Source: Acidobacteriota bacterium
GTDB taxonomy: Bacteria; Acidobacteriota; Vicinamibacteria; Vicinamibacterales; UBA2999
NCBI GenBank assembly: GCA_030650395.1
Contig: JAUSDY010000016.1
Span: forward strand, 62,001 to 126,000
Reading direction: 5' to 3'
DNA: 64,000 nt
The notes beneath the pieces are model-generated. The model was not told the origin of the DNA. It ran no database searches and worked only from the letters and a program-made list of their open reading frames with translations. This document shows positions 1 through 64,000 of the stretch, piece by piece. The translations under genes were made by a program, and so were the position numbers. Position 1 is the first letter of the stretch, and every line of letters starts with the position of its first letter.

Positions 1-1
1 G

Positions 2-337
2 GACCGGAACGGCGAGCTGGACGATCCGCTCCCGGCGGGCACTTACAGCGGCACCGCGTTGAATGCCATGAAGGACGTGGAGTCCAAGGGCGGGCGTAAC
101 GGCGCGATCGGCCCCGACTACTTCCAGGTCGACGTCCGCGCCGGCTGGCGGGCGCGCCTCGGCAAGGACCGGGCCCTGGACGTTTACCTGGACATCTTCA
201 ACATCACCGACCGCGCGAATTGGGACAATCCGTCGGGAGACCAGCGCGTGGCGGCCACCTTCCTGCAGTTGAGAACTCTGCGCGGCGGCAGCGGGTTCCC
301 GCGTTCTGCGAACTTCGGCCTCAGGTACGCGTTCTAG
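2..337 (+). CDS. TonB-dependent receptor, C-terminal fragment
   Basis: This is the 3' end of a gene that begins before the window, open from base 2 to a TAG at 335. The 111 residues are rich in alternating hydrophobic and polar strands. They include an LDVYLDIFNITDRANW stretch, typical of the last strands of Oar/CarO-like TonB-dependent receptors, and end in the outer-membrane signature ...GLRYAF with a terminal Phe. The likely role is an outer-membrane beta-barrel for oligosaccharide or other large substrates; the substrate cannot be told from this fragment. A strong hairpin follows at 399-426. Such receptors are abundant in Acidobacteriota. Confidence 0.75.
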   Translation, partial: DRNGELDDPLPAGTYSGTALNAMKDVESKGGRNGAIGPDYFQVDVRAGWRARLGKDRALDVYLDIFNITDRANWDNPSGDQRVAATFLQLRTLRGGSGFPRSANFGLRYAF

Positions 338-350
338 TTACTGATCGTGG

Positions 351-372
351 CGACAAACCTTTAGGTTTGTCG
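351..372. repeat. Family A palindrome (arm CGACAAACC, loop TTTA)
   Basis: Perfect hairpin: arm CGACAAACC, loop TTTA, arm GGTTTGTCG. The same palindrome occurs at 6047-6068, 9414-9435 and 35814-35835. A loop variant is at 40283-40312, a degenerate copy at 60308-60330, and a split copy inside the ccmA end at 11951-12043. This copy is intergenic, 14 bp after the receptor stop. Confidence 0.9.
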
Positions 373-398
373 AGTGATATCGCGTCGCGACATACATG

Positions 399-426
399 CG
401 GCCGGGGGAGCAGGCTCCTCCGGCCG
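399..426 (+). terminator. GC-rich hairpin after the TonB receptor
   Basis: Left arm CGGCCGGGGGAG, loop CAGG, right arm CTCCTCCGGCCG, with one mismatch in 12 pairs. It sits about 60 bp downstream of the receptor stop. No clear U-run follows (GTTGTCATT), so it is terminator-like rather than a textbook intrinsic terminator. Confidence 0.5.
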
Positions 427-631
427 TTGTCATTGGAATCAGAGTGGCTTGCCATCCGAAGCTCGTTCTGAATTGGGAACAGCCCACCTTCGCGCTGCGC
501 GCTTCGGTGGGCATCCTTCGCGAATGATTGCTCGCGGGGTTTACCAACCGTAGCTCGCTGCGAGCGCTGAGTCCACCGTCGCGGCTTCGCCGCTATGGTG
601 GACAACCTCCGCGAGGATCGAGAGCGGAGGT

Positions 632-707
632 TGGTGGCCAGGGAGGGAATTGAACCCCCGACACCACGATTTTCAGTCGTGTGCTCTACCAACTGAGCTA
701 CCTGGCC
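632..707 (-). tRNA. tRNA-Phe (GAA)
   Basis: Read on the minus strand this is a 76-nt cloverleaf with an encoded CCA end. The acceptor stem GGCCAGG pairs with CCTGGCC, followed by discriminator A and CCA. The D-arm is AGCTCAGTTGGTAGAGC. The anticodon stem CACGA/TCGTG holds the loop CTGAAAA, giving anticodon GAA. The T-arm is GGGGGTTCAATTCCCTC. All stems pair, so the gene looks functional. A perfect 10-bp hairpin follows the 3' end and may help end transcription. Confidence 0.97.
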
Positions 708-753
708 TCAGGAGAGGCTTCCGAGTATATCGCGGAGCTTTTCGGCCGCGCAA

Positions 754-1275
754 TCAGTCGCCGGGCGTCTTCGAGGGAGGCCGGCCGCCGAGCACGAACC
801 ACGCACAGGCGACGCCGACGATCGCGCCCGCGATCACATCGCTCGGCCAGTGCACGCCGACATATACCCGGGAGACGGCCACGATCACGCCGAGCGGCCA
901 CAACACCCAGCCCGAGACCGGCAACATCCGAGAGCCGGCGAGAGCGCCCGCCATCGCCATCGCGGCATGGCCGGACGGGAATGACGACGTGGTCGGCTTG
1001 GCGTCGATGACCCGCAGTGCCGGAATCACCTCGAACGGCCGCGCGCGATCGAAGATCGGCCTCAACACGTAGTCGTTGATCAGGAACGTGAAGCCGATCG
1101 CGAGTAGCAATCGCCACGCAGCCGGCCGGCGGGCAGGGAAGATGCCGGTGATGAGCGCCAGCATCCACCACAGGAAGCCGGCGGCGCCGAGCGCGCTGGC
1201 AAGAACCATCACGTCATCCAGCCACGGGCGTCGTGACTGGATGACGTAATGCAGGAGAGAAGTGTCGAAATCCAC
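754..1275 (-). CDS. PAP2-superfamily membrane phosphatase
   Basis: 173 residues with about five membrane segments. The PAP2 phosphatase motifs are in order: RPIFDRARP (motif 1; the usual first Lys is replaced by Arg), SSFPSGHAA (motif 2, catalytic His) and SRVYVGVHWPSD (motif 3, His nucleophile and Asp). The family removes phosphate from lipid phosphates such as undecaprenyl pyrophosphate or phosphatidic acid at the membrane. Which lipid is used here cannot be read from sequence. It starts at ATG 1275, shortly after the recA 3' end on the same strand, and could be co-transcribed with recA across the hairpin at 1290-1309. Confidence 0.85.
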   Translation of the reverse strand: MDFDTSLLHYVIQSRRPWLDDVMVLASALGAAGFLWWMLALITGIFPARRPAAWRLLLAIGFTFLINDYVLRPIFDRARPFEVIPALRVIDAKPTTSSFPSGHAAMAMAGALAGSRMLPVSGWVLWPLGVIVAVSRVYVGVHWPSDVIAGAIVGVACAWFVLGGRPPSKTPGD

Positions 1276-1289
1276 GGTCAGGCGGGTCT

Positions 1290-1309
1290 CGCGGAACTAA
1301 AGTTCCGCG
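1290..1309. repeat. Family B palindrome (arm CGCGGAAC, loop TAAA)
   Basis: Perfect inverted repeat: arm CGCGGAAC, loop TAAA, arm GTTCCGCG, followed by CTAC. An identical copy with the same CTAC tail is at 27938-27957. The tail overlaps the recA stop codon: forward CTA at 1310-1312 is TAG on the minus strand. The element therefore abuts the recA reading frame and probably acts as its 3' hairpin. Confidence 0.85.
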
Positions 1310-2344
1310 CTACACCGCAACCGCAGCGGGCTCGGGCTCGCGCGACATGCCGAGCACCTTCCGCACCTTCTCTTCGATCGCCGTGCGGATGTCGATGTGC
1401 TCTTTGAGGAACGTCTTGACGTTCTCGCGGCCCTGCCCGAGGCGCTCGCCGCCGTAGGCGAACCACGCGCCGCTCTTCTCGATGATCTTGTGCTCGACCG
1501 CGATGTCGATGAGGTCGCCTTCGCGCGACACGCCCTCGCCGTACATGATGTCGAACTCGGCCTCGCGGAAGGGCGCCGCCATCTTGTTCTTGACGATCTT
1601 GACCCGCGTGCGCCCGCCGACGACGTTCTCGCCGTCCTTGATGGCGCCGATGCGGCGGATGTCGATGCGCACCGACGCATAGAACTTGAGCGCGCGTCCG
1701 CCCGTGGTGGTTTCGGGGTTGCCGAACATCACGCCGATCTTCTCGCGCAGCTGGTTGATGAAGATGAGCGACGTCTTCGACTTCGACACCGCGCCGGTGA
1801 GCTTGCGCAGCGCCTGCGACATCAGCCGCGCCTGCAGTCCCATTTGCGCGTCGCCCATCTCGCCTTCGATTTCGGCGCGGGGCACGAGCGCCGCCACCGA
1901 GTCGACCACCACGACGTCGACGCTGTTGGAACGGATCAGCACCTCGACGATCTCGAGCGCCTGCTCGCCGTTGTCGGGTTGCGAGACCAGCAGGTTGTCG
2001 ATGTCGACGCCGAGTTTCTTGGAATAGGCCGCGTCGAGCGCGTGTTCCGCGTCGACGAAGGCCGCCAGGCCGCCCGCCTTCTGCGCTTCCGCGATGACCT
2101 GCAGCGCGAGGGTGGTCTTGCCCGATGATTCGGGCCCGAAGATCTCGATGACGCGTCCGCGCGGCACGCCGCCGATGCCGAGCGCGTAGTCGATGCTGAG
2201 CGCGCCGGTCGAGATCACGTCCACCGGGCCGACGGCCTTGTTCTGGCCGAGCCGCATGATGGAGCCTTTGCCGAACTGCTTTTCTATCTGGCCGACGGCC
2301 ACGTCGAGTGCTTTGATTCGTTCCTGTCGTTCGTCTATTGGCAT
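1310..2344 (-). CDS. recA: Recombinase RecA
   Basis: 344 residues. RecA binds single-stranded DNA, catalyses strand exchange and stimulates LexA self-cleavage. Visible features are the N-terminal helix ([25 protein letters not shown]), Walker [10 protein letters not shown] near residue 65, Walker [11 protein letters not shown], the DNA-binding L2 region with [27 protein letters not shown], and a short C-terminal tail. An open frame extends upstream to 2401, but the start is placed at ATG 2344 ([10 protein letters not shown]). It has an AAAGGA Shine-Dalgarno about 12 nt upstream, and a good sigma-70 promoter lies inside the upstream extension. The stop TAG overlaps a dispersed palindrome. No convincing LexA operator was seen. 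Confidence 0.98.
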
Positions 2345-2372
2345 GAGAATGGGTCCTTTCAGGACAGGACTG

Positions 2373-2401
2373 ATCCTAGAAACGCGCCAAGCGAAAGTCA
2401 A
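2373..2401 (-). promoter_or_regulatory. Sigma-70 promoter of recA
   Basis: On the minus strand TTGACT (2401-2396), a 17-nt spacer and TAGGAT (2378-2373) match the -35/-10 consensus well. Transcription would start about 20-25 nt before the chosen recA ATG. This supports starting recA at 2344 rather than at the upstream in-frame ATG. Confidence 0.7.
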
Positions 2402-2548
2402 GGGTAAAAATGTGCACGATACGGCTTGTTTAGGTTCATTTTCAACACTTTAGGGTAATTGACCACTTTCGCCTATCTTCCGGCCGGATCGCAAGGACTG
2501 CGACGTTCGGGTTTGACCGGCATGGCTAAAAGCTCGTACGGTGGATCG

Positions 2549-3052
2549 ATGCCCAGCCCGGTTGGCCACGCGCTCGGAGGAGCCATCGTCGGCTTTCTCC
2601 TGGAGCGTCGGCGCACTCCCCGCGCCGTCCCTCTTAGTGCTTTTGCCGTGGTGGCAATACTTCCCGACATCGATTTCCTGTGGGGCCGGCACAACATGGA
2701 GACGCACAGCCTCGGGGCCGCCGTCCTGGCGGGCCTCGCGATGCTGATGTGGACTCGAGGAAAAAACCCGCGCCTGGCCCTGGCGGTGACGCTGGCGTGG
2801 TCGACCCACGTTCTGTTCGACTGGCTGGGGTCCGACGACACGCCGCCGCTCGGCGTCATGGCATTCTGGCCGCTGACCTCGAAGTTCTATTTCGCGGATG
2901 CGTTTGTCTTCGAGGCGATCTCGCGGCGCTACTGGCTGTCGAACTTCGTGCCGCACAACGCCTGGGCGGTCGCGAAAGAGATCTTGATTCTCGGACCGAT
3001 CGTCGCGATCCTCTGGTTCAGAAAGGTTCGGAAGGGTTCTGAAAGGTTCTGA
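2549..3052 (+). CDS. DUF457/YdjM-type membrane-bound metal-dependent hydrolase
   Basis: 167 residues from ATG 2549; MPSPVGHALGGA is the typical family N-terminus, so the upstream in-frame ATGs are not used. Conserved acidic/His motifs are GHALGG, LPDIDFLWG, METHSLG and STHVLFDWLGSD, which match the YdjM/DUF457 pattern of predicted metal-dependent hydrolases in the inner membrane. Several hydrophobic helices lie between them. The substrate is unknown. The last residues (WFRKVRKGSERF) are encoded by the first units of the 10-mer mirror repeat at 3015-3114, so the repeat has grown into the 3' end of the gene. Confidence 0.8.
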   Translation: MPSPVGHALGGAIVGFLLERRRTPRAVPLSAFAVVAILPDIDFLWGRHNMETHSLGAAVLAGLAMLMWTRGKNPRLALAVTLAWSTHVLFDWLGSDDTPPLGVMAFWPLTSKFYFADAFVFEAISRRYWLSNFVPHNAWAVAKEILILGPIVAILWFRKVRKGSERF

Positions 3053-3114
3053 AAGGTTCTGAAAGGTTCGAACCCATCTGAACCACTCTGAACCCTTCAG
3101 AACCCTTCAGAACC
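3015..3114. repeat. Mirror-symmetric 10-mer array (10 units)
   Basis: Ten contiguous 10-bp units. Five run forward: GGTTCAGAAA, GGTTCGGAAG, then GGTTCTGAAA three times. A self-complementary unit GGTTCGAACC (3065-3074) follows. Four units then run as the reverse complement: CATCTGAACC, ACTCTGAACC and CTTCAGAACC twice. The whole 100 bp can fold as one long hairpin. It covers the 3' end of the plus-strand hydrolase gene and stops 4 bp before the stop codon of the convergent thiolase gene, so it may serve as a shared terminator. Confidence 0.95.
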
Positions 3115-3117
3115 TCT

Positions 3118-4299
<1,182 letters not shown>

Positions 4300-4312
4300 G
4301 AATTTCAGTCTA

Positions 4313-4588
4313 TCAGTCGAATTGAATCTTCTTGATCGTTCCTTCGCCGAGCAAATCCTCGAGGCGGATCTGGATGAGAGAAGTGGACTTGCGGACCGCG
4401 GCAAGCCAGGCCGGCGTTTCAGCGCGCACATACAGCACGCCGTTGTCGGCCAGCCGGACCGTCGTCGATTTATCGATGGCGGCGCCCACGGCCAGCCGCC
4501 AGGCGAAGGCGACCTTCTCGGGTGTGAGCGGGGCTTTGCGGACGACCTCAGCCACGACGGCCGGCATCACTTTGTTCGCCTTGATCAC
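4313..4588 (-). CDS. DUF721/DciA-like protein
   Basis: 91 residues with the DciA/DUF721 pattern: a basic N-terminal helix, then [41 protein letters not shown] (broken here only by description) and a conserved Trp-Leu patch. In bacteria without DnaC, DciA helps load or recruit the replicative helicase DnaB and is also a nucleic-acid-binding KH-like fold. This form is short and lacks any extra C-terminal domain. It is followed after 13 nt by the thiolase gene, an unrelated partner, so the pairing probably reflects only tight packing. Confidence 0.65.
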
Positions 4589-4626
4589 GCAACTGAGAAT
4601 AACATCTGCGGTGACTAGGACTCAGA

Positions 4627-4683
4627 GATCGGGGATCGGGGATCAGCGCATGCGCCGATCCCCGATCCCTGACCCCTGATCCC
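4627..4683. repeat. GATCGGG heptamer repeat with mirror half
   Basis: Two GATCGGG heptamers are followed by GATCA, a self-complementary GCGCATGCGC core, then CGATCCC twice and the variants TGACCCC and TGATCCC. It is another tandem repeat that turns into its own reverse complement. It fills the divergent intergenic space between the DciA-like gene and the FG-GAP gene. Confidence 0.85.
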
Positions 4684-4701
4684 GAGTACAGAAAGGTTCC
4701 T

Positions 4702-5877
4702 ATGCGCAGGACGTTTGCCGCAATGTTCGGGGTCTTGGTCGTCGCGTCGGTGGGAGTGGGCCTGCAAAGCCAGGCGGCCGTGCCGTGGCAGCTGGTCGAG
4801 CACACGATTGCCACCGACCTGCGCGGCGGTTACCAGGTGGTCGCCGTCGACATGAACAAAGACGCCAAGATCGATCTCCTCGCGATTGCGACCAGCGCGA
4901 CGGCCGACCTCGTGTGGTTCGAAAACCCGACGTGGACCCGCCACGTGGTGGCGTCGGGCCTGCCCTCGATGATCAACGCCGACGCGTTCGATCTCGACAA
5001 GGACGGCATCCCCGAAATTGCGCTGGCGAGCGGATTTGCCACTGCGCCGACGCGGAGCGCCGGCGTGATGACACTGCTGACGCACGGCGCCGATGTCAAC
5101 GCGCCGTGGACCGCGAAGGAATTCGACCGGACGCCCACCGCGCATCGCCTCCGCTGGATTGACGCCGAAGGCAACGGGCAGAAGGTGCTGATCAACGCGC
5201 CGCTCGCCGGGATCAAAGGCGTCGCACCTGACTACCGCGATACGGTGTCGATCTACGCGTACAAGCCGAGCGAGCTGGCGCGCACGACCGTCACCGATGC
5301 GGAAGAAGGCGTCATCCACGGCCTCGCCGTCGTCGATTGGGACGGCAAGGGCCGCCAGGCGCTGCTGACGGCCAGCTTCATGGGCATCCACGTCAACCGT
5401 TTTGCAAACGGCAGGTGGCAGCGCACGCAGCTGACCGCGGGCAATCCCGAGGCGTGGCCGAAGAACGGCTCGAGCGACGTCGCCGTGCTTCGCACGAAAG
5501 CCGGGCGCCGGCTCGCCGCCATCGAACCCTGGCATGGCAATCAGGTCGTGATCTATCGCGGCTCGGGCGACACGTGGGATCAACGCGCGGTGATCGACGA
5601 CACACTCAACGACGGCCACACGCTGATTGCGGGCGATCTCGATGGCGACGGCGTGGATGAAGTCGTCGCCGGCTATCGTGGCGCGGGCGGCGGCGTGAAC
5701 ATCTACCGGCTCGGCGCTGACAACCAGTGGGTCAAGACCGTCCTCGAGCAGCCGAAGTCGATGGCCGCAGCCGCGTGCGCGCTCGCGCACCTCAACGACG
5801 ACAAGCGGATCGATCTCGTGTGCATTGGAACATCGACCGCAAACCTGAAGTGGTACGAGAACCAGCCAGCAAAATAA
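4702..5877 (+). CDS. Secreted FG-GAP/VCBS-repeat protein
   Basis: 391 residues with an N-terminal signal peptide (MRRTFAAMFGVLVVASVGVGLQ). Repeated DxDxDG-like calcium-type loops occur in beta-propeller blades: DMNKDAKIDLL, DLDKDGIPEIAL, DGKGRQALL, DLDGDGVDEVVAGY and DDKRIDLVCIG. This is the pattern of FG-GAP/VCBS seven-bladed propellers. It is probably exported to the periplasm or cell surface; the ligand is unknown. Its last 28 bp overlap the start of maf in another frame. No catalytic domain was recognised. Confidence 0.75.
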   Translation: MRRTFAAMFGVLVVASVGVGLQSQAAVPWQLVEHTIATDLRGGYQVVAVDMNKDAKIDLLAIATSATADLVWFENPTWTRHVVASGLPSMINADAFDLDKDGIPEIALASGFATAPTRSAGVMTLLTHGADVNAPWTAKEFDRTPTAHRLRWIDAEGNGQKVLINAPLAGIKGVAPDYRDTVSIYAYKPSELARTTVTDAEEGVIHGLAVVDWDGKGRQALLTASFMGIHVNRFANGRWQRTQLTAGNPEAWPKNGSSDVAVLRTKAGRRLAAIEPWHGNQVVIYRGSGDTWDQRAVIDDTLNDGHTLIAGDLDGDGVDEVVAGYRGAGGGVNIYRLGADNQWVKTVLEQPKSMAAAACALAHLNDDKRIDLVCIGTSTANLKWYENQPAK

Positions 5878-6464
5878 TTCTCGCGAGCCGATCGCCGCGC
5901 CGCGCTGAATTATTGAGCGCGGCCGGCTTCGTATTCGACGTGCACGCGGTGGAGATCGACGAGACGCCACGGCCCGGGGAGCCGGCTGCGGGGTACGTTG
6001 AGCGCCTCGCGATCGAAAAAGCGCAGGCAGCGTTCAAGGAGTTGATCGACAAACCTAAAGGTTTGTCGCCACAAGAAGGTTTGTCGCCAAAAGTTCTGTT
6101 CGTGTTGGGCGCCGACACCACCGTGGTGCTCGACGGCCGCATTCTCGGCAAGCCTGAGGATCGCGCCGACGCGATCGCCATGCTCAAGGCGCTCAGCGGC
6201 CGCGCGCACGACGTAATCACCGGCGTCGCCATCGTCAGCGCCGCCGGCGTCCGATCCGGCGTCGAACACACGCGCGTCTGGTTCGCCGCCGTTACAGACG
6301 AAGACATTCGCCAGTACGTCGACAGCGGCCAGCCCATGGATAAGGCCGGCGCCTATGGGATCCAGGGGCTTGCATCGCGTTTTATCCCGAGAATCGAAGG
6401 CTCGTACACCAACGTTGTTGGGTTGCCGGTGACGCTGGTCTCTAGTATCCTTAGAGGGGAGTAG
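5850..6464 (+). CDS. maf: Maf-like nucleoside-triphosphate pyrophosphatase
   Basis: 204 residues. Maf proteins hydrolyse non-canonical or modified NTPs (for example dTTP, UTP, m5UTP) to NMP plus PPi in the cytoplasm. Visible motifs are IILASRSPRRAELL (phosphate binding), VEIDETPRPGE, AIEKAQ, VLGADTTVVLDGRILGKP (catalytic Asp) and KAGAYGIQG. No ATG precedes the conserved N-terminus. The best start is GTG 5850 (VREPASKII), overlapping the FG-GAP gene by 28 nt; a rare start nearer IILA cannot be excluded. A palindromic element (6047-6088) is inserted in frame. It adds DKPKGLSPQEGLSP in the loop just before the GADT motif, at about residues 66-79, a site that should tolerate insertion. Confidence 0.9.
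   Translation: MVREPASKIILASRSPRRAELLSAAGFVFDVHAVEIDETPRPGEPAAGYVERLAIEKAQAAFKELIDKPKGLSPQEGLSPKVLFVLGADTTVVLDGRILGKPEDRADAIAMLKALSGRAHDVITGVAIVSAAGVRSGVEHTRVWFAAVTDEDIRQYVDSGQPMDKAGAYGIQGLASRFIPRIEGSYTNVVGLPVTLVSSILRGE
6047..6088. repeat. Family A palindrome in frame inside maf
   Basis: Perfect arm CGACAAACC, loop TAAA, arm GGTTTGTCG (6047-6068). The right half is then repeated after exactly 18 bp as GGTTTGTCGCC (6078-6088). Read in the Maf frame it gives DKPKGLSP followed by QEGLSP. The other forward frame, CGA CAA ACC TAA, would stop translation, so the frame used is an open one. Confidence 0.9.
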
Positions 6465-6487
6465 CCTCTTGGGCTAAACCCTGACCT

Positions 6488-6913
6488 ATGAAGTACAAAG
6501 CGATCAAGATCGGTCTGACGAGCCTGGTTCTCGCGCTCACGTTCGGCGGCCTGCTTTACACCACGCTGGCCGAGGGAACGGAGTACTACAAGCACGTCGA
6601 CGAAGTGCTGACGCAGCCTGACGCCTGGTACGGCAAGAAGCTGCAGCTGCATGGCTTCGTCGTGCCGGATTCGATCGGCAAGCGCAAAGACACGCTCGAC
6701 TGGCAATTCAAGGTTCAGAGCAACGGGCACGTCGTCACCGCGTGGTATACCGGCGTCACGCCCGACACCTTCAAGAGCGACTCGGAAGTCGTGTTGAAGG
6801 GCGTGCTCGACAAAGACGGCTTTCACGTGCAGCCCAACGGCGTGATGGCGAAGTGCCCGTCCAAGTACGAAGCCAAGCCTGGAGCCGCGATGGCGCCCTC
6901 CGGGAAGTACTGA
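6488..6913 (+). CDS. ccmE: CcmE heme chaperone, cysteine (CxxxY) type
   Basis: 141 residues. There is one N-terminal membrane anchor (IGLTSLVLALTFGGLLYTTL), then an OB-fold periplasmic domain with YYKHVDEVL, LQLHGFVV, FKVQSNG and VVLKGVLDKDGFHV. CcmE covalently holds heme and hands it to CcmF during cytochrome c maturation. The usual heme-binding His of HxxxY is Cys here: VMAKCPSKY, Cys123 and Tyr127. This matches the CxxxY variant known from Desulfovibrio and some archaea. It is the first gene of a ccm operon and is followed after 9 nt by ccmF. Confidence 0.93.
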   Translation: MKYKAIKIGLTSLVLALTFGGLLYTTLAEGTEYYKHVDEVLTQPDAWYGKKLQLHGFVVPDSIGKRKDTLDWQFKVQSNGHVVTAWYTGVTPDTFKSDSEVVLKGVLDKDGFHVQPNGVMAKCPSKYEAKPGAAMAPSGKY

Positions 6914-6922
6914 GGGGCCGTC

Positions 6923-9391
6923 ATGGCCCCTCTCGGCGCCTTTCTCCTCCTGCTGGCGTTTGTCCTCGCGGCTTACGCCGTCGCCTCCTCCATCGCGGGC
7001 GCGCGGCGCCGCAGCTCCCGACTCATCGAAAGCGGCATCGGCGCGTTCTACACGGTCGCCGCCGTAATGACCGTCGCATCGGGCGTCATCATCTACGCCT
7101 TCGTCGCCGGCGATTATTCGATCCGCTACGTCCAGCGTTACTCCGACGCGGTGCAGCCGGTGTTCTACCGCATCACCTCGTACTGGGGCGGCCTCGACGG
7201 CTCGGTGATGTTCTGGGTGTTTCTGCTGTCGTGTTTCGGCGCGGTCGCGGTGAAGGTGAACCGCGAGCGCCATCGCGAATTGATCCCGTACGTGGTGGCC
7301 GTGATCGCATCGGTGGAGATGTTCTTCCTCTTCCTGATGATCATCCACAACAATCCGTTCTCCACTTATCTGACGGAGTCGCCGACCGACGGCCGTGGCC
7401 TCAATCCGCTGCTGCAGAACTTCTACATGGCGATCCATCCGCCGACGATGTACCTCGGCTTCGTCGGGCTGACCATTCCGTTCGCGTTCGGCATGGCGGC
7501 GCTCTTCACGGGACACCTGGACGACTCATGGCTGCGCGCGGTGCGGCGCTGGACGATGTTCTCGTGGTTCTTCCTGTCGCTGGGCCTGACGCTCGGCATG
7601 CTGTGGGCTTACGAAGAGCTTGGCTGGGGCGGCTACTGGGGCTGGGATCCGGTCGAGAACGCCGGCATGCTGCCGTGGTTCACGGCCACGGCGTTCCTGC
7701 ATTCGGTGATGGTCCAGGAGCGGCGCGGCATGCTGCGCGTCTGGAACGTCTCGCTCGTCATCATCACGTTCCTGCTGACCATCGTCGGCACCTTCCTCAC
7801 GCGGTCGGGCGTGGTGCAGTCGATCCACGCGTTCGGCGAAGACCCGGAGCTGGCGCGCTATTTCGTGATCTTCATGATCTCGACCACGGTGTTCAGCTTT
7901 GGCTGGGTGATCTATCGCCTGCCGATGCTGAAGGCCCGGCACGAGCTCGATTCGTGGGCGTCGAAGGAAGCCGCGTTTCTCGCCAACAACTGGGTGCTGT
8001 TGTTCTCCGCGATGTTCGTGTTGTTCGCCACGCTGTTCCCGACGATCACCGAGGCAATCAACGGCGAGCGCCTCACCGTGGGTCCGCCGTTCTTCAACCG
8101 CTGGATGGTGCCGATCGGGTTGATCCTGCTGGTGCTGACCGGCGTCGGGCCGCTGCTGGCGTGGCGCAAGTCCACCATCAGCAACCTGAAGGATCAGTTC
8201 CTGTGGCCGACCGTGTCGGCTCTGGTCGTGGGCGGAACCATGCTCGCCCTTGGCGTGCGGGTGTGGGGCTCGGGCGTCTGCTTCACGCTCGCCGGTTTCG
8301 TGATGGGCACCCTCACGCAGGAAATGATCCGCGGCGCCAACGTGCGGCGTGGCATGACGGGCACCGACTTCGTGACCGCGATCATCGGTCTGGTCTCTCG
8401 CAACAAGCGACGCTACGGCGGCTACACCGTTCACGTCGGCATCGTCTTGATCTTCCTCGGCTTTGCGGGCGAAGGCTTCAGCCGCGATGAGCAGCTCCTG
8501 CTCAAGCCGGGCCAGGAAGCCACCGTTGGCGATTACACGCTGCACCTCGATGCCATTCGTGTGACAGACGATGGGCAGAAGCAGATGATCACCGGGCACA
8601 TCACGGTCAAAGACAAGACCGGCGAAGTGATCGAACAGATGCGGCCGGCGAAATGGTTCTTCCGCAAGCACGAGCAGGAGCCGACGACCGAAGTCGCGAT
8701 TCGACGGACGATCGCGGAAGACCTCTACATCGTGATGCCGGCGTTCGAGCTCGAAGAGCAGACCGCCAGCGTCGAGGTGCACATCAACCCGCTGGTCAAC
8801 TGGGTGTGGTTCGGGTTCGCCGTTCTCGCCCTCGGTACCGGCATCGCGCTGTTGCCGGAAACAGCCATCACGTTCGCGGTGGCAAGACTGCCGGCCGAAG
8901 CGCTGACGGCGTCGCTACTCATCCTGTCGATATTGCTGTCGGGCGGCATGGCCAGCGCGCAGCACGTCGAGACTGGGCAGGATCCGCGGTTGCAGCTCTC
9001 GTCGCCGAAGGCGAGGGAAGTCGCGCATAAGTTGGCCTGCTGGTGCGGCGGCTGCTCGAAGCTGCCGGTCGGCCAGTGTTCGTGCGGGCACTGCGCGATC
9101 GAGCGCAGCAAGATTGACGGGATGTTGAAAGAAGGCAAGGACGAGAAGCAGATCATCGACTTCTATGTCGCGACCTATGGCGGGAACCAGATCTTGAGCG
9201 AGCCGCCCAATAGCGGATCCGGGCGCGTGGCGTGGCTGATGCCGATCGTCGTGGGCGCGGGCGGTTTCCTGACCGCGGCGTACCTGGCGATGCGCTGGTC
9301 GCGCCGTTCCGCCTTCGCGGGCGCACCCACGGGCGCCGAAGATCCCGAGATGGCGGCGCGGCTCGATCAAGAGCTGCGCAACCTCGACTGA
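6923..9391 (+). CDS. ccmF: CcmF-CcmH fusion (heme lyase plus thiol-reductase domain)
   Basis: 822 residues. Residues 1-650 are CcmF: many membrane segments, the WWD heme-handling motif GWGGYWGWDPVENAGMLPW (about 234-252), conserved periplasmic His and Trp residues, and a large periplasmic loop. A new signal-like segment (SLLILSILLSGGMASAQ) then leads into a CcmH/CycL-type domain with REVAHKLACWCGGC and a further QCSCGHC cluster (about 704-725). A membrane helix and a short tail end the protein. CcmH normally reduces the apocytochrome CxxCH thiols while CcmF ligates heme; fusing them couples both steps. The extra Cys pair is unusual. The stop overlaps the next ATG by one base. Confidence 0.93.
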   Translation: MAPLGAFLLLLAFVLAAYAVASSIAGARRRSSRLIESGIGAFYTVAAVMTVASGVIIYAFVAGDYSIRYVQRYSDAVQPVFYRITSYWGGLDGSVMFWVFLLSCFGAVAVKVNRERHRELIPYVVAVIASVEMFFLFLMIIHNNPFSTYLTESPTDGRGLNPLLQNFYMAIHPPTMYLGFVGLTIPFAFGMAALFTGHLDDSWLRAVRRWTMFSWFFLSLGLTLGMLWAYEELGWGGYWGWDPVENAGMLPWFTATAFLHSVMVQERRGMLRVWNVSLVIITFLLTIVGTFLTRSGVVQSIHAFGEDPELARYFVIFMISTTVFSFGWVIYRLPMLKARHELDSWASKEAAFLANNWVLLFSAMFVLFATLFPTITEAINGERLTVGPPFFNRWMVPIGLILLVLTGVGPLLAWRKSTISNLKDQFLWPTVSALVVGGTMLALGVRVWGSGVCFTLAGFVMGTLTQEMIRGANVRRGMTGTDFVTAIIGLVSRNKRRYGGYTVHVGIVLIFLGFAGEGFSRDEQLLLKPGQEATVGDYTLHLDAIRVTDDGQKQMITGHITVKDKTGEVIEQMRPAKWFFRKHEQEPTTEVAIRRTIAEDLYIVMPAFELEEQTASVEVHINPLVNWVWFGFAVLALGTGIALLPETAITFAVARLPAEALTASLLILSILLSGGMASAQHVETGQDPRLQLSSPKAREVAHKLACWCGGCSKLPVGQCSCGHCAIERSKIDGMLKEGKDEKQIIDFYVATYGGNQILSEPPNSGSGRVAWLMPIVVGAGGFLTAAYLAMRWSRRSAFAGAPTGAEDPEMAARLDQELRNLD

Positions 9392-9996
9392 TGGCCCGGA
9401 CCGCAGCCGCGGACGACAAACCTAAAGGTTTGTCGCCACGTGAGGGTTTGTCGCCACGCGAAGGTTTGTCGCCACTTGAAGAACCGTTCCTGCGGCCCTG
9501 GCAGTTTTTCCTGCTCGGCGGCATGCTGGCCGCCACCGCCACAGTGATCGTCGCCACCGGGCAATCGCCGGCCAACATCATCATCCTCAGCCTGACCGTC
9601 GTCGCGGTGAGCTTCGTGGGCCTTGGCGCGTATCGCATGCTGGCCCCGCTGGTCCAGGCCGACGTCGAGACCCCAGCCTTGATCGGTGGCCGCACGCGTA
9701 TTGCGCTGGAGCGTGAGAAGGCGCTGGTGTTGCGCTCGCTCAAAGAGCTCGAGTTCGATTTTGCGATGGGGAAGATGTCGAAGGCCGACTTCGACGAGAT
9801 GGCTGGCCGGCTTCGCCGCCGCGCCGTCGGTTTGATGCGCCAGCTCGACGCCGGTGGCGGGTATCGCGAGCAAATCGAAAAGGAAGTGGCGAAGCGGCTC
9901 GGCCAACCACTCGTTGAAGGTTTGTCCGCTTGCGAATGCGGCACGACCAACGATCCCGACGCGCGGTTCTGCAAGTCCTGCGGAGCGAAGCTATGA
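9391..9996 (+). CDS. CcmI-like membrane protein with C-terminal zinc ribbon
   Basis: 201 residues. It begins at ATG 9391, overlapping the ccmF stop (TGATG). An N-terminal repeat-derived segment DKPKGLSPREGLSPREGLSPLE (written in pieces: DKPKGLSP, REGLSP, REGLSP) precedes two membrane helices. Next comes a charged helical region resembling the CcmI/DUF-type 'EREKALVLRSLKELEFD' arm, and last a four-Cys zinc ribbon CECGTTNDPDARFCKSCGAK. Position in the ccm operon suggests a role in apocytochrome handling. No experimentally studied homologue is known to me. The repeat peptide comes from the palindrome at 9414-9480. Confidence 0.7.
   Translation: MARTAAADDKPKGLSPREGLSPREGLSPLEEPFLRPWQFFLLGGMLAATATVIVATGQSPANIIILSLTVVAVSFVGLGAYRMLAPLVQADVETPALIGGRTRIALEREKALVLRSLKELEFDFAMGKMSKADFDEMAGRLRRRAVGLMRQLDAGGGYREQIEKEVAKRLGQPLVEGLSACECGTTNDPDARFCKSCGAKL
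9414..9480. repeat. Family A palindrome extended by 18-bp tandem units
   Basis: Perfect palindrome 9414-9435 (arms CGACAAACC/GGTTTGTCG, loop TAAA). From 9427 onward the right half is iterated as three exact-length 18-bp units, each starting GGTTTGTCGCCAC (9427-9444, 9445-9462, 9463-9480). Because 18 is a multiple of three, the expansion keeps the frame and yields GLSPRE, GLSPRE, GLSPLE. A lone half site, GGTTTGTCCGC, recurs near 9919 in the same gene. Confidence 0.92.
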
Positions 9997-11222
9997 GGCG
10001 GTCTGCTTTCTGCCTTCTGCCTTTTGCCTTTTGCCTTGTCACGGTGGCGCCGGCATTTGCGCAAGTCGCGATGCCCGATTCGAGCGCGATTGCCGGCACG
10101 CCGCTGCCCGCGCCAGAGCTTCCGGACCGAACGGTCATCGTGCGCGTGGTTCGCGAGCGCATGGGCAACAACATCGCCGGGCAGCCAGTGACGCTGCGTG
10201 TGGGCAACGCCACCCGCACCGCCACCACCGACGCGCAGGGCCGCGCGCAGTTCGACGGTCTGACCGCGGGCACGCTGGTGCAGGCCACGACCACGGTCGA
10301 CGGTGAGGTGCTCACGTCGCAGGAGTTTCCGGTTCCGGCACAAGGCGGCGTGCGCGTTGCGCTGATCGCCGGCATTCAAAAGGCGGCCGCCGCCGAGCAG
10401 GCCGCCGCCGCGGCCGGCGCCCGCGAACCGGCACGGCCCGGCGTGGTCGAGTTCGGCCCCGAGTCGCGCCTCATCCTCGAGTTCCAGGACGACAACCTGA
10501 CGTTGTTCTACATTCTCGAAGTGATCAACAATGCGCGCACGCCAATCGACATCGGCGGCCCGCTGATTCTCGAGCTGCCGACCGGCGCCTCCGGAGCGGT
10601 GATGCTGGAGGGCTCGTCGCCGCAGGCCAGCGTACTGGCCGCGCGGGTCACCATCACCGGGCCGTTTCCGCCTGGCAAGCTGGTAGCGCAAGTCGGCTTC
10701 TCACTGCCCAACGCAGGTTCGGATCTCGTGCTGACGCAGAAATGGCCGGCGGCGTTTTCGCAGATTTTCATCGCCGCCGAGAAGATCGGGCCGATGCAGA
10801 TGTCGTCGTCGCAGTTGACCGACGTTCGCGAGACACAAACCGAGGGCGGTGTGTTCATCATGGGAACCGGCGGCCGCATCGAGCCGGGTGGCACCTTGAC
10901 GGTAAACCTCACGGGCATGCCCGCCGCAAGCCACACGGCCCGTAACGCCGCTCTCGCGATCGTGGTGCTGATTCTCGGCATCGGGTTGTGGCTGGCGTTA
11001 ACGCCGGGCTCGGCCAGGGCCGCGCAGGAGGGCCGGCTGGCCGGCAAACGCGAGCGGCTGATGGGCGACATCGTGACCCTCGAGCGCAAGCGCCGCACGC
11101 GCGCACTGACCGAAGCCGAACAAGCGCGCCTGCAGCGGCTCACCGCCGATCTCGAGCGCGTGCTGGCGTCACTCGATCAGGCCCCGGCGTCACGAGACGA
11201 GGGCGTCCACCTCCGCGCGTGA
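9993..11222 (+). CDS. Secreted membrane-anchored protein in the ccm operon, unknown function
   Basis: 409 residues from ATG 9993 (ATGA overlap with the previous stop). It has a signal peptide whose hydrophobic core FCLLPFAFCL is encoded by four heptamers. A carboxypeptidase-regulatory-like beta domain follows (TVIVRVVRERMGNNIAGQPVTLRV...GRAQFDGLTAG), then an Ala-rich linker and a beta-rich domain. One membrane helix (ALAIVVLILGIGLWLAL) and a cytoplasmic coiled coil (LERKRRTRALTEAEQARLQRL) complete it. Its place between the zinc-ribbon gene and ccmA suggests a part in cytochrome maturation or assembly. I do not recognise a named family. Confidence 0.6.
   Translation: MRRSAFCLLPFAFCLVTVAPAFAQVAMPDSSAIAGTPLPAPELPDRTVIVRVVRERMGNNIAGQPVTLRVGNATRTATTDAQGRAQFDGLTAGTLVQATTTVDGEVLTSQEFPVPAQGGVRVALIAGIQKAAAAEQAAAAAGAREPARPGVVEFGPESRLILEFQDDNLTLFYILEVINNARTPIDIGGPLILELPTGASGAVMLEGSSPQASVLAARVTITGPFPPGKLVAQVGFSLPNAGSDLVLTQKWPAAFSQIFIAAEKIGPMQMSSSQLTDVRETQTEGGVFIMGTGGRIEPGGTLTVNLTGMPAASHTARNAALAIVVLILGIGLWLALTPGSARAAQEGRLAGKRERLMGDIVTLERKRRTRALTEAEQARLQRLTADLERVLASLDQAPASRDEGVHLRA
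10008..10035. repeat. Four heptamers (TTCTGCC/TTTTGCC) in a signal peptide
   Basis: TTCTGCC twice followed by TTTTGCC twice, contiguous. Read on the minus strand this is the GGCAGAA family also present at 12734-12761 between ccmB and ccmC. Here the repeat is coding and supplies the Phe/Leu/Cys-rich core of the signal peptide of the gene starting at 9993. Confidence 0.9.
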
Positions 11223-11245
11223 CGCGCGACGGTGGACAAGCCGAC

Positions 11246-12052
11246 ATGAACAGCGATTTTGAACGCCTGGCCGTCGTCGATGTCGCGCGGCACTACGGCC
11301 GGCGCAAGGCGCTCTCCCAAATCAATTTCACCTGTGCGAGCGGAGAGATCGTCGGCCTGCTCGGACCGAACGGCGCGGGCAAGTCGACCCTCCTGAATAT
11401 TCTCGCCACATTGCTTGCGCCATCGATCGGCCGCGTCGAGTACGGCGAACGAACGGTGGCCGACGGCGGCGCCGAGGTGCGTGCCCGCATCGGCATGCTC
11501 GGTCACGATCTGTTCCTGTATCCGGAGCTGACGGCCCGGGAAAACCTCTCGTTCTTCGCGCAGTTGTATGGCCTGAGCGACATCCCAACGATTGTGCGCG
11601 CCGCGCTCGAACGTGCCGGCCTCGCCGATCGAGGTGACGACTTCGTGTCGGGTTTTTCGCGCGGCATGCGGCAGCGAGTGGCGCTCGAACGGGCGCTGCT
11701 GCATGAGCCGCGCCTGATCCTGCTCGACGAGCCTTTCACCGGTCTCGATCAAGCGTCGGCGTCTGCACTGGTCGCCCGCCTGCGGGAGCGCCAGCGCGCC
11801 GGCTGCATGGTGGTCGTGGCGACGCACGACCTCGACGTCGCCGACGGGTTGTTGACGCGCGCCATCTACTTGAAGAACGGCCGCATCGTCGGCACCGATA
11901 CCGACAGCCGCGGCCTGGCCGATCGCTACCGGCGGGCCATTAACAACTCAGGTGGCGACAAACCTTTCTTGTCCGCCGACTTGTCCGCCGAAGCGCTTCG
12001 CGCGAAGGTGGAAGCGCCTGGCGCGAAGGTGGAAGGTTTGTCGAAATCATGA
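11246..12052 (+). CDS. ccmA: CcmA, ATP-binding subunit of the heme-related ABC transporter
   Basis: 268 residues. The ABC ATPase motifs are Walker A GLLGPNGAGKSTLL, Q-loop region MLGHDLFLYPELT, signature VSGFSRGMRQRVALERAL, Walker B LILLDEPFTGLD and the H-loop VATHDLDV. With CcmB and CcmC it releases holo-CcmE from CcmC using ATP. The start is ATG 11246, 23 nt after the previous stop. The last 33 residues (from GGDKPFLSADLS to VEGLSKS) are not part of the normal domain. They come from a split palindromic repeat at 11951-12043. The stop overlaps ccmB by ATGA. Confidence 0.93.
   Translation: MNSDFERLAVVDVARHYGRRKALSQINFTCASGEIVGLLGPNGAGKSTLLNILATLLAPSIGRVEYGERTVADGGAEVRARIGMLGHDLFLYPELTARENLSFFAQLYGLSDIPTIVRAALERAGLADRGDDFVSGFSRGMRQRVALERALLHEPRLILLDEPFTGLDQASASALVARLRERQRAGCMVVVATHDLDVADGLLTRAIYLKNGRIVGTDTDSRGLADRYRRAINNSGGDKPFLSADLSAEALRAKVEAPGAKVEGLSKS
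11951..12043. repeat. Split family A element with nested repeats
   Basis: The outer halves GGTGGCGACAAACCTT (11951-11966) and AAGGTTTGTCG (12033-12043) are the two arms of the family A palindrome pulled apart by 66 bp. The insert contains CTTGTCCGCCGA twice and GGCGCGAAGGTGG-like units twice. All of it is translated as the C-terminal tail of CcmA, so it looks like repeats inserted within a repeat. Confidence 0.8.
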
Positions 12053-12732
12053 GCGCTTTTTTCCGCGTCGCGTGGCATGTGATGCGCAAGGACCTCACGG
12101 TCGAAGTGCGCAGCAAGGAAGTGCTGCTGACCACACTGTTCTTCGCCGTCTCGGTCGTGCTGGTGTTCTCATTTGCGATCGTCCGCGAAGGCCGCGCCCC
12201 GGACGATGTGGCGGCGGGCATTTTGTGGGTGGCGATCTCGTTTTCCGGCACTCTTGCCATGGGCCGCACCTTCGAGCGCGAGCGCTACAACGACACCTTG
12301 CGAGCGCTCATCCTGGCGCCGGCCGAACGCCCCGCGATCTACACCGGCAAGCTGCTCGGGCTGTTGTTGTTGCTCGGCCTGGTCGAGATCGTGCTGGTGC
12401 CGCTCATCGGGTTGCTGTTCAACGCGCCGATCCTGGCGTACCCGGGCATGCTGGCGGCGCTGCTCCTGCTCGGCACGCTGGGCTTTGCCGCGGTCGGCAC
12501 GTTGTTCGCCGCGATGCTGGTGCGCGTGCGCAGCCGCGACACGCTGCTGCCGGTATTGCTGTATCCCATCACCATTCCGGTGATGATTGCCGGCGTGCGC
12601 GGCACGGCCGCGCTGTTTCAGGCCGCGCCGGACGAGTCGATGGCGCGCTTCTGGATTGCGCTACTGATCTTCTGGGACGCGATTTTCGTGACCCTCGCGC
12701 TCTGGACGTTCGAGCCTGTAATGACGGAGTGA
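12049..12732 (+). CDS. ccmB: CcmB, heme exporter-type permease
   Basis: 227 residues with six membrane segments. A conserved CcmB-type N-terminus (WHVMRKDLTVEVRSKEVLLTT), FERERYNDTLRALILAP and the Pro-rich PVLLYPITIPVMIAG loop are visible. It is the membrane partner of CcmA in the complex that frees heme-loaded CcmE. It starts at ATG 12049 inside the ccmA stop (ATGA). A heptamer repeat (12734-12761) separates it from ccmC. Confidence 0.93.
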   Translation: MSAFFRVAWHVMRKDLTVEVRSKEVLLTTLFFAVSVVLVFSFAIVREGRAPDDVAAGILWVAISFSGTLAMGRTFERERYNDTLRALILAPAERPAIYTGKLLGLLLLLGLVEIVLVPLIGLLFNAPILAYPGMLAALLLLGTLGFAAVGTLFAAMLVRVRSRDTLLPVLLYPITIPVMIAGVRGTAALFQAAPDESMARFWIALLIFWDAIFVTLALWTFEPVMTE

Positions 12733-12733
12733 C

Positions 12734-12761
12734 GAAAGGCAGAAGGCAGAAGGCAGAAGAA
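12734..12761. repeat. Heptamer repeat GAAAGGC/AGAAGGC between ccmB and ccmC
   Basis: GAAAGGC, AGAAGGC, AGAAGGC, AGAAGAA: four units of 7 bp. They begin directly after the ccmB stop and lie 25 nt before the ccmC ATG. The repeat is the reverse complement of the TTCTGCC repeat at 10008-10035 in the same operon. Confidence 0.88.
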
Positions 12762-12785
12762 CGGCATAGAATTCAAGACGCAGCA

Positions 12786-13445
12786 ATGAAGCACCTCACG
12801 ACACCCTTCATCGGCATCTCCGCGGCCATGCTCGCCGTGGCGCCGTGGATTATCAACGCCGCGCCCTACGAGTCGACGATGGGGCTCGTGCAGAAGGTGT
12901 TCTATTTTCATTTTCCAGCGGCGATTCTGTTCCTGCTCGCGGCCACGATCTGCGGCGTGAGCAGCGCCATCTTCCTGTTCGGCAAGCGGCCGAACGCCGA
13001 TGGCTGGGCGATCGCGGCGGCCGAGTTGGGCCTGGTGTTCGGCTCGTTGACCCTGGTCACGGGTCCCTTGTGGGCGCGTAAGGCGTGGGGCGTCTGGTGG
13101 GTCTGGGACCCGCGGCTGACGTCGAGCCTGCTCCTATGGATGATCTTCAGCGCCTATTTACTGCTGAGAAAATACGGCGGACCCGGCTCCGACAAGCTCG
13201 GCGCCGGCATGGCGTTGTTCGGCATGGCAAACGTGCCGTTCATCTACGTGTCGGTGAATGTGTGGCGCACGCTCCATCCGCAGACGTCGGTGGTGCCGAC
13301 GCTGCCCGCCGACATGGGCATCCCGCTCTGGTTCTGTTTTGCGGCCATGACCATGTTGTTCTTGTCGCTGCTCAGCCTCAGGGCGCGGCTGGAGCATCAA
13401 CGGGCCCGCGTCGAAGCCCTTTACCTCGCCGAGGACGAAGCGTGA
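12786..13445 (+). CDS. ccmC: CcmC, heme transfer protein to CcmE
   Basis: 219 residues with six membrane helices. The WWD motif of the heme-handling protein family appears as WGVWWVWDPRLTSSLLLW. A His before it (FYFHFPAAI) and a second His after it (RTLHPQ) fit the heme axial ligands. CcmC loads heme onto CcmE. The start is ATG 12786; the open frame extends far upstream through ccmB in another frame and is not used. The stop TGA overlaps the next ATG. Confidence 0.94.
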   Translation: MKHLTTPFIGISAAMLAVAPWIINAAPYESTMGLVQKVFYFHFPAAILFLLAATICGVSSAIFLFGKRPNADGWAIAAAELGLVFGSLTLVTGPLWARKAWGVWWVWDPRLTSSLLLWMIFSAYLLLRKYGGPGSDKLGAGMALFGMANVPFIYVSVNVWRTLHPQTSVVPTLPADMGIPLWFCFAAMTMLFLSLLSLRARLEHQRARVEALYLAEDEA

Positions 13446-13708
13446 TGTCTTTCCTTCGAATTCTTCTGGTGCTTGCGGCTCTCGCTTTTGGCGCGCCGCC
13501 CGCGATCGCCGCACAACAACCGCCGCCGCAGAGCGAGTTCGTGCCGGTGGATGAGATTCCACCCGGCGAGCAGATTCCCGCCATTAACCTCGTCGCAGCC
13601 GCCTATGGCTTCGTGTGGGTCGTGCTGCTTGGCTACGTGTGGTCGATCGCGCGCCGGCTCCAGAAAGTGGAGGCAGAGCTCGTGGACCTCGAATCCCGGA
13701 AGCGCTGA
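13445..13708 (+). CDS. CcmD-like small membrane protein
   Basis: 87 residues. A signal or anchor segment (ILLVLAALAFGAPPAIAA) is followed by a proline-rich linker. The CcmD signature is a single helix, AAYGFVWVVLLGYVWSIARRLQKVEAEL, with positive charges after it. CcmD stabilises the CcmABC-CcmE complex. The N-terminal extension makes it longer than E. coli CcmD (about 69 residues). It overlaps both neighbours by one base. Confidence 0.75.
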   Translation: MSFLRILLVLAALAFGAPPAIAAQQPPPQSEFVPVDEIPPGEQIPAINLVAAAYGFVWVVLLGYVWSIARRLQKVEAELVDLESRKR

Positions 13709-13857
13709 TGGAGATCGGCGTCCCGACCGCCGCGCATTTCATCTTCATCCCGGCCGTGCTGATTATCGGCCTCGTGATTGGATGGATCCTCGGGTCGCGC
13801 GCCGCGCAAGATGCGATGGCGATGGAGATGAAGCGACGCGACGAGCGCCGGAAGTAG
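13708..13857 (+). CDS. Small single-helix membrane protein, last ccm operon gene
   Basis: 49 residues, MEIGVPTAAHFIFIPAVLIIGLVIGWILGSRAAQ... (one hydrophobic helix with GxxxGxxxG-type small residues and a charged tail). It starts at ATG 13708, overlapping the ccmD-like stop, so translation is probably coupled. The family is not recognised; it may be an additional CcmD-type accessory subunit. Confidence 0.6.
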   Translation: MEIGVPTAAHFIFIPAVLIIGLVIGWILGSRAAQDAMAMEMKRRDERRK

Positions 13858-13902
13858 CGCCTCTTTTCTTTGGCAGTTTATCTTCGTATTCATTAGCCTG
13901 TG

Positions 13903-14131
13903 CGCCAGCGCGAATGAGCATCTCCCGGCGTTCGCGCGCCCGGCGTCAGGGCATGAATGCTCTGCGAGAGGGCTCTCGCTCGGCGGTCAAATCTCCCTCG
14001 GCGCATTAATCGCTTTAGCGATGGACGTCTAAATCCGCACGGCGCCTGCATGGCCTCCGGTCGATTTGACGAGGAATTCTTGTGGTCGCCTCGCTCCCGC
14101 ACCCGCCGGGAGATGCTCATTCGCGCTGGCG
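13903..14131. mobile_element. MITE-like element, copy 1 (229 bp, perfect 28-bp TIRs)
   Basis: Bases 13903-13930 (CGCCAGCGCGAATGAGCATC...) are the exact reverse complement of 14104-14131, giving 28-bp perfect terminal inverted repeats. The interior aligns base for base, in inverted orientation, with the element at 14537-14767. It also contains a TTTA-loop hairpin ATCGC/GCGAT at 14009-14022. There is no transposase, and no clear target-site duplication was seen. Confidence 0.88.
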
Positions 14132-14210
14132 GCGCGGCCGACCGTTGCAATGTCCCGCGGATAGTGAAGTTGTCCGACCGGGCAATTTGCCCGCTCGTCA
14201 AAAGAATGTC

Positions 14211-14536
14211 ATGAAGCGCGCGAAGTCACTGTCGATCAATTTGCTCGTAGGACTCGCCTTCGGCTGTCACCAGACAGTGCCGAACAAACTTACCGAAGAT
14301 ATCTGGACCCTTGAAATCGCGATGGTTCTCGCTCAACCAGACGCTGCTCTTGATCGGGTATGGTTTATCGTTCGGAATGTTTCAGACCATGCTCGTCTAG
14401 CTTGCGTTCAGCCGTCTTGGTCCGTCACGCGAGGGGATGGTTCACCATTCAGGATGACGCCGGGCCCATACCGCACCTGGCAGCTGTGAGGAGATCGACG
14501 AGTTTCGCCTTGTGTTGCCTGCTCAAACAATGCCGC
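14211..14536 (+). pseudogene. Degraded small lipoprotein gene between two MITE-like elements
   Basis: An ATG at 14211 opens a 92-residue frame with a lipobox-like start (LSINLLVGLAFGC) and mixed-charge sequence (TEDIWTLEIAMVLAQP, WFIVRNVSDHARLAC), ending at TGA 14487-14489. One base out of frame, the reading continues as CEEIDEFRLVLPAQTMP until the second element begins at 14537. This suggests a frameshifted and truncated gene. It is distinctly less GC-rich than its surroundings. The family is not recognised; it could also be a short intact lipoprotein. Confidence 0.45.
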
Positions 14537-14767
14537 GGCCTGCGTGAAGAAGCGTTTCACGGCGTGAGCTGGAGCGAGGCGACGACAAGCATCAGATCGT
14601 CAAATCGACTGGAGACTACGCAGGCGCCGTGCCGTCTTTGGCGCGTCCATCGCTGGGGCGATTAATGCGGCTAAGGAGATTTGACCGCCGAGCGAGAGCC
14701 CTATGGCGGGGCTTTTCGACCTGTCGCCGGGCGTGCGAACGCCGGGAAATGCTTCTTCGCGCAGGCC
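14537..14767. mobile_element. MITE-like element, copy 2 (231 bp), inverted to copy 1
   Basis: Terminal inverted repeats at 14537-14564 and 14740-14767 match at 25 of 28 positions. The interior (for example TCAAATCGACTGGAG, GCAGGCGCCGTGC, GATTAATGCG, GAGATTTGACCGCCGAGCGAGAGCCC) aligns with the reverse complement of copy 1. The copies have diverged, so this is not a recent duplication. It appears to have cut off the end of the lipoprotein frame on its left. Confidence 0.85.
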
Positions 14768-14798
14768 TCACCAGTCTGCAAAACATTTGGGTCAGACC

Positions 14799-15542
14799 TT
14801 AGCGCCCGAGCGCGAGGCGTTGCGCCAATACTTCAGGAAGTCCTTCAGACAGGATCCGCGCCTGTGCCTCGGCGATCGGATACTCAACCCGGTAGATCGT
14901 AACCTCGCGCGTGGCGGTGTCGACCGTTGCGAACCCGGCGCGCGGGTCGCCATCCCGCGGCTGGCCCACCGACCCCGGATTAATCAGGTAACGGTTGTTG
15001 TCCTCGATCGACATCGTCAGCGGCCGCTCGTCATCGGCCGTCGCGAGGCCGAATTGTTCTTTCGACAGGTAATGTCCCACCTGCACGTGGGTGTGCCCGA
15101 ACAGGCATACGGGGCGCCGGGCGGAGTGCATGGCCCTCAGCGCGTCCAGGTCATCGAACACGTAGGCGTCTTCGTCGAACGGCGTGCCGTGGCAGATCTC
15201 GATGAGGTCGTCGACCACCATCGGCCCGGCGGGTAGCGACGCGAGCCAGTCGCGATTCTCAGGGGACAGTCGATCGTAGGTCCAGCGGATGGCGCTGCGT
15301 GCCACGGCGTTGAAGCCCTCGGGGCTTTCGATGCCCGAGCCGACCTTGTCGTGGTTGCCCCGGATGAGCGCGTGCGGCGCCAACGCGCGGACGCGCTCGC
15401 AAATCGCATTCGGATCCGCGCCGTAGCCGACGAGGTCGCCGAGCACCAGCACCTTCTCGCAGCCAAGCGGCGCCGCTGCGGCCATGACCGTCTCATAGGC
15501 CTCGAGATTGGCGTGAATGTCGCTAATAACCAGGTAACGCAT
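14799..15542 (-). CDS. Calcineurin-like metallophosphoesterase
   Basis: 247 residues. The dimetal phosphoesterase motifs are in order: ISDIHANLEA (D-x-H), LGDLVGYGADP (GD), IRGNHDK (GNHD), ICHGTP and FGHTHVQ (GHTH), then NPGSVGQPRDGDPRA typical of YfcE/MJ0936-like enzymes. The substrate is unknown (phosphodiesterase). It starts at ATG 15542, overlapping the aroK stop, and is the last gene of an aroA-aroK-phosphoesterase operon. Confidence 0.9.
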   Translation of the reverse strand: MRYLVISDIHANLEAYETVMAAAAPLGCEKVLVLGDLVGYGADPNAICERVRALAPHALIRGNHDKVGSGIESPEGFNAVARSAIRWTYDRLSPENRDWLASLPAGPMVVDDLIEICHGTPFDEDAYVFDDLDALRAMHSARRPVCLFGHTHVQVGHYLSKEQFGLATADDERPLTMSIEDNNRYLINPGSVGQPRDGDPRAGFATVDTATREVTIYRVEYPIAEAQARILSEGLPEVLAQRLALGR

Positions 15543-16042
15543 CAGGTATCCAACCACTCCGTAATAGCATCGACGAGCTCCTCGACGGAGCCGCGTCCTG
15601 CGTCCACCCTGAGGTGCGCCTGACGGTAGGCCGCGAGGCGCTGATTATAAAGCTGTTCCATCTCCAGCCGATCCGTAGCCAGCGGTCTCCGGCCATCGAC
15701 GGGAATTCGCGAAATAACCGTGGAAAAAGGGACGTCCAGCCAGACCACCGCGCCGTCCCTGAGCATCAGCTCCCGGTTTGAGGGGTCCGCAAAGGTCCCG
15801 CCGCCCGACGCGACGACGGCGCCCCGCTCGGGCAGGAGGCCGATCAGCACGGCCCGCTCGCGCGTCCGGAAGTAGGGTTCCCCGTCCTGCCGGAAGATGG
15901 TCGGGATGTCGCGGCGCTCTTCGCGCTCGATGCAGGCGTCGATGTCTTCCACTTTCCAGTCGAGCCGCTTGCCGAGCGCGCGCGCCGCGGTCGTCTTGCC
16001 CGCGCCCATGAAGCCCACCAGGTAGACCTTGTCGGCCTTCAC
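15542..16042 (-). CDS. aroK: Shikimate kinase
   Basis: 166 residues. It phosphorylates shikimate to shikimate-3-phosphate in aromatic amino acid biosynthesis. Walker A is GFMGAGKTTAAR (residues 10-21). The shikimate-binding Asp is in VEDIDACIE, the Arg in YFRTRERA, and the GASGGG-like loop is VVASGGGTF. The LID has VDGRRPL. The GTG start at 16042 overlaps the aroA stop (GTGA), so translation is coupled to aroA, the enzyme of the next step. Confidence 0.95.
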   Translation of the reverse strand: MKADKVYLVGFMGAGKTTAARALGKRLDWKVEDIDACIEREERRDIPTIFRQDGEPYFRTRERAVLIGLLPERGAVVASGGGTFADPSNRELMLRDGAVVWLDVPFSTVISRIPVDGRRPLATDRLEMEQLYNQRLAAYRQAHLRVDAGRGSVEELVDAITEWLDT

Positions 16043-17379
16043 GCGCGCGGCCTGGCCCCGGCCGGCGAGCGCACGGCCAGCCGATCGAGGTCGTCGAAAA
16101 AAGAGGGATACGACACGGCGACGGCGTCGGCGCCGTCGACCTGGGTCGGGCCGCTCGCGCCGAGCGCGGCAATCGCGAAGGCCATCGCCAGCCGATGATC
16201 GCCATGCGCGTGCACCGAGCCGCCGGTTAACGGCTTGCCGCGGCGAACCTGAAAACCGTCGGGCCGCTCATCCGCGTCGGCGCCCATCGCGCGCAGGCCG
16301 GCCACCAGCTCCGCGATCCGATCGCTTTCCTTGAAGCGAAGCTCGCCGGCGCCGGACACGGTCACGCTGCCGCCGAAGGTGCCGAGCGTGGCCAGCACCG
16401 GGAGCTCGTCGATCAGCTCGGGTACCTGCTCCGGCGCGATCACCACGTCACGCAGCTCGCCGTGGCGGATGCGGACGCGCCCCACGGGCTCGCCGCTCCA
16501 ATCGCCTTCGACCGCGGTGTCGATGTTGGCGCCCGCGCGGCGTAACACGTCGACCAGCGCGGCGCGCGACGGATTGAGGCCGACGTCGAGGATCGTGACA
16601 TCCGATCCAGGCATGGCGGCGGCCGCCACGGCCATGAACGCGGCGGAGGAGATGTCGCCGGGTACGCGCACCATCTGGCCGGTGAGGCGCTGGCCGCCGT
16701 GGAGCGTGATGGCGCGTCCGGAAATCGTCACGGCCGCGCCGAACGCGGCAAGGGCCCGCTCCGTATGATCACGAGTACAGGCGGGTTCGACCACCTGCGT
16801 CTCGCCGCTCGCCTGCAAGCCTGCCAGCAACACGGCGGATTTCACCTGCGCGCTGGGCGTCTCGGGCGCGAAGTGAATGCCGGTGAGCGCCGCGCCGCGG
16901 ATCGTGACCGGAGGGCGATCGCCGGGCCCCGCGGACACGTCGGCGCCCATCCGGGTGAGCGGCCCGATGATTCGGCGCATCGGGCGGCGGGAGAGTGATG
17001 CGTCGCCGATCAGGGTCGATAAGAAGGGATGCGCGGCGAGAACGCCGCTGAGCATCCGCATCGTGCTCCCCGAATTGCCGCAATCGAGGGGGCCGGCCGG
17101 CGCGGCGAGGCCACGCAGGCCGCGGCCGTCGATGGTGACCACCGCCGGTTCGTCGTCGCGCGGCGGCGTGGTTCGTGAGACGATAGCGCCGAGCGCCGCG
17201 ATGCATGCCAGGGTCGAGGCGCAATCGGCGCCGGGCGCGTAGTTGGCGACGACGGAGCGGCCGTCGGCAATGGCCGCCAGCAGCGCGTAACGGTGCGAGA
17301 TGGATTTGTCCCCCGGAACTCGCAGCTCGCCGGTGACGGCGCGCGCGGGAGAAACAGCAACTCGGTCAGCCACTCGCAT
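16039..17379 (-). CDS. aroA: 3-phosphoshikimate 1-carboxyvinyltransferase (EPSP synthase)
   Basis: 446 residues. It transfers enolpyruvyl from PEP to shikimate-3-phosphate. Visible are VPGDKSISHRY (PEP/S3P binding), DCGNSGSTMRML (equivalent of the GNAGTAMR loop), SRRPMRRI, SAQVKSAVLLAG, ISSAAF, LRFKESDRI and HGDHRLAMAF. The frame is open to GTG 17391. That GTG overlaps the -10 hexamer TATAGT (17395-17390), so the start is placed at ATG 17379 (MRVADRVAVSPARA), ten nt after it. It heads the aroA-aroK-phosphoesterase operon. Confidence 0.94.
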   Translation of the reverse strand: MRVADRVAVSPARAVTGELRVPGDKSISHRYALLAAIADGRSVVANYAPGADCASTLACIAALGAIVSRTTPPRDDEPAVVTIDGRGLRGLAAPAGPLDCGNSGSTMRMLSGVLAAHPFLSTLIGDASLSRRPMRRIIGPLTRMGADVSAGPGDRPPVTIRGAALTGIHFAPETPSAQVKSAVLLAGLQASGETQVVEPACTRDHTERALAAFGAAVTISGRAITLHGGQRLTGQMVRVPGDISSAAFMAVAAAAMPGSDVTILDVGLNPSRAALVDVLRRAGANIDTAVEGDWSGEPVGRVRIRHGELRDVVIAPEQVPELIDELPVLATLGTFGGSVTVSGAGELRFKESDRIAELVAGLRAMGADADERPDGFQVRRGKPLTGGSVHAHGDHRLAMAFAIAALGASGPTQVDGADAVAVSYPSFFDDLDRLAVRSPAGARPRA

Positions 17380-17400
17380 CAGGCTCACCACTATAGCAAC

Positions 17401-17430
17401 TTGACCGTCTTTGAAGCGCTATGGTACTTA
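17401..17430 (+). promoter_or_regulatory. Sigma-70-like promoter toward the anti-sigma factor gene
   Basis: TTGACC (17401-17406), an 18-nt spacer and TACTTA (17425-17430) read forward toward 17511. The opposite-facing -10 of aroA (TATAGT on the minus strand, 17395-17390) lies immediately beside it, so the two promoters are back to back. Confidence 0.5.
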
Positions 17431-17471
17431 AAGGCCCTGCGGATGAAGCGCGAGCCAACGCGAATCGAACA

Positions 17472-17496
17472 GGAGACCAGGAGATGATCTCCTGTG
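17472..17496. repeat. GGAGA 8-mer repeat with hairpin before the anti-sigma gene
   Basis: GGAGACCA and GGAGATGA are tandem 8-bp units followed by TCTCCTG, which pairs back with CAGGAGA. The same repeat class with a longer hairpin is at 62800-62839, directly upstream of the Ser/Thr kinase gene. It lies in the leader of the anti-sigma gene, about 15 nt before its ATG. Confidence 0.7.
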
Positions 17497-17510
17497 GGTT
17501 ATTCCAATAA

Positions 17511-17954
17511 ATGATTCCACCCCACACGATTCGCCTCGAATTCAATAGCGCGTTCGACATGCTCGATTTCGTGCAGGTCGTCAGCGATCATCTTGGCCAG
17601 ATGGCGGGGCTCGACGAAGACCAGCTGCACTGGGTGAGCGTGGCGGTGCGCGAGTCGGTGGTCAACGCCATCAAGCATGGCAACAAGAACGATCAAACCA
17701 AGCGCGTGATCGTCGAGTTCAGCCCGGTGCCGCCGGCCAACGCCGACGAGATCATCATCCGCATCGAAGACCAGGGCGAAGGGTTCGTGCCCGAAGAAGT
17801 GGCCGACCCGCTCGCGCCCGAAAACATTCTCAAGTCGAGCGGCCGCGGGATTTTCCTCATCCGCAACTTCATGGACGAAACGGTGCTGAAAAAAGTGCCG
17901 GGCGGCATGGAGATCAAGATAACGAAGAAGATACCCAAGGGCTTAAGGGCTTGA
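17511..17954 (+). CDS. RsbW/SpoIIAB-like anti-sigma serine kinase
   Basis: 147 residues forming a GHKL (HATPase_c_2) domain: N-box RESVVNAIKHGNKND, G1 DQGEGFVPEE and G2 SGRGIFLIRNFMDE. Such proteins bind and inhibit a sigma factor, or phosphorylate an anti-sigma-factor antagonist, in partner-switching control. No sigma factor or antagonist gene lies beside it. There is no clear Shine-Dalgarno. The C-terminal residues PKGLRA and the stop come from an AAGGGCTT 8-mer repeat (17937-17960). Confidence 0.88.
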   Translation: MIPPHTIRLEFNSAFDMLDFVQVVSDHLGQMAGLDEDQLHWVSVAVRESVVNAIKHGNKNDQTKRVIVEFSPVPPANADEIIIRIEDQGEGFVPEEVADPLAPENILKSSGRGIFLIRNFMDETVLKKVPGGMEIKITKKIPKGLRA

Positions 17955-17960
17955 GGGCTT
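17937..17960. repeat. Three AAGGGCTT 8-mers at the 3' end of the anti-sigma gene
   Basis: AAGGGCTT, AAGGGCTT, GAGGGCTT, contiguous. The first two encode the last residues and the stop TGA falls within the third. The repeat thus defines the C-terminus of the protein. Confidence 0.85.
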
Positions 17961-18003
17961 CCACCCCAGCGCGGCTGCCGCGCCGGGGACCCCGGGTCAG
18001 GGC

Positions 18004-18783
18004 TTGACCGCGATCGACCCCGCCTTCCTCGCGACCGCCATTGAAACGGTGGTCCGCGCCGGCAACATCCAGATCGCCAAGTTCGGTACCGGCGTTCGCA
18101 TTGAGAAAAAAGGCGCGATCGATCTCGTCACCGAGGTCGACGTCGAGATCGAGGTGATGTTCCGGGCGCTCGTCGCCGGGCGCTTTCCCGGTCACGACGT
18201 CATGGGAGAAGAGCAGGGGCTTGCGTCACGCGGATCGCGGCACCGCTGGGTGTTCGACCCGCTCGATGGCACGACCAACTACGCGCACGGCGTGCCGATT
18301 TTTTGCGCCTCGCTCGCGCTCGAGATCGATGGCGAGGCGGTGCTCGGCGCCGTTTACGATCCGAATCGAGAGGAGCTGTTCACCGCCGAAGCCGGCGTCG
18401 GCGCGTGGCTGAATGGCCAGCCGCTCGCGACGTCGAAGAATGCGACGGTGCTCGAATCGATGATCGTCACGGGCTTTCCGTACCACGTGCAGCAGGATCC
18501 CGACGAGCTGCTGCGGGTGTTCGGCCAGGTGATCCGCCGCGCGCGCGCCGTGCGGCGCCTGGGCTCCGCGGCGATCGACATGTGCTGGGTGGCCGCCGGA
18601 CGGATGGAAGGGTTCTGGGAAGCCAGCCTCAAGCCGTGGGACACGCGCGCCGCCGCGCTGATCCTTCAAGAGGCGGGTGGCACGGTGACCGGGATGGACG
18701 GCAAGACGTGGGACCCACACGCGGGAGACATCGTCGCCAGCAACGGCCTCATTCACGACGAGCTGTTGGCAATTCTCCGGTAA
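18004..18783 (+). CDS. Inositol monophosphatase family (SuhB-like) phosphatase
   Basis: 259 residues. The lithium-sensitive phosphatase motifs are present: VTEVDVEIE, GEEQG, WVFDPLDGTTNYAHGVP (metal-binding DPLDGT) and ASLKPWDTRAAALILQEAGG (WDxAA). Likely substrates are inositol-1-phosphate or related sugar phosphates; SuhB-type members also act in rRNA antitermination. The best start is TTG 18004 (TAIDPAFLATAIETVV), shortly after a GGGTCAGGG stretch; no ATG is available. Its 3' end overlaps the convergent membrane-protein gene by 31 bp. Confidence 0.9.
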   Translation: MTAIDPAFLATAIETVVRAGNIQIAKFGTGVRIEKKGAIDLVTEVDVEIEVMFRALVAGRFPGHDVMGEEQGLASRGSRHRWVFDPLDGTTNYAHGVPIFCASLALEIDGEAVLGAVYDPNREELFTAEAGVGAWLNGQPLATSKNATVLESMIVTGFPYHVQQDPDELLRVFGQVIRRARAVRRLGSAAIDMCWVAAGRMEGFWEASLKPWDTRAAALILQEAGGTVTGMDGKTWDPHAGDIVASNGLIHDELLAILR

Positions 18784-20255
18784 AGCGCGACGTTTCCCCC
18801 TTCGCAGACGCGCTCCATCCCGGCCAACCATCGGGGTTGCGCCTTAATCCGCTGCGACAAGATGTCGCCGCCCTCGGCGGCTTCTTCCACCAGCGCCCAC
18901 CCTGCAAACGGCGCGGGACCGCGGCTGACGGCCAGATCCCAGATTGGTCCGTTGCCTTCGTGGAGAAAATCCGCGATCGCGAAGCCCTCGAGCGAGAGCT
19001 CCTGCATGTAATGCGCGAGCGCGCCCATGCTGGCCATGATCGTCGTGCCGTCGTAGCCGCGCGACAGGCACGCCGTCACGGCGCGCCGCCCCTCGCCGTT
19101 CTTGCGATCGAGCTGCGCTTCCACAATCATCGGCGCCTGGCGATCGAATGGCGGCGTCTGCAGCATCACTGCTAATACGATCGCGATCGCGGCTGGAGCT
19201 GCGGCGCGGCGCAGCAGCCCCGTCGCGGCGCCAATGCACGCGGCCGCCCCCAGGATGAGCGGCACCTCGTAGCGAATGCGGAACGGGTGGCCCGACACGA
19301 ATGCATAGAAGGGCAGTGCCGCGGATGCAAGCAAGGCGATCGGCAGCACCAATCCGGCGTTGTAGGGCACCCCTTTACGGCGTGCCTTACGGACCGCCGC
19401 GACAAGCAGCACGATGGCGGCGATCTTCGACAACAGCACCATCCGCGCGCCGGCGAGGTCGCTTGCGCCTTCGATGATCGCGTCGTAGACCGCTTGCGGT
19501 TTGCCCTGCAGCGTCGCATCCGGAACGTAGAATCCTCCCGTCACGAACCACTCGCCGGTGGTGATCCAGCTCATGATCACGAAGAACACGATCGCGCCGG
19601 CCGGGTAACGGGCCAGCTGCATCACGCTGCCGGCCACGGCCGTGACTGCCGCACCGCGGCGCCACTTCACCCACGCAGCCAGCACCATCGCCGTGGCGGC
19701 GATCGGCCACGCCTCGTAGCGCGTCAGCATGGCTGCCACGATCGTCCAGCCCGCCGCCCGCGGCGCCGGCAGATCATCTGACAGCGCCCAGCCGGTGAGA
19801 TGCAGCACCATCAGCGCGCTCAACGCGAATAACAGCGGCTCGGTCATCGGCGTGCTTTGCAGGTACAGCACGTTGGGGTTGATCGCAAAGAGCGCAGCCG
19901 CGAGCACAGCCCCCGCACCGGACCCGGTCAGGCGCAGGACCAGCGCCGACAGGCACGCCACGGTCACGGCGAACGAGACGACCGAGATCGCAATGGCCGA
20001 CGCGCCGGTCCGGTACATGAAATCGATCTGCACCGGCAGCGCGTTCAGCGCGTGGGGAAGGGGCAGCCACACCGCGCCGATCTGTTCCCAGTTTGGCGTG
20101 ATGCTGTCGAAGATGCGCCGCGCCACCACGAGGTGGGCCTTGGCGTCGTAATGGCTCAACGCGAGGCCCGCCGCCGAGTAGTGCCAGGCGGTGGCCACGC
20201 CAAGCAGGGCGGCGAGGGCGCCGAGCACACGCGAAAGGGGATCGAAGGTGGGCAC
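18753..20255 (-). CDS. GT-C-like membrane glycosyltransferase or glycan membrane protein
   Basis: 500 residues with about ten membrane helices and a soluble C-terminal part. The N-terminal pattern HYDAKAHLVVARRIFDSITPNWEQIGAVWLPLP resembles the ArnT/PMT-type (GT39/GT83) first periplasmic loop with an acidic residue. TPMTEPLLFALS and RYEAWPIAA continue the resemblance. It probably uses a polyprenyl-phosphate sugar. The start is GTG 20255, six nt after a TATATC -10 on the minus strand. It is divergent from the GT2 gene at 20308, a plausible donor-making partner. Confidence 0.65.
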   Translation of the reverse strand: MPTFDPLSRVLGALAALLGVATAWHYSAAGLALSHYDAKAHLVVARRIFDSITPNWEQIGAVWLPLPHALNALPVQIDFMYRTGASAIAISVVSFAVTVACLSALVLRLTGSGAGAVLAAALFAINPNVLYLQSTPMTEPLLFALSALMVLHLTGWALSDDLPAPRAAGWTIVAAMLTRYEAWPIAATAMVLAAWVKWRRGAAVTAVAGSVMQLARYPAGAIVFFVIMSWITTGEWFVTGGFYVPDATLQGKPQAVYDAIIEGASDLAGARMVLLSKIAAIVLLVAAVRKARRKGVPYNAGLVLPIALLASAALPFYAFVSGHPFRIRYEVPLILGAAACIGAATGLLRRAAAPAAIAIVLAVMLQTPPFDRQAPMIVEAQLDRKNGEGRRAVTACLSRGYDGTTIMASMGALAHYMQELSLEGFAIADFLHEGNGPIWDLAVSRGPAPFAGWALVEEAAEGGDILSQRIKAQPRWLAGMERVCEGGNVALYRRIANSSS

Positions 20256-20261
20256 CGGCTG

Positions 20262-20271
20262 GATATATAAT
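20262..20271. promoter_or_regulatory. Overlapping divergent -10 elements
   Basis: Forward TATAAT (20266-20271) faces the GT2 gene at 20308. Minus-strand TATATC (20267-20262) lies six nt before the GTG start of the membrane-protein gene. The two hexamers share two bases, so a single AT-rich island would serve both directions. No strong -35 was seen. Confidence 0.45.
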
Positions 20272-20307
20272 GCTCCAGTTGCCCCTCAGGGATCTCTTGA
20301 CCGTTAG

Positions 20308-21279
20308 ATGACACCCGAGCTCTCGATCGTCATCCCCGTCCATAACGAATCGCCCAACATCAAGTCGCTCTATGACGAGCTGACCCAGACGTTGGGCCAG
20401 TACGGGCGCAGCTACGAGCTGCTGATCGTGGACGACGGCAGCACGGATGACTCGTTCGAGCAGCTCGCGGCGCTGCAGGCCCGCGACCCGCGGCTGCGCG
20501 TGATCCGCTTCCGCCGCAACTTCGGGCAGACCGCCGCGTTTGCCGCCGGCTTCGCGCACGCGCGCGGGCGCCTGGTCGTGACCTCCGACGGCGACCTGCA
20601 GAACGATCCGCGCGACATTCCCGCCATGGTGGCGCTCATCGAGCAGGGCCACGACATCGTGTGCGGCTGGCGTAAAGACCGCAAAGACACCTTCGTGACC
20701 CGGCGCGTGCCTTCCGTGCTGGCCAACAAGCTGATCTCGTGGGCGACCGGTGTGCCCCTGCACGACTACGGCTGCTCGCTCAAGGTGTTCCGCGCCGAAG
20801 TGGTGAAGCCGCTGCGGCTCTACGGCGAGATGCATCGCTTCCTGCCGGCGATCGCGAGCCAGATGGGCGTCAGCATCGCCGAGCTCGTGGTCAATCACCG
20901 GCCCCGCCGCGCCGGAGCCACCAAGTACGGCTTGTCGCGGACGATCCGCGTCGTGCTCGATCTGGCGACGGTCAAGTTCCTGCTGAGCTACTCGACGCGC
21001 CCGCTGCAGATCTTCGGGCTGATTGGCCTCATCGCCGGCGGCCTTGGCGTGCTCATCACGGGCTGGCTCGGCTACATCCGCCTGTTCCAGCACCAGGGCA
21101 TCGCCGATCGGCCGCTGCTGCTGCTCGGCGTGATGCTGGTGTTTATCGGCGTACAGCTGCTCACGTTCGGCCTGCTCGCCGAGGTGATGGCGCGCACCTA
21201 TTACGAATCGCAGAACAAGACCACCTACGTGATCCGCGAGGTGCGTGAGGCCACCGATCTCGCCGCGGTTGGCCGCTGA
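20308..21279 (+). CDS. Polyprenyl-phosphate glycosyltransferase (GT2, DPM1/GtrB-like)
   Basis: 323 residues. The GT2 catalytic domain has ELSIVIPVHNESPNIKSLY, LLIVDDGSTDDSF, TSDGDLQNDP (metal-binding DxD type) and GATKYGLSRT. Two C-terminal membrane helices follow (IFGLIGLIAGGLGVLITGW and PLLLLGVMLVFIGVQLLTFGLL). Members transfer a sugar from UDP- or GDP-sugar to undecaprenyl or dolichyl phosphate, supplying lipid-linked sugars to GT-C enzymes. The stop TGA overlaps the next ATG. Confidence 0.9.
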   Translation: MTPELSIVIPVHNESPNIKSLYDELTQTLGQYGRSYELLIVDDGSTDDSFEQLAALQARDPRLRVIRFRRNFGQTAAFAAGFAHARGRLVVTSDGDLQNDPRDIPAMVALIEQGHDIVCGWRKDRKDTFVTRRVPSVLANKLISWATGVPLHDYGCSLKVFRAEVVKPLRLYGEMHRFLPAIASQMGVSIAELVVNHRPRRAGATKYGLSRTIRVVLDLATVKFLLSYSTRPLQIFGLIGLIAGGLGVLITGWLGYIRLFQHQGIADRPLLLLGVMLVFIGVQLLTFGLLAEVMARTYYESQNKTTYVIREVREATDLAAVGR

Positions 21280-22046
21280 TGACGGCACGCCCCCCGCGCG
21301 AGCACGATCCGCGGATCACCGTCATCCAGCAGGAACTGTTCGACGAGCGCCGCTCGAAGGCCGACAAGTACCGCGACCTGTTCGTCGGCCGTCCTGGCTG
21401 GTGGGCGCTCGTCAAGTACGAGCTCGCCGTCGTGCTCGCGAGCTGGGTGCCCGGCGCCATCGGCTTCGTTCTGCGCACGCGGCTCTACCCGCTGGTGCTC
21501 GGCTCGGTCGGCAGAAACGTCATCTTCGGCGTCAACGTCACGCTGCGCCATCCTCATAAGATCCACATCGGCGATAACGTCGTCATCGACGACCTCTGTT
21601 GCCTCGATGCGAAGGGCACCGACAACAAGGGCCTGTCGATCGGCAACGGCGTGTTCGTCGGGCGCAACACCATCCTGAGCTGCAAGAACGGCGACATCAT
21701 CATCGAGGACCGCGCGAACATCGGGTTCAACTGCGAGATCTTCTCGGCGTCGCGGGTGCGCGTCGGCAAGGACATCCTGATGGCCGCCTACACCTACCTG
21801 GTGGGCGGCGATCATCTCTACGACCGCGTCGACATTGCCGTGCTGCAGCAGGGCCGCACCGCGCGCGGCATCGACGTCGGTGACGGCGCCTGGCTGGGTG
21901 CGCACGTCGTGGTCACCGATGGCTCGACCATCGGCCGCGACGCCATCATCGGCGCCGGCGCGGTTGTCGTCGGCGATATCCCGGAGTTTGCGATCGCGGC
22001 CGGAATACCGGCCAAGGTGATGCGGGATCGACGGGCCAATAATTAA
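21279..22046 (+). CDS. Left-handed beta-helix acyltransferase
   Basis: 255 residues with hexapeptide repeats: IHIGDNVVIDDLCC, LSIGNGVFVGRNTIL, IIIEDRANIGFNCEI, VRVGKDILMAAYTY, IDVGDGAWLGAHVVV and IGAGAVVVGDIPEF. These form the LbH fold of sugar O-acetyltransferases (WbbJ/LpxA superfamily); the catalytic His may be in GGDHLY. It probably acetylates a surface-glycan sugar. It is translationally coupled to the GT2 gene upstream. The last codons AATAAT-TAA belong to the CCAATAA heptamer repeat. Confidence 0.88.
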   Translation: MTARPPREHDPRITVIQQELFDERRSKADKYRDLFVGRPGWWALVKYELAVVLASWVPGAIGFVLRTRLYPLVLGSVGRNVIFGVNVTLRHPHKIHIGDNVVIDDLCCLDAKGTDNKGLSIGNGVFVGRNTILSCKNGDIIIEDRANIGFNCEIFSASRVRVGKDILMAAYTYLVGGDHLYDRVDIAVLQQGRTARGIDVGDGAWLGAHVVVTDGSTIGRDAIIGAGAVVVGDIPEFAIAAGIPAKVMRDRRANN

Positions 22047-22070
22047 TAACCAATAACCAATTACCAATAA
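22036..22070. repeat. Five CCAATAA-type heptamers between acyltransferase and asnB
   Basis: CCAATAA, TTAATAA, CCAATAA, CCAATTA, CCAATAA: 35 bp, perfectly phased at 7. The first units contain the stop codon of the upstream gene and the array ends three bp before the asnB ATG. The reverse-complement family TTGGTTA occurs at 38626-38653. Confidence 0.93.
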
Positions 22071-22073
22071 CGA

Positions 22074-23960
22074 ATGTGTGGGATCGTCGGCATCGTCGAG
22101 CGTGATCTGAATCGGCCGGTGCTGGCCGACGATCTCGCGCGAATGGTGAGGACGCTGCACCATCGCGGTCCCGACGAAGAGGGCAGCATTACGCTCAACG
22201 GCGTCGGCCTCGGCATGCGCCGCCTCGCCATTGTCGACCTCGCGTCGGGGCAGCAGCCGATCCTCAATGAGGCCGGCGACATCAAGGTCGTTGCCAACGG
22301 CGAGATCTACAACTTCCAGGAGCTGCGCCAGGAGCTGGAAGGCCACGGCCACGTCTTCCGCTCCCGCGCCTCGGACATCGAGGTGCTGGTGCACGCCTAC
22401 GAGCAGTGGGGTGAGGATTTCCTGCCGAAGCTGCGCGGGATGTTCGCGCTGGCCCTGTGGGACGGCCGCACTCGCACGCTGATCGCGGCGCGCGATCGGG
22501 CAGGCGAGAAGCCCTTGTACTGGACTGAGACCCCGCGCGGGCTGCTGCTCGCTTCGGAGGTGAAGGCGCTGCTGGTCCGGCCGGAGGTGTCGCGCGAGCT
22601 CGATCCGGTCGCGCTCGATCAATTCCTGACCTACGAGTACATTCTCGCGCCGCTCACGATCCTGAAGGGTGTTCACAAGATTCCGCCGGCGCATTTCCTG
22701 CGCTACCGCGACGGCGAGGTCTCGGTCCATCGCTATTGGGATGCCGCGGACATACCCCTTCGGGAGTGGCGGGACGAAGAGGCGGCCGAGGCCCTGAAGG
22801 CGGCGCTACGCAAAGCGGTGAGCCGCCAGCTGATGGCCGACGTGCCGCTTGGCGCGCTTCTCTCCGGTGGCATCGACTCCAGCTCGATCGTCGCGTTCAT
22901 GAGCGAGGCGGCTGCCCAACCGGTCAATAGCTTCAGCATCGGATTCTCGGACGGCAGCTACAACGAGCTGCCGTATGCGCGCGAAGTTGCGGCCCTCTTC
23001 AAGACCAACCATCGCGAGCGGTCGGTGTCGCCCGATCTCGGCGACCTCTTCGAGCGCCTCGTCGTCCACCTCGACGAACCATTCGCCGACGTCTCGCTGT
23101 TTCCGACGTTCAGCGTTTCGGAGCTGGCGCGCGAGCACGTCAAAGTGGTGCTGTCAGGCGACGGCGGCGACGAGCTGTTCGGCGGATACGACGCCTACCA
23201 GGCGCAGGCCCTTGCCGCGCGCCTCGGCTGGCTGGGCGAGGCGCTCATCCCGGCCATCGCCGGAGTCGCCGCGGCCCTGCCGCCCACCGAGAAGAAGAAG
23301 GGGCTGGTGAACAAGGTCAAGCGCTTCAGCGCCGGCGCCGCCACCGCTCCGGCCGACCTCGGCCACTATCGGTGGATGGTGTATCTCGGCTCGCGAGCGA
23401 AGGCGCGTCTCTACAACGGGGGACTGCGCGACGCGCTCCGCAGCCACGATGTCTACGCGCCGGTGCGCGACGCGCTCGCGCGCTTCGGCCAGGACGATGT
23501 GTTGAATCGGCAGTTGTACGCGGACCTCAGTCTCTACCTGGCCGACGACATCCTGGTGAAGGTCGATCGCATGAGCATGGCGACGTCGCTCGAGACGCGC
23601 GCGCCGTTTCTCGACGGCGATCTGATGGAGCTGGCGTTCTCGATGCCCGGCCACTTGAAGATCAGGAACGGCGAGCGCAAGTGGATCCTCAAGCAGGCGA
23701 TGCGCGGCGTGCTGCCCGAGTCGATCCTGTCGCGGCGGAAGGAAGGCTTCAGCATCCCGATGAAGAACTGGCTGCGGCGTGAGCTGGCGCCGCTGATGCG
23801 GGATCTCCTATCGGTCGAGCGCGTGGCCAGGCGCGGGCTGTTCGATTCCAAGGAAGTGGCGGCGCTTGTCGCCGCGCACGTCTCAGGCCGAGAGAATCAC
23901 GCGCATACGCTCTTCCCGTTGATGGTGTTCGAGCGTTGGGCGACGGAGCATCTCTTGTAG
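22074..23960 (+). CDS. asnB: Asparagine synthase (glutamine-hydrolysing)
   Basis: 628 residues. The N-terminal Ntn amidotransferase domain begins with MCGIVGIV, so Cys2 is the nucleophile after Met removal. It has LHHRGPDEEG, RLAIVDLASGQQP and NGEIYNFQEL. The synthetase domain has the PP-loop LLSGGIDSSSIVAF and SGDGGDELFGGY. In exopolysaccharide loci such enzymes may amidate sugars rather than aspartate, and this one lies in a glycan cluster. The start is unambiguous because of the MCG. Only a heptamer repeat precedes it, with no Shine-Dalgarno. Confidence 0.95.
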   Translation: MCGIVGIVERDLNRPVLADDLARMVRTLHHRGPDEEGSITLNGVGLGMRRLAIVDLASGQQPILNEAGDIKVVANGEIYNFQELRQELEGHGHVFRSRASDIEVLVHAYEQWGEDFLPKLRGMFALALWDGRTRTLIAARDRAGEKPLYWTETPRGLLLASEVKALLVRPEVSRELDPVALDQFLTYEYILAPLTILKGVHKIPPAHFLRYRDGEVSVHRYWDAADIPLREWRDEEAAEALKAALRKAVSRQLMADVPLGALLSGGIDSSSIVAFMSEAAAQPVNSFSIGFSDGSYNELPYAREVAALFKTNHRERSVSPDLGDLFERLVVHLDEPFADVSLFPTFSVSELAREHVKVVLSGDGGDELFGGYDAYQAQALAARLGWLGEALIPAIAGVAAALPPTEKKKGLVNKVKRFSAGAATAPADLGHYRWMVYLGSRAKARLYNGGLRDALRSHDVYAPVRDALARFGQDDVLNRQLYADLSLYLADDILVKVDRMSMATSLETRAPFLDGDLMELAFSMPGHLKIRNGERKWILKQAMRGVLPESILSRRKEGFSIPMKNWLRRELAPLMRDLLSVERVARRGLFDSKEVAALVAAHVSGRENHAHTLFPLMVFERWATEHLL

Positions 23961-23988
23961 TTGAGAGTGCAGAGTTAAGAGTTAAGAG
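23961..23988. repeat. Four heptamers ending in TTAAGAG after asnB
   Basis: TTGAGAG, TGCAGAG, TTAAGAG, TTAAGAG start on the base after the asnB stop codon. Each is 7 bp. This lies between convergent genes, just before the SWIB-gene terminator. Confidence 0.88.
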
Positions 23989-23992
23989 CCGT

Positions 23993-24025
23993 ACAAAAGA
24001 AAAGGCGCACGGTTTCCCGTGCGCC
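23993..24025 (-). terminator. Intrinsic terminator of the SWIB-domain gene
   Basis: On the minus strand the stem GGCGCACGG pairs with CCGTGCGCC (24025-24017 with 24012-24004) around a four-base loop. A T-rich tract TTTTCTTTTGT follows. It is 20 bp after the stop of the 24046-24333 gene and is the clearest one-directional intrinsic terminator in the window. Confidence 0.9.
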
Positions 24026-24045
24026 CGTGATCGCCGAAGCTATCG

Positions 24046-24333
24046 TTACTTCAGGTGCTTGCTGACCAGTTTGGTCATCTCGAACATGTTGACCATGGCC
24101 TTGCCACCGAAGACGGTCTTCAGGGCGGCGTCGGCCTTGATCATGCGCCTGTTGGTCTTGTCCTGAAGGCCATTCTTCTTGATGTAGGCCCAGAGCTTCT
24201 TGGTGACCTCGGTACGCGGAATCGGCTTGCTGCCGACCACTTCCGCCAGCGCGGCGCTAGGTTGGACAGGCTTCATAAACGCGGCGTTCGCTTTCCTCGG
24301 TTTCGCGGCTTTCTTCTTCGCAGCTTTTGCCAT
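24046..24333 (-). CDS. SWIB/MDM2-domain mini-protein
   Basis: 95 residues. A lysine/alanine-rich histone-H1-like N-terminus (AKAAKKKAAKPRKANAAF) is followed by a complete SWIB domain: PSAALAEVVGSKPIPRTEVTKKLWAYIKKNGLQ, then NRRMIKADAALKTVFGGK (described in two pieces) and MFEMTKLVSKHLK. SWIB (BAF60b) domains are best known from eukaryotic chromatin remodellers, but stand-alone bacterial copies occur in Chlamydiae and Acidobacteriota. The basic tail suggests DNA or nucleoid binding. It is monocistronic with its own terminator. Confidence 0.92.
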   Translation of the reverse strand: MAKAAKKKAAKPRKANAAFMKPVQPSAALAEVVGSKPIPRTEVTKKLWAYIKKNGLQDKTNRRMIKADAALKTVFGGKAMVNMFEMTKLVSKHLK

Positions 24334-24465
24334 CTGATCTCCTATAGCAACCTCTCAACGACAGCGTTGCAGAGGGAGATTACTATGGATTCGCACTTTT
24401 TCCCTCTGAAAAGTGCGCCGCCCCCTCTGAAAAACGGATGCGGCGACGTATTTCCCCTCTGGAAA
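24334..24465. other. Short intergenic stretch with CCCTCTGAAAA repeats
   Basis: 132 bp upstream of the SWIB gene and downstream of glpD. It contains TCCCTCTGAAAAGTGCG and CCCCTCTGAAAAACGG as imperfect direct repeats, a TTTCCCCTCTGG variant, and a CAACG...CGTTG hairpin (24356-24371). The SWIB promoter must lie here. No gene was seen. Confidence 0.5.
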
Positions 24466-26106
24466 CTAGTCCCGCGGGAGCCGATAGAAGGCCTCGACCT
24501 CGGCGACCTCGTTGCGCGTGCGCCATTCATCCCAGTCGTGCGCGCGCGCCATGATCGCGCCGGCCCGCTCCAGCGCGTCGGTGCCGGGGTGGCCCGCGGC
24601 GCCTGCTTCAGTGCGCCGGATCACCGCATCCCCGAGCTTGAGTGCCATCTCCCGGCGAGCCGCATAGAGAATTTCTGCGCCCAAAACGTCGCACGAACGG
24701 CCGAGCGGACGCCCGAGGGCGGGCACGTCCCGCGCCATCTGCAGCACGCGGTCGTAGCCGGTACCGTAGGTCGTGGCAATGCGACGCAGGGTGTCGGGGC
24801 TGATCTCCCCGACGTCACGCACCACCACGGCCTTCAGGAAGTTGTCGACGTGCGCCATGCTGCCGCCCTGCAGGGGCGTTTCGGCGGTGCGGCACGGCGG
24901 AGGGGTCGCATGCCCTAGCGTGCGGAACACCGCGTCCACGGCCAGGCACGCGGTGTGTCGAGCGGTTGTGTACCGCACGCCGAAGACCGACACGAGGCCG
25001 GGAAGCCCATGCCGGCCGTGATCAACGACCTGGCTCTCGCGCAGCAACTTGACGTGCGCGTCCTTACCGGAAAGCATCGGCAGCAGGCCCCGGTGGACCA
25101 GCCGGATGTCGCCGGCGGTGATCCCGGCATTCGGAAACGCCTCGCGCGCGTCCTTCAAGAACGCCTCGAGGTCCCAGCGCGACACCTTGAGCTCGTCGGC
25201 TGACCCTTCGTGGGCGTCGTGACTGGTGCCGACCATCGACACATCGCGCCACGGAACCATGAACAGGTAGCGGCCGCCCGCGATGCCTCCGCAGGCGTGC
25301 GCATCGACCATCTTGCGGGTGACGACGTTCATCGCCCTGGAGAGCCGGGGCGGGGGCGCGCCTTGCGACGCCACCGGCAGATCGGCCAGCAGCGCCGCCG
25401 CCCACGGACCGGCGGCATTGACGACCGTTTTGGCCCGGATGTCGAAGGTCTGGCCGGTCAAGCGGTCTTCGGCTTTGACGCCGGCCGCGCGTCCCTCGAT
25501 CCGCAAGAAGCGGTTGGCCTGAACGTAGTTGGCGGCCGCGGCCCCCGCGTCGATCGCCGACAGCAGGAACGACAGGGTCACGCGATCGGTGCTGAGCATC
25601 TGGTAGTCGTACCAGATCGCTCCTCCCGTGACGCCGCGCGGCGCCACGACCGGATTGAGCCGAAGCGCTTCTTCCCGCGCAATGATTCGGCTGGGCGGCA
25701 GGTGGGTGCCGGGGTCGGCGAGCCCCTCGTTGCGGTCGCGCGAGATGGCATCGTTGGCCGCCAGCAGCATCCGCCAGGCCAGCGAGCTGCGCATCGGCTC
25801 TCGCGTGGTGGCCACCACGAACGGCAGCGGGCGCACCAGGTGCGGCACGATGCGCGCGAGCGCGCGCCGCTCGCGGATGAACAGCCGCATCTGCTTGAAG
25901 TTGAGTGACGGCAGCGATCGCAGCCCGCCGTGCAGCGTTTTCAGGTTGTTGAACGACGTGGCGGCGCCGAAGTCGTCCTTGTCGATGATCGCGACCGAGA
26001 GGCCGCGCTGCGCGGCATCCCACGCAATCGTCACGCCGTAGAAGCCCGCCCCCACGATCAGCACGTCGAATTTTGTGTCCGCCAGGAGGCGGAGGTCGCG
26101 GATCAC
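24466..26106 (-). CDS. glpD: FAD-dependent glycerol-3-phosphate dehydrogenase
   Basis: 546 residues. The Rossmann FAD site is DVLIVGAGFYGVTIAWDAAQRG. It is followed by DKDDFGAATSFNNLKTLHGGLR (the GATS/KxxHGG region) and AAGPWAAAL, all typical of GlpD/GlpA. The C-terminal helical cap has HPGTDALERAG-like residues. The enzyme oxidises glycerol-3-phosphate to DHAP and feeds electrons to quinone at the membrane. The long upstream frame is not convincing. GTG 26106 (VIRDLRLLADTKFDVLIVG) is chosen, eight nt after a minus-strand TACAAT -10. Confidence 0.88.
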   Translation of the reverse strand: MIRDLRLLADTKFDVLIVGAGFYGVTIAWDAAQRGLSVAIIDKDDFGAATSFNNLKTLHGGLRSLPSLNFKQMRLFIRERRALARIVPHLVRPLPFVVATTREPMRSSLAWRMLLAANDAISRDRNEGLADPGTHLPPSRIIAREEALRLNPVVAPRGVTGGAIWYDYQMLSTDRVTLSFLLSAIDAGAAAANYVQANRFLRIEGRAAGVKAEDRLTGQTFDIRAKTVVNAAGPWAAALLADLPVASQGAPPPRLSRAMNVVTRKMVDAHACGGIAGGRYLFMVPWRDVSMVGTSHDAHEGSADELKVSRWDLEAFLKDAREAFPNAGITAGDIRLVHRGLLPMLSGKDAHVKLLRESQVVDHGRHGLPGLVSVFGVRYTTARHTACLAVDAVFRTLGHATPPPCRTAETPLQGGSMAHVDNFLKAVVVRDVGEISPDTLRRIATTYGTGYDRVLQMARDVPALGRPLGRSCDVLGAEILYAARREMALKLGDAVIRRTEAGAAGHPGTDALERAGAIMARAHDWDEWRTRNEVAEVEAFYRLPRD

Positions 26107-26114
26107 GGCTCGCC

Positions 26115-26124
26115 ATTGTACGAT
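26115..26124. promoter_or_regulatory. Overlapping divergent -10 elements between glpD and a methyltransferase
   Basis: Minus-strand TACAAT (26120-26115) precedes the glpD GTG by eight nt. Forward TACGAT (26119-26124) precedes the methyltransferase GTG by five (26130) or eight (26133) nt. Only 23 bp separate the two genes, so both transcripts must be leaderless or nearly so. Confidence 0.5.
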
Positions 26125-26129
26125 AGCGG

Positions 26130-26894
26130 GTGGTGATCGACGAGATTCAACGCTACTGGAACCATCGCATCCACGACCTGGAGATGACCGACGAACCCGT
26201 CGGCACCCTGGCGTTCTTCGATGACCTCGACGAGTACCGCTTCGACAAGCTGCGCTACCTGCCGGAACTGGTCGACTTTTCCGGCTTTCGCGGCAAGCAG
26301 CTGATTGAAATCGGCTGCGGCATCGGCACCGATTTGGTGCGCTTTGCACGGGGCGGCGCCCGGGTCACCGGCGTGGACCTCGCGCCCACCGCGATCGACC
26401 TTGCACGCAAAAATCTCGTGCTGCACGGCGTGACGGCCGAAGATCTGCGTGTCGCCAACGGCGAGGCCCTGCCGTACCCGGATGCCTCATTCGATGTCGT
26501 CTACGGCCACGGCGTGGTGCAGTACACGGCCAACGCGCCGCAGCTAATTAGGGAGTGTCACCGCGTGCTCAGGCCCGGCGGCACGGCGATCTTCATGGTC
26601 TACAACCGCGTGTCGTGGCTCAACGCGCTATCGAAGGTGATGAAGGTGCCACTCGAGCACGAGGATGCCCCAGTGTTGAGGAAGTACTCGATCGGCGAGT
26701 TTCGCACCTTGCTCCAGCCCTTCAGCGAGACGCGCATCGTCGCCGAGCGCTTCCCCGTGAAATCACGGCTTCACGGCGGATGGAAGGGCATCGCGTTCAA
26801 TACGTTGTTCGTCGGCACCTTCAATGCATTGCCGCGCGCGCTCGTGCGCCCGCTGGGCTGGCACCTGATGGCTTTCTGCCGAAAAGAGGGGTGA
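26130..26894 (+). CDS. Class I SAM-dependent methyltransferase
   Basis: 254 residues. Motif I is LIEIGCGIGTDLVRFA, motif II acidic VTGVDLAPTAIDLA, and post-motif FDVVYGHGVVQYTANAPQLIRECHRVLRPGG. This is a UbiE/type-11 fold enzyme. An N-terminal WNHR segment and the glycan-locus context suggest a small-molecule or glycan substrate, but it is not identified. The start is one of two adjacent GTG codons (26130 or 26133). It is divergent from glpD with almost no spacer. Confidence 0.85.
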   Translation: MVIDEIQRYWNHRIHDLEMTDEPVGTLAFFDDLDEYRFDKLRYLPELVDFSGFRGKQLIEIGCGIGTDLVRFARGGARVTGVDLAPTAIDLARKNLVLHGVTAEDLRVANGEALPYPDASFDVVYGHGVVQYTANAPQLIRECHRVLRPGGTAIFMVYNRVSWLNALSKVMKVPLEHEDAPVLRKYSIGEFRTLLQPFSETRIVAERFPVKSRLHGGWKGIAFNTLFVGTFNALPRALVRPLGWHLMAFCRKEG

Positions 26895-26926
26895 GGCGTT
26901 TTTTGGTAAGATCGAACGTTCTGGCG

Positions 26927-27922
26927 ATGAAAAGATTCCTGCCCGCCGCGGTGTTCTGCCTGGCGTTTGCCGGATCGTGCGGCAGCCCGACGGCGCCGAC
27001 ACCGCCGCCACCCCCACCCCCTCCGCCGCCTATTGCAGAGGCGCCGAGCCTGTCGTGCCGGTCGGACATATCGCGCGGCACAGTTAGTGCGGCGGGCCTT
27101 GATATCCACTTCGACGCGCCATCGGCAAGCAATGGTCAGTCGCCCGTCCTGGTTACCTGCAATCCCGGCTCGGGGACCGTGTTCCCGCTGGGGGCGACGA
27201 CCGTGACCTGCACCGCGACCGACGCCCTCAATCGTGCCGCCTCGTGCACGTTTCAAGTCACGATCTCGAAGATCCCACAGCTGTCGAGGGTGAGGTTCCT
27301 CGCTTTCGGCGACAGCATCACTGAAGGCGAAGTCACGGTGCCGGTCGGCGGCGGTGGTGGCGCCGTGTCATCGCGTCAGGTGATCGTACCCTCGGCCGCT
27401 TATCCAACGGTGCTCGCCAAGCTTCTGCAGGCGCGCTACACGGCGCAGGCCGAGAGCATCATCGTGGCCAATTACGGACGGGGCGGCGAGAAAGCCGTCA
27501 ATGCGCGGGCACGGTTCATCGATGCATTGAATACGGTCCGCCCCGAGGCCGTGCTGTTGATGGAAGGCGCTAACGACATCGCGAAGGGCGAAGACGGCGC
27601 CGCCAGCGGCGCGGCTAGCGAGGTTCGCAACATGGCAGCCGAAGCGCGACTGCGCGGCATGCGCGTGTTCATCGCGACCGTGCCGCCGGGGAGGCCGAAT
27701 TCCAGCAAGACGATTCTCGACATCCTTCTTCTCGACTACGCCAACCGCATGCGCGCTGTCGCCGGAGGCGAAGGCGCCGTGCTGGTGGACCTTTACCAGT
27801 CGATGCAGAGCGGGGTCTTCACCTATATCGGCGGCGACGGGCTCCACCCGAACGAAGCCGGTTACGCGAAAATCGCGCAAGAGTTCTTCAACGCCATCCA
27901 GGCGACGCTCGAGATCCGCTAG
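26927..27922 (+). CDS. SGNH/GDSL hydrolase lipoprotein with HYR domain
   Basis: 331 residues. The lipoprotein signal peptide (FLPAAVFCLAFAGSC, lipid-bearing Cys) is followed by a run of prolines. An HYR-like immunoglobulin domain comes next (NPGSGTVFPLGATTVTCTATDALNRAASCTFQV), then an SGNH hydrolase: FLAFGDSITEGE (Ser nucleophile), NYGRGGEKA, LLMEGANDIA and GGDGLHPNEAGYAKIA (Asp-His). It is a likely surface esterase or deacetylase, possibly trimming acyl groups from glycan. It starts at ATG 26927, 32 nt after the methyltransferase. Confidence 0.85.
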   Translation: MKRFLPAAVFCLAFAGSCGSPTAPTPPPPPPPPPPIAEAPSLSCRSDISRGTVSAAGLDIHFDAPSASNGQSPVLVTCNPGSGTVFPLGATTVTCTATDALNRAASCTFQVTISKIPQLSRVRFLAFGDSITEGEVTVPVGGGGGAVSSRQVIVPSAAYPTVLAKLLQARYTAQAESIIVANYGRGGEKAVNARARFIDALNTVRPEAVLLMEGANDIAKGEDGAASGAASEVRNMAAEARLRGMRVFIATVPPGRPNSSKTILDILLLDYANRMRAVAGGEGAVLVDLYQSMQSGVFTYIGGDGLHPNEAGYAKIAQEFFNAIQATLEIR

Positions 27923-27937
27923 GTTCTGTCCGGCGAT

Positions 27938-27957
27938 CGCGGAACTAAAGTTCCGCG
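27938..27957. repeat. Family B palindrome between convergent genes
   Basis: Identical to 1290-1309: arm CGCGGAAC, loop TAAA, arm GTTCCGCG, with the tail CTACGG. It sits 16 bp after the SGNH gene and 11 bp before the convergent membrane-protein stop, where a bidirectional terminator would be expected. Confidence 0.88.
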
Positions 27958-27967
27958 CTACGGCGCG

Positions 27968-30064
27968 CTACGGCCGGGCGACTTCGTAGATTGAAATCGT
28001 GCCGTTGCGGAATGCGACTGGCATCAACGCTCCAAGGGAATCAAATCGCTGTTCGACGTCGGGGTGCGCCGTGCGCTCCGGCGGACCCACGATGATGTAA
28101 TTGATGCCGCTCTTGACCGCGCGCTCGTAGGCCGATAACGGCGCATCTTCGAAGATGGTCCGCACCTGCTCCGAACCCTGCTGATACTTCTGCAGCGGCA
28201 CCATGGAAATGGGCAGCCCCACCGCCATCCGCCGTTCCGCGAAAGCCGGCAAATACGCCCAGGTCTCGGAGTCGCGCACGAGCGGATCGACCTGAAAGAT
28301 GGCGTCCGGCTTCGTGTTATGCCGGATCCAGTCAAACACCTGCCGATCGTCGGGTGTCAGCACCAGCGTCCAGCGGAATCCCGGGGCTTCGTTGCGGTTC
28401 GACAGGTCCTGCGTGTTGTAGACATCAATCACCGTCGTCGGCAGGCCGGTGAGTGTCACGATCGCGACGGCGACCCATGCCGCGATCCGGCCCGGCGTCG
28501 GCGCACCCTCCATCTGCTCGAACACAATGCCGGCGAGCACGGTGGCGGCCATGAACAACAAGTGGCCGACGCGCCATCCGACGTAGACATCCTGGTGATC
28601 GCGGACGTTGATGAAGAAATAGAAAATCACGCAGGCGCCCGCGAGCGCACCGAACACGCCCAGCCCCCCTCCGCTCCAGTGGAAGGAGCCTTCGAGCTTC
28701 GGCGGGGCAAGCCCGCGGCGTCGAGCCGACAGGGCCAGGGCGATTGCCGCCGCAGAGATGATCAGGACGGGACCAAAGCTGAGGAGCGTGACCAGCCAGA
28801 ACGAATGCGTCGCGACCCGATTGACCCCGAACGCGACGACGCTGCCGCCGGTGTCGACGTAGCGGAGGGCGAACACCAAGGCTGTAGCGATCGCCAACGG
28901 GATGCCGGCGGCGATCGCGTGCGCGATCGCGCGCCGGAAGTCCAGCCGGCGGACGACCGCGACGCCTTCGAACAGCGCGGCGGCCGCGGTGAACATCAGT
29001 CCGGCAAACGAGCTGATCAGGATCGAGAGGGCGAGCAGCACACCGCTCACGAACATCGCGGCGGCATCGCGGGGCCGTGCCCGATGCGAGACCGAGTACA
29101 GCCCCAGCAGCCCCATGGCGTAACCAACCGCATGATGCGGTTGGTAGAACAGCAACCGTTGCAGCCCATCGATCGGAATCCCGTGCATGTACCAGCGGGT
29201 GATTGCGTCGATGTTCAGGTTTCTGACCTCGCGCAAGGAGACACCGTTGCTGCCGAAATCGTAGAGCGCGTACAGACCCTCGAAGCTCGACGACGCAATT
29301 ACAAGGGCGACGCCGGCAGCCGACGCCCACGGCCGCACGCCGAACAGCCTCGCCGTCCCGTAGAGGAATGCGACGAACAACGCATCAATGAATACCGATC
29401 GCACCAGCAGCAATTCGTCGAGTGCGGCCCAGCCTTCGGCAAACCGGTACTGCACCGCCGTCAGCAGGTGGGGCATCCAGTAGTAGTGAAGGGCATCACC
29501 TTGAAAGTACGGATTGATGGGCAGGAACGCGCCCTTGGCGAGCTCGGCGACCACGGCGCGGCGCCACACGTAGTCGGCCGTAAAGTAGGCGCGATAGAAC
29601 TGCCCCTCGCCGGTGATCTCACCGACATGCGCAAATGGCAAGCCGGCGACGATCGGGACGATCAGCAGCAGCGCTGCCAGCGCCATCAGGTCACCGGGCG
29701 CAGTCACAGGCAATCGCCATCGTCCGCGCAGGCGCGCGGCAGGCTTGATGAGGATTGCGACCAGCAGCGGAGCGGCGATCAACAACCACACGCCGCGTCC
29801 ACCGGCGGCCCACAGGCCCGTCAACGCGAGGCTGCCAAGCGCCTGCCCGAGGAGGGGACCGAACGAGAGTGGGATCAGCCAGCCGCCGCCGGCACCGGCG
29901 ACGGCGCGGAGGATGAACACGCCCGGCAGCACGAACACCAGTTGCGCGATTGCGGCGAACGCCAGGGTGTGCGGATTCGCGACGGCCAGCAACGTGATCG
30001 CGTACGCCAACGCGGTGGCCGCTGCGACGGATGCGGCGCGAGAGAACCGGCTAGTCTCGCTCAT
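27968..30064 (-). CDS. Large polytopic membrane protein, GT-C-like
   Basis: 698 residues with about 14 membrane helices and a soluble C-terminal domain. Large loops include INPYFQGDALHYYWMPHLLTA and FYQPHHAVGYAMGLLGLY, and an acidic HYYWMP loop recalls GT-C enzymes. A C-terminal part (DRQVFDWIRHNTKPDAIFQVDP... INYIIVGPPERTAHP) is typical of bacterial membrane glycosyltransferase-like proteins. The exact family is not recognised. It starts at ATG 30064, divergent from the nucleotidyltransferase, with a minus-strand TACAAT at 30105-30100. Confidence 0.65.
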   Translation of the reverse strand: MSETSRFSRAASVAAATALAYAITLLAVANPHTLAFAAIAQLVFVLPGVFILRAVAGAGGGWLIPLSFGPLLGQALGSLALTGLWAAGGRGVWLLIAAPLLVAILIKPAARLRGRWRLPVTAPGDLMALAALLLIVPIVAGLPFAHVGEITGEGQFYRAYFTADYVWRRAVVAELAKGAFLPINPYFQGDALHYYWMPHLLTAVQYRFAEGWAALDELLLVRSVFIDALFVAFLYGTARLFGVRPWASAAGVALVIASSSFEGLYALYDFGSNGVSLREVRNLNIDAITRWYMHGIPIDGLQRLLFYQPHHAVGYAMGLLGLYSVSHRARPRDAAAMFVSGVLLALSILISSFAGLMFTAAAALFEGVAVVRRLDFRRAIAHAIAAGIPLAIATALVFALRYVDTGGSVVAFGVNRVATHSFWLVTLLSFGPVLIISAAAIALALSARRRGLAPPKLEGSFHWSGGGLGVFGALAGACVIFYFFINVRDHQDVYVGWRVGHLLFMAATVLAGIVFEQMEGAPTPGRIAAWVAVAIVTLTGLPTTVIDVYNTQDLSNRNEAPGFRWTLVLTPDDRQVFDWIRHNTKPDAIFQVDPLVRDSETWAYLPAFAERRMAVGLPISMVPLQKYQQGSEQVRTIFEDAPLSAYERAVKSGINYIIVGPPERTAHPDVEQRFDSLGALMPVAFRNGTISIYEVARP

Positions 30065-30134
30065 TCGACGTTTGGGTCATGCGCAGGCGACAGGGCGGAA
30101 TTGTATCGCGCTCCGAACGTACAATGGTGTTGGG

Positions 30135-30971
30135 ATGGGCCACGGGCAATTGATCGACTGGACGAACCTCGAACAGTTCGCGGCACCCGCGGTGATTCCG
30201 GCGCAGTGGACCTTTGTGATTCCAGCCGCGGGCCGAGCGTCCCGTCTCGGTTTCGATCGACCAAAAATCCTCTATCCGGTCGCGCGGAGAACCATCCTCG
30301 AATGGCTGCTCGACTTCGCGGCGCCAAACTGCGCGCGCGTCGTGGTTGTGCTGTCTCCCGGCGGCCGAGCGCTCGTCGAACCGGAGCTCGAACGGCTGAT
30401 GCCGGGCCGGTGCGACACCGTCATCCAGGAAGTGCCGCGCGGGATGGGCGACGCGGTTCAAGCGGCCGTGCCCGTGGTCCGCACGCCCCGCGTCGCGCTG
30501 GTGTGGGGCGATCAAGTCGCGCTGCGTCGCGCCAGCGTCGAAGCCTGTCTTCGGCTGCATGCCGGTCCGCTCCAACCCGCCGTGACGTGCCCGACCGTCG
30601 TTCGCGAGCGCCCGTACATTCATTTCGACCGCGACGATGCCGGACGGATCTCAGGGCTGAGGCAAGCGCGCGAGGGCGACCTCATGCCCGACAGGGGCGA
30701 AAGCGATACCGGGTTTTTCTGTTTTCAGACGGCGCATCTGCGTGAGCTGCTGGCAGCGTCGCTGGCCAACCCAGGCGAGCATGGGCGCTCGACCGGAGAG
30801 CTCAATCTGCTCCCCGTCATCCCGCTTGCGGCCCGTCGGGGATTGACCGTGCTCACGCCGCATCTGATGACCCTCGAAGAAACCGTGGGCATCAATTCCG
30901 CCGCGGACGCGCGGGTTGTGGAATCATACCTGCAGACCTTGCATGCCAGCCCCGGACACCGAGAGAGTTGA
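30135..30971 (+). CDS. Sugar-phosphate nucleotidyltransferase
   Basis: 278 residues. The Rossmann-like NTP-transferase N-terminus is FVIPAAGRASRLGFDRPKILYPV, a GxGxRL-type site with a Lys for the phosphates. ALVWGDQVALRR (metal Asp), GESDTGFFCF and ELNLLPVIPLA are consistent with UTP- or dTTP-dependent hexose-1-phosphate uridylyl/thymidylyltransferases. It probably supplies nucleotide sugar to the two downstream glycosyltransferases. The start is ATG 30135, nine nt after TACAAT (30120-30125). Confidence 0.85.
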   Translation: MGHGQLIDWTNLEQFAAPAVIPAQWTFVIPAAGRASRLGFDRPKILYPVARRTILEWLLDFAAPNCARVVVVLSPGGRALVEPELERLMPGRCDTVIQEVPRGMGDAVQAAVPVVRTPRVALVWGDQVALRRASVEACLRLHAGPLQPAVTCPTVVRERPYIHFDRDDAGRISGLRQAREGDLMPDRGESDTGFFCFQTAHLRELLAASLANPGEHGRSTGELNLLPVIPLAARRGLTVLTPHLMTLEETVGINSAADARVVESYLQTLHASPGHRES

Positions 30972-32982
30972 AACGAAACCGGGAACACGCACCCGGATCA
31001 ATCTCGTGCTGTTCTCGGGCGGAAGCGGTACGGAAAGCATCACGACCGCACTGCTGAAGCATCCGCAGATCTCGCTCAAGATCCTGATCAACGCGTATGA
31101 CGACGGCCACTCGACCGGCCGGTTGCGGCGGTTCGTCCCCGGCATGTTGGGCCCCTCGGATGTGCGGAAGAACATCGCCCGTCTCATGCCGTCGGTGGAG
31201 CGCTGCCACAAGGCGCTGAAGGCGATCTCCGACCACCGGCTGCCGGTTGGCATTTCCCGCGATGACGCCCTCGGGGTCATCGATACGTGCAAGCGCGGCG
31301 AAATCCGCGGAACAGTTCCCCAGCTTGCCGACCACTTCGACGCCCTCACCGTGGGCCAGACCAGGCGTCTCTTCTCGTACTTCGAAACGTTCCTTGCCTA
31401 CCTACGGCAGCAGGAACCCGCTGGACGCACGTTCGACTTCACGGATTGCGCTCTCGGCAACATCTTCTTCGCCGGTTGCTATTTGCAGGAAGGACGCGAT
31501 TTCAATCGCGCCATCCGGGCGTTCAGCACCTTTTACGAGGTCTCGCCGGATGTGCTGCTCAACATCACCGCCGGTGAAAACCTGTTTCTCGTCGCCGAAA
31601 AGGAAAACGGATCCGTCCTGCTCTCCGAAGCTGAGCTGGTCGCGGCGCAGGATTCCACGCCGATTTCCGAACTGTTTCTTCTCGATGAAGAGACCTACTG
31701 GACCCGTGTCGAGCATGCGATGGATCACCCGCCTGAACAGCTGCGCAAGCTCTTTCGTGAAAAGCATGTCACCCCTGCGATCAACCCTGAAGCGGCACGG
31801 GCGCTCGCCGAAGCCGACGTCATCGTCTACGGCCCCGGCACGCAGCATTCATCGCTGTTCCCGTCGTACCTCACCGACGGCGTCGCCGAGGCGATCATCG
31901 TCAATACCCAGGCCGACAAGATCTTCATCGGCAACATCTACCGCGACTTCGACAGCCAGGAAGACGACGCCAACGATATCGCCAGCAAGCTGCTCTCGAG
32001 CCTGAGTCGCGGCGGCCGCGTGACGGTCAATTGGCTTGATGTGGTCTCGCACTTCTTTGTCCAGCGCTCGGACACGGAAGTCAGCAAGGCCAAGTACGTG
32101 CCGTTCGACGAGAAGCGCTTTGCCTTCCCGCTCGAGACCGTCAAGGCGCGCGACTGGGAGGCGGTGGAAGGCCGGCACTCAGGCGGATATGTGGTCGATG
32201 AGCTTCACCAGATCGTCCAGGCCAAGATCGACCTCGAGCTGCCGCGCCTGCATCACATGGTCTCGATCGTGATTCCGGTGCTCAACGAAGAGCGCACCAT
32301 CGAGCAGGTCTTGCGATCGGTTGTCGCGCTCGATTTCCAGGCCTTCGGCCTGACCAAGGAGATCATCGTCGCCGACGGCGGCTCCACCGATCGCTCGGCC
32401 GAGATCGCCCGGTCGGTCACGAGCGTCCGTGTCTTTCAACTGGAGAAGCCGCTGGGCCGCGGCGCCGCGCTGCGCCTCGGCATCGACCGCGCGCGCGGCA
32501 ACATCATCGTATTTTTCCCGGGCGATAACGAATACCGGCCCGACGACCTCATTACGGTGGTCGGCTCCCTCGTGCAGTCGAATTTCAACGTCGTCTTCGG
32601 TTCACGCGCGGTAAAGTGCACGAACCTGACCGAGCGGCTTCACCAGATCTACGGCGACAACCGCCTGCTGTACCTGACCAGCAAATACGGCGGCATCCTG
32701 CTGAGCATCCTGACGCTGCTGCTGTACAACCGCTACGTGTCCGATGTGCTGAGCAGCATCAAGGCCTTCGACGCCCGGCTGCTGCGATCGCTCGCCCTTA
32801 AATCCAACGGAATCGACCTGGAGACGGAAATCGTAGCCAAGCTGTCGCTGAAGCGCGAATACATGCTGGAGCTGCCGGTGGAATACCAGCCGCGCACCCG
32901 CAGCGCCGGCAAGAAGATCACCGCCGCAGACGGGTTGAAGGCGATCGTCGCGCTCTTCCGTTACCGTGTGAGTGCCACGTAA
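30943..32982 (+). CDS. YvcK/CofD-like domain fused to GT2 glycosyltransferase
   Basis: 679 residues. Residues 20-420 resemble the YvcK/CofD fold: LVLFSGGSGTESITTALL, INAYDDGHSTGRLRRF, GPSDVRKNIARL, CALGNIFFAGCYL and DVIVYGPGTQHSSLFPSYL. From residue 439 a full GT2 domain follows: MVSIVIPVLNEERTIEQVL, EIIVADGGSTDRSAE, GRGAALRLGIDRA and FFPGDNEYRPDDL. YvcK of Bacillus binds UDP-sugars and CofD makes a phospholactyl-guanosine intermediate; a fusion to a glycosyltransferase is not one I know. It overlaps the nucleotidyltransferase by 29 bp and the next GT2 by one base. The start could also be ATG 30916. Confidence 0.8.
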   Translation: MPAPDTERVETKPGTRTRINLVLFSGGSGTESITTALLKHPQISLKILINAYDDGHSTGRLRRFVPGMLGPSDVRKNIARLMPSVERCHKALKAISDHRLPVGISRDDALGVIDTCKRGEIRGTVPQLADHFDALTVGQTRRLFSYFETFLAYLRQQEPAGRTFDFTDCALGNIFFAGCYLQEGRDFNRAIRAFSTFYEVSPDVLLNITAGENLFLVAEKENGSVLLSEAELVAAQDSTPISELFLLDEETYWTRVEHAMDHPPEQLRKLFREKHVTPAINPEAARALAEADVIVYGPGTQHSSLFPSYLTDGVAEAIIVNTQADKIFIGNIYRDFDSQEDDANDIASKLLSSLSRGGRVTVNWLDVVSHFFVQRSDTEVSKAKYVPFDEKRFAFPLETVKARDWEAVEGRHSGGYVVDELHQIVQAKIDLELPRLHHMVSIVIPVLNEERTIEQVLRSVVALDFQAFGLTKEIIVADGGSTDRSAEIARSVTSVRVFQLEKPLGRGAALRLGIDRARGNIIVFFPGDNEYRPDDLITVVGSLVQSNFNVVFGSRAVKCTNLTERLHQIYGDNRLLYLTSKYGGILLSILTLLLYNRYVSDVLSSIKAFDARLLRSLALKSNGIDLETEIVAKLSLKREYMLELPVEYQPRTRSAGKKITAADGLKAIVALFRYRVSAT

Positions 32983-33701
32983 TGCGAGTGTTGTCGGTGG
33001 TCGTGCCTGCCTATAACGAGGAAGCCTTTATCGGCGCGATGATCGAAGCGATCCTGAAGGTCGACATCGAATCATCCGGATTCACCAAAGAGATCATCGT
33101 CGTCAACGACGGATCGAAAGACGGAACGGAGGCGGTGGTGCGCCGCTATCCCCAGGTCAAGTTGATCAACCAGCAGCCAAACCAGGGCCGCGGCGCGGCG
33201 TTGCGGCGCGGAACCGACGCCGCCACCGGAGACTATGTCCTGTTTCAGGATGCCGACCTCGAATACGATCCCGCCGACTACCCGGCGCTGCTGGCCGTGC
33301 TGAAATCAGGCGATCGGGTGGTGTATGGCAATCGCCTGGCGGGCGTGATCCGCGAGTTTGGCCGCGGGATATTTCCCGGCAAGCATCCCCGTCAAAGCGT
33401 CGCTCCCTGGGGTGCTGCGCTCGTAATTCGTGCCTGGACGTCCCTGCTGGTCGGGCACTGGGTTCCTGACATGTATACGGGCTTGAAGCTGTACCCGGCC
33501 AAACCGCTCAAGCAATTGAAACTCGAAACCAGCGGCTTTGAGCTGGATCACGAGATCACGGTCAAGCTTTACCGGGCCGGACTGAAGTTTGGCGAAGCGC
33601 CGATTCGATATAACCCCCGCAGCGTGGAGGAGGGGAAAAAAATCCGGCCCATGGATGGCATCATCGCGTTGTGGACCGTGTTCCGTTACCGCTTCAAATG
33701 A
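32982..33701 (+). CDS. GT2 glycosyltransferase (DPM1-like, soluble)
   Basis: 239 residues. It has VLSVVVPAYNEEAFIGAMI, EIIVVNDGSKDGTEAV, NQGRGAALRRGTDAA, LFQDADLEYDP (metal DxD) and a C-terminal IRYNPRSVEEGKKIRPMDG. This part is close in layout to the GT2 half of the preceding fusion gene, so the two may be duplicates. It lacks membrane helices. It is coupled to the next gene by an ATGA overlap and probably transfers a sugar to a polyprenyl phosphate. Confidence 0.9.
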   Translation: MRVLSVVVPAYNEEAFIGAMIEAILKVDIESSGFTKEIIVVNDGSKDGTEAVVRRYPQVKLINQQPNQGRGAALRRGTDAATGDYVLFQDADLEYDPADYPALLAVLKSGDRVVYGNRLAGVIREFGRGIFPGKHPRQSVAPWGAALVIRAWTSLLVGHWVPDMYTGLKLYPAKPLKQLKLETSGFELDHEITVKLYRAGLKFGEAPIRYNPRSVEEGKKIRPMDGIIALWTVFRYRFK

Positions 33702-34600
33702 CTCAACAGCCCCTGCTTGTGACCGGAGGCGCCGGATTTATCGGCAGCCATCTAACCGAAGCCTTGATCAAACAAGGCAAGCGCGTTCGGGTTCTCGACA
33801 ACTTGAGCTTTGGACGCCGCGAGTGGGTTCCTGATGGCGTCGAGTTCATCGAGGGCGATATCCGCGATCCGGAAACCTGCCGCCGGGCCTGCGCGGATTG
33901 TGAGGCGGTCTTTCACATGGCCGCGATGAGCCGTTCGGCGGCCTCACTCGACAATATCGAGGTCTGTACGTCGGCCAATATCGTCGGAACCGAGAACGTG
34001 CTCGTCGCCGCGAAGGCCGCCGGCGTCGCCAAAGTCATCTATAGCGGATCGTCCACCTATTACGGCAATCAACCGGCGCCGCATCACGAGGATCTGCCCG
34101 GCGATTTCTTGAACTTTTACGGTCTGTCAAAGTACGTCGGCGAAGAGTACTGCTTGATGTTCGACCGGCTCTACGGCCTGCCGAGCGTGGTGCTGCGCTA
34201 CTTCAATGTCTACGGACCACGCCAACCGGAAGAAGGCGTCTACGCGCTGGTGTTGGGGATTTTCCTGCGCCGGGCGGCGCAGGGGCAGACGCTGGTGATC
34301 CACGGCGACGGCAGCCAGGCTCGCGATTTCGTCCACGTCCGCGACGTTGCCGCCGCCAACATCGCGGCCTATCGCAGCAGTATTCACGGGGTCCGCCTCA
34401 ACGTCGGCAGCGGCACGAGCATCTCTGTTAAGGAACTGGCAGACATGATTTCGTCACGCCAGGAATACGGACCCAGGCGGGTCGCCGACGCCGCTGTCAC
34501 GCTGGCCGATCTGTCGCGCATCCGCGAGCTCCTGAAGTGGGAGCCGCGTGTGTCTTTCAGCGAAGGATTGAAAGAGTTAAGCCGTCAGGCGACTGGCTGA
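33698..34600 (+). CDS. NAD-dependent sugar epimerase/dehydratase (extended SDR)
   Basis: 300 residues. The NAD site is LLVTGGAGFIGSHLTEAL. Other visible sites are VFHMAAMSRSAAS, YSGSSTYYG, the catalytic YGLSKYVGEEY (YxxxK), LRYFNVYGPRQ and GDGSQARDFVHVRDVAAA. This is the pattern of UDP-glucose 4-epimerase-like or GDP/UDP-hexose-modifying enzymes. It ends the nucleotidyltransferase-fusion-GT2-epimerase operon and converges with the radical SAM gene, overlapping it by 16 bp. Confidence 0.9.
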   Translation: MTQQPLLVTGGAGFIGSHLTEALIKQGKRVRVLDNLSFGRREWVPDGVEFIEGDIRDPETCRRACADCEAVFHMAAMSRSAASLDNIEVCTSANIVGTENVLVAAKAAGVAKVIYSGSSTYYGNQPAPHHEDLPGDFLNFYGLSKYVGEEYCLMFDRLYGLPSVVLRYFNVYGPRQPEEGVYALVLGIFLRRAAQGQTLVIHGDGSQARDFVHVRDVAAANIAAYRSSIHGVRLNVGSGTSISVKELADMISSRQEYGPRRVADAAVTLADLSRIRELLKWEPRVSFSEGLKELSRQATG

Positions 34601-35757
34601 GGGCGCGGCGGCTCAGACGAGGCCGGCACGGGCACGGCCGCGCGACGGCGTTTCTCCATCGAAGCGCGGACCAGGAAGCGTGCGTACGGCACCACCTGCT
34701 TGATGGCCGCCACGTTCATCTGGCACGGGCTCAGGCACGTCGGGCACTTGTGATCGCGAATGTCGCGGCGGTGCGCCTGCGCGGTGTCGCGGAAATAGAT
34801 CGCTGCCGGATCTTCCTGCGTCACGTTGCCGATGATTTCGCTGTTCTCGCAGAAGAACAGGTCGCCGTTCGGGTTCAACATGATGCCCTGCGTCTGGAAC
34901 GGGCAGGGCGCGGTGCGGTGATAGCCGTTGGCGATCATGTCCGCGTAGTGCATGTAGATGTAGTTCTGCCCGTCGAGCAGCGGGTCCTGGCGCACGCGGT
35001 CCATGAAGAACTTGCGCATGGTCTGCTCTTCAACGCCGACCGGCTTCATGCCGCCCTCGAGATCGCTGTTGCCCAGCATGGCGTCGGTAAAGCGCACCAT
35101 GTTGAACACGATGTCGAGTTTTTCTTTCTTCGCCCAGGCCAGGATGTTGTCGGCATCGGCGAGGTTCTTCGAGAAGATCGTCGACGAGATCCCGAAGTTG
35201 AACTTGTGCGTCTTCTGCAGCTCCTGCATGGCCGCAATGGTCTTGCCGGCCTTTTCGAACGCATTGCGCACGTTCCTGACCGAGCCGTGCATTTCGTTGA
35301 CGCCGTCGATCGACACCCGCATCGAGAAGATCACGTTCCGCTCGTTGCACAGCTTCACCACTTTGGTGAGCATCGGGATGGCGCGGTGGTGCGTGATGCC
35401 GGTGGTGTTCAGCGTGAGCTTGCGCAGCTTGGGGAACTTGTCGATCATCAGGCCGCAGATTTCGACCATGTCGTTGCGCGTGGTCGGCTCGCCGCCCGAG
35501 AGCGAGGCGTTCTCGATGTCTTTCCAGAACGGCGAGCTGAACGCCCGCTCGATCTGCTCGAGGGTCATGTCTTCCTTGCGGTTGCCGCGCGTCCAGTTGC
35601 TGCACATCTCGCAGCGGGCGTCGCACACAAACGTGCAATGGAAGATGAAAACGGTGGGGTGGAGCGGGGTGTACTTGGCCACCGCGGCGCGAACCAAATC
35701 GCGCGGGGCGCTCATCGCCGCTTTGGCGAGATACTTGGCGGCGTAAACCTGAGCCAT
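34585..35757 (-). CDS. Radical SAM/SPASM-type protein
   Basis: 390 residues. The CxxxCxxC cluster motif is HCTFVCDARCEMCSNW (SAM [4Fe-4S] site), with LSGGEPTTRNDMVEI (GGEP) and MRVSIDGVNEMHG. A C-terminal Cys set (APCPFQTQ, FFCENSE, DHKCPTCLSPCQMN) forms a SPASM or twitch auxiliary cluster. The family includes HpnH-like and glycan- or peptide-modifying enzymes; the substrate here is unknown. It starts at ATG 35757. The palindrome pair at 35793-35835 lies just upstream. Confidence 0.88.
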   Translation of the reverse strand: MAQVYAAKYLAKAAMSAPRDLVRAAVAKYTPLHPTVFIFHCTFVCDARCEMCSNWTRGNRKEDMTLEQIERAFSSPFWKDIENASLSGGEPTTRNDMVEICGLMIDKFPKLRKLTLNTTGITHHRAIPMLTKVVKLCNERNVIFSMRVSIDGVNEMHGSVRNVRNAFEKAGKTIAAMQELQKTHKFNFGISSTIFSKNLADADNILAWAKKEKLDIVFNMVRFTDAMLGNSDLEGGMKPVGVEEQTMRKFFMDRVRQDPLLDGQNYIYMHYADMIANGYHRTAPCPFQTQGIMLNPNGDLFFCENSEIIGNVTQEDPAAIYFRDTAQAHRRDIRDHKCPTCLSPCQMNVAAIKQVVPYARFLVRASMEKRRRAAVPVPASSEPPRPQPVA

Positions 35758-35792
35758 GCTAAGTGTTAGATTCTACAGGATTTCCGTCTGAC

Positions 35793-35835
35793 CGACAAAC
35801 CTTAAGTCTGTGGCGACAAACCTTTAGGTTTGTCG
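35793..35835. repeat. Family A palindrome, degenerate plus perfect copy
   Basis: A degenerate copy, CGACAAACCTTAAGTCTGTG (35793-35812), is followed directly by a perfect copy (35814-35835: arms CGACAAACC/GGTTTGTCG, loop TTTA). On the minus strand the perfect copy is read CGA CAA ACC TAA, so it supplies the last codons R-Q-T and the stop of the flippase gene. Confidence 0.92.
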
Positions 35836-36780
35836 ATCCCGGGACCGCAACCACAGCCACAGGCCGGGCAGGTTCCCCGCCAGGCCCGTCAGCACGATTA
35901 AGGTCGAAAGCGCAAAGGATGAGCTGTCGGGGACGCCCATGGGGCGCAGCAGCCAGACGATCACGCCTTGAGGCAGTCCGAAACCGCTGATCGAGATGGG
36001 CAGCAGAAGCATCAGCAGCCCGATCGGCATGAACAGCAGGAAGTAACTGAACGGCACGGACATCCCGAGCCCGAGGGCGAGGATGTAGGCCTGCGTGATC
36101 CGCAGCAACTGGACCACGAGCGACCACGCCATCACGTGGACCAACACGCCGCGACGGTTGCGGTAGCGGCTGACCGCATCGCTCAGCCGCAGCATGCGCC
36201 GCGTGACCGCTCCTTCGTGGCGATGGGTGGGCACGAGCCACCGCAGCCATTGGTCGGCCCAGAACACCGCGACGCACGCGCCGGCCATCACGATCACCGC
36301 CGTGGCGATCCGCCAGTCGCCGCGCCCTTCGGGCGCCCACGCAATCACGCCGACAGCCCCCATCGCGACGAGCGAGAGCACGCCTAGCAATCGATCCACC
36401 GCGACTGACGCGAGCGCCTCGCTGCCCGTTGTGGATTCGCGCGCCAGGCCATAGGCCCGAGCCGCGTCGGCGCCGACGCCGGCCGGCAGAAAGCTGCCGA
36501 CAAAGGAGCTCACGAGGAACAAGCGCATGGCGTCGCGTGTGGCGATGGCGATGCCGCTCGCTCGCAGCAAAAGAATCCACCGCAGGATCATCACCGCGCG
36601 ATCGATGGCCACGAGCGCGAGCACGGCGAGCAGGTGGGGGCGCCGGATCGCGCCTACCGCGCGCGCCGCCTCGGCCATATCGATGCGCGTCGCGAGGTAA
36701 GCGAGGATCGCGGCGGTGACGATCAGCCGAATCAGCGTTGAACGGCCCGCCCGTGCGAAGAGGTCTCGCACGCCGATCAC
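35824..36780 (-). CDS. UPF0104/LPG_synthase_TM-type flippase-like membrane protein
   Basis: 318 residues with about eight membrane helices. It has VTAAILAYLATRIDMAEAARAV, RWILLLRASGI, FLVSSFVGSFLPAGVGADAARAYGLARE and PISISGFGLPQGVIVWLL. These are hallmarks of the lysylphosphatidylglycerol-synthetase transmembrane family, including AglD/AglR-type proteins tied to polyprenyl-linked glycans. It probably flips or moves a lipid carrier. Its C-terminus RQT-stop is created by the palindrome. The start overlaps the methyltransferase stop (ATGA). Confidence 0.85.
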   Translation of the reverse strand: MIGVRDLFARAGRSTLIRLIVTAAILAYLATRIDMAEAARAVGAIRRPHLLAVLALVAIDRAVMILRWILLLRASGIAIATRDAMRLFLVSSFVGSFLPAGVGADAARAYGLARESTTGSEALASVAVDRLLGVLSLVAMGAVGVIAWAPEGRGDWRIATAVIVMAGACVAVFWADQWLRWLVPTHRHEGAVTRRMLRLSDAVSRYRNRRGVLVHVMAWSLVVQLLRITQAYILALGLGMSVPFSYFLLFMPIGLLMLLLPISISGFGLPQGVIVWLLRPMGVPDSSSFALSTLIVLTGLAGNLPGLWLWLRSRDRQT

Positions 36781-37502
36781 CCGACCGGCGGTTTCCGGGC
36801 GGCGAAGGTCAGGGTTTCGAACAGGTTCTTCCGCACCTTGAAGAGCAGGTCTTCCGTGCCGGTGTAGCGCGAGAGCGCATCGACGCCAGGGATGTTGATG
36901 AGTAACGCCGCCGCTGCCAGCGCGTCGCGCGCGAGGCCCGTTGCGGTACCGATCGCACGCTCGACGGCGAGGATCTCGAATCCGCCGTCAACCATCAACT
37001 GCTTCACGCGGCGCTCGGTCGTCACGAAGTTGTGCGTGTAGTCGACGTCCCAGAAGAACGTCCGCTCCTTCAGGTAATCCGGGACGACGACGAAGAAGAT
37101 GCCGCCGGGCCGAAGCGCGCGGCGGGCCTCCGCAGTGAACTGGCGCGCGGCATCGATGCCGCTCATGTGCTCGAGCACTTGATCGGCGTAGACCACGTCG
37201 ACGCTGGTATCCGGCACCGGGATCGGAGGGGCCCACGACGGGATCACTGTGAGGCCCTTCGCCCGTAGCACCTCGATCAGGATCTCGCTGGCTTCGATCG
37301 CCGTGTAGCGCCAGCCGGCGGCGACGGCGCGCTCGGCAAACGTCCCGTGGCCCGGTCCGATTTCGACCATGTCGCCCCGACGGGCCGTAAATTGATGAAG
37401 GAGATCGAGGCGGTGCTGCTCAATCCGCCCCCGGCGGGCGGCGCCGTAGCTGGTGAGCTTTTTTTCCGAAAACGATTTGTAAAAGGTCGAAGGTTCGGAC
37501 AA
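36777..37502 (-). CDS. SAM-dependent methyltransferase (type 11)
   Basis: 241 residues. It has MVEIGPGHGTFAERAVAAG (motif I), YTAIEASEILIEVL, VDVVYADQVLEHMSG and AEARRALRPGGIFFVVVPDYLKE. The N-terminal YGAARRGRIEQHRLDLL is a lid region. It is the first gene of a minus-strand unit with the flippase. The methyl acceptor is not identified; a glycan or lipid-linked intermediate is plausible given the neighbours. Confidence 0.85.
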   Translation of the reverse strand: MSEPSTFYKSFSEKKLTSYGAARRGRIEQHRLDLLHQFTARRGDMVEIGPGHGTFAERAVAAGWRYTAIEASEILIEVLRAKGLTVIPSWAPPIPVPDTSVDVVYADQVLEHMSGIDAARQFTAEARRALRPGGIFFVVVPDYLKERTFFWDVDYTHNFVTTERRVKQLMVDGGFEILAVERAIGTATGLARDALAAAALLINIPGVDALSRYTGTEDLLFKVRKNLFETLTFAARKPPVG

Positions 37503-37580
37503 ACGAGGGAATTGTACAGGAACGGGAGCTGGAATCGGCAGGGCACGGCCGCGCTGGATTCGGCGAACTCGCTCAAGGCA

Positions 37581-37610
37581 TTGCAGTTAACCGGCCTGGG
37601 CGGTTATAGT
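37581..37610 (+). promoter_or_regulatory. Promoter of the first paralogous lipoprotein
   Basis: TTGCAG (37581-37586), an 18-nt spacer and TATAGT (37605-37610) precede the ATG at 37622 by 11 nt. The mRNA leader would be only about four nt, too short for a normal Shine-Dalgarno. Confidence 0.55.
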
Positions 37611-37621
37611 GACAGGCAAGC

Positions 37622-38554
37622 ATGAACTACAGAAATCTTGTTCGAACTGCCGCTTTTGCGGCTTTGTGCGCTGTCACTCTGGCCGCCTGCGAAGGTGGGA
37701 TGGCCTCGCCCGTTTCGCCTTCGGCCGTGACGAGCCTGGGCGGCGCGCTGAACGCCGACGGCTCCACCATGAAGACGACCGCGCCTAATGGCGTCTTCCC
37801 GCTGGCCGACGCGACCAACGTGCCGGTGGTGGCGATCCTTACCGTCCAGGGGGCACGCGGCGTCCACCTGATCACGACGTTCGCCCATCGCTTCCAGGTC
37901 GCCGACTCCGACAGTTTCGGCACCATCCTCTCGACCGGTATGGGCGCGATCGATCCGCAGGGTCTGATCCGCTTCACCACCGATTCGCTGCCCGCCGCCA
38001 AGAAGGTGTTCTGGCGCAGCCGCGCGGAAAGCGACGACAAGTTTGGCCCGTGGTCGCCGGTGATGGCGTTCACCACCGTCGGCGCCGCGCCGCCGGCCGG
38101 GCCGTCGACGCCGATCATCGGCAACGCGCCGCCCGCCGGGCCGCGTCCGGCCGATCCGCCTGCGGGCAGTCGACTACCGCTGCCCGACGCGCGGCCGTTC
38201 ATCAACCAGGCCCAGGGACGCCTCGGCTCGCTCGCGTCGTGCCCGAACGGCCGCAAGTACGAGAACAACCCGTGGCTCGATGCCCTGGTCGATGCGCTTC
38301 GTGCCGACAATTCGCGCTGGGGTTATAACGGCAAGCCGACCCGCTCGGCCGCCGACAACAGCGGCTTCCCGGTGATCGCGGCCGGCGACGAGCTCGCCTA
38401 TCACTACGGCGCGGGTCCGAGCTTGAACTCGCGCGACGTCTACCTGATCGACGCCCTCGCCGGCCACTGCGGCGACAACCCGAGCACGACCTATCGGGAC
38501 TTCACCGGTGAAGAGCAAGGCTTCTGGACCGGCGCCGGCCGGTTCTCGCAGTAG
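37622..38554 (+). CDS. Lipoprotein with conserved RWGYN...GHCG domain, paralogue 1
   Basis: 310 residues. The lipoprotein signal ends at AVTLAAC. An Ig/FN3-like domain follows (about residues 60-155), then a Pro/Ala-rich hinge and a C-terminal domain of about 120 residues: DPPAGSRLPLPD, WLDALVDALRADNSRWGYNGK, YHYGAGPSLNSRDVYLIDALAGHCGDNPS. The same C-terminal domain occurs in the lipoproteins at 40340-41242 and 45394-46614. This copy has a CPNG Cys rather than the SCQ motif of the others. I do not recognise the domain. It is likely displayed on the cell surface near glycan machinery. Confidence 0.7.
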   Translation: MNYRNLVRTAAFAALCAVTLAACEGGMASPVSPSAVTSLGGALNADGSTMKTTAPNGVFPLADATNVPVVAILTVQGARGVHLITTFAHRFQVADSDSFGTILSTGMGAIDPQGLIRFTTDSLPAAKKVFWRSRAESDDKFGPWSPVMAFTTVGAAPPAGPSTPIIGNAPPAGPRPADPPAGSRLPLPDARPFINQAQGRLGSLASCPNGRKYENNPWLDALVDALRADNSRWGYNGKPTRSAADNSGFPVIAAGDELAYHYGAGPSLNSRDVYLIDALAGHCGDNPSTTYRDFTGEEQGFWTGAGRFSQ

Positions 38555-38577
38555 TCATCCGCTAGTCGACATGGCAA

Positions 38578-38611
38578 GAAAAAAGGCAGGTCATCGCGAC
38601 CTGCCTTTTTT
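38578..38611. terminator. Bidirectional intrinsic terminator
   Basis: Stem GGCAGGTC (38585-38592) and GACCTGCC (38598-38605) with a 5-nt loop. An A-tract lies before it and a T-tract after (TTTTTT, 38606-38611), so it can work in both directions. It lies between the convergent lipoprotein and membrane-protein genes. Confidence 0.92.
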
Positions 38612-38625
38612 GGTCCGGCCAATCT

Positions 38626-38653
38626 TTGGTTATTCGTAATTGGTTATTGGTTA
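38626..38653. repeat. TTGGTTA heptamer repeat at a gene 3' end
   Basis: TTGGTTA, TTCGTAA, TTGGTTA, TTGGTTA: four 7-bp units, the reverse complement of the CCAATAA family at 22036-22070. The minus-strand membrane-protein gene ends within it. Its last codons AAT AAC CAA and the stop TAA are repeat sequence. Confidence 0.9.
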
Positions 38654-40260
38654 TTTTCTTCCGTCCGCCTGCCGTAAGCGAACAGCCCGATCAAGAAGAA
38701 CGGGTAGAACCAATTCACGTAGACGCCGGTGCCGTGAATCTTCGACAGCTGCGCCACGATCGCGAGGGCGCCGGTGATGAGCGCGAGCTGCTGCGGCGTC
38801 GTCTTTCGTGCCACGAAGAACGTCGCCGCCGCAAAACCAATGGTCATCAGGAACATCGGGCTGGTGGTGAACTCGCCTTTGACGAACGGCTCGCGAAAGA
38901 AAGCCCGGATATCGTCGCGCTGCCCCCAGAAGCCGTAGGTGCTGAGGCCATAGGTATCGGTGCCCTGGTGATGTCCTACGGTCTCGCGCACGACGGTGCT
39001 GAGCAAACTGCGCCCTTCAATCGCTTGCGAAAGCGCGAGCACGGGCCCGCCGATCAGCACGGCGGCGATCGCGACGCCCGCGAGGAAGCGCAGCGCCGAC
39101 GGCCGCCGGTCCCAGTAATGTCCCAGCCACGCGGGGAAGAACAGCACCGGATAAAACACGGTGGCCGCGCTGGCCACCAGCAGCAAACCGGTGGTGAGCG
39201 GACGCGAGTACGAGAGCGCCGCAAAGGCGACGAGCGACACGGCCGCTGGCGCGATGTGCGAAATGAACGTGATGCCGCCGATCATCTCGCGCGGACCGCC
39301 GACGCCCATCACGTAGGCGCTGCCGCAGTAGAGCGCGGCGAGTCCCCACGCCACCTGCGGGCCCGCAAGACGCCGCCCGAGCGCGACGAGGGCGACGACA
39401 CCCAGCAGGTGAAATGTGACCGTCGCCAACTGGCTCGCCAGCAGCGGCGGCAGGTGGTACTGCGCGCCGGCGCCGAGATCCGCCCTCGAGTAGTCGCCGC
39501 GGTTGAGCGGCTCGGGATTCAGCAGGAACTGGAACGGCAAATGCGCAAGGTACAGAACCGGACCGTAGCCCGCGCCTGCGCTGTTGGTGAGCAGCGGATC
39601 GCCGTACGGCATCCGTCCGCGCTCGCGAAGCCGCTGCGCCCCTAAATTCGTATAGAACCCCGCATCGTCTGGCGGTGTGACCATGCCGATGAATACGTCG
39701 AGGCTGAAGAGCACCACTGTCAGCATGACGAGGGCGCGAACGGGGAGATTCGGCCGCCACGCGTCGGCAGCGCCGCGCCGAACTCTCCAGAGGGCGATAC
39801 TCACAAGGAACAGGTTGATCGCCATGATCGCGCGGTAGACGTAATCCATCACCCAGAAGTAGGTCGGATCGGTCAGCAAATCGAAGAACCGCATGATGTT
39901 GAAGAGCAGGAATCCGATCGCCATCAGCGCCAGGAACACGGCGTTCCGCAGGCTCAACGGGCGCGAATAGTCGAAGGCGACCACGAGCGCGACAATCAGC
40001 GCGATCCACAGCGCGCCGGCCTGGGTCGGCAGCATCGTGTGCCGGAAGCCGGCGCCCGGTGCACCCTTCAAGTCGGACCACACGGTGGATAGCACCTGAC
40101 CAACGCCCGGGTTGGGCGGTGGCGGCTCGAAGATGGTGTTGTGCAGATGTCGAGGGGTGAGCAGATCGCGCTCGGGAGAGGCGAAGTGAACGGCGAGAGC
40201 GGTGCCGACGATCAGAACGAGAAACGCACAACCAAGAGCAACGAGAGACTTTCGATCCAC
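38644..40260 (-). CDS. Polytopic membrane protein, GT87/DUF2029-like
   Basis: 538 residues with 11 or more hydrophobic helices. The first is FLVLIVGTALAVHFA, and a loop TPPDDAGFYTNLGAQRLRERGRMPYGDP resembles the donor/acceptor loop of GT87/ArnT-type enzymes with its acidic residues. No further motif was recognised. It is a likely polyprenyl-sugar-dependent membrane glycosyltransferase. The C-terminal NNQ comes from the heptamer repeat. It shares the region with the lipoprotein paralogue upstream on the same strand, separated by a palindrome (40283-40312). Confidence 0.65.
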   Translation of the reverse strand: MDRKSLVALGCAFLVLIVGTALAVHFASPERDLLTPRHLHNTIFEPPPPNPGVGQVLSTVWSDLKGAPGAGFRHTMLPTQAGALWIALIVALVVAFDYSRPLSLRNAVFLALMAIGFLLFNIMRFFDLLTDPTYFWVMDYVYRAIMAINLFLVSIALWRVRRGAADAWRPNLPVRALVMLTVVLFSLDVFIGMVTPPDDAGFYTNLGAQRLRERGRMPYGDPLLTNSAGAGYGPVLYLAHLPFQFLLNPEPLNRGDYSRADLGAGAQYHLPPLLASQLATVTFHLLGVVALVALGRRLAGPQVAWGLAALYCGSAYVMGVGGPREMIGGITFISHIAPAAVSLVAFAALSYSRPLTTGLLLVASAATVFYPVLFFPAWLGHYWDRRPSALRFLAGVAIAAVLIGGPVLALSQAIEGRSLLSTVVRETVGHHQGTDTYGLSTYGFWGQRDDIRAFFREPFVKGEFTTSPMFLMTIGFAAATFFVARKTTPQQLALITGALAIVAQLSKIHGTGVYVNWFYPFFLIGLFAYGRRTEENNQ

Positions 40261-40282
40261 GGTGTGGAATTGTACAAGAGTC

Positions 40283-40312
40283 GAGGGGACAAACCGTCAG
40301 GTTTGTCCCCTC
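40283..40312. repeat. Family A variant palindrome (13-bp stem, loop GTCA)
   Basis: Arm GAGGGGACAAACC, loop GTCA, arm GGTTTGTCCCCTC: 13 perfect pairs. It keeps the GACAAACC/GGTTTGTC core of family A but has a changed loop and extended stem. It lies between the two minus-strand genes ending at 40340 and starting at 40260, where it can act as a terminator. Confidence 0.88.
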
Positions 40313-40339
40313 GTGAGTGGTCGAACCGATCGCGGTCGC

Positions 40340-41242
40340 TTAGCGGCGACCGGGCCGGCGATAGATGTAGCGTCCGAGCGTGCCCGAGTTGAACGTGATG
40401 TCGGTCACGTTGCCCCAGGTGATCGACGGATTCGATCCGCAGTGGCCGCCGATGAGGTCGATGATGTAAACCTGCGAGCTGCCCTCGTCTGGACCCGCGC
40501 CCCAGTGGTACGAGACGACGTCCAGCGACGGGTCATTCATGTTGCCGCGCTTGGCGTTGTAGCCCCAGCGCAGATCGATCGACTGCATCGCATCGACGGT
40601 GAGATCCATGAACAACCAGGAGCCGCCTTCAGGCTGGCAGGAATTACGCAGCGCGGCCGGGTTGGCGTTGGCGACCGCTTGCACCACACCCTGCCGGTTG
40701 ATCAGCGGCAGGCGCTGACCCGCGGGCGGATCCGGCGTGCGGAACGCGTCGGGACCAGGGCCACCGGGGATCGGCGCGGCCGGCGCGGCCGGCGCCGGCA
40801 CCTTGAACTCCGCCCAGATCGACCAGGGGCCTCTCATCTCAGCGAGGGCGGCGCGGATGCGCCACGAGTGCACGACGTTTTGCGCCAGGTCCTTGCCGAC
40901 TTTGTGGGAGCCTGTATTTGGCGTCTCGCCGACGATCATTGAGTAGACGTTGGTGCCGTCGGGGATCTGGATTTCGATCTCGTACGCCAAGCCGACCGAC
41001 CCGTAGTTGCCGTTGGAGTTGGCCCACACCAGCGTGGGCGTGCGGGAGTCGGCGTTCACGCCATCGATTGGGCTGACGATCGCCGGAGGCGTGACCTTGA
41101 GCGTCGATCCGTCCGGTGCGGCAGCCAGGCTCCCTCCGGTCGTGGCGGACGGCGCAGTCGGGGGTTGCGGCATTGCCGAGCACCCGGCAAGAGATACCGC
41201 GAGAACAGCGTACAGGCCGAGCACGTAAAACTTAGTCTTCAA
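40340..41242 (-). CDS. Lipoprotein with conserved RWGYN...GHCG domain, paralogue 2
   Basis: 300 residues. The start is TTG 41242, with an AGGAGA Shine-Dalgarno eight nt upstream; the only upstream ATG lies before that site. The signal peptide ends at AVSLAGC. An FN3-like domain (PPAIVSPIDGVNADSRTPTLVW ... WRIRAALAEMRGPWSIWAEFKV) is followed by a Pro/Ala hinge. The shared C-terminal domain then reads DPPAGQRLPL, NSCQPEGGSWLFMD, DLRWGYNAKRGN, SYHWGAGPD and VYIIDLIGGHCGSNPSITW. Two Cys (SCQ and GHCG) may form a disulphide. Function unknown. Confidence 0.72.
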   Translation of the reverse strand: MKTKFYVLGLYAVLAVSLAGCSAMPQPPTAPSATTGGSLAAAPDGSTLKVTPPAIVSPIDGVNADSRTPTLVWANSNGNYGSVGLAYEIEIQIPDGTNVYSMIVGETPNTGSHKVGKDLAQNVVHSWRIRAALAEMRGPWSIWAEFKVPAPAAPAAPIPGGPGPDAFRTPDPPAGQRLPLINRQGVVQAVANANPAALRNSCQPEGGSWLFMDLTVDAMQSIDLRWGYNAKRGNMNDPSLDVVSYHWGAGPDEGSSQVYIIDLIGGHCGSNPSITWGNVTDITFNSGTLGRYIYRRPGRR

Positions 41243-41458
41243 AATTGGAGTCTCCTTTACCTCTCGCGGGCCGTTGCGCATCGCTCGCTGGGAGACGGGC
41301 CGGGAGGCAAACGCCCTAGATAATACCGCATTTCCTCTCGAAATAGAGCTGGACCGTTACGATTTTCGGCAATTCTTCACGCCCTGCGCGGCCTATGCTA
41401 AAGTTCTTCGCGGACGGGTCATCCCACGGCCCCATTTTTGCGGAGCGAAAACAACACG

Positions 41459-42223
41459 ATGCGAAGACTTGCACTGACCTTTCTTGTGACCGGCCTGATC
41501 GCAGGCGCGTCGCGCGACGCGGCTGCTCAAACACGAGCGTGGGACGATCGCGTTTACCTCAATGTCGGGTTTGGCGTCGAGTCGGGCACGTCGGCCTTGA
41601 CCGATACGAGAACTTTCCTGATTTACGATGAAACCGGCACGGTTTCCTCGAGCAGCACCTACACGTCGGGCAGCCTCTTCGATGTTGGCATCGGGTTCCG
41701 CGTCTGGAGGAATGCGTCCGTCGGCGTCGCGTACCACCAGGAACAAAATACGGCCGACATCGATCTGACCGGGTCGGTGCCGCATCCGGTGTTCTTCAAC
41801 CAGCCGCGCCCCTTCACTGCCAAGGCCGGTGAAGCTGCGTTCCGCAAAGAGAAGGCGACCCACCTGCAATTCGGATGGATGTTGCCCTTCGGCGACAAGC
41901 TCGACGTGCTCGTCTTCGGCGGCCCATCGTGGTTCCGGCTCGAGCAGCCGGCAGTGGGCGAGGTCAGGATCGCCGACCAGAGCTCGCCGTTCCTACAGGT
42001 GACGGTGGACCCGAGGGTTGAAATCCGGAAGAAGAGCCCGATCGGCTTCAACGTCGGTGCTGACGCGTCCTACATCGTGTGGCAGAACGACTCGATCCGT
42101 GTTGGCGCCGGCGTTTTCGTGCGCTACGCGCGTGCACAAACCAACGTGCTGCTGCTGTCAACGGAGCAGCCGACCGACGTGGGCGGACTGCAGATCGGGT
42201 TCGGCGGCCGCCTCCGCTTCTAG
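41459..42223 (+). CDS. Outer-membrane beta-barrel protein, unknown
   Basis: 254 residues. A signal peptide (LALTFLVTGLIAGASRDAAAQ) is followed by alternating amphipathic strands such as RVYLNVGFGVESG, LFDVGIGFRVW, VGVAYHQEQ, LQFGWMLPFGDKLDVLVFGGP and DVGGLQIGFGGRLRF, with a terminal Phe. This is the look of an 8-12-strand barrel such as an OmpW/OmpA-like porin-type protein. It starts at ATG 41459. It stands alone between a lipoprotein and a methyltransferase in the glycan region. Confidence 0.7.
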   Translation: MRRLALTFLVTGLIAGASRDAAAQTRAWDDRVYLNVGFGVESGTSALTDTRTFLIYDETGTVSSSSTYTSGSLFDVGIGFRVWRNASVGVAYHQEQNTADIDLTGSVPHPVFFNQPRPFTAKAGEAAFRKEKATHLQFGWMLPFGDKLDVLVFGGPSWFRLEQPAVGEVRIADQSSPFLQVTVDPRVEIRKKSPIGFNVGADASYIVWQNDSIRVGAGVFVRYARAQTNVLLLSTEQPTDVGGLQIGFGGRLRF

Positions 42224-42318
42224 TGTTTCGGCTTGGGTGTCGTCAGGCACCCAGGCCATCACCAACGACGCGACCCTGAGCCTTGACGCCCTTCGCCCTG
42301 AGCGGTACCGTTCGCTGA

Positions 42319-43650
42319 ATGCCCACCGAGCCCGACCGCCCGCTGGTCACCCGCGAGATCGCCGAGCGAGACGACGCCCATCGTCGATATAACGAAGCGC
42401 TCACGGCGCTGGACAAAGCCATTCAATCGCTGCCGGAGTGGCCGGCCCCGCCATCGGCTTACGACGAGACCATGCTCCCCGCGATCAACGAGGCCTGGAA
42501 GATCCTGCCCGAGGGCGGGCCTGCGACGTCGACGTGGGGCGCCGACAAGGCATGGCGGCTCGTCGCGCCGCTCTTCGAGCGCCAGATGGCGTTCAATGCG
42601 GCGCTGGTCGATCACCTCAATCGCAACGCTGCCGCGCATCGAGAGATTCACGATGCGGTGGCGCGCGCGCTGCCGGCGACGCGCGAGAGCCTCGCGGCCC
42701 TGGCGGGCTTCGAATCGCTCCTGGTCCAGTTTCTTCAGCGCATCACGCCGCTGGCCGATGCCCGCGATCGCGAAACGCGGCAAGCGATCGACGAGCTCCG
42801 TAATGTCGCCGAGGTCGCACAACGCGCCGCGGTGATGGCCAAGCGCGAGATCGAGCGGCTAGCAACAGGCACCCCCAAAGAAGGGCCTGCTGTGGAGGCG
42901 CCCCCTTCTTTGGGGGCGCCTTTCAAGGTCAAGGCTTCCTCAGAAGCTTACAAATACCTCGGCTTCGAGGATCGCTTCCGCGGATCTGAAGACGACATTC
43001 GCGCGCGACTGGCCGACTACGCGCCGTATTTCGACGGCGCCTCGAACGTCCTCGACGTCGGCTGCGGCCGCGGCGAGTTCCTGGCCTTGCTGAAGGAAAG
43101 GGGAGTCGCGTCGAAAGGCCTCGACCTCAACCCCGAAATGGTGGAGGCGTGCCTGGCGCGCGGCCTCGACGTCTCGACCGGCGATGCGTTAACCGTCCTG
43201 CACGGGCTGCCGGACGAATCGCTTGGCGGGCTGATCGCCGTGCAGGTCATCGAACATCTGGAGCCGGCCTACCTCTCGGATTTTCTCCAGACCGCGTACT
43301 ACAAGCTGCGCCCCGGGTCGCGCATCGTGCTCGAGACGATCAACCCGGCGTGCTGGGTCGCATTTTTCGAAAGCTACATCCGCGACCTGACACACGTGCG
43401 GCCGATTCACCCTGAAACCTTGCAGTACATGCTGCACGCGAGCGGGTTTAGCGCGGTCGACCTGGTCTATCGCTCACCGATCGCTGAAGAGGCGCGGTTG
43501 CAGCGCGTGACCCCACGACCGGAGCACTTTGGCGACGCGAGTGCCGACCCCGTGACCGAGCTGGTATCGGCATTCAATCGCAACATGGATCGGCTCAACA
43601 GCCGGCTGTTCACGTTCCAGGACTACGCCGCCGTCGCGCGCCGCTCGTGA
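42319..43650 (+). CDS. Coiled-coil plus SAM methyltransferase (glycan-cluster type)
   Basis: 443 residues. Residues 1-180 are helical: TREIAERDDAHRRYNEALTALDKAI and the Ala/Glu-rich AQRAAVMAKREIERL. Residues 210-430 are a class I methyltransferase with SNVLDVGCGRGEFLALL, GLDLNPEMVEACLARG, GLIAVQVIEHLEPAYL and LETINPACWVAFFESY. This helical-plus-methyltransferase layout resembles enzymes of O-antigen/exopolysaccharide loci that cap chains. The linker GTPKEGPAVEAPPSLGAP is encoded by an inverted repeat (42868-42920). It overlaps the next gene by GTGA. Confidence 0.82.
   Translation: MPTEPDRPLVTREIAERDDAHRRYNEALTALDKAIQSLPEWPAPPSAYDETMLPAINEAWKILPEGGPATSTWGADKAWRLVAPLFERQMAFNAALVDHLNRNAAAHREIHDAVARALPATRESLAALAGFESLLVQFLQRITPLADARDRETRQAIDELRNVAEVAQRAAVMAKREIERLATGTPKEGPAVEAPPSLGAPFKVKASSEAYKYLGFEDRFRGSEDDIRARLADYAPYFDGASNVLDVGCGRGEFLALLKERGVASKGLDLNPEMVEACLARGLDVSTGDALTVLHGLPDESLGGLIAVQVIEHLEPAYLSDFLQTAYYKLRPGSRIVLETINPACWVAFFESYIRDLTHVRPIHPETLQYMLHASGFSAVDLVYRSPIAEEARLQRVTPRPEHFGDASADPVTELVSAFNRNMDRLNSRLFTFQDYAAVARRS
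42868..42920. repeat. In-frame inverted repeat in the methyltransferase linker
   Basis: GGCACCCCCAAAGAAGGG (42868-42885) and its near reverse complement (42903-42920) flank a 17-bp core. The whole repeat is translated as a flexible linker between coiled coil and catalytic domain, keeping the frame. It is a different sequence from families A-C. Confidence 0.82.
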
Positions 43651-45380
43651 ATCGATCGGAGCTTCGCCGCACCGCGCTCGTCGCGCTCGGCTTCGCCGCG
43701 TTAACGATCGCGTTTGCGTATCCCGTGTCGATGCATCCGGCAACGACGCTGCTGGCCGACAACCCTGATACCCATCTCTTCCTGTGGACGCTCGCGTGGG
43801 ATGCCCACGCGCTCATCGCCCAGCCGCTGTCGTTGTTCGACGCGAATATCTATTTTCCGTACTCGGGCACGCTGGCGTATTCGGAGAACCTGCTGGGTAG
43901 CGGGCTGCTGGCCGCGCCCATCATCTGGCTGACCGGCAACCTGGTGCTCGCGCTCAACTTCGTGCAACTGGCGTCGTGCGTGCTCTGCGGACTCGGGGCC
44001 TATGTGCTGGCCAGGCGCATCGGCATCAGCCGGGCCGGGGCCGTGCTCGCCGGCATCGTGTTTCTCGCCGCGCCGCCGCGCTTCTTCCGCATCGGACAAC
44101 TTCACCTCACCGCGGTGCAATGGGTGCCGTTTGGCCTCGCGTATCTGCATACCTATCTGGACGGCGGGCGCAAGCGCGATCTGCGAATCGCGGTCGCGTT
44201 CTTCACGCTGCAGGCGCTCACCAGTGGACACGGCGCCATCTTTCTCGGCGTGTCGATGCTCGCGCTCGTGATTTATCGCGTGGCCCTCGGCGAGCCGCTC
44301 GCGTTGGCAAAGCGGGCGCGCGATCTGGGTGTGGCCGGACTCGCGCTGCTCGTGCCGCTCGTCTGGCTGTTCGCACCGTATCGAGCGGCGCAAGCCGAGG
44401 TCGGCCTCAAGCGCTCGCTGGAGAGCTGGCTGCCGACGCCCTCGAGTTATCTCGCGACGCCGTCGCACTTGCATCAGTACCTGCGCGCGCTCATCACCGA
44501 CACCAATTTCAACGACACCGCCAGTGCGTGGCTGTTCCCCGGCGTCACGGTGCTGATCTTTGCCGCCATGGCGCTGCTGCCTTCGCGGACGCTCGGCATC
44601 GGTGACGACTGGCGCGCAAGGCTTCGGCGCAACAGCGGCGTGTTCTATGCGTTGCTCGCGTTATTGGCGGTGTGGTTGTTTCTGCCGGCCCCGGTGGGGT
44701 TGTGGCCGTACGTCTACGCGCTGCCTGGAATGAATTTCATTCGCGTGCCTTCGCGGTTCATGATCCTCGCGATGCTCGCGCTCGGCGTGGCGATGGGCGC
44801 CGGGTTCGATCGGCTGCTTGCCCTGAGCGACGCGCGCGCTTTCGCGCGCGGAGTCGAAGGGCTCGGCGCATCACGCGCGGCACTGCGTACGACGGCGGCG
44901 ATCGTCGTTGGTGTGATGCTGATTGCTGAGTACGCGAGCATGCCGCTGGCCAGCGTGCCCTTTACAGTCGACATACCCGCCATCGACCGGTGGCTCGATA
45001 CGCAGCCCAAGCCGTTTGCGATTGCCGAGGTCCCGGTCCCGAGTCCTGGCGATCTGGGCGCGTACGAACGGCAGCAGACCATGGCGATGCTGCACTCGAC
45101 GGCGCACTGGCAAAAGACCATTCACGGCTATAGCGGTATTCGCCCGGCGCTGCATCAGCGGCTCAACCTCGAGCTCACGGCATTTCCAGACGAGACGAGC
45201 CTGCGCAGCTTGCGCGAGCTGGGCGTTCGATATGTGGTGGTGCACGAGGAGATGTATCCGCCGGAGCGGCGGGTCGAGGTCGACGCGCGATACGCGCGCC
45301 ATGCCGGCGATCTGAGGCTGGAGCATGTCGAAGGCCCGGGGAGGATCTATTTGATCCTGCCCAAGCCCCCGGCACCTTGA
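43647..45380 (+). CDS. Polytopic membrane protein, GT-C-like
   Basis: 577 residues with about 12 membrane helices and a C-terminal soluble domain (VDIPAIDRWLDTQPKPFAIAEVP ... VRYVVVHEEMYPPERRVEVDARY). The first loop NPDTHLFLWTLAWDAHALIAQP is acidic, as in GT-C enzymes. YFPYSGTLAYSENLLGSG and PGMNFIRVPSRFMILAMLALGVA are characteristic of a widespread uncharacterised bacterial family. GTG 43647 overlaps the methyltransferase stop. An ALSD...GVEG palindrome (44818-44861) is inserted in a loop. Confidence 0.68.
   Translation: MNRSELRRTALVALGFAALTIAFAYPVSMHPATTLLADNPDTHLFLWTLAWDAHALIAQPLSLFDANIYFPYSGTLAYSENLLGSGLLAAPIIWLTGNLVLALNFVQLASCVLCGLGAYVLARRIGISRAGAVLAGIVFLAAPPRFFRIGQLHLTAVQWVPFGLAYLHTYLDGGRKRDLRIAVAFFTLQALTSGHGAIFLGVSMLALVIYRVALGEPLALAKRARDLGVAGLALLVPLVWLFAPYRAAQAEVGLKRSLESWLPTPSSYLATPSHLHQYLRALITDTNFNDTASAWLFPGVTVLIFAAMALLPSRTLGIGDDWRARLRRNSGVFYALLALLAVWLFLPAPVGLWPYVYALPGMNFIRVPSRFMILAMLALGVAMGAGFDRLLALSDARAFARGVEGLGASRAALRTTAAIVVGVMLIAEYASMPLASVPFTVDIPAIDRWLDTQPKPFAIAEVPVPSPGDLGAYERQQTMAMLHSTAHWQKTIHGYSGIRPALHQRLNLELTAFPDETSLRSLRELGVRYVVVHEEMYPPERRVEVDARYARHAGDLRLEHVEGPGRIYLILPKPPAP
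44818..44861. repeat. ALSE/RVEG palindrome with nested hairpin (copy 1)
   Basis: CCCTGAGCGA (44821-44830) and GAGTCGAAGGG (44851-44861) flank a nested CGCGCGCG-CTTT-CGCGCGCG hairpin. It reads LALSDARAFARGVEGL in the membrane protein. Related copies are at 48168-48221, 60331-60361 and, in the other orientation, 63093-63117. Confidence 0.8.
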
Positions 45381-45393
45381 CGACAACTGTTGA

Positions 45394-46614
45394 CTAGAAC
45401 CGTCCGCGCGAGATCCACCGGCCAATCGTGCCGGAGTTGATGGTCACGTCCGTCACATCGCCCCAGCTAGGTGAGGGGGTCGCACCGCAATGCCCGCCAA
45501 CGACGTCGATGATGTAAACGTCGGTGCTGTTCTGGTCGGGTCCACCGCCGTAGTGATAGTCGACCACGTCCTTCGACGGATCGTTCGCGTTGCCGCGCTT
45601 GCCGTTGTAACCCCACCGCGTGTCGTAGGTCCGCAGCGTATCCACTACCTGGTCCATGAACTGCCAGCTGCCGCCTTGGTCCTGGCAGGAGTTCTGGAGG
45701 GCGCCGGGGTTGGCCTGGGCCACGGCCGCGACGATATGAGACATGTTCGGCAGAGGCAATCTGCCGCCGGACGGATCGGCCGCGCGGCCGCCATTGCCCT
45801 TGGGCACGCCCCCGGGGACGCCGCCACCACCACCAGGAGGAGGCACCACCACCGGCGGCGGACTGGTCCTGAAGGCCAGTGTCTGCGAATGCCCAGACTG
45901 CTTGGTACCGTCGGTACCGTAGACGCGCCAGTACAGCACGGTGTTGTACGGCAGCTCGCCGAGCGTCATCGACGTGTTGCCGTCGCCGCCGGGCGAGGCG
46001 GTCACAACCGCCATGGCCGGGGACATCTCGGCGTTGTTGGAGACCTCGAAGCGATACACGACACCGGTCGTGCCGGAGATCGCGCCGTTACGCGCTTTGA
46101 AGGTCGGCTTGTTGGTGGTGAGGTTGCCGCTCGGCTCGACGGCCACGGGCGCCTCGATCACCACGGGCACGACCACGGTGAAGTTGGAGACGGCGGAGTA
46201 GGGGCCGGTATTGGCGCCGTCTGCCGCGCGCGTGCGCCAGTAGTAGGTGAAGCCCGCGCCGAGGGGTTCGGGCAGCCGGTACGCCGTGCGGCCGTTTGGA
46301 CCGGGTTCGATTCTGTCGGCCTGATGGACGATCTGCTGGAAGTTCGAGTCCGCCGCCATCTCGAGCTGCAGCCAGATCGCTCGCTGCCCGGATGAGCCGG
46401 GGTTTTCGATCAGCAGCGTGTACGGATCCGACGACGCCACCAGCGTGGCGCCTGCGCCAGGCTCGAGGGGCTTGGGAGCGGTGATTGAAACCCCCGGAAT
46501 GGGGCCGGCTACCGTGGGCGCGGTCGGATTGGCGCTCTCAGCGAACTCGCAACCAGCCAGGCAAACTATTGCAAGGAGAGCACTTAGCCAACGGTACGGG
46601 TAAAATCTGGACAT
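45394..46614 (-). CDS. Lipoprotein with conserved RWGYN...GHCG domain, paralogue 3
   Basis: 406 residues. The lipoprotein signal LSALLAIVCLAGC is followed by two FN3-like domains (for example AGFTYYWRTRAADGANTGPYSAVSNFTV and VLYWRVYGTDGTKQSGHSQTLAF), each about 95 residues. A Gly/Pro-rich hinge leads to the shared C-terminal domain: SGGRLPLPNMSHIV, NSCQDQGGSWQFMDQVVDTL, DTRWGYNGKRGN, DYHYGGGPDQNSTDVYIIDVVGGHCG and PSWGDVTDVTI. It has one more Ig-like domain than its two paralogues. It starts at ATG 46614, with GTG 46617 just upstream. Function unknown. Confidence 0.72.
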   Translation of the reverse strand: MSRFYPYRWLSALLAIVCLAGCEFAESANPTAPTVAGPIPGVSITAPKPLEPGAGATLVASSDPYTLLIENPGSSGQRAIWLQLEMAADSNFQQIVHQADRIEPGPNGRTAYRLPEPLGAGFTYYWRTRAADGANTGPYSAVSNFTVVVPVVIEAPVAVEPSGNLTTNKPTFKARNGAISGTTGVVYRFEVSNNAEMSPAMAVVTASPGGDGNTSMTLGELPYNTVLYWRVYGTDGTKQSGHSQTLAFRTSPPPVVVPPPGGGGGVPGGVPKGNGGRAADPSGGRLPLPNMSHIVAAVAQANPGALQNSCQDQGGSWQFMDQVVDTLRTYDTRWGYNGKRGNANDPSKDVVDYHYGGGPDQNSTDVYIIDVVGGHCGATPSPSWGDVTDVTINSGTIGRWISRGRF

Positions 46615-46988
46615 CACTGGAGAGACCCTCGAATATGAGTATCGACACTACTTCCCGCAGCTTTACACCTCGGCACTAGCGCGAGGGTCCGGCACAGCTT
46701 CGCTGACACCGAATCCGGTCATGAATGGATAACCCTTGGGCAGATAGCAAATAAAAGGCCACAATTGTTGTCCGCACGACAAGGGCGCCGCCGCAGTGTT
46801 GCCGACGAGTGGCCCACCGATTTTGGTATTGCGATTACAGGAATCGCGATCGCCAGACGGCGGCCGAAGCCGCAGATCTTTGGTCAATTCAAACTGAAAC
46901 TTTGAACTGAAACTTGAAACTTAAAACTGTTAACTTTGAACTGCTATTCTACCATAACTGTATAAGGCTCAGTTAGATATAATGACCC
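46615..46988. other. Intergenic region with GAAACTT repeat and promoter
   Basis: A 374-bp gap between divergent genes. A 74-residue minus-strand frame (46663-46887; GYPFMTGFGVSEAVPDPRA) might be the remnant of a small secreted or pilin-like protein, but nothing supports it firmly. From 46889 to 46944 runs a low-complexity repeat of AAACTG, GAAACTT and TTGAACT units with 5-9 bp spacing. A TATAAT (46978-46983) follows, five nt before the GTG of the glycosyltransferase. Confidence 0.5.
46978..46983 (+). promoter_or_regulatory. -10 element of the GT4 operon
   Basis: Consensus TATAAT with only GACCC between it and the GTG start at 46989. Transcription would start at or beside the start codon, so the mRNA should be leaderless. 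No good -35 is visible (TAACTG with a 17-nt spacer is weak). Confidence 0.55.
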
Positions 46989-48224
46989 GTGCGCATCCTG
47001 ATGCTCGCGCCGGAGCCGTTCTTCGAGCCGCGCGGCACCCCCTTCAGCGAGTACCACCGCATCAAGGCCCTCGGCGAGTTGGGGCACCGGATTGACCTCG
47101 TCACCTATCCCTTCGGCCTGGACGTCGACCTGCCCAACCTCAGGATTTTCCGGTCGATGCGGCCGCCGTTTGTCCGCAAGGTTCGGATCGGGCCGTCGTT
47201 CACGAAGCTGGCACTGGATGGGTTGATGCTGCTGACCGTGGCCCGGCGCGCCATGGCGGAGCGCTACGACGCCATTCACTCGCACGAGGAAATGGGGTTG
47301 GTGGGTGTATGGCTGGCCCGGTGGTTGCGAATTCCGCACCTCTACGACATGCACTCGAGCCTTCCGCAGCAGTTGAGTAACTTCAAGTACAGCAAGTCCG
47401 GCCTGCTGAGGAAGATCTTCGTGTGGGCCGAGGGTCAGATGGTCCGCAAGTCGCAAGTGGTGATCACGATTTGCCAGGAGCTGCAGCACACCGTCATCGA
47501 CATGGGCGTGGGCGAACGCTCGCTCCTCATCGAGAACGTCATGGGCGGCGATGTGGACGACCCGCCGACCCGGTCGCCTCAGGAAGTGCGCGCCGCATGG
47601 GGCGTGGCCCCGGATGCGCCGCTCGCGCTCTACACCGGCACCTTCGAGGCTTACCAGGGCGTCGAGATGTTGATCGAGGCGGCGGCGATCGTCGCCCGGC
47701 GCAGGCCGGATGCCCGCGTGCTGGTTGTTGGTGGAGAAGCGCCGCAGGTCGAGGCCGCGAAATCAAAGGCGCAGGCCGCAGGCGTGTCGGCCGCGATGAT
47801 TTTCACCGGCCAGCAGCCCGCGCGGGAGATTCCCGGCTTCGTGCAGGCCGCCGACCTGCTGGTCTCGCCTCGCATCCGCGGCACCAATACGCCGCTCAAG
47901 ATTTATTCGTACCTGCGATCGGGCAAGCCGATCGTCGCCACCGATCTGCTGACGCATACGCAGGTGCTCACGCCCGCGATTGCGAAGCTCGTTCCACCGC
48001 TGCCGGGACCGTTTGCGCAAGCCGTGCTCGATCTGATCGAGCATCCCGAAGACGGTGCCCGCCTGGCGGCGGCCGCTCGCGCGGTGGCCGACGACAAGTA
48101 CGGCCGCGAGTCGTACGTGCGCCGCACCGCCCAGGCCTATGCACGCTTGATGGATCCGGGAGCCCGGCCTGCCCTGAGCGAGCGCGCCTCCGGCAACGCC
48201 GGAGGCAAGCGAGTCGAAGGGTGA
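46989..48224 (+). CDS. GT4 glycosyltransferase
   Basis: 411 residues with a GT-B fold. N-terminal MLAPEPFFEPRGTPFSEYHRIKAL is an acceptor-side loop with HRIDLVTYP. The donor half has LALYTGTFEAYQGVEMLIEAA, RVLVVGGEAP, MIFTGQQPAREIPGFVQAADLLVSPRI and TPLKIYSYLRSGKPIVATD (E/K-rich nucleotide-sugar binding). It heads a five-gene operon with overlapping starts (46989-53383). The C-terminal ARPALSERASGNAGGKRVEG is repeat-derived (48168-48221) and dispensable-looking. Confidence 0.88.
   Translation: MRILMLAPEPFFEPRGTPFSEYHRIKALGELGHRIDLVTYPFGLDVDLPNLRIFRSMRPPFVRKVRIGPSFTKLALDGLMLLTVARRAMAERYDAIHSHEEMGLVGVWLARWLRIPHLYDMHSSLPQQLSNFKYSKSGLLRKIFVWAEGQMVRKSQVVITICQELQHTVIDMGVGERSLLIENVMGGDVDDPPTRSPQEVRAAWGVAPDAPLALYTGTFEAYQGVEMLIEAAAIVARRRPDARVLVVGGEAPQVEAAKSKAQAAGVSAAMIFTGQQPAREIPGFVQAADLLVSPRIRGTNTPLKIYSYLRSGKPIVATDLLTHTQVLTPAIAKLVPPLPGPFAQAVLDLIEHPEDGARLAAAARAVADDKYGRESYVRRTAQAYARLMDPGARPALSERASGNAGGKRVEG
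48168..48221. repeat. ALSE/RVEG palindrome with nested hairpin (copy 2)
   Basis: GCCCTGAGCG (48171-48180) and GCGAGTCGAAGG (48209-48220) flank a nested CCTCCGGC-AA-CGCCGGAGG stem. It is read in frame as PALSER...KRVEG and makes the C-terminus of the GT4 enzyme. It is also directly upstream of the epimerase GTG start. Confidence 0.85.
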
Positions 48225-49213
48225 AAGTGCTCGTCACCGGCGCAACCGGTTTTACCGGTGGCCACCTTGCCGCCACCCTCGCGGCGCGCGGCAACGAGGT
48301 CCGCGCGCTGGTCAGGCCGAAGAGCCGCGCCCGCTTCGATCGTTCGCCGCTTGCCGCCGCGGGTGTCACGGGGGTTGAGGGCGATCTCACGAATCTGGCG
48401 TCGATGCGCCGCGCCGTGGCCGGCATCGAGGTCGTCTACCACATTGCGGCGACCTATCGCGAAGCCGGACAGCCCAACTCGGCCTACCGCGACATCAACG
48501 TGCAGGGCACGCGACATGTGCTCGAGTCGGCGCGCGAGGCTGGCGTTCGGCGCGTCGTGCATTGCAGCACCGGCGGTGTGCACGGGCACGTCGCGAATCC
48601 GCCGGCCAACGAAGACGCGCCGTTCAACCCGGGCGATGTGTATCAGCAGACCAAGCTCGAGGCCGAACAGCTCGCGCGCGAATTCGGCAAGTCGTCCGGG
48701 CTCGACGTGGTGGTGGCCAGGCCGATCGGCATCTACGGTCCGGGCGACAAGCGCTTTCTGCGAATGTTCCGCGGGCTGGCGCGCGGCCGCTTCCCGCTGA
48801 TCGGCTCGGGCCAGGTCTTCTATCACCTGACGTTCATCGACGATCTCGTCGAAGGGTTCCGGCTGTGCGGTACGGTTCCCGCCGCGGCGGGGCGAACGTA
48901 TCTACTGGCCGGGCCGCGTTACACCACGCTTGAAGCGCTGCTGGGACTCGTCGCGAAGGAGCTGAACGTCGAGCCGCCGAAGATGCATCTTCCGGTGTGG
49001 CCGTTCTGGACGGCGGGCTTGCTGTGCGAGCTGGCCTGCATTCCGCTCAGGATCGAGCCGCCGATTTATCGCCGCCGCGTTGACTTCTACACGAAGAGCC
49101 GGGCCTTCGACACCACCCGCGCACGGACCGAGCTGGCCTTCGCGCCAAAGGTCGATCTCGAAGAGGGCATTCATCGAACGGCCGACTGGTACCGAAGCGA
49201 GGGGTGGTTGTGA
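48221..49213 (+). CDS. NAD-dependent epimerase/reductase (HpnA-like extended SDR)
   Basis: 330 residues. The NAD site is VLVTGATGFTGGHLAATLA. Other visible sites are VYHIAATYREAGQP, HCSTGGVHG, catalytic YQQTKLEAEQ (YxxxK), VVVARPIGIYGPGDKRFL and FIDDLVEGFRL. Similar proteins include hopanoid HpnA and dihydroflavonol-reductase-like epimerases. It is translationally coupled: GTG 48221 overlaps the GT4 stop (GTGA). In a glycan operon it probably edits a nucleotide sugar or lipid-linked sugar. Confidence 0.87.
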   Translation: MKVLVTGATGFTGGHLAATLAARGNEVRALVRPKSRARFDRSPLAAAGVTGVEGDLTNLASMRRAVAGIEVVYHIAATYREAGQPNSAYRDINVQGTRHVLESAREAGVRRVVHCSTGGVHGHVANPPANEDAPFNPGDVYQQTKLEAEQLAREFGKSSGLDVVVARPIGIYGPGDKRFLRMFRGLARGRFPLIGSGQVFYHLTFIDDLVEGFRLCGTVPAAAGRTYLLAGPRYTTLEALLGLVAKELNVEPPKMHLPVWPFWTAGLLCELACIPLRIEPPIYRRRVDFYTKSRAFDTTRARTELAFAPKVDLEEGIHRTADWYRSEGWL

Positions 49214-50415
49214 GCTCCGGATCACGGCCCCTGAACGTCGTCCATATTTGCGACCATCTCGGCTGGGAAGGGTCGCGCATGCACGGCGTCAAGCGACTGT
49301 TCGCGTGGATGATCCCGCGCTTCGACAAGCAACGCTTCAACGTCTCGCTGATCAGCCTGCGCCGTAAGGACCTCTCCGCCGACACGCTCGAAGAGTTCGG
49401 CATCGACGTCACGTATCTCGCGCGCCACAAGTTCGACCCCGGCACCTACGCCGCGCTGCTCAAGGTGCTGCAGGCCAAGAATGCGGATGTGCTGCACATG
49501 CATGGCTACGGCGCGACCACGTTCGGGCGGCTGTGCGCGTGGAAAATGGGCATTCCCTCGATCCTGCACGAGCATGCCAATCTTGGCGACACGCCGTGGT
49601 TTCAAAAAGTGGCGGACCGGATGCTCGCGCCGCATACCGATCTCGCGATTGCGGTGTCGGAATCAACAGCGGAGTTCACGACCCGCGCGCGGTTGATGCC
49701 GGCGGAGCGCACCAAGGTGGTGTATCTCGGTGCGCCGCTGGATGAATTTGCGCGTCCCCGCAGCGCAGACGAGATCGCGTCGGCGCGTGCCGCTCTCGGC
49801 ATCGAGCCGGGCACGACCAGCGTCGGCACCATCACCAGGCTGATGCCGTCGAAAGGCAACCACTACCTCGTCGAGGCTGCGCCAAAGGTGCTGCAGCAGC
49901 ATCCCTCCGCCCGCTTCTTCATCGTCGGCGAAGGCGAGCTGCAGCCCGAGCTCGAGGCGCAGGCCCGCGGGCTCGGACTCGGCGATCGGCTGGTCTTTAC
50001 CGGGTTCACGCGCGACGTGGCGGCGGCGCTTTCCGCACTCGACATCGTGGTGTTCCCGTCGCTGTGGGAGGGCACGCCGCTGACGCTCTTCGAAGCGCTG
50101 GCGATGGGGAAGCCGATCGTCGCGACCAATGCCGACGGCCTGCTTGACGTGCTGACCGATCGCATCGATGCGCTGATCGTGCCGAAGGCTGACGCGCAGC
50201 TGCTGAGCGACGCGATCTGCTTTGCGCTCGATCGGCCCGAGACCGCCGCGGGGTTGGGTGAGGCCGCGCGCAAGACCGGCGCCCGTTACGACATCGGCGC
50301 GTTCGTCCGGAAGATGGAGCGTCTCTACGAGCTGCTGCATGAGAGCTCGCGCCGGACCGGCCGCGCGGGTATCCTGAAGACGGACCTCAGCTTCCTGACG
50401 ACCGAGAGACGATGA
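49210..50415 (+). CDS. GT4 glycosyltransferase
   Basis: 401 residues. The N-terminal half has NVVHICDHLGWEGSRMHGVKRLF and ADVLHMHGYGATTFGRL. The donor half has VGTITRLMPSKGNHYLVEAAPKVL, ARFFIVGEGELQPELE, RLVFTGFTRDVAAALSALDIVVFPSLWEGTPLTLFEALAMGKPIVATNADG (described in pieces), with the conserved EGTPLTLFEALAMG loop. GTG 49210 overlaps the epimerase stop (GTGA); GTG 49204 is a possible alternative. It overlaps the next gene by ATGA. Confidence 0.9.
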   Translation: MSSGSRPLNVVHICDHLGWEGSRMHGVKRLFAWMIPRFDKQRFNVSLISLRRKDLSADTLEEFGIDVTYLARHKFDPGTYAALLKVLQAKNADVLHMHGYGATTFGRLCAWKMGIPSILHEHANLGDTPWFQKVADRMLAPHTDLAIAVSESTAEFTTRARLMPAERTKVVYLGAPLDEFARPRSADEIASARAALGIEPGTTSVGTITRLMPSKGNHYLVEAAPKVLQQHPSARFFIVGEGELQPELEAQARGLGLGDRLVFTGFTRDVAAALSALDIVVFPSLWEGTPLTLFEALAMGKPIVATNADGLLDVLTDRIDALIVPKADAQLLSDAICFALDRPETAAGLGEAARKTGARYDIGAFVRKMERLYELLHESSRRTGRAGILKTDLSFLTTERR

Positions 50416-52346
50416 CAACGATCGACACGAGCGTGGCAGAACGCCTGCACGGTCGCAGCCTGGCGTGGCGCCTCGGGGCGAGCACGACGGCCGCGATCGG
50501 CATCGTGCTGCTGGCCTGGGCGATCTCGATCGATTTCGTGAAGGCGTCGAACGGCGGCTTTTTTGGCGATGCCGCAACCTATTACACGCTCGGCCACAGC
50601 CTCGCGACCGACCTGGATTTCGAGTACCAGCGCGACGACCTCGCCCGCGTGTGGGAGGAGTTTCCGACCGGGCCCGAAGGCCTCTTCCTCAAGCGCGGCG
50701 CCGACTCGCAGTTGTACTACGCGAAGGCCTACATCTATCCGTTGTTGGCGGCGCCGTTCATCCGGCTGTTCGGCACGAACGGATTCCTGGTGTTCCATGC
50801 GCTGCTGATGACGTTGTGTTTCCTGTGCGCGTACTCGTTCCTTTGCGCCCGCAGTCATCCAGTCAGCGCGCTCATCTTCGCCTGCGCATTTCTGTTCGTC
50901 TCGCTGGTGCCGATCTACATGGTGCAGATCGGGCCGGACTTCTTCATCTTCGCGATCGTGCTGTGTGGCTATTACTTCTGGTGCTACAAGGAAGTCGCGG
51001 GGCCCGCGCCCACTGGGCCCAGGCTGTCGTGGCGGACGCGCTGGCTGCTCGCGCCGCAATCAGACATGGTCGCGGCGGTCCTGCTTGGCATCGGCACGTT
51101 TGCGAAGCCGACGAACATCCTGTTGATCGCGCCGCTGCTCGTGTCGGCGGCGCTGCGCCACCAGTGGCGGCGCGCATTCACGATCAGCGCTGTCTTTGGC
51201 GTGGTCGTCGCGGCGCTGTTCGCCCTGAACATCGCCGTCACCGGCGATTGGAATTACCAGGGAGGCGAACGCAAGACGTTTTACAGCCGCGATAGCACCG
51301 GCTTCAAGGGTGGCTTCCCGTATCAGGACGAGACCTCCACCTTCGACACGGTCGGTCTGGGCAGGGTGGGCGGCGGTTCATTCAACGTCCTGTTCACCCG
51401 GGACGCGCTGCTCGAAGTGTTTCCGCACAACCTCGGCTACTTTCTGCTCGGGCGCCATACCGGCTTCGCGATCTATTTCTTCCCGGCGCTGATGGCGATC
51501 ATCATGTTCCTCGGCGCGACGCGCGACCGCGCGATCTGGCAGTGGCTCACGCTCGCTGTGGGAGTCGGCACGGCGGTAGTGCTCCTGCTGTACATGCCGT
51601 TCACGTGGTCCGGCGGCGGTGGGCCGGTGGGCAATCGATATTTCCTCGGCACCTACGGCGTGTTCCTGTTTCTGGTGCCGCCGATGCAGACGGCGGTGAG
51701 CGGATTGCTGGCGATGGCAATCAGCGGGCTCTTTGTTGCACCGATTGCCTCCAACCCGTTCTTCGCCACGAGAAATCCCGCCGAGCACAGTAAGACCGGG
51801 TTGTTCCGCTGGCTGCCGACCGAGTTGACGATGGTCAACGACCTGCCAGTCAACGTGCTTCCCACGCGCACGCGCCAGCCGCTTGGCGGCACGCCGCCGG
51901 TGTTTGCGTATTTCATCGACGACAACGTCTACAACCGTGAGGTCGACGCGTTCTGGGTGAAAGGGAAGTCGACCGCCGACATCCTGCTGCGTGCGCCGAT
52001 CGCGCCTGAAACGCAGGCCGCGGGCGTGCAAGAGGCGCGGTCGCTGCGCATCGACAAGCTGACCATCATTCTGGAGACCGGACCGCGGCCCAACCGCGTC
52101 ACGATCGACACGGGCAGCGAGCGTCGCGTGGTGGACATGGCGGCGGGCTCGCAGCAGACCTTCGACGTCGCGATGACCCACGGCGTGCCCTACAAGTACC
52201 ACCCGGATCTCCCGACCAATTACGTCTACATGTTGTCGATCTCGTCGTCGACCGGCTTCGTGCCGATGTTCGAGAACGGCGCGGCCGACAGCCGCTTCCT
52301 TGGCGTGATGGTGCGCGTCATCCCGCACTACGCGGAGTCACAGTAG
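50412..52346 (+). CDS. Polytopic membrane protein, GT-C-like
   Basis: 644 residues with about ten membrane helices and a large C-terminal domain outside the membrane (PNRVTIDTGSERRVVDMAAGSQQTFDVAM). The first loop GGFFGDAATYYTLGHSLATDLDFEYQRDDLARV (given in pieces: GDAATYYTLGHS, DLDFEYQRDDL) is acidic as in GT-C families. It probably transfers a lipid-linked sugar or belongs to O-antigen-type assembly. It starts at ATG 50412 within the previous stop and ends sharing a base with the next start. Confidence 0.68.
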   Translation: MTTIDTSVAERLHGRSLAWRLGASTTAAIGIVLLAWAISIDFVKASNGGFFGDAATYYTLGHSLATDLDFEYQRDDLARVWEEFPTGPEGLFLKRGADSQLYYAKAYIYPLLAAPFIRLFGTNGFLVFHALLMTLCFLCAYSFLCARSHPVSALIFACAFLFVSLVPIYMVQIGPDFFIFAIVLCGYYFWCYKEVAGPAPTGPRLSWRTRWLLAPQSDMVAAVLLGIGTFAKPTNILLIAPLLVSAALRHQWRRAFTISAVFGVVVAALFALNIAVTGDWNYQGGERKTFYSRDSTGFKGGFPYQDETSTFDTVGLGRVGGGSFNVLFTRDALLEVFPHNLGYFLLGRHTGFAIYFFPALMAIIMFLGATRDRAIWQWLTLAVGVGTAVVLLLYMPFTWSGGGGPVGNRYFLGTYGVFLFLVPPMQTAVSGLLAMAISGLFVAPIASNPFFATRNPAEHSKTGLFRWLPTELTMVNDLPVNVLPTRTRQPLGGTPPVFAYFIDDNVYNREVDAFWVKGKSTADILLRAPIAPETQAAGVQEARSLRIDKLTIILETGPRPNRVTIDTGSERRVVDMAAGSQQTFDVAMTHGVPYKYHPDLPTNYVYMLSISSSTGFVPMFENGAADSRFLGVMVRVIPHYAESQ

Positions 52347-53383
52347 TGGCGACGGTCGCGGTCGTCACCTCGAGTCCGCCGTTCGCCGAAGGCGGCCACC
52401 TGGTGATGGCGCGCGAGCTGGTGCGCGCGCTCAACGAGGAAGGGCATCAGGCCGGGCTCGTCGTGACGCCGCAGAACCGGTTTGGCCAACAGGCGAGCGC
52501 GTATCTGGCCGCGTGGTGCACGGATGTCGGCCTTGCCCACGAAGAGCGCAAGGTCGATCAGGTGATCAGCCTGCGGTTCCCCGGCTACGCGGTGCAGCAC
52601 CCCAATCACGTGTTGTGGCTCAACCATCGCATGCGCGAGTACTACGACCTGTGGGATCAGTTCAGCTCGCACCTGTCGTGGAAGGGCAAGATCAAGGAGC
52701 GCACCCGCCGCGCCATCATCCATGGTGTCGACGGCTACCTGCTGTCGAAGATGAAACGGCGCTTCGTGATTTCAGGGACCGTGCAGGCGCGGCTGCGGCG
52801 TTTCGGCGGCATTCAGTCCGACGTGCTGTATCCGCCGCCTCCTGAACGCGACTATCGCCACGACACCTACGGCGACTATCTGTTCGGCGTCTCGCGGCTG
52901 TCGCCGCTCAAGCGTTTCGATCTGGTGCTGCGCGCGCTGGCGGAGCCGATGGCGGCGAGCATCAAGTGCGTGATCGCCGGCGAGGGCGCCGAGCTCGATC
53001 GGCTGATCAAGCTGCGCAGCCACCTCGAACTGAACCATCGTGTGCAGTTCGTCGGCCGGCTCGACGAGGCGGGCTTGATCGACCACCTGGCGCGATGCCG
53101 TGCCGTAATCTTTCCGCCGTTCAACGAAGACTACGGCTTCGTGACGGTCGAGGCCTTCATGTGCGGCAAGCCGGTGATCACCTGCCATGACAGCGGCGGG
53201 CCATCCGAGCTGGTCAAGAACGATGAGAGCGGATTCGTCACCGATCCCACGCCAGAGGCGTTAGCGGTCGCGATGCGGCGGTTAATGGATGATCGGAATC
53301 TCGCCATGCGGATGGGCGAGACTGGTCGCGCGGCTGCTTCGCAGATGACGTGGTCGGGGGCCATCCAGAAACTGCTTCTCTGA
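52346..53383 (+). CDS. GT4 glycosyltransferase
   Basis: 345 residues. N-terminal VAVVTSSPPFAEGGHLVMARELVRAL is the GT4-type loop. The donor half has LFGVSRLSPLKRFDLVLRAL, IAGEGAELDRLIKL, VQFVGRLDEAGLIDHLARCRAVIFPPFNEDYGFVTVEAFMCGKPVITCHDSGGPSELV (in pieces: YGFVTVEAFMCGKPVI, CHDSGGPSELV), typical of a retaining GT4. GTG 52346 overlaps the previous stop. It is the last gene of the operon; the 13-mer mirror repeat follows immediately. Confidence 0.9.
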   Translation: MATVAVVTSSPPFAEGGHLVMARELVRALNEEGHQAGLVVTPQNRFGQQASAYLAAWCTDVGLAHEERKVDQVISLRFPGYAVQHPNHVLWLNHRMREYYDLWDQFSSHLSWKGKIKERTRRAIIHGVDGYLLSKMKRRFVISGTVQARLRRFGGIQSDVLYPPPPERDYRHDTYGDYLFGVSRLSPLKRFDLVLRALAEPMAASIKCVIAGEGAELDRLIKLRSHLELNHRVQFVGRLDEAGLIDHLARCRAVIFPPFNEDYGFVTVEAFMCGKPVITCHDSGGPSELVKNDESGFVTDPTPEALAVAMRRLMDDRNLAMRMGETGRAAASQMTWSGAIQKLLL

Positions 53384-53390
53384 TCTCAGC

Positions 53391-53520
53391 GGTTCCGCAC
53401 GAGGGTTCCAGACGAGGGTTCCATCCGAGGGTGCCGCACGAGGGTTCGTCGAACCTCCGTCAAGAACCTCCGTGAGGAACCTCCGTGAGGAACGTCCGTG
53501 CGGAACCTCCGTGAGGAACC
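53391..53520. repeat. Mirror-symmetric 13-mer array (10 units)
   Basis: Exactly ten 13-bp units. Four run forward: GGTTCCGCACGAG, GGTTCCAGACGAG, GGTTCCATCCGAG, GGTGCCGCACGAG. A self-complementary central unit GGTTCGTCGAACC (53443-53455) follows. Five units then run in reverse orientation: TCCGTCAAGAACC, TCCGTGAGGAACC, TCCGTGAGGAACG, TCCGTGCGGAACC, TCCGTGAGGAACC. It can fold into a hairpin with a stem of about 60 bp. It starts seven bp after the glycosyltransferase stop and ends 32 bp before the ttcA start. The arms share the GGTTC...GAACC theme of the 10-mer array at 3015-3114. Confidence 0.96.
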
Positions 53521-53552
53521 TCTCCGTCCACCTGTTAGACTGTCGAAGGTTC

Positions 53553-54413
53553 ATGGGGTATCGCTCACCACTCGAAACACGCCTGGCCAAGAAGACCACC
53601 AAGGCCATCGTCGACTTCAACCTGATTGAAGACGGCGATCGGGTGATGGTTGGTCTCTCTGGCGGCAAAGACAGCTGGGCGCTGATCCAGATCCTCGATG
53701 TGCTGCGCAAGCGGGCGCCGATCAAGTTTTCGATCGTGGCCGTGAACGTCGACTCCGGTTACGAGGGCTATCAGCACAAGCAGGTGGCCGACGCCTGCCT
53801 GGCGCGAGGCTGGGAGTTTTACAGCGAGCACACCAATATTGGCGCGGTGATTGACGACAAGCTCGAAAGCGACGAGATGCCGTGCTCGCTGTGCGCGCGG
53901 CTGCGGCGCGGCGTGCTCTATCGGCTGGCGACCGAAACGGGCGCGACGAAGATCGCGCTCGGCCACCATCTCGACGACTTTGTCGAAACGGTCTTGCTGA
54001 ACCTCTTCTTCGCCGGCGCGCTCAAGGCGATGCCGGCGCGCCTCAACTCCGATAGCGGCGCGCACGTCGTCATTCGCCCGCTCGTCTATGTCACGGAGGC
54101 CGAGGCGCGCGCGTACTGCAAGGAAAGCGAGTTGCCGATCATCGGCTGCTGCTGCCCGGCCTGCGGCGATCTCAGCCTGCAACGGCAGCGCGTCAAGCGG
54201 CTGCTCACCGAGCTCGAGCGCGAGCACCCCGCCGTCAAGTCGTCGATGATCAAGGCGCTCAGCAACGTGATGCCGCGCCATCTGCTCGACCGCCGGCTGA
54301 ATCCGGTCGGCGAGATTCGCAAGGCAATCTCGACGCAGCTCGAAGAGTTTGACGATGTCCCAGCGGATGTGCCGTTGATCCCATTGATGCTCTCCAGGCC
54401 GCAGACGACGTGA
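53553..54413 (+). CDS. ttcA: TtcA-like tRNA thiolase
   Basis: 286 residues. The PP-loop is [18 protein letters not shown] (ATP pyrophosphatase). [19 protein letters not shown] and the Cys set [16 protein letters not shown] plus [13 protein letters not shown] fit the TtcA/TuA family, whose [4Fe-4S]-bound Cys residues form 2-thiocytidine at tRNA position 32. It starts at ATG 53553. A TAGACT 11 nt upstream suggests its own short-leader promoter, after the 13-mer array. It is coupled to dtd by a GTGA overlap. Confidence 0.88.
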
Positions 54414-54859
54414 GAGCCGTCGTGCAGCGCGTGACCTCGGCCAGGGTCACGGTGGGGGAGCGCACGACCGGCGAGATCGGCCAGGGTCTGCTGGTGCTCG
54501 TCGGCGTCGATCAGGGTGACGGCCCATCCGACATCCAATACATCGCGTCCAAGATCCGTGACCTGCGGATTTTCCAGGACGACAACGACAAGATGAACCG
54601 GTCGGTCCTCGACATCGGCGGCGCGGTGCTCGTCGTGTCGCAATTCACCTTGTCGGGCGACGCACGCAACGGGCGCCGGCCGTCGTTTGCATCCGCGGCG
54701 CCGCCGGAGATTGCGCGCGCGCTGTACGAGGATGTCGTGCGAGAATTGCAGGACAGTGGGCTGCGCGTTGCCACCGGCGAGTTCAAGGCGATGATGCAGG
54801 TCGCGCTGGTCAACGACGGGCCTGTAACCATCCTTCTCGACAGCAGGAAGAACTTCTAA
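54410..54859 (+). CDS. dtd: D-aminoacyl-tRNA deacylase
   Basis: 149 residues. It has [53 protein letters not shown] (active-site SQFTL and GxRPSF) and [14 protein letters not shown] (the GPVT cross-subunit motif). It hydrolyses D-amino acids from mischarged tRNA, and this is the normal Dtd length. GTG 54410 overlaps the ttcA stop (GTGA), pairing two tRNA-quality genes in one transcript. Confidence 0.95.
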
Positions 54860-54863
54860 ACTG

Positions 54864-55715
54864 ATGATGCGTTCATTCGTCCGTGCGGCCCTCGTGCTCG
54901 CCGCCCTCACCGTTGCCGCACCCGCGGCGCTCGCCCAGCAGCGCCCCCTCCAGACCGAAGATCCCGAAGTGATCGGCGCGGGGCGCATCCTGGTCGAAGC
55001 CGGCATCGACTACAAGCGTGACGCCTACTTTCCGGTGTCGGGGCTGCGCGGTCACTTGTTCACCGTGCCGCCCATGGGCATCAGCGTCGGCGTGAGCTCG
55101 ATTGCGGAGATCCAGATCGACGGCGGCCTGTATCAGAAGCTTTACATCACCGGGCAGACCGACGCGCCGTTTTCGCCGCTGCTCAAGCTCGCCAGCGGGA
55201 GCACCGCCGACGTCGACGATCTCAACCTCGGCGCCAAGATCAGGTTCCTCAGCGAAGCAGTCCGGCGCCCGTCGATGGCGGTGCGGTTCTCGACGCGCCT
55301 CCCCAATGCCAGCAACGAGTCGGGGCTCGGCAAGGACATGCAGGATTTCACGGCCTCGCTCCTGGTCGGCAAGACCGTCCAGTCCATTCGGGTGGTGATG
55401 AACGTCGGCATGCTGATCCTGGGCAACCCCACCAAGCCGGCGGCGCAAGACGACCTGCTGGTGTACAGCCTGTCGGTCGCGCGAGCGATCAGCCCCGGCG
55501 GCGAAGTGGTCGGAGAATTCGTCGGCCGCGCCAACTTCGCCAACCTCGTGACCCCGGGCGCCGAAGATCGGGGCCTGCTGCGGTTTGGCATGCGCTACAC
55601 GACGGCGGGGGTCCGCTTCGACGGCGGCATCCTGCTCGGCCTCACGTCACGCGATCCACAGATCGGCTTCACTACCGGCTTCACCTGGGTGTTCAACGCC
55701 TTCCGCGTGCCCTGA
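54864..55715 (+). CDS. Outer-membrane barrel-like protein, unknown
   Basis: 283 residues. The signal peptide FVRAALVLAALTVAAPAALAQ is followed by QRPLQTEDPEVIGAGRILVEAGIDY, which recalls predicted phenol-degradation/MetA-pathway-type barrel proteins. Repeating strands follow (DLNLGAKIRFL, SMAVRFSTRL, DLLVYSLSVARAI, GGILLGLTSRDPQIGFTTGFTWVF). It probably spans the outer membrane. It begins four bp after dtd and ends sharing the dapF start base, so it is in the same operon. No specific family was recognised. Confidence 0.65.
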   Translation: MMRSFVRAALVLAALTVAAPAALAQQRPLQTEDPEVIGAGRILVEAGIDYKRDAYFPVSGLRGHLFTVPPMGISVGVSSIAEIQIDGGLYQKLYITGQTDAPFSPLLKLASGSTADVDDLNLGAKIRFLSEAVRRPSMAVRFSTRLPNASNESGLGKDMQDFTASLLVGKTVQSIRVVMNVGMLILGNPTKPAAQDDLLVYSLSVARAISPGGEVVGEFVGRANFANLVTPGAEDRGLLRFGMRYTTAGVRFDGGILLGLTSRDPQIGFTTGFTWVFNAFRVP

Positions 55716-56539
55716 TGCTGTCTGTCGCGAAAGCCCACGCCTTCGGCAACGATTTCCTGTTCGTGCCGGCCGAGCAGGCTGAGGGCCTGAAGCTCGACGA
55801 GCTGTCGCGGCGGTTGTGTAACCGGCACACCGGCCTTGGCGGCGACGGCGTCATTTACTACACGACCGCGCCCGACGGCAGCGCCCGGATGAAATTGATC
55901 AACACTGACGGCAGCCCGTCGGAGCTGTCGGGCAATGGCCTGCGTTGTTTGGCCGCGCTGGTGCTGCATCAGCGCGAGGCCGCGGGAATGAAGCCGATCC
56001 CCCATGTTCGCGTCGATACCGATGCCGGCTGGAAGACGCTCGCGCTCACCAGCCGGCAAGGTGCGAAGTACACCTTCCGCGCGGCGATGGGCGCGCCCGA
56101 GCGTGTCGTTCAAGAGCAGATCGAGGCGGCGGGTGAGGCGCTCACCGTGACGACGCTCGCGATCGGTAATCCCCAATGCGTGGCGTTGATGAAAGAGCTG
56201 CCCGATCACGCGCGCTTCCATCGCCTTGGCCCGGCGCTGGCGACGCATCCGCGATTTACCGCGGGCACCAATGTCGAGTTCGCGGTGCTCGAATCGAAAT
56301 CGCGCGTGCGGATCCTGATCTGGGAGCGCGGCGTCGGTCCGACGCTCGCATCCGGCACCGGCGCGTGCGCCTCGGCGATCGCGGCCATCGCGCACGGCGG
56401 CGCCGACCGCGATGTCGAAGTGATCGCGCCCGGCGGCTCGCAGCGCGTCGAGTGGCGAGACGATGGGATCTACCTGACCGGGTGGGCGGAGGTCGTCTTC
56501 GAAGGCCGCTGGGTGCCGGCGCATGCGGACTTTGCATGA
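55715..56539 (+). CDS. dapF: Diaminopimelate epimerase
   Basis: 274 residues. It interconverts LL- and meso-diaminopimelate for lysine and peptidoglycan. N-terminal KAHAFGNDFLFV and NRHTGLGGDGVIYY are conserved. The first catalytic Cys is in SELSGNGLRCLA (residue 78; GNGLRC for the usual GNGxRC). The second is in ASGTGACASAIAA (about 217). It has AIGNPQCVAL and GTNVEFAVLES. It is coupled to both neighbours; the transporter gene starts 17 bp before its stop. Confidence 0.95.
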   Translation: MLSVAKAHAFGNDFLFVPAEQAEGLKLDELSRRLCNRHTGLGGDGVIYYTTAPDGSARMKLINTDGSPSELSGNGLRCLAALVLHQREAAGMKPIPHVRVDTDAGWKTLALTSRQGAKYTFRAAMGAPERVVQEQIEAAGEALTVTTLAIGNPQCVALMKELPDHARFHRLGPALATHPRFTAGTNVEFAVLESKSRVRILIWERGVGPTLASGTGACASAIAAIAHGGADRDVEVIAPGGSQRVEWRDDGIYLTGWAEVVFEGRWVPAHADFA

Positions 56540-58055
56540 AGCGGTAGAAGCGGTCGAGACGTTCTCGCCGGCTGAAGAGCGATTCAATCGCCGCCGGCGC
56601 ACGGCGGGCCTCTTTCTCGCGCCCGCGATATTCCTGATTCTGCTGTTCGCGCCGCTCGGCGACATTCCCGTCGCGGCGCATCGCATGGCCGCCGTCATGG
56701 GATTGGTGGTCACGCTGTGGCTGACCGAGGCGCTGCCTCTGGCGGTGACGGCGATGCTCGGTCCGTGCCTCGCGGTGGTGCTCGGCGTCGCCACGGGCCG
56801 GCAGGCGCTGGCGCCGTTTGCCGATCCGATCATCTTCCTCTTCATCGGCGGCTTCATGCTGGCGCAGGCGATGTTCGTCCACGGCGTGGACCGCCGCATC
56901 GCCTACACGGCGCTGGCGATCCGCGGGGTCGGCCACAGCGCGTTTCGCATCCTGCTGGTGTACGGTGCGGTCTGCACCTCGCTCTCGATGTGGATCAGCA
57001 ACACCGCCACCACGGCGATGATGTTCCCGATCGGCCTGTCGATCATCGCGCACCTGGGTCGCACGGCGCCGAAGTCGCAACAGGCGGCGGTTCGGAAGTT
57101 CGCGCTCGCGATGATGCTGATCACGTCGTTCGGTCCGTCGATCGGCGGCATTGGCACGCCCGTCGGCACGCCGCCGAATCTGATCGGCATCGGAATGCTG
57201 GAGAAGATCGTGGGCGAGCGCATCTCGTTCTTTTCCTGGATGGCGCTCGGCGTCCCGATCGTGGTCGTACTCTTCGGCTACTTGCTGCTGCAGTTCTATC
57301 TCACGTCGGTCCGCGGGCTGAATGTCGCCGACGGCAGCACCGCGCTGGTCCACGAGGAACTGAAGCGGCTCGGCCCGACCACCGCCGGACAACGCAACGT
57401 CCTTATTGCCTTCGGGATCACGGTGGCGCTCTGGATCGCGCCCGGTGCGTTTGCGATCCTCCAGATCGACCAGACACCGTTCGCGCGCGCCTACTCGACG
57501 GCAATGCCCGAGAGCGTGGCGGCGATGTTCGGCGCCTTTCTGCTGTTCATCCTGCCGATCGACTGGCGCGAGCGCCGCTTCACGCTGACGTGGGACGAGG
57601 CCGTCAAGATCGATTGGGGCATCACGCTGCTCTATGGCGGCGGGCTGGCCCTGGGCGAGATGACGTTTTCAACCGGATTGGCGCAAGCCATGGGTGAGGG
57701 CATCACCAGCTGGCTGCCGTCGCAGTCGACGCTCGCCCTGACGGTGCTTTTCACCGGCGCTGCCATCGTGGTGTCGGAGGCTGCGTCGAACACCGCGTCG
57801 GCCAACATGGTCATCCCGATTGCGATCGCGGTGTCGCAGGCGGCCGGGGTCCGCGCCATCGAGCCGGTGCTGGGCGCCACGCTCGGCGCGAGCATGGGCT
57901 TCATGATGCCGGTCTCCACCGCGCCCAACGCCATCGTCTACAGCTCGGGTTTCGTTCCGATCGGCCAGATGATGCGCCACGGCGTCATGCTCGACATCGT
58001 CGCGTTCTTCGTCATCATCACGACGGTGATGCTGCTCGGGCCAATGCTGTTCTAG
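56523..58055 (+). CDS. SLC13/DASS-family anion:Na+ symporter
   Basis: 510 residues with about 12 membrane segments. The family Ser-Asn-Thr signatures are in both halves: MWISNTATTAMMFPIG (first SNT) and VVSEAASNTASANMVIPIA (second SNT). PFADPIIFLFIGGFMLAQAM and GIGTPVGTPPNLIGIG complete the pattern. It probably imports dicarboxylates or sulfate with sodium. The soluble N-terminus is short. It ends the ttcA-to-symporter gene series and is followed by family C palindrome and a convergent gene. Confidence 0.92.
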   Translation: MRTLHEAVEAVETFSPAEERFNRRRRTAGLFLAPAIFLILLFAPLGDIPVAAHRMAAVMGLVVTLWLTEALPLAVTAMLGPCLAVVLGVATGRQALAPFADPIIFLFIGGFMLAQAMFVHGVDRRIAYTALAIRGVGHSAFRILLVYGAVCTSLSMWISNTATTAMMFPIGLSIIAHLGRTAPKSQQAAVRKFALAMMLITSFGPSIGGIGTPVGTPPNLIGIGMLEKIVGERISFFSWMALGVPIVVVLFGYLLLQFYLTSVRGLNVADGSTALVHEELKRLGPTTAGQRNVLIAFGITVALWIAPGAFAILQIDQTPFARAYSTAMPESVAAMFGAFLLFILPIDWRERRFTLTWDEAVKIDWGITLLYGGGLALGEMTFSTGLAQAMGEGITSWLPSQSTLALTVLFTGAAIVVSEAASNTASANMVIPIAIAVSQAAGVRAIEPVLGATLGASMGFMMPVSTAPNAIVYSSGFVPIGQMMRHGVMLDIVAFFVIITTVMLLGPMLF

Positions 58056-58068
58056 AGACGTTCGGAGA

Positions 58069-58088
58069 GCGACGGCTTTAGCCGTCGC
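58069..58088. repeat. Family C palindrome (arm GCGACGGC, loop TTTA)
   Basis: Perfect arm GCGACGGC, loop TTTA, arm GCCGTCGC, 13 bp after the symporter stop and between convergent genes. Its arm differs from families A and B but the TTTA/TAAA loop with C-G closing pair is the same. A smaller hairpin (ATCGTC-AAA-GACGAT) follows near 58114-58128. Confidence 0.88.
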
Positions 58089-58159
58089 TGGCCACTGCAG
58101 ATATTTCAATAGCGATCGTCAAAGACGATGGATGAAATAGCGATCCGCGGGCGAGCGCC

Positions 58160-58729
58160 CTAGCGCTTGCGGCGGGGCGGCGCGGCTGCGGCCGCCGCGT
58201 CGATTGTGATTAAAGCGGCCTGAAGTTCGGCGGTGATGCCGCCGAGCGCCGCCTTCACCGCGGGGTAATCCTCGGTCTTCAGCGCCGTGCGCGCTTCTTG
58301 CAGGACTTTCTCGGCGGCGTCGATCGTCTGCCTCGGCGCGCGCAGGCTGAGGGCGGCGATGTCGGGATCTTTCAACCGCGTCTTGGCGCGCTGCACCAGC
58401 GTGGCGGCCTCCGAGATGGCGCGTTCGGCTTCGCCGCGCGCGTTGGCGCGGGTCTCGGCGGCCAGCTTGGTGGCGTTTTGCGCGCGCTCGCGGCTGTCGA
58501 TGGCCAGGCTGAGCGCGGCGCGGTAGTCGCCGGCGGCGGCGGCCTGTTCGGCACGCGCCAGGGCGTCGACGGCGGCGGTGAATTCGGCGGCGGCAAAGCG
58601 ATCGGCGGCGGCGACGCGGGCGGCATCAATCGCCCCCTGGGCCTGGTTCATTTCCTTGCTTGGGGGTTCGGCGCAACTGGCGGAGAGGATGAGGATGGCG
58701 AGCGCCAGACGGCGGGCGAAACGAACCAT
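58160..58729 (-). CDS. DUF4398-like helical lipoprotein
   Basis: 189 residues. The lipoprotein signal RLALAILILSASC is followed by an all-helical, Ala-rich domain (YRAALSLAIDSRERAQNATKLAAET, LVQRAKTRLKDPDIAAL). This is the look of DUF4398 proteins, a TPR-like periplasmic family often found beside OmpA-type proteins. It ends in a short basic tail PPRRKR. It is convergent with the symporter gene and divergent from radC. Function unknown; possibly a scaffolding or envelope protein. Confidence 0.65.
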   Translation of the reverse strand: MVRFARRLALAILILSASCAEPPSKEMNQAQGAIDAARVAAADRFAAAEFTAAVDALARAEQAAAAGDYRAALSLAIDSRERAQNATKLAAETRANARGEAERAISEAATLVQRAKTRLKDPDIAALSLRAPRQTIDAAEKVLQEARTALKTEDYPAVKAALGGITAELQAALITIDAAAAAAPPRRKR

Positions 58730-58820
58730 TCGTGACGAGTATACGACACCGTCGCGGCCGCACTCGCGCGCCGGCGCGCCGGAACGCGGATCAATCAGCT
58801 ACCATGAAGGGTCCGGCGCG

Positions 58821-59492
58821 ATGGCACGGCTCGCCGTAGTGGATCGCCCGCGCGAGAAGCTGGCGCGGGCCGGCGTCGAAGCGCTCGGCGATAACGAGCT
58901 GCTCGCGTTGGTGCTTGGCGCGGGCACGCGGTTTCGGGGCGCCTTGAGCGTGGCGCAGGACATTCTCGACGCCGCGCGCGGCGTGCAGGGGCTTGGGCGT
59001 CTGGGCCTCGACGAGTTATATCGCGTGCCGGGCGTGGCCGAATCGCTGGCGGCGCGCGTGCTGGCCGCGGTCGAGCTGGGGCGCCGCACGATGACCCCGG
59101 CGGCTCAGGAATGCGTGCGAATCCTGAAGGCCAAAGACGCGGCGGTGTACCTGTTGCCGCGGTATTCGGGATGCGGCGTCGAACGGTTTGGAGTGATGTT
59201 GCTGGATTCGAAGCACCGGATGATACGGACCATGATCTTGTCGACCGGATCGATCGAGACGAGCCTGGCGCACCCGCGCGATGTCTACCGGGCCGCGGCG
59301 CTGGCGTTCGCGTCGAGCGTGGTGGTGTTTCACAATCACCCGTCGGGCGACCCGACGCCGAGCATGGACGATTACGCGGTGACCAACCGGCTGGCCGAAG
59401 CGGGCCGGATCATGGGGATCGACCTGGCCGACCACATCATCCTCGGCCAGGGCGACAAATATTTCAGCTTCTCGGAAGGCTCGGAGCCGTGA
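58821..59492 (+). CDS. radC: RadC family JAB-domain protein
   Basis: 223 residues. An N-terminal helix-hairpin-helix (LGLDELYRVPGVAESLAARVLAAVEL) is followed by a JAMM/JAB metalloprotease-like domain: VVVFHNHPSGDPTPSMDD with HxH and Asp, and TRGSIET-like TGSIETSLAHPRDVY. RadC is widely conserved, but its role in repair is disputed; it is not a proven protease. ATG 58821 is chosen as the first in-frame start with normal N-terminus (MARLAVVDRPREKL). It is coupled to larC by GTGA. Confidence 0.9.
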   Translation: MARLAVVDRPREKLARAGVEALGDNELLALVLGAGTRFRGALSVAQDILDAARGVQGLGRLGLDELYRVPGVAESLAARVLAAVELGRRTMTPAAQECVRILKAKDAAVYLLPRYSGCGVERFGVMLLDSKHRMIRTMILSTGSIETSLAHPRDVYRAAALAFASSVVVFHNHPSGDPTPSMDDYAVTNRLAEAGRIMGIDLADHIILGQGDKYFSFSEGSEP

Positions 59493-60799
59493 AGCTTCTC
59501 TACTTTGATTGTTTTGCCGGCGCCGCCGGCGACATGATCCTCGGCGCCCTCGTCGATGCCGGCGTGCCGTTTGACGAGCTGAAGAAGGCGCTTGGCAGCC
59601 TGGCCGTCGACGGGTGGGAGGTTTCCGTCGATCGCGTGCTGAAGACAGGTGTCTCCGCCACCAAGTTCAGGGTTCACGAACACCCGCCTTCGCTCGCCCA
59701 TATTTCGCCCGCGAGCTACGGCGAGGTCTCGCCGAAGCGGCCTTCGGCCGCGAAGGCGGGTCACCACCACGCCCCTCATCACTCCCTGAAAGAGATCGAG
59801 GCGGCGATCGGGCGTTCGGCTCTCACCGACTCGGGCAAGGGGCGCGCGATTGCGATGTTCAGGCGGCTGGCTGAGGCCGAGGCCGCCATTCACGGCATGC
59901 CGATCGACCAGGTCCACTTACACGAGGTTGGCGCCATCGATTCGATCATCGACATCGTCGGCGCCGTGTTCGCCCTCGAGTGGTTCGCGGCCGACCGCAT
60001 TGTCGTGTCGCCGCTCAATGTCGGCGGCGGAATGGTGCGTTCGGCGCACGGGGTGTTCCCCGTGCCGGCTCCGGCGACCGTCAAGTTATTGGGGCAGGCG
60101 CCGATCTATTCGAACGGCATCGAGGCCGAGCTGCTGACGCCGACCGGCGCCTTGATCCTGACGGAATACGCCTCGTCGTTCGGACCAGTTCCGGCGATGC
60201 GCGTCGACCGCGTGGGCTATGGCGCCGGCGATCGCGAGTTGAAGGAAACGCCAAACGTCGTTCGCGTGCTGGTGGGCGAGTCGACCGAGGTGGGCGAGTC
60301 CACAGGTGGCGACCAACCTTTGGGTTTGCCTGCCCTGAGCGAGCGCACGCGAGTCGAAGGGTCGATGAAGGTCGTGACGCTCGAATGCGAGATCGACGAC
60401 ATGAACCCGCAGATCTTCGGCGTGCTGATGGACCGCCTCTACGCCGCCGGCGCACTCGAGGTGTTCTACTCGTCGGTGCAGATGAAGAAGAACCGCCCCG
60501 GCACGCTGATGACAATCGTGGCAAGGCCCGGGGATCGCGAGAAGCTGACCGAACTGGTGTTTCGGGAATCGACGACGATCGGGATCCGTTACCAGGAGCT
60601 GTCGCGGGAATGCCTTGACCGCGAGATGATCGCGGTGTCGACGCCGGTCGGCCCGGTGCGCTTCAAGGTCGCGAGCCGTGGCGGGCAAGTACTGAACGCG
60701 CAGCCCGAATTCGACGACCTGGCGAAACTCTCGGCTGAGCGCGGCATCCCAATCAAGGACCTGCAGGCGTTGGCGCAAAAGGCGTGGCTCGAGCGATGA
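59489..60799 (+). CDS. larC: LarC nickel-insertion protein (nickel-pincer cofactor)
   Basis: 436 residues. LarC inserts nickel into pyridinium bis-thiocarboxylate to make the nickel-pincer cofactor of lactate racemase-type enzymes. It has LLYFDCFAGAAGDMILGALVDAG, a His-rich HHHAPHHSL stretch, VHLHEVGAIDSIIDIVGA and ECEIDDMNPQIFGVLMDRLY. In Lactobacillus the two parts are joined by a frameshift; here one frame is continuous. Repeat-derived insertions lie at the His-rich loop (59683-59760) and at the LarC1/LarC2 boundary (60286-60361). GTG 59489 overlaps radC and the stop overlaps metG. Confidence 0.92.
   Translation: MKLLYFDCFAGAAGDMILGALVDAGVPFDELKKALGSLAVDGWEVSVDRVLKTGVSATKFRVHEHPPSLAHISPASYGEVSPKRPSAAKAGHHHAPHHSLKEIEAAIGRSALTDSGKGRAIAMFRRLAEAEAAIHGMPIDQVHLHEVGAIDSIIDIVGAVFALEWFAADRIVVSPLNVGGGMVRSAHGVFPVPAPATVKLLGQAPIYSNGIEAELLTPTGALILTEYASSFGPVPAMRVDRVGYGAGDRELKETPNVVRVLVGESTEVGESTGGDQPLGLPALSERTRVEGSMKVVTLECEIDDMNPQIFGVLMDRLYAAGALEVFYSSVQMKKNRPGTLMTIVARPGDREKLTELVFRESTTIGIRYQELSRECLDREMIAVSTPVGPVRFKVASRGGQVLNAQPEFDDLAKLSAERGIPIKDLQALAQKAWLER
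59683..59760. repeat. In-frame inverted repeat in the LarC His-rich loop
   Basis: CCCGCCTTCGC (59683-59693) and GCGAAGGCGGG (59750-59760) are exact inverted arms around a 56-bp core that also holds the nested hairpin GGCCTTCGGCC. It is translated as part of EHPPSLAHISPASYGEVSPK and RPSAAKAG, just before the HHHAPHH segment. That stretch is not typical of LarC. Confidence 0.7.
60308..60361. repeat. Degenerate family A plus ALSE/RVEG palindrome (copy 3) in larC
   Basis: GGCGACCAACCTTTGGGTTTGCC (in parts: CGACCAACC, TTTG, GGTTTGCC) is a weathered family A copy at 60308-60330. It runs directly into GCCCTGAGCGAGCG-CAC-GCGAGTCGAAGGG (60331-60361). Together with two GGTGGGCGAGTC direct repeats just upstream, they build the linker GDQPLGLPALSERTRVEGS between LarC1 and LarC2. 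Confidence 0.8.
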
Positions 60800-62796
60800 A
60801 GTTCTTTCTGACAACCGCCATTGATTTCGTGAACAGCCGTCCCCACCTGGGCACGGCGTACGAAAAGATCACCGCCGACATCATCGCGCGCTATCGCCGC
60901 CTCGCCGGTTTCGAAACCCATTTCCTGATGGGTAATGACGAACACTCGCAGAACGTGTTCCGCAAGGCCACCGAGCAGGGCAAGGATCCGCTCGCGTACT
61001 GCGACGAGATGGAAACCGTGTTTCGCGACGTGTGGAAGCGTCTCGACGTGTCGTTCGACGACTTCATCCGCACGACGGACCGGAAGCGCCAATTTCCCGC
61101 CGTGCAGAAGATGGCGCAGGCGTGTCTCGACAACGGCGACGTTTACGAAGGCGCCTACGAGGGCTTCTACTGCGTCGGCTGCGAGGCCTTCAAGCAGGAG
61201 AAGGATCTGGTCGACGGCAACTGTCCGATTCACAACACGAAGCCGCAGTGGATCCGCGAGAAGAACTGGTTTTTCCGTCTCTCCAAGTATCAGCAGGCGT
61301 TGTTGAAGCTGTACGAGCAGCAACCGAATTTCATCCAGCCTGACATCCGTCGCAACGAGATTCTGCGGTTGGTCGAGAGCGGCCTCGAAGACATTTCGAT
61401 GAGCCGGGCGGGGCAGTCATGGGGCATTCCCGTTCCGTTCGATCCCACGAGCGTGGTCTACGTGTGGTTCGACGCGCTGATCAATTACGCCGCAGCGGTC
61501 GGCTACGGCTGGGACGACGAGCTGTTCAAGAAATGGTGGCCGGCGAACCTGCACGTTGTCGGCAAGGACATCACCAGGTTCCACTGCGTGATCTGGCCGG
61601 CGATGCTGATGAGCGCCAAGGTCGAATTGCCAGGGCAGGTGTTCGGCCACGGCTGGGTCTATTTCAAGGGCGAGCGCATGAGCAAGACGATGGGGAACAT
61701 CGTCGATCCGCTGGATGCCGCCGATCGCTTCGGTCCTGACCCGTTGCGGCTGTATCTGGCCAAGGAAATTCCGTATGGCGGCGACGGCGACTTCACCTGG
61801 GAGCGCTTCGAGGAAAAGTACAACGCGGATCTGGCGAACAATCTCGGCAACCTCGTGAATCGTTTGGCCTCGATGACCGAGCGTTATCAGGCGGGGCGCG
61901 TCACCGCGACCGGCGGTGGACCGCTGGCCGGTGTGGCCGCCGAAAGCGTGGCGGCGTATCGATCGTCGATGGACCTGCACGCGCTGCACGAGGGCGCGGC
62001 GGCGGCGTTCCGTCTGGTCAGCGCGGCCAACAACTACATCACTGAAACGCAACCGTGGTCGCTCGCGAAGGATCCGGCCCAGGCCGGCCGCCTGAACGGC
62101 GTGCTCGCGGATACGGCAGAGGCCGTGCGCATTGCGGCATTGATGCTCTCGCCGATCATGCCGGCGTCATCGAACGAGATCCTGCGACGACTGGGCGACG
62201 ATCGGCCGCAGAAAGGCCGTCGTCTTGATGCAGACGGCGCCTGGCGCGCGTCAGGCGAACGACAGATTCTGAACGCGGGCGCCCTATGGCCTCGCATTGA
62301 AGCGGATAAGGGAGTGGTGAGCGTGAGCGACGAGAACCCGAGAGCACCGCAGGCACCTGTAGCACCCGTAGCGCCGGTCGTCCCCGTGGCACCGTTAGCA
62401 CCTGGTGCACCAACCCCGGCACCCCTGGCACCCGAGGTACCCCAGGCACCCTTGGTTCCTGAGGCACCTGGTTTGATCACCATCGACGACTTCATGAAGG
62501 TCCACTTGAAGGTGGCGAAGGTGCTGGCAGCGGAGAAGGTTCCGAAGTCGCAGAAGCTGCTGAAGCTGAAGGTCGATGCCGGTGAAGCCGAGCCGCGCAC
62601 GATTCTTGCCGGAATCGCGGAGTCGTACGAACCCGAGGCGTTGATCGGCAAGTCGGTGGTGATCGTCGCCAACCTGGCGCCGCGCAAGATGATGGGCCAG
62701 GAATCGAACGGCATGGTGCTCGCCGCCAGTCCCGATGGTGGTGCGGCGATCGTGCTGAACGCCGAGCCTGCCACCCCCGGGACCCGCGTCAGATAA
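60796..62796 (+). CDS. metG: Methionyl-tRNA synthetase with C-terminal tRNA-binding domain
   Basis: 666 residues. The class I core has FLTTAIDFVNSRPHLGTAYEKITAD (HIGH-equivalent PHLGTAY) and ERMSKTMGNIVDPL (KMSKS-equivalent RMSKT). A zinc knuckle FYCVGCEAFKQEKDLVDGNCPIHN and an anticodon-binding helical domain follow. Residues 516-558 are an Ala-Pro linker made of 9-bp repeats. After it comes an EMAPII-like OB-fold (ITIDDFMKVHLKVAKVL ... LAGIAESYEPEALIGKSVVIVANLAPRKMMGQESNGM, given in pieces). ATG 60796 overlaps the larC stop. Confidence 0.95.
   Translation: MKFFLTTAIDFVNSRPHLGTAYEKITADIIARYRRLAGFETHFLMGNDEHSQNVFRKATEQGKDPLAYCDEMETVFRDVWKRLDVSFDDFIRTTDRKRQFPAVQKMAQACLDNGDVYEGAYEGFYCVGCEAFKQEKDLVDGNCPIHNTKPQWIREKNWFFRLSKYQQALLKLYEQQPNFIQPDIRRNEILRLVESGLEDISMSRAGQSWGIPVPFDPTSVVYVWFDALINYAAAVGYGWDDELFKKWWPANLHVVGKDITRFHCVIWPAMLMSAKVELPGQVFGHGWVYFKGERMSKTMGNIVDPLDAADRFGPDPLRLYLAKEIPYGGDGDFTWERFEEKYNADLANNLGNLVNRLASMTERYQAGRVTATGGGPLAGVAAESVAAYRSSMDLHALHEGAAAAFRLVSAANNYITETQPWSLAKDPAQAGRLNGVLADTAEAVRIAALMLSPIMPASSNEILRRLGDDRPQKGRRLDADGAWRASGERQILNAGALWPRIEADKGVVSVSDENPRAPQAPVAPVAPVVPVAPLAPGAPTPAPLAPEVPQAPLVPEAPGLITIDDFMKVHLKVAKVLAAEKVPKSQKLLKLKVDAGEAEPRTILAGIAESYEPEALIGKSVVIVANLAPRKMMGQESNGMVLAASPDGGAAIVLNAEPATPGTRVR
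62344..62472. repeat. Nonamer minisatellite in the metG linker
   Basis: Fourteen units, all 9 bp except one of 12. Most begin GCACC or GTACC: GCACCGCAG, GCACCTGTA, GCACCCGTA, GCGCCGGTC, GTCCCCGTG, GCACCGTTA, GCACCTGGT, GCACCAACCCCG, GCACCCCTG and so on. Each encodes Ala-Pro-X (X mostly Val, Leu, Glu, Gln), giving a flexible linker between the synthetase body and the tRNA-binding domain. Confidence 0.9.
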
Positions 62797-62799
62797 ACA

Positions 62800-62839
62800 G
62801 GAGATCAGGAGACGAGGAGTATAGAATCTCCTCGTCTCC
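62800..62839. repeat. GGAGA 8-mer repeat with 12-bp hairpin before the kinase
   Basis: GGAGATCA, GGAGACGA, GGAG (8-bp spacing), then the loop TATAGAAT and the exact reverse complement CTCCTCGTCTCC (62828-62839). The perfect 12-bp stem carries a -10-like TATAGA in its loop. It ends five bp before the kinase ATG, so it may block the start or act as an attenuator. The same repeat class precedes the anti-sigma gene at 17472. Confidence 0.85.
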
Positions 62840-62844
62840 ATCTC

Positions 62845-64000
62845 ATGTCTCTGCCTCCCGGCTCGCGCATAGGCCCCTACGAAGTCGTCGCCGAGCTCGG
62901 GGCCGGCGGGATGGGACAGGTCTACCGGGCGCACGACTCGAAGCTCCATCGCGACGTTGCCATCAAGGTGCTGTTGGCGGCGGTCGCCAGCGATCCCGAT
63001 CGCCTCGCCCGGTTCAGCCGTGAGGCGCAAGTCCTCGCCTCGCTCAATCACCCGAACATCGCGGCGATCTACGGCCTCGAGGAAGGCCCGGCCCCCTTCG
63101 ACGGCGCTCAGGGCAGGGAGGCCGGCCGCCAGACGAGCGCTCTGGTCATGGAGCTCGTCGAGGGGTCCACGCTCGCGGATCGCCTCGTGACCGGACCGCT
63201 TCCGTTAGACGAGGCGATCGCGATCGCCAGCCAGATTGCCGATGCACTTCAGGCGGCGCATGAGTCCGGCATCATTCATCGCGATCTCAAGCCGGCCAAT
63301 ATCAAAGTACGACCCGACGGCACCGTGAAGGTGCTCGACTTCGGCCTCGCCAAGGCGCTGGATCCCGAAGGCGGCTCGAGCGCCAACGCGATGAACTCTC
63401 CGACGCTGAGCGTTCACGGCACGCAAATGGGCGTGATCCTCGGCACCGCGGCCTACATGTCGCCGGAACAGGCGCGCGGCCGCGCCGTCGACCGCCGCGC
63501 CGACATCTGGGCTTTCGGCGTGGTGCTGTTCGAAATGCTCGCGGGTCGCCGCGCCTTCGAGGGCGATGACATTTCGATCACGCTCGCGTCGGTGTTGAAA
63601 GACGACATGAAGTGGGATGCACTTCCTGACGACCTGCCGACGCCGCTGCGCCGCCTGCTGCGCCGCTGTCTCGAGAAGGATCCGAAGCGCCGGCTCAGCT
63701 CGATCGGAGACGCTCGGCTCGAGCTCGACGATGCCATCACGTCGCCGTCAGAAAACCGCATCTCCGCTGCGCCGGTTCTGGTCGCCGCGCCGGTGGCCCG
63801 CTCGGTCGTGCCGTGGACCCTGGCCGCGCTCGCCACGATTGCGGCGGCGACTGCAATCGTGATGTGGGCGCCGTGGCGCGTCGTAACGGATCCGCCGCAG
63901 GTGTTGCTCGAATTACCCACGAGCACAACCGACAGCATGATGATGGCGCTTTCGCCGGATGGCCGACACATTGCCACGCGGGTTCAGGAACAGGGAATCT
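62845..64000 (+). CDS. Ser/Thr protein kinase with membrane anchor, N-terminal part (runs off window)
   Basis: 385 residues seen, open at the window end. It is a Hanks-type kinase: GPYEVVAELGAGGMGQVYRAHD (Gly loop), RDVAIKVL (ATP Lys), SREAQVLASLNHPNIAAIYGLEE, IIHRDLKPANIKV (catalytic HRD), VLDFGLAKAL (DFG), GTAAYMSPEQARG and ADIWAFGVVLFEML. One membrane helix (TLAALATIAAATAIVMWAPW) and the start of a beta-propeller-like extracytoplasmic sensor (LLELPTSTTDSMMMALSPDGRHIA) follow. This is the PknB/Stk arrangement common in Acidobacteriota. A palindrome (63093-63117) adds PFDGAQGR in the N-lobe, after IYGLEEGPA. Confidence 0.93.
   Translation, partial: MSLPPGSRIGPYEVVAELGAGGMGQVYRAHDSKLHRDVAIKVLLAAVASDPDRLARFSREAQVLASLNHPNIAAIYGLEEGPAPFDGAQGREAGRQTSALVMELVEGSTLADRLVTGPLPLDEAIAIASQIADALQAAHESGIIHRDLKPANIKVRPDGTVKVLDFGLAKALDPEGGSSANAMNSPTLSVHGTQMGVILGTAAYMSPEQARGRAVDRRADIWAFGVVLFEMLAGRRAFEGDDISITLASVLKDDMKWDALPDDLPTPLRRLLRRCLEKDPKRRLSSIGDARLELDDAITSPSENRISAAPVLVAAPVARSVVPWTLAALATIAAATAIVMWAPWRVVTDPPQVLLELPTSTTDSMMMALSPDGRHIATRVQEQGI
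63093..63117. repeat. ALSE/RVEG palindrome, opposite orientation, in the kinase (copy 4)
   Basis: CCCCTTCGAC-GGC-GCTCAGGGC is the reverse orientation of the CCCTGAGC...GTCGAAGGG element. It is translated PFDGAQGR, and the following REAGRQTS also looks extra, between the IYGLEE strand and the ALVMELVEG hinge of the kinase N-lobe. The frame is kept. Confidence 0.75.

Follow-up and report, generated by a model that had tools for sequence, protein, structure and literature searches.

Mirror-ordered arrays of a 13-mer are dispersed through an acidobacterial genome, and inverted tandem arrays are associated with S23 genes

Short tandem repeats that face each other in gene gaps have been described in Xanthomonas, where arrays of the heptamer GGGAATC are dispersed between genes, lie near or overlap stop codons and commonly hold four units (PMC4692102). 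Facing inverted array pairs number 70 in Xcc and 75 in Xac, and the arrays differ in length and sequence between related species; the portion of that paper examined describes no link to S23 genes. S23 (PF05635, '23S rRNA-intervening sequence protein') is encoded by a small four-helix-bundle gene known from the intervening sequences (IVSs) of 23S rRNA in Coxiella and Leptospira, in which a hairpin stem carries the S23 gene in its loop (PMC4990558). In Coxiella, tandem heptamers precede the S23 reading frame, the IVS is excised by RNase III and its S23 is probably not produced in vivo; the function of S23 is unknown (PMC4990558). Species-specific short tandem arrays that occupy many gaps are also found as the STRR heptamers of cyanobacteria and the TAACTGA arrays of Beggiatoaceae, the latter one-directional and placed before start codons (PMC4679880). 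REP/BIME sequences, with their RAYT transposase, are dispersed, foldable extragenic palindromes. The foldback (FB) transposons of eukaryotes have inverted terminal arms built from short tandem repeats, some with a central segment and some lacking one, and the literature also records an FB element that yielded a satellite.

We analysed a window, that is the whole stretch of 64,000 nucleotides, from the soil acidobacterium G000, which has a 5.41-Mb genome in 180 contigs. The first-pass annotation had described a block between a glycan operon and ttcA as ten 13-mers, four forward, a palindromic centre and five reverse, in perfect register. Direct reading of positions 53391-53520 confirmed the ten units in one register with no slip, and the two arms were independently detected by TRF with scores of 72 and 116. 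The view that this is not an ordinary tandem repeat was supported, as was its position between a glycosyltransferase gene and ttcA. The centre is self-complementary, as claimed, with the exception of its middle base. The features of the locus are as follows.

52346..53383, + strand: glycosyltransferase gene (GT1-type, PF00534), ending at the array; from gene calls and a profile match
53384..53390, + strand: 7-bp gap from the glycosyltransferase TGA to the array; direct reading
53391..53442, + strand: forward arm, four 13-mers of the GGTTCCNNACGAG type; direct reading and TRF
53443..53455, no strand: centre GGTTCGTCGAACC, the hairpin tip, self-complementary bar the middle base; folding and direct reading
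53456..53520, - strand: reverse arm, five reverse-complement 13-mers; direct reading and TRF
53532..53542, + strand: CTGTTAGACTG, resembling a -10 element ahead of ttcA, just outside the array; similarity to the congener G001
53553..54413, + strand: ttcA-like gene for a PP-loop ATPase (PF01171), whose ATG at 53553 is conserved in congeners; profile match

The forward arm reads GGTTCCGCACGAG, GGTTCCAGACGAG, GGTTCCATCCGAG and GGTGCCGCACGAG, and the reverse arm TCCGTCAAGAACC, TCCGTGAGGAACC, TCCGTGAGGAACG, TCCGTGCGGAACC and again TCCGTGAGGAACC, each unit being exactly 13 bp long. The array ends 32 bp before the conserved ttcA ATG. The stretch CTGTTAGACTG, whose counterpart in G001 is CTGCTAGACTG, is a putative promoter core; a consensus scan found no sigma-70 promoter. 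Genes were called with a simple codon model, so that stops are exact and starts approximate; a GTG start at 53472 within the array is spurious.

The RNA of the 130-base block folded at -69.9 kcal/mol on the + strand and -68.0 on the - strand. Shuffled sequences averaged about -49 and about -51, respectively (z -5.4 and -4.5), and none of 200 shuffles was equally stable, so the folding check proposed earlier bore out a strong hairpin. The stem is interrupted, however, and is not the perfect helix of about 60 bp that had been expected. The units abut without spacers, which sets the block apart from a CRISPR array, and an Rfam search gave no match at gathering score. An assembly error, which had been named as a way to overturn the observation, was excluded because dozens of independent copies occur in two separately assembled genomes.

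The array had been presented as a singular object, but it has many relatives. With the 130-bp block as a query, 93 BLAST matches were found among the 40 places scored, dispersed and in many cases on both strands, and the genome holds 127 exact matches to a double unit. From stretches of the genome we catalogued at least 59 arrays of the unit GGTTCCtCACGag: 30 two-armed, 17 forward only and 12 reverse only. All of the two-armed copies run forward-then-reverse and none runs reverse-then-forward (binomial p = 2e-9), and in almost all of them the core is short. Units are spaced by exactly 13 bp in 311 of 320 cases, four being the commonest count per arm. Variation is concentrated at positions 7, 8, 12 and 13, and the blocks GGTTC and CACG are near-invariant across separate arrays; the conservation of GGTTC is overstated because units were partly selected on it. 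Among 162 genomes of the order, the 13-mer pair pattern was found in G000 (127) and G001 (35) only. The search of the genome and its relatives that had been suggested thus revealed a dispersed 13-mer family in these two, with other mirror arrays in congeners. A spread across phyla was rejected, since the apparent matches in Streptomyces, Halomonas, Novosphingobium, Planctomycetaceae and Gemmatimonadaceae amount to single loci; viral contigs held no 13-mer arrays. The title of the MAG VFZG01 (L127), Acidimicrobiia, looks wrong because its matches and their contig positions are identical to those of the acidobacterial congener G003.

The Xanthomonas arrays are the closest published parallel (PMC4692102). 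In both cases short tandem units are dispersed between genes and form facing pairs; the Xanthomonas unit is a G-quadruplex-capable heptamer, whereas here the 13-mer is accompanied by many other unit families. The inverted ends of the window array form a stem, as those of an IVS do, and sibling loci in G000 likewise hold S23 between their arms. However, an IVS sits in rRNA with its S23 gene, whereas the window copy is intergenic, lacks S23 and has a stem made wholly of tandem 13-mers. We did not class it as an IVS because it was tested for both an rRNA location and an S23 reading frame and has neither. FB transposons share the tandem-repeat inverted arms, but here the host is bacterial, the element short, and there is no transposase and no recognised target-site duplication. 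Neither copy number nor position links the arrays to REP/RAYT: the single Y1 transposase of G000 is not close to a 13-mer, and in G007 13 of them occur without a 13-mer family. For a MITE or IS derivative, inspection of the flanks by eye gave no target-site duplication, and the gaps of relatives diverge too much for an empty site to be recognised. A check for an autonomous partner showed that elements with S23 between a forward and a reverse array share the ends; S23 is not a known transposase. The array also differs from an intrinsic terminator in that its GC stem has no T-tract, which is found at 2 of 118 edges in the 13-mer family, and the terminator reading of the first-pass annotation is unsupported for this type. 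We did not class the window array as a REP, a MITE or an intrinsic terminator either; its architecture is like that of the Xanthomonas arrays and of the IVS stem.

Mirror arrays of other units were sought with a detector that is blind to the unit and gave 0 detections in 319 shuffled gaps. Of the 27 gaps in the window 2 held one, as did 5 of the 49 gaps in randomly chosen stretches of the genome (together 7/76, about 9%, from small samples), compared with 0 of 17 gaps of E. coli and 0 of 19 of a distant member of the order, again small samples. A further 28 arrays, built on units of 7 to 14 bp other than the 13-mer, were recorded in G000; in 25 of these the left arm is richer in purines than the right (p = 3e-5). 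The heptamer AGTTGAA has 178 matches in G000 at no more than one mismatch; among the arms listed, 17 pairs run forward-then-reverse and 0 reverse-then-forward. The 14-mer GGTTCNANCACGNN (GGTTCAA.CACG..) has 91 matches in G004, 24 in G008 and 0 in G000 and G001, and is the counterpart of the 13-mer in the former two genomes, the GGTTC and CACG blocks being common to both units. At the ttcA gap G001 carries a different, AGGAGATC-like mirror array, and G008 has a short one-way repeat. The gap on C94 is occupied in congeners by a 7-mer mirror, a one-way 7-mer, a 14-mer mirror, two 14-mers, a 20-mer array or a short remnant. From the different units at shared gaps and the split of the 13-mer and 14-mer between genomes we conclude that each species amplifies its own unit, and the mirror arrays that occupy gene gaps within one bacterial genus can differ from species to species. 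A literature search on repeats in Acidobacteria or Vicinamibacter returned nothing on point.

The 13-mer and 14-mer families share two conserved blocks separated by variable positions, which could indicate binding sites for a nucleoid, regulatory or partition protein that reads GGTTC and CACG in DNA or RNA. We consider this very improbable, since, within this genome as well as in sister species, equivalent gaps are filled by unit families of quite different sequence, and no conserved set of target genes was found.

The window itself contains further repeats. At 3015-3114 a second mirror array, made of 10-mers (GGTTCTGAAA 5.5 times, then GAACCCTTCA 4.5 times), overlaps a gene end; its unit type also flanks an S23 gene on contig C1 of G000. 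A heptamer mirror array, GATCGGG / CCCGATC with a GCGCATGCGC core, lies in a divergent gap at 4627-4683, and short mirror arrays of the AGGAGATC type, the type at the ttcA gap of G001, are at 62799-62839 and 17471-17494.

The units within an arm differ by a mean Hamming distance of 2.13, those of opposite arms by 2.97 and those of other elements by 2.75. The pairing energy was -52.6 kcal/mol for an element's own arms and -54.3 for swapped arms (permutation p = 0.94), and the stem gave no indication of compensatory change. We conclude from the opposite-arm distances and the pairing energies that the arms expand separately. Copying of one arm into the other in a palindrome in place, one form that the uncharacterised duplication mechanism suggested earlier could take, was rejected, since opposite arms are no more alike than the arms of different elements. 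Arms that diversify independently, are homogeneous within themselves and change in exact 13-bp steps fit a neutral minisatellite, in which a chance palindrome was expanded by slippage without a trans-acting factor and spread by ordinary recombination. The over-representation of heptamers in many bacteria, for which slippage has been proposed (PMC4692102), points the same way. Nevertheless, we hold such a neutral origin to be improbable. It does not account for one unit at about 50 dispersed sites, for units peculiar to each species, or for an order of 30:0 in the 13-mer and 17:0 in the AGTTGAA arrays, though either order would fold; the near-invariance of the GGTTC and CACG blocks across arrays (GGTTC being favoured by unit selection) and the association with S23 also argue against it.

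Arrays also flank unrelated genes, encoding a GNAT acetyltransferase, a methyltransferase-like and a kinase-like protein. The idea that a gene between a forward and a reverse array forms a mobile cassette was partly dropped because the enclosed genes are often native neighbours. The enclosed gene is inverted relative to congeners at 2 of 3 testable loci, L158 (5369-6013, kinase-like) and L062 (6419-7111, GNAT), as if the inverted arms had been recombination sites; it is not at L151. At L151 (2219-2270) and L158 (5962-6013) the reverse array enters the coding sequence and provides a new C-terminus and stop (LREEPS and LRGEPS).

The edges of the arrays, other families included, are mostly 0-12 bp from stop codons. 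Among convergent gaps, 8 of 11 that bear an array have no more than 10 bp of other sequence, compared with 14 of 71 array-free ones (p = 0.0008). When all families were taken together, mirror arrays were enriched in convergent gaps (14/43 versus 42/276, p = 0.009) and scarcer, though not significantly so, in divergent ones (p = 0.08); the 13-mer arrays alone had no clear preference for a gap type. This placement, the strong folding of the window array on both strands and the transcripts that begin or end in the Xanthomonas repeats more often than in controls (PMC4692102) would suit a selected, bidirectional structure at transcript 3' ends. Such a structure, a hairpin-assisted or Rho-linked terminator or a block to exonucleases, would have evolved in place from whatever sequence filled the role. 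We take it as a serious rival, which could hold alongside a reading based on S23 elements, but think it rather unlikely. The arms show neither T-tracts at their edges nor compensatory pairing, some of the 13-mer arrays occupy divergent gaps, which need no terminator, and the occurrence of one unit at dozens of sites in one genome is left unexplained.

In the Acidobacteria sequence that we examined, three distinct S23 genes scored above the Pfam cut-off, and all three sit between a forward and a reverse array.

C116 (L084), G000: S23 between 13-mer arrays, a sibling of the window array
C1, G000: S23 between 10-mer arrays, the unit type of window 3015-3114
G004: S23 between 14-mer arrays

Among comparison genes from unbiased Acidobacteria stretches, 7 of 760 passed the same array test. 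Two of the three loci had been reached by array-linked searches, and we therefore tested an independent set of 18 S23 loci on plasmids of Cyanobacteriota, Bacteroidota, Gemmatimonadota and Pseudomonadota. A tandem array together with inverted matches between the flanks was found at 11 of the 18 loci, which are partly non-independent (several are from Nostocales), and at 0 of 82 control genes, which come from three plasmids only (p = 2e-10). A tandem array was present on at least one side in 17; several loci are one-armed and one is without an array. Examples are AGTAGGG / CCCTACT in Nostoc and GGAGGGCA in Gemmatirosa. At the Azospirillum locus the flanks were recognised by eye as 23S rRNA, and by its sequence this locus is apparently a classical IVS. 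No S23 relatives were found in viral contigs by a single-protein query, nor S23 in phage records, and a literature search for S23 with tandem repeats gave nothing on point.

On balance, we favour the explanation that the array in the window represents a 'solo' form, lacking the gene, of a dispersed family of IVS-like hairpin elements, whose complete form has S23 in the loop. Evidence against it includes the missing S23 gene of the window copy, the small number of S23 genes met in Acidobacteria, the unrelated genes that arrays also flank, the plasmid S23 loci with one arm or none, and the probable lack of S23 production in Coxiella. The two stem arms of such an element would be short tandem arrays in inverted order, and the complete element would carry the S23 four-helix-bundle gene between them as rRNA IVSs do. 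Solo arrays may derive from S23-bearing elements or have spread with their help; this mobility and the function of S23 are inferred, and neither excision nor a new insertion was observed. If transcribed, the hairpin 7 nt past the upstream stop codon would be a tolerated or useful structure at the mRNA 3' end and may be a substrate of RNase III, as IVSs are. Replication slippage would then lengthen or shorten its arms 13 bp at a time, a step size that would preserve the pairing register.

A broader version, which we put forward tentatively and with some doubt, is that S23/IVP serves as the dedicated factor of widespread, undescribed hairpin elements with tandem-repeat arms, which have colonised gene gaps and occasionally rRNA. 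The many solo mirror arrays, that of the window and those of Xanthomonas among them, might then be non-autonomous copies. The association of S23 with arrays joins two puzzles, the function of S23 (PMC4990558) and the question of how dispersed mirror and heptamer arrays arose in bacteria. It predicts S23 genes inside inverted tandem arrays across phyla, and that array-rich genomes hold or once held S23; X. campestris, with its facing GGGAATC arrays, has the S23 protein XCC0516, whose structure is solved (PDB 2gsc). The S23 link was absent from the first-pass annotation, as were the dispersed family, the differing arrays of congeners at the ttcA gap and the Xanthomonas parallel. The finding of S23 genes between forward and reverse arrays is new here and suggests a class of repeat element that has mostly escaped notice.

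S23 genes with tandem arrays were also seen in cyanobacterial CRISPR operons, between cas10 and cmr3 once and between cas6 and cas4 twice (L361, L367 and L368). Within the window, another dispersed palindrome is an identical 20-bp hairpin, CGCGGAACTAAAGTTCCGCG, that adjoins stop codons at 1290-1309 and 27938-27957. Tandem units of 18 bp (AAGGTTTGTCGCCA..) are present at 6058-6093 and 9425-9481, and several further gaps in the window contain related GGTTTGTCG palindromes.
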